A stretch of DNA of 20,619 nucleotides from Gallionellales bacterium CG03_land_8_20_14_0_80_55_15 (GTDB taxonomy: Bacteria > Pseudomonadota > Gammaproteobacteria > Burkholderiales > Gallionellaceae): positions 1-20,619 of the forward strand of contig PEUR01000126.1 of the NCBI GenBank assembly GCA_002780675.1. The letters run 5' to 3'. A program made the translations under genes and the position numbers. Positions 1 to 20,619 of this stretch are shown here, piece by piece. The stretch's first letter is position 1. The number at the start of each line of letters is the position of its first letter. The notes below the pieces were generated by a model. That model did not search any database. It saw nothing but the letters and a program-made list of their open reading frames with translations, and was not told the origin of the DNA.

Positions 1-164
<164 letters not shown>

Positions 165-217
165 TTACGAGTTTTGTCAGCCCAATGCATAAATAACCCA
201 CCCATCGCACAAATAAA

Positions 218-247
218 TTGACCAGAATCGGTTCGATATGCTTTAAT
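218..247 (+). promoter_or_regulatory. Sigma70-type promoter of tRNA-Val
   Basis: A -35 box TTGACC (218-223) and a -10 box TTTAAT (242-247) are separated by 18 bases. Each matches five of six consensus positions. A GC-rich discriminator (TCGCGCCC) follows, as is usual for growth-rate-controlled stable RNA promoters. The tRNA begins 26 bases after the -10 box. Confidence 0.7.
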
Positions 248-273
248 TCGCGCCCTTCCAAAGGCAACCCAAA

Positions 274-348
274 GGGCGGTTAGCTCAGTGGTAGAGCACT
301 GCCTTCACACGGCAGGGGTCACTGGTTCGAACCCAGTACCGCCCACCA
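274..348 (+). tRNA. tRNA-Val (anticodon CAC)
   Basis: Complete cloverleaf. The acceptor stem is GGGCGGT (274-280) with ACCGCCC (338-344). The D arm is GCTC/GAGC. The anticodon stem is CTGCC/GGCAG around loop TTCACAC, so the anticodon is CAC and reads valine codon GTG. The T arm is ACTGG/CCAGT with loop TTCGAAC. The discriminator is A and the 3' CCA is encoded (346-348). The gene stands alone behind its own promoter. No clear intrinsic terminator follows, only a weak GTCGC/GCGAC hairpin near 373-391 without a T run. The neighbouring operon converges on it from the right. Confidence 0.97.
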
Positions 349-436
349 ACAGCAGTAACAAGCGGATAAAGTGTCGCCGTTTTGAGCGACTACAAAATTC
401 TCATTACCCGCTTCTCAAGCCCCCAGACCACTGGAA

Positions 437-649
437 TCAACGTTTGCGCAGCGGATCCAACAAAGATGACAGACCGTTGTGGTCGAGTTCCTGCATCAAG
501 GCGAGCAGTTTACCCAGTTCGCCGGGCGGAAAACCAACCCGCGCAAACCAGTTCAGGTAATGTCCGGGCAGGTCGGCAATCAGCCGCCCCTGATATTTAC
601 CGTAAGGCATCACGCGCGTGACCAATAATTGCAGGGCTTCGCTATCCAT
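437..649 (-). CDS. DUF3820 family small protein
   Basis: A 70-residue cytoplasmic protein of the DUF3820 family, whose biochemical role is not established. Some family members are annotated as putative quorum-sensing-regulated virulence factors, but that label is not supported by anything here. The family signature is visible as MPYGKYQGRLIADLP followed by HYLNWFAR, roughly residues 14-36. There is no signal peptide or membrane segment. The length is normal for the family. The ATG at 649 lies two bases after the stop of the DUF3025 gene, so the two are almost certainly co-transcribed and perhaps translationally coupled. It is the last gene of the surE operon and converges on tRNA-Val. No strong terminator is seen downstream. 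Confidence 0.85.
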   Translation of the reverse strand: MDSEALQLLVTRVMPYGKYQGRLIADLPGHYLNWFARVGFPPGELGKLLALMQELDHNGLSSLLDPLRKR

Positions 650-651
650 CG

Positions 652-1488
652 TTATCGCGGCACCTGCACCAGATGCGATGCCTCGCGCCTGCCGGGTCGA
701 AAATAATCGGTATTGTCATAAAATTCCGCGTTCTGCGCTGCCCATCCCGGCACGCCCAGCAGCGGCACCGGGGCGAGTTCGCGGGTACTGCGGCAATGTT
801 CGGGGTTAGCCAGATAGTCCGCCAGCCTGGCATCCAGATGCGCCAGTTGTTGAGCCTGCGGCCAACTGAAAAAATCTTGTTCCACCGCCAACAACAAGCC
901 TTGCCCGGTCATGCCGATATAAGGTTGCAAAGCCTTTTCGTACAAGCCGTGACCCAAAATATAGAACCCCATGCGGCTTTGCACCTGTTCCCGCCGCTGC
1001 CAGAACAGTTCACGCCAGGAAAAATGACGCAACAACCCCGCCCACTCCTCATCGGCATAGGCCACAATCACGCCGGATTCATCCAGCAAAGTATGGGTAT
1101 CACGCACCGCACCGCGCTGGCTGCGCGTTTTCGCACCGCCCGCAGTCAATGCCTGATAGTGGCGCGCATTGATGGCCGCTTTGGCCTTGGGGAAGGTCAA
1201 CCACACCAGCGCATTCAATAAGTCGTGCCAGTTATCCGTGCGTGTCTGGACTTCGCCGCTCAAGTAACAGCGCGGTTCGTATTGCGCCTCGAATGCAAGC
1301 CTCCCCCTGCTCTGCCCGACGAAGCGCAACGGATGCCCTTGCTGCACCGCGATGGCTTGTGCCGACAACAAACCGTTCAACTCGTCAAGCGTGGGAAATC
1401 CATCCGTCTTGACGCGCGCAATAACAGGATGGAGGGGCGCAAACAAAGGCGATTGCAGCAATGTTTGCCAGTCGGGTGGCGAATTCAT
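652..1488 (-). CDS. DUF3025 domain-containing protein
   Basis: A 278-residue soluble protein matching the DUF3025 family, which is found mainly in beta- and gammaproteobacteria and has no known function. Recognisable features are the N-terminal LPTLDELN-like segment (here FPTLDELN), the WHDLLNALVWLTFPKAKAAIN block around residues 88-108, and the following RHYQAL. The C-terminal part has the FLxP-like end ending near YFRPGRREA. There is no signal peptide. The start ATG at 1488 is 15 bases downstream of the radical SAM stop, with no strong Shine-Dalgarno, so coupling to upstream translation is plausible. The position between a radical SAM gene and DUF3820 suggests an operon but does not reveal a role. 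Confidence 0.85.
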   Translation of the reverse strand: MNSPPDWQTLLQSPLFAPLHPVIARVKTDGFPTLDELNGLLSAQAIAVQQGHPLRFVGQSRGRLAFEAQYEPRCYLSGEVQTRTDNWHDLLNALVWLTFPKAKAAINARHYQALTAGGAKTRSQRGAVRDTHTLLDESGVIVAYADEEWAGLLRHFSWRELFWQRREQVQSRMGFYILGHGLYEKALQPYIGMTGQGLLLAVEQDFFSWPQAQQLAHLDARLADYLANPEHCRSTRELAPVPLLGVPGWAAQNAEFYDNTDYFRPGRREASHLVQVPR

Positions 1489-1503
1489 GGCTACACGCGA
1501 AAA

Positions 1504-2346
1504 TCAGGCACTGACCTTGACGGGCAAGCCCAGGCGAGCGATGCGTTCGGCAAACGCCTGGAGCGTAGTGGCGGGCAAGGCGGACAGGCGCGGCGCTTCC
1601 CGTTGCAGGGAGGGGCGCGCCAGCCCATACAACAAAACCCCTTGTAACGGATGACCGTCACGCAACAATCCGGCGACAAATTGCAGATAATCTTCCTCGT
1701 CTTCTGGCGAGGGTGGCGCGCCGTCCAACGCGAACCAGCAGGTTTGCAGCCAGGTCGGACAGGCCGCCATCGCCGCGATAAGATTGGCGCGCACCTTGTC
1801 CATGCGCGCCTGGGTATCGTTGATGCGCAGCATTCCGGCGGCGCTGGCGCGATCCAGTTTGAACCACACTTCGCCGCCCATCCCCGCCATAATGCGCAAG
1901 CCTTGTTGCACGTCAGCACGATACAGCAGGCTGCCGTTGGTAATCAGCACGGTCTTCACCGTTTGCGGCACAGCCAGCTCATGCCGCACGCGCGCGATGA
2001 GTTCAATAACGGATGAAAATTCAGCCGCGCTGGTCGGCTCGCCGTTGCCGGACAGTGCGATGTCGTTGATGCGCCGCGCCCCGATAGGCACGCGGGTTTG
2101 CATGAAGTCGCCGTGCAGCAATTCGGTCAAAAATCCGCGTAATTCCTGTTCCAGCAGGGCTAAATCAAGCAAAGGGGCGGCACCACGCGTCAAATCGGGA
2201 ACCTGGCAGTACAGGCACCGCCAGTTACAAGCATTGTTGGGATTGAGATTGATGCCGACCGACACGCCCCCGGCACGGCGCGAGACCACCGGATAGACAT
2301 AGCGCAACGCCGCGCTGTCGCGGTCATGGTTCACTATATTAAGCAT
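1504..2346 (-). CDS. Radical SAM protein
   Basis: A 280-residue radical S-adenosylmethionine enzyme of unknown substrate. The [4Fe-4S]-binding CxxxCxxC motif is clear as CNWRCLYC (cysteines at about residues 40, 44 and 47). It is preceded by the conserved run VSRRAGGVSVGINLNPNNA. A SAM-contacting GGE-type motif appears as SGNGEPTS. No extra cysteine cluster is evident, so an auxiliary Fe-S cluster is not indicated. I chose the ATG at 2346. An in-frame TTG at 2358 would overlap the nlpD stop in a TTGA arrangement and is a real alternative adding four residues. The gene directly follows nlpD, the place where rpoS sits in many proteobacteria. Family assignment is secure, specific function unknown. 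Confidence 0.88.
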   Translation of the reverse strand: MLNIVNHDRDSAALRYVYPVVSRRAGGVSVGINLNPNNACNWRCLYCQVPDLTRGAAPLLDLALLEQELRGFLTELLHGDFMQTRVPIGARRINDIALSGNGEPTSAAEFSSVIELIARVRHELAVPQTVKTVLITNGSLLYRADVQQGLRIMAGMGGEVWFKLDRASAAGMLRINDTQARMDKVRANLIAAMAACPTWLQTCWFALDGAPPSPEDEEDYLQFVAGLLRDGHPLQGVLLYGLARPSLQREAPRLSALPATTLQAFAERIARLGLPVKVSA

Positions 2347-2354
2347 GGATGTAT

Positions 2355-3257
2355 TCAAGAATCACCCAGAGATAAATAATCTGCCGGATCCACGGGTTTA
2401 CCGAAACGGCGCACTTCAAAATGTAACGCGACCTGATCGCTGTCAGTGTTGCCCATTTCGGCAATCTTCTGGCCGCGCGTTACCGTCTGTCCTTCTTTTA
2501 CCAGCAACTGGTCATTGTGGGCGTAGGCGCTAAGATATGTATTATTATGTTTAATAATCAATAACTTACCGTATCCTCTTAAACCGCTTCCGCTATAAAC
2601 CACTTTACCCGGCGCACTGGCTAAAATAGGCTGACCGAGCTGACCCGCAATTTCTATACCCTTGCGATTGTCGGTTTCAGAGAATTTGCCGACCAGTTTC
2701 CCTTGCGTTGGCATACTCCATTCCAGCGCATCGTCCCCACCCTCATTGGCGCTATTCGCGGCTTTTGTTTCGGGTTTGGCTGCAACGACTATTTTGCTCT
2801 CCACCTTGTCAGTGCGCGCAGCATTGGCTGACGGAGTGCGCCCCTGCACTTTAGCAACCGCTGCTGGGCTGTAGGCGTATTTTGAAACTTTGGGTTGTTC
2901 CTTTATCAAGGGATGTTGCGTTGCAACAACGGGCGCATAACCGGCTACCCCCGGGAATAGTCTGATTTGCTGGCCGGCTTGTATGCGGTTCGGGTCTTGA
3001 ATGTTGTTCAACTCGGCCAGTTCGTGATAATCCAGACCGTAGTCAAAGGCAATGCCAAACAACGTCTCGCCTTTTTTTACCGTATACACACGCGGGCGAC
3101 CATCTTTATCGGTGGGACGTTTTTTGGCTGAGGATAAAGTTTTTGCGCCATATTGAGTAGCGGATGCGCCGCGTTCTGTCACCGCAGCACGATGTCCGCT
3201 GCCAGCACAGCCCGCCAGCAAGATGGTCGCCGCCAATAATGTCCAAATCCTTGTCAT
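2355..3257 (-). CDS. nlpD: NlpD-like lipoprotein, LysM + degenerate M23 domain
   Basis: Outer-membrane lipoprotein of the NlpD/EnvC group. In enterobacteria these activate periplasmic N-acetylmuramoyl-L-alanine amidases (AmiC) during septum splitting. A signal peptide with lipobox LAGC puts the lipidated cysteine at residue 17. A LysM peptidoglycan-binding domain covers about residues 57-100. A low-complexity linker follows, then a LytM/M23 domain from about residue 185 to the end. The first metal-binding motif (HxxxD) is replaced by a segment reading NRKGIEIAG, while the later histidines (AYAH, LHFE) remain. A non-catalytic activator is therefore expected, as in E. coli NlpD. The 300-residue length is typical. 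Its ATG overlaps the pcm stop by four bases, and the context surE-pcm-nlpD supports the name. Confidence 0.93.
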   Translation of the reverse strand: MTRIWTLLAATILLAGCAGSGHRAAVTERGASATQYGAKTLSSAKKRPTDKDGRPRVYTVKKGETLFGIAFDYGLDYHELAELNNIQDPNRIQAGQQIRLFPGVAGYAPVVATQHPLIKEQPKVSKYAYSPAAVAKVQGRTPSANAARTDKVESKIVVAAKPETKAANSANEGGDDALEWSMPTQGKLVGKFSETDNRKGIEIAGQLGQPILASAPGKVVYSGSGLRGYGKLLIIKHNNTYLSAYAHNDQLLVKEGQTVTRGQKIAEMGNTDSDQVALHFEVRRFGKPVDPADYLSLGDS

Positions 3258-3916
3258 GCTTTTCCCATCAAAAGGGGTACAAATTTTACCGGTTCCAGTT
3301 TGGATTCACGAAAACCCTGTTCGTCGCGCTCGACCAGATACAACCACTGTTCCAGCCGTCCCACCGGCAACACCATGCGACCGCCCACCGCCAACTGTTC
3401 ACGCAACGCCGCCATCATCGTGGGGGCTGCCGCTGCCATGATGATGCCGTCAAACGGTGCCGCCTCCGGCATTCCGGCACTGCCATCGGCATAACGCAGC
3501 GTCACGTTGTGCAGTTTCAAATCGCGCAGTTGTCGTCGCGAGCGCTCATACAAGGGCTGAATGCGCTCCATGCTATAGACCTCAGGAAACAGGTGCGCCA
3601 GCACCGCCGCCTGATAGCCGCAACCCGTGCCGATTTCCAGCACCCGCTTGATCGGTCTGCCATTAGTGGCACGCAGCACTTCTATCATGCGAGCCACGAT
3701 GTAAGGCTGGGAAATAGTCTGCTCATAATTGATAGGCAAGGACACATCGTCATAGGCGCGGCTCGCCAGCGCCTCGTCCACGAACAGATGACGCGGCACT
3801 TCAAACATCGCCGCCAGCACCGCCTCGTCCCTGATACCCTGCGCCCGCAGCCGCTCTATCATGCGCTGCCGGGTACGCGATGAAGTCATGCCGATGCCGT
3901 TCAAGCGCGTCGTCAT
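3254..3916 (-). CDS. pcm: Protein-L-isoaspartate O-methyltransferase
   Basis: Repairs spontaneously damaged proteins in the cytoplasm by methylating L-isoaspartyl residues with S-adenosylmethionine. The 220-residue protein has the family's [11 protein letters not shown] segment (about residues 67-77). SAM motif I is [11 protein letters not shown] (about 92-102), and a later motif reads [11 protein letters not shown]. The start ATG at 3916 overlaps the surE stop by four bases, typical of translational coupling. A second in-frame ATG nine codons later is possible but less likely given that overlap. The pairing with surE, a survival-associated phosphatase, is the conserved stationary-phase repair arrangement. 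No unusual residues are apparent. Confidence 0.95.
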
Positions 3917-4659
3917 AATTGTCCCAGCCAGTGTTGTACCGCATCAAGCTGATTGAATTGCGTCAGATCAATTTGCAAGGGAGTCACCGAGACGCGCTGC
4001 CCGAGCAAGGCATGGAAATCCGTGCCTGCGCCCGCATCCTGCGCTTTGCCTGCAGGCCCCACCCAATACACCGTTTCGCCCGACGGAGTCAGCGCCTTGA
4101 TGACCGGCTCCGCCTTGTGGCGTTTGCCCAGATGGGTGACTTCCCTGCCCTGCAATTGCTCATAAGGCACATCCGGCACATTCACATTGAGCAGCCAGGG
4201 TTGCCTGAATTCCTGTGCGGCGAAGCGTTGCACCAGCTCGGTAGTAATGCGCGCCGCCGTTTCGTAATACTTGAGTTCGCGGCCTACCAGCGAGACCGCC
4301 AGCGACGGAATACCCAGCAGAAAACCTTCGGTTGCCGCCGCCACCGTGCCGGAATAAATCGTGTCGTCGCCCATGTTCGCGCCCGCATTGATGCCCGACA
4401 CCACCATGTCCGGCTGCTGTTCCAACATACCGGTCACAGCCAGATGCACGCAGTCGGTCGGCGTACCGTTGACGTAGTAAAACCCATTCGCCGCGCGGCG
4501 CAGCTTGAGCGGACGGTCCAGCGTCAGCGAATTGGAAGCGCCGCTGCGGTCACGCTCGGGTGCTACCACCACCACTTCGGCCACTTTGGACAAATGTTCG
4601 GCAAGACACGCCAGGCCAGGCGCAAAATAACCATCGTCATTGCTAATCAGAATGCGCAT
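3913..4659 (-). CDS. surE: 5'/3'-nucleotidase SurE
   Basis: Cytoplasmic metal-dependent phosphatase that dephosphorylates nucleoside 5'- and 3'-monophosphates and is linked to stress survival. The 248-residue protein begins [10 protein letters not shown], giving the two metal-binding aspartates at residues 8 and 9. Ser39 (in RDRSGAS) and Asn91 (in [10 protein letters not shown]) complete the expected metal and active site. Length and motif order are normal. It is the first gene of the operon surE-pcm-nlpD-radical SAM-DUF3025-DUF3820. The 132 bases upstream hold no other gene. They contain a -10-like TATCAT on the minus strand (4766-4771) without a convincing -35 box. No strong Shine-Dalgarno is seen before the ATG. 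Confidence 0.97.
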
Positions 4660-4791
4660 TGGATAGAGAATGAAAAAATGGGTTCGTTTAATAGGTAGCG
4701 GTTGCGACTTGTTTCACGATGTAAGCCCACCGCACCGATATAGACTGCATCAGGCTAAAGTCGGCATGATAGCAAATTGACACCAAATATC

Positions 4792-6006
4792 CTAAGCCGA
4801 TGCAGCCAAAACAAAAATTCCCGCAACGCCGCAAGCCGCCAGCGCGGACTCAACCCAGCCAAAACCGATTCTTTCCTGCTCAAGACGCAGATTGCTGCGT
4901 ATCCGGTTATCGCGCAGGTCGTTGTACAGCGCCGCCTCAACGGGGTTAAGTCTGGGCAGGTCGCGCAGTGTCTGTTTATCTTCTTCGCCCCACAGCGATT
5001 GAAAAGCCAGCAGCGTGGCGCGATCCATCAGCAACGATTCCACCTGCGCAAACCGGCTGCGCAGTTGGTCGAGGATAGCGAAACCGTGGGTGTCAATGTC
5101 GCCCCAATAATAGATGCGGCAGCGCGCCAGCCATGCCGCCTTGTCTAACACCTCGAAGCCATAGCCCGCGCCGAAGATAACCAGACTGTCTTCGAGCGGC
5201 GGGAATGCCAGAAAATTGACCTCATTCTCGGTGATAAAAACCCGCGTCACAGCGGGATCGAGCCCGGCGAAACTCGCCGCATCCAGGGTGATGTCCTGCA
5301 TCGTGTGACCGCGCAACAGGGCATGAGCCGGGTCGAGCACGCGCAAGCGGATACGCAGCGGCTTGTCACAAAATCCGTAGCGCCGGGCAAACTGGCTCAC
5401 GCCGGTGGCCGACGCATCTATTGCCTCCGGCGGCAAGGCGATGTCGAGCAATTCGCTAAGCACACCGCGATGCGCCTCGATGAATTTGCTGTGTACGCCC
5501 GGAATATCCACCTGTCTGAGATAGAGGCCGGGGCGGGGATGCTGCTGAAGCCAGGTGACGATTTCCAGCAGTTCGCGCCACTGTTCGCCAAGTTCCAGCG
5601 CCCGCAGGGGTCGTTTAGCCAGCCAGTCCAGCAAGGAAGGCTGGGATAGCCGGGTGGCCGCGATCAACGCCTGAAAGCGGATCACCTCGCGCCGTTTGCC
5701 GAGCAGCGCCCATGCCGCATCATTGCTGTCTATCCAGACTTCCTCCGGCACGGTATTGCTGCCGAAAATCCGGTGTTTGAACTCGCGCATCGCCACCCGG
5801 CAATGCGGCATCGCCCCAAGCTCGACTATCCAGCCGCGCACTTCGTCAAACTGCCCGGCCATCTCCGCCGAGGTCGGACACTTGAGCGTCAAACGCATCG
5901 GAAACAACGGCTCACCTGTAACCAGACTGACCAGCAACTCCCCGCGATCCCAACGCTTTTGCAGTTGGGCGCGCAAGTCAGCCGGGCGGGTCCAGCGCCC
6001 GCTCAT
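4792..6006 (-). CDS. jetD: Wadjet anti-plasmid system protein JetD (Toprim nuclease)
   Basis: Nuclease subunit of the Wadjet system (DUF3322 N-terminal part plus DUF2220 C-terminal part). It acts with the JetABC SMC complex to cleave small circular DNA such as plasmids. The 404-residue protein carries Toprim-type catalytic features: an acidic ENE cluster at about residues 260-262 (in [13 protein letters not shown]) and a DxD at 303/305 (in [11 protein letters not shown]). The family's conserved LEQERI lies near the C-terminus. Its ATG overlaps the jetC stop by four bases (ATGA), so it is coupled to jetC and closes the operon. After LEQERI the protein ends in a short hydrophobic Ala/Val-rich tail, which may be a lineage-specific extension. 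The next gene downstream is surE, 132 bases away. Confidence 0.9.
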
Positions 6007-9000
6007 CCATTCACCCGTGCTTTTTCGGCCTGATACTCCTCAATCGTCAGGTTGCGCAACAGGGACGCTTTGCCCGCCTCGTTCTGCACAAATCCCACGC
6101 TGGACACAAAAGGCTCGATGATGTGGATTTTCTGCAAGGGGGTCACAATCAACAGTTGCAGGTTCAATTGAGCAAACAACCTCAGTCCGTATTGCGCCGA
6201 ATCGTCAGAGCCGCGCCCGAAAGCCTCGTCTATCACCACAAAACGGAACGAGCGCGAACGCACCGCACCCCATTCCAGGCCAAACTGGTAGGCCAGGCTC
6301 GCCGCCAGAATGGTGTAGGCCAGCTTCTCCTTTTGCCCGCCCGACTTGCCGCCCGAATCGGAATAATGCTCGTATTCGCTGTCGTCCTCGCGCCAACGCT
6401 CGCTCGCGCCAAACACGAACCAGTTGCGCACATCGGTAACCTTGGCAGACCAGCGCCGATCCAGTTCGGACTGACCTTCCCGCCCGCGAAAACGCTCGAT
6501 GATATGTTGCACCTGCATAAACTTGGCTTCCGAATATTGCGCATCCCCGGAGCCGGTCATCGTGCCTTCGGTACAGGCGCGCATCTCGCCTTGAAAATCG
6601 CGGATGTCCGCGTCCGTTGTCGGCTGCGCTTCCAGCAAAATATAGCGCCCCGTGTTGTAGTCTATCCCGGCCAACGACTCGTTGATGCGTGCGATGCGCT
6701 CCTTGATCGTCTCCCGCCACATCGCCAGCTGCGAACTAAAATTCGCCACCTCGCGGATGGTATTTTCGTTCAGCAATTCCTTGAAACGCGCCTCGAAACG
6801 CGGCAGATCGTCGGCTTGCAGGTGATCCAGCATATTGCGGTATTCAAAAGCGGCGGCGATGCTGGCATCCACCTCGGCGGTTTCCAGCTTGAAGGCCTCT
6901 TTGTAAGAAGTCATCGCCTTGACGATACGCTCCCCCAGACTGACGAGTTTCCGGCCTTCATTATCCATCTGCTTTTGCAGCCACTCGCGCATCAGATGCT
7001 CGCGGTTGTCGCACGACTCGACCGAAAGCAGGTGTTCGCCCAGGGCTGCATCGCGCAGGGTAGCCAGGCGCTCGTAATTGGCATCATGAGCAGTAGTCCC
7101 CGTTTCATCCAGCACCCCCTGCGTTTGCGTGCGCAAAGCCACCGCATCGGTCTTTTTCTGCTCGGTCTTGGAGCGGTTATCCTTGTGCGCTTCCCACTGG
7201 GTTTCCGTGGCTTGCAAGGTCTCTACCACCTCGGCCAGACGCTGGGTCAGTTGCTTCAACACGTCGGAGGCGGACTCCAGCCGTTGCCGCTCTTCAGTCA
7301 AGCGGGCGATCTCCACAGTCGGCGACTGCCAGTCGAGTTCGCAAAAATCGGTGTATTCGTCCAGTTGCGACAGCGCGGTGAGGCGCTCCTTGAGCGCCTT
7401 TTGTGTGCCTTGTATCTTGCCGATCACACTGCCCAACTCGCCCAACTGACTTTCCAGCTGGCGCTTATTAGCTTCCAGCGCGGCGATCTTCTCGGCATTG
7501 GTCCAGCCCAGCACATAGCGGCTGCGGTCATCCAGCCGGTGGCGGTCGTCTTTCTCGTGCTTCTCGCCCGCCGCCTTGATCTGCCCCGCCCGCGTGATGG
7601 CGCGCGTCTCGCGGCGAAACTGCTCTTGCGTGGCGCAGCAGGCCACATCGAAACGGTGTGCCAGCTCACGCTCCAACCAATCGTAACAAGGCGAATCCGG
7701 CTTGATCGCCAGCTTCTGCGCCAGCGAATCCCGATGCAGGTTGGGCAGCTCGCCCCGCGCGCCAGGCCGTATCCTGAAATATACCAGACGCCCCCTGAGA
7801 TTGGTCTTGTCCACCCAATCCGCCACGCGGGTGTAATGCTCGTCCGGCACCAGCAACGACAGGCCGAAGTTGCGCAACAGCCGTTCGGCAGCCCCTTCCC
7901 AGTCGCGCTCGTCGTCGCGCACTTGCAGCAGTTCACCAACAAAAGGCATGTCCGCTGCGCACAAATCCAGCGCCTTGCAGAGCATGCCGCGCATCGCTAC
8001 CTGCTCTGAAGGTATGTTGCTAAGACGCGCTTTCAAACTATTGATTTCGCTGGATAATTCGTCGTGTTCCTGTCTCCCCTGCCGTAGCTGTACAGTGTGT
8101 TCAGTCAAGTTGTTTTGCAGGCTGGCCTCCTGCTCCCGCGCCGCTTCGGCGAGCATTGCAAAGCGTAGCCGTTGCCCGATAAAACCCGGCTCATCGCTGG
8201 CAGGACTTTCACCCGCCGCGCACACCAAGTCGGCGTAGCGTTCCGCCTTGCGTTGGCGTTGTTGGCGCAACTGTTCCTGCCTGCGTATTTCGCCGGCCAG
8301 GTGCTCCAGGCGGTCGCCGCCGTTGTCGGCGATGTTGCGTTTAAGTTCGGCTTCCTCAAGACGCTGGGCATCGCGGCGCACTGCCAGTCGCTGCACCTGG
8401 TTATCCTGACGCGCCCATTCATCGCCAAGACTGGCCACGCGTTTATCCAGCAATTCAATTTTCAGCCCGGCAAAATAGGGCCTGAGCGCTTCGCGGCAGC
8501 CGCGCAATTCCTCGACTTGCGCGCCCAGCACTGCGTGGCGCGCGCAATCTGCCACCAGCGGCACGAGCAATTCGACTTGGCGCTTGGCCTTGCACACCGC
8601 CTCGTGCGCGCGGCTCAAGTCGTCGAAATGCTCGATTAAAGCCGTAATACGGGGTGCGACCTCAAACGGCTCCAGCATGTGGCTGCGCACAAAATCCGTC
8701 AGGTTGCCCACCGATTTCATCGAGACGGTTTGATGAAACAGCTCAAGCGCCTGCTCGTTTTCGATGCCGAAGCGCCGCCTGAACCACGCGCAATAAGGCG
8801 GAAAACTGTCGAATACCTCAATCCCCTGGCCGCGCAACCGCTTGCGCAGCTGAGCAATCTCCGTACCAAAATTGGCAAAATCGGTGGCAATGGACAAGTC
8901 ACGCTCAGCGCCTATAAACATGCGTGCGGGTTGTCCCTGCGCGTCCTTCATCCAGAAAACTTGCGCTAACGTCACGGTCTGGTCATAACCCGCGTTGTGA

Positions 9001-9380
9001 AACACGCCGAGGATCACCGAATAATTGTTCTGGTCGCGCAACGCCACGGGTTTGGCCGTTCCGCTCAACTCATTGCGCTCGGATTTGTAATGCCCCAGCA
9101 CATAGGAACGCAGCGTGCGTTCCTTGTTGTCAGCACCTGCCGCCTTGTTGTAGGCGATACGGTTGGCCGGCACCAGCAAGGTCGTGACCGCATCCACCAG
9201 CGTGGACTTGCCCGACCCGATGTCGCCGGTCAGCAGGGCATTTTTGCCGTTGGGCTTCAACACCCACACGCGCGCATCGAAAGTTCCCCAGTTATAAACT
9301 TCCAGTCTATGCAGGCGAAAGCCCGAGAGCGCATCGTCCGTTGCAAAATCCAGCCCCAAAGTTTGCGGCTCACTCATCAT
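6003..9380 (-). CDS. jetC: Wadjet anti-plasmid system ATPase JetC (SMC/MukB-like)
   Basis: Large SMC-like ATPase that drives DNA loop extrusion in the Wadjet complex; related to MksB/MukB. From the start at 9380 it is 1125 residues. The Walker A motif GDIGSGKST is at about residues 52-60. A long middle section rich in Glu, Gln, Arg and Lys has the look of antiparallel coiled coil around a hinge. The ABC signature SGGQ is at about 1013-1016. Walker B is FVVIDEAF, with the catalytic glutamate near 1052. I start at the tandem ATGs at 9380/9377 because GGAAGG lies just upstream. The open frame extends further to 9434, deep inside jetB, which I consider spurious. The start overlaps the jetB end by about 11 bases. 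All nucleotide-binding motifs are intact. Confidence 0.92.
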
Positions 9381-10029
9381 TTTCACCTTCCGAACCACCG
9401 GCAAGCTGCGCCTGATACGCCGCCAGCCGCACATCGAAATCGGACAACCATTGCGCGTTGACGAAGGCTTTTAAAATACGCCTCACCTCAAAGGCTTGCG
9501 CGCTGCCCTGTGTTCCGCCTTGGCCTCCACCTTGTCCTGCATTGGGCTTGAGTCTGCGCAAAAATCCCAATTCCACGACCTTGTTGAGATGGGATTCGAT
9601 TTGATCTATCAACCTGGCCTCATTGCTGCCTTCCGGCAAAAACACCCGAATCAGTTCGACCATCTGGTCACGTGTCAGCACCAGGCGCGTGTCGCCGCCG
9701 CCCGCGTCAAACTCGGCCAGTTTTTTGCGCAACAAGGCCAGCAACAGACTAACCGGAAATGAGAGCGGACGACGTGCAATCAAACGCGGCAGCTTCTGTG
9801 TCGCCTCTTCATCGCTGGCCTGACGCGAGCGTAAAAAAGCATAACCCTCGGCCTCGTCCAGCTCCAACTCCAGCCCCAGCACCGCCACATAGTCGCGCAC
9901 CCGCACTTGCAAGTTGAGCAGCGCGTTCCATAGTCCGGCATCCGCCTCTTGGTACAGCACGCCTTTCAACAGCGGGATGACCAGGGAAGACAGGTCATGC
10001 GTTGCGGTAACATTTTCCAATTCCGACAT
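9370..10029 (-). CDS. jetB: Wadjet anti-plasmid system protein JetB (DUF4194, kite subunit)
   Basis: Kite-type (MksE/MukE-like) subunit that binds the kleisin JetA in the Wadjet loop-extrusion complex; DUF4194 family. From the ATG at 10029 it has 219 residues, a typical size. That ATG is preceded at good spacing by GAGG and lies two bases after the jetA stop. A longer in-frame reading starting at 10101 would run into jetA and lacks such support. The body is mostly helical with paired winged-helix character expected for the family (inferred, not demonstrated). A Gly/Gln-rich stretch of about 15 residues (roughly 164-178) separates the last helical segment from the rest and looks like a flexible linker. 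It is soluble, with no signal peptide. Confidence 0.88.
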
Positions 10030-10031
10030 CT

Positions 10032-11516
10032 TTACCTCACAAAAATCACGCGCGGCAAACGCGCCTGCTTGACCTGCTCTGCCCCATCCGCCGTGACACA
10101 CTGCCCCGAGCTAACTTGCCCCGAGCTAACGCGCCACACGATAACGTCGGTCACCGCTTCATCCACCACGCTCTTAAAACTATCGCTGGCAAGCTGCAAA
10201 TACGCCACCAATTCTGCCAGACCGTGCTGCAAGGGTTGCCTCTCGCACAACTCGGCCAGGGTGATTTGAGACTTATCCTGCAAGGCGTGGCGTATGTGCC
10301 GCGTCAGCTGCGCGCGATCTACCACCACCTGCGAATAAAGCGCACCCGCATCCATCTCAACCTCGCCAGACAGCAGCGCACTGTCCGAAATCACGGGCTT
10401 GACGGTGGGGATGTAGAGCGGGCGCTCCATAGTCAACTCGATGTCGGCTGCCGTATCCGCCATGTCCATCACGACACCTGCGTGCGGCAAGTCGCGCACC
10501 GCCAGCGCACGCGCTTCGATGTTGTGCAGAATTTCCATGATACGGCGATTTTCCAGCCAGGCCTGATCGTCCAGAAAGCGCCGCAACTGTTGAGAAAGCT
10601 GCGCCACGGTGCGCTGTGTGTGTTCACCCGCCGCAAGCCAGTCGTAATGCACGCGACGGGTGCGCGCATCGGGCTTGAGTTCGGCAACCGAGGGCAGGCT
10701 CAAGACGTGATCGAGCAATACCGACAATTCTTCCTGGCGGCTGCCGGACATCAAAAAATCCCAAAAGGCACGGAAACTCCTGCCCTGATCGGAATCGGAA
10801 ATCGCGTCGCGCTCGCCCATGATTTCTTCCAGCAGCGCCCCCTTGGAACCCTCCCACAAGGCAATGCGTTCACGCACGCGCCGATCCAGCCCGCGAAAAT
10901 TGTGTTCCACCTCGCGGAAGTCGGTGAGCAATTCACGCGCGAGCTGCATGAACTGCTGAAAACGGTCTTTCAGCGCCGTATCGTCCAGCATAGGAAGATC
11001 GCCACTGACTACGCGGGCAATCTCGGCATCAATCTGGTCGCGCCGCTTGTGCAACTCGGCGATGCGCGCCTCGGGGTCGGTCTCGCTGCCCTCGCTCATC
11101 TGCTTGAGCAAATCGAACAGCGTTAACAAACGCGACTCGGTGCCGACAAAACTGCGTTCGGTCAACGTCGCAAGCCAAGCTATCGCCTTCTCGGTGGCGG
11201 GCATCAAGTCAAAATGCGGTTCGTCCGAGCCCGGCGCGTAATACTTGCGCAGCCAACCCTTGTCGGTAGCCGCCCAATCATTGAGATAGTCGAGCGCAGG
11301 CTTGGGGAATGCCTCCGCACCCAGGCGTTCGCGCACACAAAAAAGCTCGTCTTCCAGCGCCTCGGCCAAATCCGCCTGCGCCATCACGCGCACATTGGGT
11401 ACGATAAACACACGCCGCAAAAAACCGGCCAGCAGCGGCGCATGATCCGAACGCAACAAACGCCAGGCCGGATGGCTCTGGCGCAACAGGTCAAGGGTAA
11501 AGTAATCCAGACTCAA
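10032..11516 (-). CDS. jetA: Wadjet anti-plasmid system protein JetA (DUF3375, kleisin)
   Basis: Kleisin-like (MksF/MukF-related) subunit bridging the JetC ATPase heads; DUF3375 family. The 494-residue protein opens MSLDYFTLDLLRQSHPAWRL, which closely fits the family start. The start codon is TTG (11516-11514). It is supported by a strong GGAGGTG located six bases upstream, and no usable ATG is near. Order and spacing jetA-(2 bp)-jetB-(overlap)-jetC-(ATGA overlap)-jetD indicate one transcript beginning here. A tandem 15-base duplication in the C-terminal coding part gives a repeated SSGQ. The promoter is not obvious: the 36 bases between the start and the inverted-repeat element hold only the ribosome binding site region, so transcription may begin inside or beyond that element. 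Confidence 0.9.
   Translation of the reverse strand: MSLDYFTLDLLRQSHPAWRLLRSDHAPLLAGFLRRVFIVPNVRVMAQADLAEALEDELFCVRERLGAEAFPKPALDYLNDWAATDKGWLRKYYAPGSDEPHFDLMPATEKAIAWLATLTERSFVGTESRLLTLFDLLKQMSEGSETDPEARIAELHKRRDQIDAEIARVVSGDLPMLDDTALKDRFQQFMQLARELLTDFREVEHNFRGLDRRVRERIALWEGSKGALLEEIMGERDAISDSDQGRSFRAFWDFLMSGSRQEELSVLLDHVLSLPSVAELKPDARTRRVHYDWLAAGEHTQRTVAQLSQQLRRFLDDQAWLENRRIMEILHNIEARALAVRDLPHAGVVMDMADTAADIELTMERPLYIPTVKPVISDSALLSGEVEMDAGALYSQVVVDRAQLTRHIRHALQDKSQITLAELCERQPLQHGLAELVAYLQLASDSFKSVVDEAVTDVIVWRVSSGQVSSGQCVTADGAEQVKQARLPRVIFVR
10102..10130. repeat. 15-bp tandem duplication inside jetA
   Basis: The 14-base string TGCCCCGAGCTAAC occurs at 10102-10115 and again at 10117-10130, a period of 15 bases. 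In the jetA reading frame this produces a duplicated SSGQ near the C-terminus without a frame change. It looks like a recent slippage or unequal-recombination event. Confidence 0.85.
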
Positions 11517-11552
11517 GTGCTACACCTCCATCAATACTGCGCAAGGGAGAGA

Positions 11553-11786
11553 CTGATTTATTCGATTTTGTCGTTTTCGCAAAAGCGAAAACCCTTTTTA
11601 ATCAAGCACTAGGTTCCGACCCCCGTATCGCGGTACGGGGCAGGTTTCGCCGAGAAACCGGCGACTTGCCAGTGCTTGTACCCTTCAGGGTGTGCTGGCT
11701 AAGTCGAATGGCCATCCATGATGGCTTGAGCCTTAGCCAGAACTGAGTTGTTTTATCAGTTGTTCCAACAATGACGAATAAATCAG
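11553..11786. other. Highly structured 234-bp element with 12-bp terminal inverted repeats
   Basis: It occupies most of the 347-base gap between jetA and tRNA-Pro. Perfect terminal inverted repeats CTGATTTATTCG (11553-11564) and CGAATAAATCAG (11775-11786) enclose a tiled series of helices. These are 11573-11580/11585-11592; 11603-11610/11671-11678, which encloses 11621-11627/11634-11640 and 11643-11648/11654-11659; 11680-11683/11688-11691; 11695-11703/11732-11740, which encloses 11711-11716/11720-11725; and 11741-11746/11756-11761. A further TTGT/ACAA pairing (11568-11571/11768-11771) extends the closing stem. Most stems are perfect, so strand cannot be inferred. It could be a non-coding RNA, a MITE-like palindromic mobile element, or a leader for jetABCD. 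No target-site duplication is visible at its ends. I recognise no named RNA family. Confidence 0.75.
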
Positions 11787-11817
11787 CGTTTCCCAAGTTT
11801 CACGTTAACCTCACATC

Positions 11818-11850
11818 AAAACAAAAAGGCCGGCATATTTGCCAGCCTTT
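11818..11850 (-). terminator. Intrinsic terminator after tRNA-Pro
   Basis: Read on the minus strand, AAGGCTGGC (11849-11841) pairs with GCCGGCCTT (11834-11826) around a six-base AT loop, with one G-T wobble. It is followed by a T-rich tract TTTGTTTT. It lies 14 bases past the tRNA 3' end and should separate the tRNA transcript from the structured element and jetA. Confidence 0.85.
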
Positions 11851-11863
11851 GCTGTTTGTATCC

Positions 11864-11940
<77 letters not shown>

Positions 11941-11949
11941 AGGGCGCGG

Positions 11950-11977
11950 ATTATAACAGAGCAATCCACGCGGTAAA
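11950..11977 (-). promoter_or_regulatory. Extended -10 promoter of tRNA-Pro
   Basis: On the minus strand there is a perfect -10 box TATAAT (11955-11950) with an upstream TGT making an extended -10. A -35-like TTTACC (11977-11972) lies 16 bases upstream. A GC-rich discriminator leads into the tRNA only nine bases later. The site lies wholly in the gap after the merR-type gene. Confidence 0.75.
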
Positions 11978-11982
11978 GTCTT

Positions 11983-12378
11983 TTATTTCTGCAGCAAGGC
12001 GATGATGTCGCGTATTTCGCGTTTCACTGCAACCACATCCACCCTTGCCTGATTTTGTACGGGTTCAGCAACGGCAAAACGACCTGTTTCGACAAACTCG
12101 TCATGACCAGCGGGATGCTCCAGACGGTTGCGAGCGCCACTGATGGTAAAGCCCTGTTCGTACAGCAATTCACGGATATGGCGAATCAGCACCACTTCGT
12201 GATGTTGGTAGTAGCGGCGATTACCGCTGCGTTTAACCGGATTCAGTTGGGTGAACTCCTGTTCCCAATAACGCAGCACATGCGCCTTCACCCCGCACAA
12301 CTCGCTGACTTCACCGATAGTGAAGTAGCGTTTGGCGGGGAGGGGAGGGAGTTCGGCGTTAGATTTGTGGATTTCCAT
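11983..12378 (-). CDS. MerR-family transcriptional regulator
   Basis: A 131-residue DNA-binding protein. An N-terminal MerR winged helix-turn-helix spans about residues 18-88, with the hallmark segments [21 protein letters not shown] and NRRYY. The C-terminal third is a short helical dimerisation region. There are no cysteines arranged for metal sensing and no effector domain, so the ligand (if any) is unknown. It overlaps the end of ihfA by 20 bases. This ihfA-merR pairing downstream of pheT is widespread in betaproteobacteria, where the gene is usually left as a generic MerR protein. It is probably co-transcribed with pheT-ihfA. Identity of the fold is certain, targets are unknown. Confidence 0.92.
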
Positions 12379-12670
12379 GGTAAGACTTTTCCACCATCGT
12401 CTTCAGTTTCTGGCTAGGGTGGAAGGAAACCACACGGCGCGCGGAAATCGGAATTTCCTTGCCCGTTTTGGGATTGCGTCCGGGGCGTTGCGGTTTGTCG
12501 CGCAACTCAAAATTACCGAAACCGGATAACTTGACCGTTTCACCTTGTTCAAGTTGGATGCGGATTTCTTCAAAGAACGCTTCGACCATGTCTTTGGCTT
12601 CACGTTTATTGAGACCGACTTTTGCAAACAGCAAATCGGCCAATTCAGCTTTTGTTAATGTTTTTGTCAT
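12359..12670 (-). CDS. ihfA: Integration host factor subunit alpha
   Basis: The alpha subunit of IHF, the nucleoid protein that sharply bends DNA as a heterodimer with IhfB. The 103-residue protein has the IHF/HU fold. A helical N-terminus is followed by [11 protein letters not shown] and the beta-arm tip RNPKTG (about residues 65-70), whose Pro67 intercalates into DNA. It ends in the usual [15 protein letters not shown] segment. The ATG at 12670 is nine bases after the pheT stop and is preceded by an excellent AAGGGAG ribosome binding site. Position directly after pheT is the conserved proteobacterial location and separates it from HU and IhfB. Confidence 0.97.
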
Positions 12671-12679
12671 GACGCTCCC

Positions 12680-15043
12680 TTATATGCGCAACTGCGCACC
12701 GCATTTATTTAATACTTTCACCAGTTCTGCGATGCTTGGTTCAATTTCGGTATCGGTGAGAGTTTTTTGAGTATCTTGTAACGCCACGCGAAATGCAAGG
12801 CTTTTTTGCCCAGGATCAACGCCTTTGCCACGATATACATCAAATAAATCAATCGTCTGCACATATGGCGCGCCGGCCTCACGCAGCGCATCCAGCAGGC
12901 TTTGCACGGACACGTCCTCGTTTACCAGCACGGCCAGGTCACGGCGCACTGGCAGAAATTTGGAAATTTCAGCCAGATGGGGAACGCTCGTCTGCGTCAA
13001 TGCGGCCAGTTCAACCTCAAACCACACTGCGGCTTGCGGCATATCGTATTGCTGCTGCCAATGCGGGTGCAGCTCGCCCAGCCAGCCTATCGCCTGCTCA
13101 CCGCAGTAAATCCGTGCAGAACGTCCAGGATGCAGCGCCGGGTGGACAGCGGCCACGAAGCGCAGCGTTTTTGGCGCAAACAGTGCCTCGACATCCGCCT
13201 TGACATCGTAGAAATCCACATTGGCTGACTTGAGCGCCCATTGCTCCGGCGCACTTGCACCATAAGCCATGCCCGACAAACGCTGGGTTTGCAGGTAGTC
13301 ATCAGCCGCCCTGGCAAAACACGCGCCGACTTCAAACAGACGCACGCGCGGCTGTTTGCGGTTGAGGTTGAAGCGCAAGGCTTCCACCAGTCCACCGATC
13401 AGACTGCTGCGCATCACCGCCATATTGCTGGCAATCGGATTTTGCAGCGCCACGGGTTCGGTATTGCCGACCAGCTCGCGCTCGACTTTTTCCTCGACGA
13501 AGGAATAGCTGACAATTTCCTGATAATCGCGCGCCACCAGACGTTGCTGGATGTTCTGCAACGGGCGTTGCGATTCACAATCTGGCAACATCGTCAAAGC
13601 GATGCGGGGCGGCAATGCCGGAATCGCGTCATAGCCGTGTAGCCTGGCGAGTTCTTCAATCAGATCGGCCTCAATCTCCAGGTCGAAACGGAAACTCGGC
13701 GGAACAACCCTGAAATTTTCGCAGTGCAGTTCAAAATCAAGATGTAACTTATTGAATATATTAGATATTTCTTCACAATCCAGCGTCACACCCAACACCC
13801 GTGCCACGCGCGCAGGGCGTAAGGTAATCGCGGCGCGCGCGGGCAACGCGCCACACACTTCGCTGACTTCCCCGACTGTGCCGCCGCAGATTTCCACCAG
13901 CAACTGAGTCGCTCGTTCCAGCGCCTTGCGGGTAGCGGCAAAATCCACGCCACGCTCGAAGCGAAACGAGGAATCGGTCGCCAGACCAAAGCGCCGCGCA
14001 CGTCCGGCTATCGCATCGGGGTGAAAAAAGGCCGCTTCCAGGAATATATCCCGCGTGGACGTTTCCACGCCGCTGCCCGCCCCGCCCATGATGCCGGCCA
14101 TTGCCAGCACACGCGCATCATCGGCCACGACCAGCACGGTTTCATCCAGCACCACGGCCTGATCGTTGAGCAAAGTCAGGGTTTCGTCCTTCCGCGCGCG
14201 GCGCACCGTGATGCCGCCCGACAAGCTCGCTGCGTCATAAGCGTGCATCGGCTGCCCCAATTCCATCATCACATAATTGGTGACATCCACGACCGCGTTA
14301 ATACAGCGCAGCCCGCTGCGCTCCAAACGACGCTGCATCCACACGGGCGTTTGTGCCGCCGCATTCACGCCCGATAGCCTGCGCCCGCAATATAAGGGAC
14401 ACGCAATCGCGTCCTGCACCACGACGGGCAGTTGTTCATTCAGGCTAATGGCTTGAACAGATATCTGCACGGCGTTGAGTTCGCTGCCGGTGAACGCGGC
14501 GACTTCGCGCGCGATGCCGGACATGCCTGAACAGTCGCTGCGATTCGGCGTGAGCTTCAGGGTAAACAGTTTGTCGTCCAGCTCCAGATAGTCGCGCAGC
14601 GACACGCCCACTGGGGCCGTTTCCGGCAACACCCACAAGCCGTGAGAGTCGCGCTCTTCTGCCAGCCCCAGCTCTTTGTCCGAACACATCATGCCGAACG
14701 AGGCGATGCCGCGCACCTTGGCCTGCTTGATTTTGAAGTCGCCCGGCAATACCGCCCCAATACGCGCACAAGGCACTTTGAGACCGACCGCCACATTGGG
14801 CGCGCCGCACACGATGGTCAACGGCATCGCTTCGCCGACATTCACCTGGCACACGTTCAGACGATCCGCATCGGGATGCTTGACCACTTCCAGCACTTCG
14901 GCCACCACCACATTATTGAACGCGGGTGCTACGGCTTCCAGCGCCTCGACTTCCAGCCCCGCCATTGTCAACAACTGCCCCAACTCATCGCTGGACAGGG
15001 CGGGGTTAACCCAGCTTCTCAACCAATTTTCAGAAAATTTCAT
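12680..15043 (-). CDS. pheT: Phenylalanyl-tRNA synthetase beta subunit
   Basis: The beta subunit of the alpha2-beta2 enzyme that charges tRNA-Phe. The 787-residue length is close to the roughly 795 usual in proteobacteria. It starts MKFSENWLRSWVNP. A tRNA-binding EMAP-like domain follows at about residues 40-145. Then come the B3/B4 editing region, the B5 DNA-binding-like domain, the core catalytic-like domain, and a C-terminal ferredoxin-fold anticodon-binding domain ending near the stop. The ATG at 15043 lies 11 bases after the pheS stop. No strong Shine-Dalgarno is visible, so coupling to pheS is likely. No frameshift or missing block is apparent. Confidence 0.97.
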   Translation of the reverse strand: MKFSENWLRSWVNPALSSDELGQLLTMAGLEVEALEAVAPAFNNVVVAEVLEVVKHPDADRLNVCQVNVGEAMPLTIVCGAPNVAVGLKVPCARIGAVLPGDFKIKQAKVRGIASFGMMCSDKELGLAEERDSHGLWVLPETAPVGVSLRDYLELDDKLFTLKLTPNRSDCSGMSGIAREVAAFTGSELNAVQISVQAISLNEQLPVVVQDAIACPLYCGRRLSGVNAAAQTPVWMQRRLERSGLRCINAVVDVTNYVMMELGQPMHAYDAASLSGGITVRRARKDETLTLLNDQAVVLDETVLVVADDARVLAMAGIMGGAGSGVETSTRDIFLEAAFFHPDAIAGRARRFGLATDSSFRFERGVDFAATRKALERATQLLVEICGGTVGEVSEVCGALPARAAITLRPARVARVLGVTLDCEEISNIFNKLHLDFELHCENFRVVPPSFRFDLEIEADLIEELARLHGYDAIPALPPRIALTMLPDCESQRPLQNIQQRLVARDYQEIVSYSFVEEKVERELVGNTEPVALQNPIASNMAVMRSSLIGGLVEALRFNLNRKQPRVRLFEVGACFARAADDYLQTQRLSGMAYGASAPEQWALKSANVDFYDVKADVEALFAPKTLRFVAAVHPALHPGRSARIYCGEQAIGWLGELHPHWQQQYDMPQAAVWFEVELAALTQTSVPHLAEISKFLPVRRDLAVLVNEDVSVQSLLDALREAGAPYVQTIDLFDVYRGKGVDPGQKSLAFRVALQDTQKTLTDTEIEPSIAELVKVLNKCGAQLRI

Positions 15044-15054
15044 TGCGGTAATCT

Positions 15055-16104
<1,050 letters not shown>

Positions 16105-16121
16105 TCACTACGAGGCACTGC

Positions 16122-16481
16122 TTATGCTGCGAGACTTGCCTTGGCTTGAACAACGAATTGTTCAAAGGCCGCCTTGTCAAAAATAGCGATGTCAGACAAG
16201 ACCTTACGATCAACTTGAATGTCCGCTTTTTTCAGGCCGTTCATGAATACGCTGTACGGCATACCAAATTCGCGCGCTGCCGCATTGATACGTGCAATCC
16301 ACAAAGTACGGAACTGACGCTTTTTCTGACGACGATCGCGGTAGGCATATTGCCCCGCCTTCATTACCGCCTGTTTGGCAACACGGTAAACATTTTTACG
16401 ACGCCCACGATAACCCTTGGCCTTGGCCAACATCTTTTTGTGCGTTGCACGGGCTACTACTCCACGTTTTACTCTTGGCAT
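16122..16481 (-). CDS. rplT: 50S ribosomal protein L20
   Basis: Large-subunit assembly protein that binds 23S rRNA early. In enterobacteria and bacilli it also represses its own operon. The 119-residue protein begins [20 protein letters not shown], followed by the very basic RGRRKN and [11 protein letters not shown] segments of the long N-terminal extension. The globular RNA-binding C-terminal half ends near VQAKASLAA. Length and motifs are typical. The ATG at 16481 is ten bases after the rpmI stop and is preceded by AAGGAG. Confidence 0.97.
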
Positions 16482-16491
16482 GGTCTACTCC

Positions 16492-16689
16492 TTATGCGTA
16501 AGGCATCATGGCGCGAACCGATGCTGTATTGGTTGCGTGAACTTCCGCAGTGCCACGCAATTGACGCTTGCACTTGGTTGTCTTCTTGGTCAGGATATGA
16601 CGCTTGAACGCTTGCGAGCGTTTGATAGTACCGCCGGCGCGAACCTTGAAACGCTTGGCCGCTCCGCTTTTAGTTTTCATCTTAGGCAT
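16492..16689 (-). CDS. rpmI: 50S ribosomal protein L35
   Basis: A 65-residue basic ribosomal protein. It opens [20 protein letters not shown] and carries the family's [14 protein letters not shown] region, so identity is clear. The start at 16689 is chosen because AAGGAG lies at ideal spacing upstream and the first residues match the family. Longer in-frame readings into the intergenic gap are not supported. It sits between infC and rplT, the universal order. The 135 bases upstream contain hairpins that may regulate its translation. Confidence 0.97.
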
Positions 16690-16718
16690 GACTGCTCCTT
16701 GATTTATGATGCGAGGTG

Positions 16719-16798
16719 TTTTCCGACAGGAAAAACTTACCAACCCATACACCACTTATTGTTCGGGGATCTGCTTGCTAAATTTTTTGATCGGCCCC
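16719..16798 (-). promoter_or_regulatory. Candidate structured leader upstream of rpmI
   Basis: The infC-rpmI gap folds on the minus strand into two hairpins. One has a GGGG(CC)GATC/GATCCCC stem (16798-16789 with 16771-16765, two bases bulged). The other has TTTTCC/GGAAAA around a four-base loop (16734-16729 with 16724-16719). The hexamer TAAGTG occurs three times near here on the minus strand, at 16824-16819, 16817-16812 and 16758-16753. In E. coli, L20 represses this operon through leader structure. A similar role here is inference only. Confidence 0.4.
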
Positions 16799-16824
16799 TG
16801 CTATCAAAAAACACTTACCACTTA

Positions 16825-17352
16825 CTATTTTTTAGCAGCCTTGGATGCCAGCACCATCACCATCTGACGGCCTTCCATCTTGGGAAACTGTTCTACCACA
16901 CCGTATTCTTCCAGGTCATCTCTGACACGCTGGATCAGGCGCATGCCGATTTCCTGGTGAGCCATTTCACGACCACGAAAACGCAGGGTAATTTTGGTTT
17001 TGTCGCCTTCATTCAAAAATTTAATCAAATTGCGCAACTTGATGTTGTAGTCGCCTTCGTCCGTACCGGGACGAAACTTGATTTCCTTGATCTGAATCTG
17101 CTTTTGTTTGAGCTTGGCTTCGTGTTGCTTCTTGCTTTCGGCATACTTGAATTTGCCGTAGTCCATGATGCGACACACGGGTGGAACCGCCAAAGGCGAA
17201 ATCTCGACCAGATCCAATCCCGCTTCGATAGCCTGGCGCAATGCTTCTGCGCTAGACACAATGCCAAGGGGTTCTTTGTCTACTCCAATGAGGCGCACCT
17301 GGGGTGCATTGATAGTCTCATTGAGGCGCTGTGCTTTATTCTGCTGTGCTAT
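16825..17352 (-). CDS. infC: Translation initiation factor IF-3
   Basis: IF-3 binds the 30S subunit, prevents premature joining and checks the start codon and initiator tRNA. From the proposed start it has 175 residues: an N-terminal domain ([11 protein letters not shown] through KFKYAE), a basic linker, and the C-terminal 30S-binding domain containing [18 protein letters not shown]. No ATG, GTG or TTG fits the conserved beginning. An ATA codon at 17352 lies seven bases after GGAG and places [11 protein letters not shown] at the N-terminus, as expected. An in-frame TTG at 17418 would overlap thrS by 44 bases. Rare start codons (ATT in E. coli) are characteristic of infC and allow IF-3 to repress its own translation. 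thrS ends 22 bases upstream. Confidence 0.95.
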
Positions 17353-17374
17353 TGGAATTCTCCGTTTTGAAAAA

Positions 17375-19291
17375 TTAAACCGTGCTGCCCGATTTGATTT
17401 CTGACTTGAAGCGCGCAATTAAATCTTGCGGGGTCATCTGTCCGAGATCTTCACCACTACGGGTACGCACGGCAATCAATCTTCCAGCCACTTCCTTGTC
17501 ACCGAAAATCAGTTGATAAGGTAATTTCTGCAAGCTATGTTCGCGGATTTTACGGGTAATCTTCTCATTGCGCAAATCCAATTGCACACGAATGCCCGCA
17601 TCACGCAATAATTGACCGATTTCAAGCACATATTCTTCCTGCGCCTGAGAGATATTCATCAGCACGGCCTGGGTAGGCGCAAGCCACAACGGGAAAGCCC
17701 CGGCGTGATGTTCGATGAGAATACCGATGAAACGCTCCATCGAGCCCAGAATCGCGCGATGCAGCATCACCGGGGGACGGCGCGTGTTGTCTTCGTCAAC
17801 AAATTCCGCACCCAAACGAACGGGCAAGTTAAAGTCCAACTGTATTGTGCCGCATTGCCACAAGCGCCCCAGACTATCTTTCAGCGTGAATTCAACCTTG
17901 GGGCCGTAAAAGGCACCCTCGCCCGGCTGAATGTCGTATGCCAGTTCATTTTGCTGCAAGGCAGCCGACAGACCCGCTTCCGCCTTATCCCAGGTTTCAT
18001 CGGAACCCACGCGCTTCTCCGGGCGCGTGGACAACTTGACAATCACCTCATTAAAACCGAAATCACGGTAAATCTCGTTCAACATCACGATGAAGCTCGA
18101 CACTTCAGCTTGCACCTGCGCTTCGGTACAGAAAATATGCGCATCATCCTGAGTAAAGCCGCGCACCCGCATCAAGCCGTGCAGCGAACCCGAAGATTCG
18201 TTGCGATGACAAGAACCGAACTCAGCCAAACGCAGCGGCAAATCGCGGTAGCTGTGCAAACCGTGATTAAAAATCTGCACATGTCCCGGGCAATTCATCG
18301 GTTTTACCGCGTAGTCGCGGTTCTCCGAAGCGGTGGTAAACATATTGTCGCGGTAGTTTTCCCAATGGCCGGATTTCTCCCAAAGGGTCTTGTCCATAAT
18401 GGTCGGCGTGCGCACTTCCTGGTAATCATGGCTGCGAAATTTGCGGCGCATGTATTGCTCGACTTCCTGCCACAGCGTCCAGCCATTCGGATGCCAAAAC
18501 ACCATGCCAGGCATGGAATCCTGCATATGGAACAGATCCAGTTGTTTACCCAGCTTGCGGTGGTCGCGCTTCTCGGCTTCTTCGAGCTGGAACAAATAGG
18601 CATCCAGCTCTTCTTTTTTCGCCCAGGCCGTGCCATAAATACGTTGCAACATCTCATTGTTGGAGTTGCCGCGCCAGTATGCGCCCGCCAACTTCATCAG
18701 CTTGAACACCTTGAGCTTGCCGGTCGAAGGCACATGCGGGCCGCGACACAAATCGGTGAAATCACCCTCGGTGTAGAGCGATACCTCCTGATCGGCCGGA
18801 ATGGACTCGATGATTTCGGCCTTGTAATTCTCGTTGATACCTTTGAAATAGCTGACCGCCTCATCGCGCGGCAAAACTTTGCGCGTCACCGGCAGGTCTT
18901 GCTTGCACAACTCCGCCATGCGCTTTTCGATGGCGGTTAAATCTTCAGGCGTAAAAGGCCGCTGATAGGAAAAATCGTAAAAGAACCCGTTTTCGATGAC
19001 CGGACCGATAGTCACTTGCGCATCGGGGAACAACTGTTTCACCGCATGCGCCAGCAAATGCGCGGTGGAATGACGGATGACTTCGACACCCTCAGCATCC
19101 TTGCTGGTGACAATGGACAGCGCCGCATCACGCTCAATCAAATGCGCAGCATCCACCACCTTGCCATCAACCTTACCCGCCAGCGTGGCTCGCGCCAGAC
19201 CCGCACCGATACTGAGCGCGACATCGGCAACCGTTACGGGTTGCTCAAAATGACGCTGAGAGCCATCCGGCAAAGTAATAATAATAGGCAT
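17375..19291 (-). CDS. thrS: Threonyl-tRNA synthetase
   Basis: Class II enzyme that charges tRNA-Thr in the cytoplasm. The 638-residue protein has an N-terminal TGS domain (about 1-61). An editing domain follows, with the HxxxH motif at residues 74-78 (RHSTAH) and the downstream CRGPH segment. The catalytic core carries the zinc-ligand cysteine in MNCPGH, class II motifs around FGSCHRNE and [12 protein letters not shown], and a C-terminal anticodon-binding domain. Length is normal. It is the first gene of the translation block. An AT-rich upstream region contains a possible promoter. The Shine-Dalgarno is weak (GGAA at long spacing). Confidence 0.97.
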
Positions 19292-19375
19292 GTATGGGTT
19301 CCAAATAGAAAATCGAAATGCAGGAAAATTACGCTGTAAATTACAAAAAACGCATTAAAAACACACAACCATTTG

Positions 19376-19405
19376 ATTTTAATAATATTTTTAATAAAAT
19401 CGCAA
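19376..19405 (-). promoter_or_regulatory. Possible promoter of thrS
   Basis: In an AT-rich stretch on the minus strand, TTGCGA (19405-19400) and TAAAAT (19381-19376) are 18 bases apart and would give a leader of about 80 bases before thrS. The AT-rich background makes chance matches likely, so this is tentative. Confidence 0.35.
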
Positions 19406-19527
19406 GCAGCTCAAAAGAAGCTGGACGCGGATTGTCCCACAGTCCCCCCCTGCACAGCAAGATTTCCGCACCCCGCGCCCCTTTACAATGCCCGTTCCGG
19501 TGCCCGTTAAATGCAGCGCAGTTGCCG

Positions 19528-19557
19528 TGCCGGACACCCTTATAGTAAGCTCCGGCA
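19528..19557. promoter_or_regulatory. Inverted repeat in the thrS/kinase intergenic region
   Basis: TGCCGGA (19528-19534) and TCCGGCA (19551-19557) form a perfect 7-bp inverted repeat 25 bases before the kinase ATG. It encloses TATAGT (19541-19546), a five-of-six match to a -10 box but without a good -35. Farther left, TGCCCGTT occurs twice with a 12-base period (19489-19496 and 19501-19508), just after a TTTACA that resembles a -35 box. The remainder of the 291-base gap holds no gene that I can see. Confidence 0.35.
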
Positions 19558-19582
19558 TCACACACTCATGACTTAGCTCACG

Positions 19583-20619
19583 ATGTCAGCCCCTTCATTC
19601 GTATTGCATATTGAACCCGATGCTACTTGCGCCCCCGAAGTGGTTGCACAACTCTCGCCCAAATTAGCCACTTTGGTACACCGTTACATCAGCGATGCCG
19701 ACTCACTGAACGCCGCCCTGAATGAGCGCGAGTGGAGCGCGATTCTGTATGGCAGGAATGAACTGGACGATACCGGCACGCCTCATTCTTTCCTGGACAG
19801 CATGCCCGGCATGGCCTGCCAGCTTTATCTGGACAAGGATGGCGCGTTGAACTTTCTATATGTCAGCGAAGGCTGCATGGACTTGCTCGGTGTCACGTCG
19901 CCCGAACTGGAGCAACACCCGCAATTATTGCTGGACAGACTCCATCCTGACGATAGGGAAACTTTCTACCGGAGTATGCGCCAGTCGTCCAGCCAGGCGA
20001 CCCCTTGGAATTGGGAGGGACGCATCGTTCTAAAAGCCAGTCGGCCTACCCTCTCCCCTCCCCTGGTGGAACAACCCGCCATGCGACCAGGACATCAAGA
20101 AACGCAGCCCCTGTCGCCGTCTAGCTCCCGCTTTGCGGGTGAGAGAGAAAACGGCTCGCTGCGTGAGCCGCAGGTTGACGAAATAAAGTGGCTGAATTTG
20201 CGCGCCAAACATCCCGTCAGCAATATACAAGGCACGGTCTGGAATGGCTTCATGGTCAACATCACGCAAAACAAACAAACCGCTATCGAAATCAAACGGT
20301 CGCGGCAAAGGCTGAGAGAGTTGTCTTCTCATATCGAGAGCATCAAGGAAGAGGAACGGATGCGCATCGCACGGGAAATCCACGATGACATAGGTGTCCT
20401 GTTGACCGCCTTAAAGATGGATCTGGCATGGCTCAGCCAGCGCCTGCCCAAAGACAATGCCGCACTTCATGAAAAAACACTGGACATGGCTAACTTGCTG
20501 GATACGGCGGGCAAGTCTGCCAACAATCTGGTGCATAGCCTGCGCCCCGGCTTTCTCGACTGTTTCGGTATCGTTGCAGCGATCGAAATCGAAGCTCGGG
20601 AATTTACCAAACGCACCGG
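19583..20619 (+). CDS. PAS-domain sensor histidine kinase (HisKA_3, NarX-like), 3' end outside window
   Basis: The frame stays open from the ATG at 19583 to the window end (345 codons), so the kinase ATPase domain is missing only because of the edge. An in-frame TAG at 19574 makes this the first possible start. Residues 1-69 resemble a degenerate receiver-like region. A PAS fold spans about 70-225 (from FLDSMPGMACQ to NGFMVNITQNK). A helical linker follows, then a HisKA_3 dimerisation domain with H-box REIHDDIG (phospho-acceptor His267). No membrane segment or signal peptide is seen, so a cytoplasmic sensor is expected. Its response regulator should lie downstream. Residues 154-198 form an insert in the PAS domain, described separately. 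The stimulus is unknown. Confidence 0.88.
   Translation, partial: MSAPSFVLHIEPDATCAPEVVAQLSPKLATLVHRYISDADSLNAALNEREWSAILYGRNELDDTGTPHSFLDSMPGMACQLYLDKDGALNFLYVSEGCMDLLGVTSPELEQHPQLLLDRLHPDDRETFYRSMRQSSSQATPWNWEGRIVLKASRPTLSPPLVEQPAMRPGHQETQPLSPSSSRFAGERENGSLREPQVDEIKWLNLRAKHPVSNIQGTVWNGFMVNITQNKQTAIEIKRSRQRLRELSSHIESIKEEERMRIAREIHDDIGVLLTALKMDLAWLSQRLPKDNAALHEKTLDMANLLDTAGKSANNLVHSLRPGFLDCFGIVAAIEIEAREFTKRT
20042..20176 (+). repeat. In-frame hairpin-rich insertion within the PAS domain
   Basis: About 135 bases (45 codons) interrupt the PAS domain between RIVLKAS and DEIKWLNL, where most PAS_3-type domains have a tight turn. The encoded segment is rich in Pro, Ser, Arg and Glu. The DNA contains CCCGC-TTT-GCGGG (20127-20139) and an 8-bp hairpin CGGCTCGC/GTGAGCCG (20152-20159/20163-20170). 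It begins with a CCCTCTCCCCTCCCC-like tract near 20049-20063. This resembles degenerate CCCTCTCCC-type palindromic dispersed repeats. The boundaries are estimated from the PAS alignment by eye. Confidence 0.6.

Follow-up and report, generated by a model that had tools for sequence, protein, structure and literature searches.

The intergenic element upstream of jetA in the window (the whole stretch of 20,619 nucleotides that was analysed, contig PEUR01000126.1 of a Gallionellales bacterium) is very probably a MITE with IS5-type ends and an inverted pair of REP hairpins, enlarged by nested copies of a second hairpin, here called M. We take positions 11546-11793 to be a non-autonomous transposon with ends of the IS5 group, whose basic unit, 95 bp long, consists of two CGTC-1-like REP hairpins that lie between these ends in inverted orientation. 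It was probably moved by an IS5-family transposase that acted on the ends and duplicated a 4-bp target, and the window copy is enlarged by hairpins inserted in its hairpin B, above all by M, a REP-like and putatively mobile element that in the window itself seems to carry a nested M-like unit. The type of element is known; what is new is the nesting, the placement of a REP dimer within a MITE, and M itself.

Structure of the element

The element is 248 bp long, with 19-bp ends flanked by identical 4-bp CAAG sequences. An earlier note on this DNA had placed its boundaries at 11553-11786, where a 12-bp perfect inverted repeat (11553-11564 and 11775-11786) closes a set of hairpins. The repeat is present, and with a repeat tool it reaches 27 nt at 78%, but the true ends had been missed, and the ends common to the copies reach seven bases beyond the 12-base core, to GG...CC. 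The hairpins described in that note are essentially those of the predicted fold. The parts of the element are given below, with + and - for the forward and reverse strands and with loci designated by L and a number.

11542-11545, no strand: left target-site duplication CAAG, identical to 11794-11797, at the same offset as in 77 of 119 elements.
11546-11564, +: left terminal inverted repeat GGAGAGACTGATTTATTCG, matching the right end at 16 of 19 positions; 53 of 76 genus genomes share its core.
11569-11592, +: hairpin A, REP-like, with tag TGTC, 8-bp stem, 4-nt loop and a tail CCT, not CCA; read from the sequence and from compensatory changes across 19 family copies.
11613-11652, +: hairpin B, with its 5' arm at 11613-11618 and a remnant 3' arm at 11649-11652.
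11621-11640, +: GC-rich hairpin inside B, common to some other host copies (compared with L002, L004 and L044).
11653-11769, +: insertion M, a diverged long form, followed by AA; aligned by eye to the long copies L254, L255 and L060, with 80% BLAST identity to L082 over 11656-11770 and a weak score of 19.4 bits for 11654-11716 with the M model (R1).
11680-11691, +: small hairpin ACCCTTCAGGGT in the loop of M, found in long M copies and missing from short ones.
11714-11757, +: M-like unit nested in M at TGGC(T)^AGTTGTT and followed by AG, at the same nested place as in other copies; 17.9 bits with R1 for 11718-11757.
11770-11776, -: end of hairpin B and tag CGTCATT, overlapping the first bases of the right end; placed by the family alignment.
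11775-11793, -: right terminal inverted repeat GGAAACGCTGATTTATTCG, near-identical to the ends of the IS5-family elements L128 and L126.
11794-11797, no strand: right target-site duplication CAAG, identical to the left one.

Insertions in hairpin B account for the length of the window copy beyond 95 bp. Its M copy is diverged and both scores are low, an unrelated-looking stretch at 20065 reaching 19.7 bits, so that the assignment to M rests on similarity to intact long copies.

Copies and target-site duplications

The earlier note had proposed a search for copies as a way to recognise a mobile element. In the host genome (1.61 Mb, 222 contigs, 81% complete), a 271-base query gave 39 matches, window included, on many contigs; copies with the same termini occur here and in relatives, which points to a mobile element. 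Two-core elements, defined by 12-base cores with at most 2 mismatches, were found in 14 of 28 sources (27 host loci, of which two overlap, plus the window), the other sources being partial, decayed or at contig ends. In 282 locus records and the window, there were 119 distinct two-core elements, including a few evident chance core pairs. An exact 4-bp duplication at the offset of the GG end was present in 77 of the 119, compared to a mean of 18.0 with shuffled flanks, and none was seen at offsets 3-6 and 8. The duplicated sequence was TTAG, CTAA, CTAG or TTAA in 70 of the 77, that is YTAR, the target motif reported for IS5 in the available part of PMC10359306. A duplication differing at one base was found in 25 further elements. 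The CAAG of the window is an exact 4-bp duplication and is not YTAR.

Relatives of the element abound in the host and in allied bacteria of the iron-oxidiser type, and their distribution centres on the genus of the host. At least 14 of 61 relatives' genomes, all of the same genus, match 254 bases of the window among the best 12 candidates per genome, and 53 of 76 genus genomes contain the exact core (402 occurrences, up to 57 per genome, vs 6 for the reversed pattern). An exact 23-base MITE pattern was present in 107 stretches of genome_contigs; among the 80 of these that were listed, 59 were assigned to Gallionella, Gallionellales/-aceae, Sideroxydans or Nitrosomonadales, 17 to 'Proteobacteria bacterium', 2 to Thiobacillus and 2 to Methylophilales/-aceae. 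Searches of plasmids with the element and of viral contigs with the exact MITE pattern gave no match, and nothing on MITEs in Gallionella was found in the open-licence literature.

Ends common with IS5-family transposons

Transposases with PF01609 matches were found in 32 of 61 sampled genus genomes, and none was found in the host genome, which is 81% complete. We inspected 60 transposase loci, in two sets of 30 that cover partly the same places. In two genus genomes, a transposase gene lies between MITE-like ends. The first element (L128/L087) has 1194 bp and CTAG on both sides, with GGAAACGCTGATTTATTC at one end and the other end diverged after GGAAACGCTGA; the second (L126/L102) has 1241 bp, CTAG/ATAG flanks and GGAAACGCAGATTTATTC at both ends. 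The transposases of L128 and L126 belong to the IS5 family (NCBIfam NF033581, 348 and 330 bits, cut-off 140). The remaining transposase loci had different ends, or none were found. From the ends and the duplications we infer that movement of the MITE by an IS5-family transposase is probable. A MITE-like palindromic mobile element was among the readings offered in the earlier note, and it is the one that the dispersed copies with common termini, the target duplications and the full-length genus transposons with matching ends bear out.

Inner hairpins

Exactly 95 bp was the length of 73 of the 119 elements, and 19 of these that differ mutually by more than 6 bases align without gaps. Read inward from the ends, both hairpins combine a tag (CGTC or TGTC) with an 8-bp stem, a loop of 4 nt and a tail that is mostly CCA, and the pair is oriented with the tags outside. 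In the part of PMC3733652 available, CGTC-1 REPs are described as having a CGTC/TGTC tag, an 8-bp stem starting with AT, a 4-nt loop and a CCA tail; the tags-outside arrangement is said there to predominate among them, and neisserial dRS3 repeats are included. The MITE hairpins are alike in tag, stem length, loop, mostly in the tail and in the outside tags, and hairpin B has all the CGTC-1 features. Unlike CGTC-1 REPs, hairpin A has a stem starting with GT instead of AT and host A tails that vary and are often another sequence, and the pair here lies between IS5-type ends with target duplications. IS5-type ends could be such a palindrome as the same source mentions for H. neapolitanus.

In the 19 aligned copies, 8 of 28 pairs show two-sided changes, all in the inner hairpins and in 36 such cells, compared to shuffled means of 4.8 pairs and 11.3 cells; none of 500 shuffles reaches the observed values. 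Further pair types were not above control (18 vs a shuffled 18.3; 380 of 500). The terminal helix of the MITE shows no two-sided change in these 19 copies. Covariation of the stems is a property of dispersed repeat families.

CGTC-1-like units adjoin the core in 62 cases and do not in 28 in the 107 MITE loci; in three other locus sets, 2 adjoin the core and 5 do not. Since the units also occur outside IS5-type ends, the MITE is one vehicle for them and not their only home. In seven loci (L005, L048, L162, L181, L188, L203 and L232), further small kinds of hairpin are inserted in the loops of the two REP-like hairpins of the MITE, as if these loops were insertion hot spots. Two very short forms of the MITE (L246, 60 bp, and L196, 58 bp) have one hairpin between the ends and possibly derive from recombination between the two inner hairpins.

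The hairpin element M

In its simple form, M is 54-60 nt long and consists of ATAA, a bulged stem and then TTTCATC. The alignment of M holds 31 of 35 distinct copies, and the covariance model was built from 17 long copies. The model matches 73 of 76 genus genomes, 24 of which have at least 60 matches among the best 72 candidates per genome. When the best 18 candidates per genome were considered in an order-wide sample, matches at E <= 1e-5 were present in at least 22 of 300 genomes and in at least 12 of 134 genera. A search of 100 of the 107 MITE loci gave 44 matches (37 distinct rows). Pairing is seen in 96.2% of their cells and two-sided change in 13 of 14 pairs, and none of 500 shuffles reaches any of five measures; the alignment was fitted to the model, and relatedness inflates such scores. 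M matched no Rfam family. Searches of plasmids and phages with one M copy and of viral contigs with the exact M pattern gave no match, and the open-licence literature held nothing that we found on repetitive extragenic palindromic sequences in Gallionella. In the loci examined, we found no 5' and 3' halves of M paired around a gene at a distance of 140-3000 bp; lone signatures numbered 27 for the 5' and 11 for the 3' half, most loci being only about 3 kb long. A further stretch of the window (20065-20124, - strand), inside or near a 117-aa ORF, scores 19.7 bits with the M model and is either a decayed copy or a chance match.

The junctions of M are precise. Among 97 copies with distinct flanks, the next base 3' of M is A in 94 (AG in 82, AA in 12) and an A stands just before M in 2. 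Interrupted M and MITE sites show one A to be part of the target. The joined flanks of M fold better (mean -18.1 kcal/mol) than mismatched flank pairs (mean -16.0; best of 20 shuffles -16.7; RNA parameters), and a direct stem spanning the junction exceeds that of controls by only a little (2.93 vs 2.52, with a maximum of 2.90 among 200 controls). Approximate pattern rules place 17 of the 97 copies within another M, at two recurrent positions, 1 immediately behind an M, 19 in the arms of CGTC-1-like or MITE hairpins and 25 in three other repeat types; 35 were left unassigned. In six loci (L343, L348, L353, L336, L347 and L352), M interrupts other dispersed palindromic repeats, including the type CCCCTTRTC^AGGGGAGG and the type TTCGACAGGCTCAGG.

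Possible mobility of M

M may be a REP moved by a Y1 enzyme (TnpA-REP or IS200-like) that cuts single strands at CT, a serious candidate explanation that we nevertheless place somewhat short of an even chance. In 82 of 97 copies, the AG that follows M reads CT on the opposite strand, and CT is where the TnpA-REP enzymes examined in the available part of PMC8266576 cut; M has a bulged hairpin, and 63 of 76 genus genomes have Y1 matches. However, 50 Y1 loci, a subset of those of the genus, gave one M match, and the 13 of 76 genomes with no Y1 match (E <= 0.001) have M matches, 1 to 78 each (72, 78, 37 and 29 in some of them). In addition, 12 of 97 copies have AA, that is TT, which one TnpA-REP enzyme does not cut according to the same part of PMC8266576. 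No GTAG tag is present at the 5' foot of the M hairpin: in the alignment, ATAA comes before the stem and a variable GTNG after it, on the wrong side. The narrower proposal that M is a RAYT-flanking REP was rejected on the one match in 50 Y1 loci, and a lax M search of 17 of these loci (L283-L299) gave none. Compared with the GTAG REPs and RAYT (TnpA-REP), M is alike in being a small bulged hairpin of high copy number with CT on the strand at the junction, and in inserting into palindromes, as reported for some REP families. It is unlike them in having no GTAG foot tag, in being longer (54-60 nt), in not lying near Y1 genes in the loci read and in nesting in itself at two recurrent places.

We consider it unlikely, though deserving of some weight, that M is moved by an enzyme of another kind that targets hairpins, such as an IS110-type recombinase or reverse transcription. 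M is often inserted in hairpin arms and in itself, and there is a parallel in the GC clusters of yeast mitochondria, short mobile hairpins whose mechanism is described as unsettled in the part of PMC4478555 available. They resemble M in merging with one another and in having AG at the site, according to the same source. Unlike M, they belong to organelle DNA and have AG/ACT direct repeats on both sides, whereas an A stands before M in only 2 of 97 copies.

Fold and position upstream of jetA

The window element lies between the tRNA-Pro terminator and jetA, the jetDCBA (Wadjet) operon occupying 4792-11516 on the reverse strand; the best PADLOC matches of the four operon proteins are JetA1, JetB1, JetC1 and JetD1. 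From the TTG start of jetA it is 29 bases upstream to the end of the MITE, which lies near the likely ribosome-binding site. The forward strand folds at -100.5 kcal/mol, compared to -61.9 +/- 4.9 for shuffles (z -7.9), and the reverse strand folds equally well (z -8.4); none of 200 shuffles was as stable in either case. Equal folding of both strands is what palindromic DNA, rather than a strand-specific RNA, would be expected to show. At gathering scores, Rfam gave two tRNAs only in the window; lax settings added sub-threshold matches at chance level, and the Rfam hits in ten loci that carry M or MITE copies were one tRNA and one sub-threshold match.

Besides that of the host, 14 jetA-matching loci were found in the genus. 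In 13 of these (L397 being left out), the MITE core is not found within 500 bp upstream of jetA; in one locus (L385), one core lies about 1 kb upstream of the jetA-matching gene. No tRNA was found in 11 of these loci, no sigma-70-like promoter at 11480-11960 and no empty site for the window insertion, the jet operons of relatives being located elsewhere. A conserved link between the MITE and Wadjet was not found; a local effect of this single insertion on jetA is possible.

A functional structured RNA kept for regulation, for example a leader or switch of the jet operon, would fit the very stable fold and the position directly upstream of jetA, but it is highly improbable given the equal fold of the reverse strand, host copies scattered beside unrelated sequence, the missing core within 500 bp upstream at the 13 other jetA loci and the lack of an Rfam match. 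Two suggestions of the earlier note are not supported: a new structured RNA as the primary identity, on the equal folds and the absence of any Rfam family over threshold, and a regulatory leader of the defence operon, on a placement that is not conserved among the 13 other loci and on the promoter search. The same note had seen a possible switch in a competing CGCCG/CGGCG pairing (11648-11652 and 11659-11663). The sequence is as described, but the pairing links what is left of a MITE hairpin arm with the initial bases of M and is no family feature; these bases are CCGGCGACT here, vs CCAGCGACT, CCAGCCACT or similar in most of the other M copies listed. The RNA switch was rejected on these grounds, and the pairing looks like an accident of nesting.

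Implications

The MITE reading agrees with IS5-group MITEs in the GG...CC ends common with full-length IS5-family elements of the genus, in the 4-bp, mostly YTAR duplications, in the short length and in that no gene of its own was found. Unlike these, the present element has an inverted pair of REP-like hairpins, further hairpin insertions and inner hairpins that covary. CGTC REPs are described in the available part of PMC3733652 as abundant and apparently without a dedicated transposase; inverted CGTC-1-like pairs in IS5-type ends with duplications are one concrete, testable vehicle for them. Nested insertions of this kind can yield a compact, highly structured intergenic region without a regulatory RNA.

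We put forward tentatively, as a doubtful but specific proposal, that M represents, as its type member, a class of hairpin transposons that nest in themselves, and that IS5-type MITEs are vehicles of CGTC REP dimers. If so, the class would recognise hairpins in the folded state and enter their arms immediately before AG, with a putative enzyme, and many Gallionella-type genomes would carry dozens of M copies or more. M is abundant and covarying, its junctions are precise and its self-insertions recur at two sites, and its many copies allow a sequence-based study of how small hairpins move in bacterial genomes.
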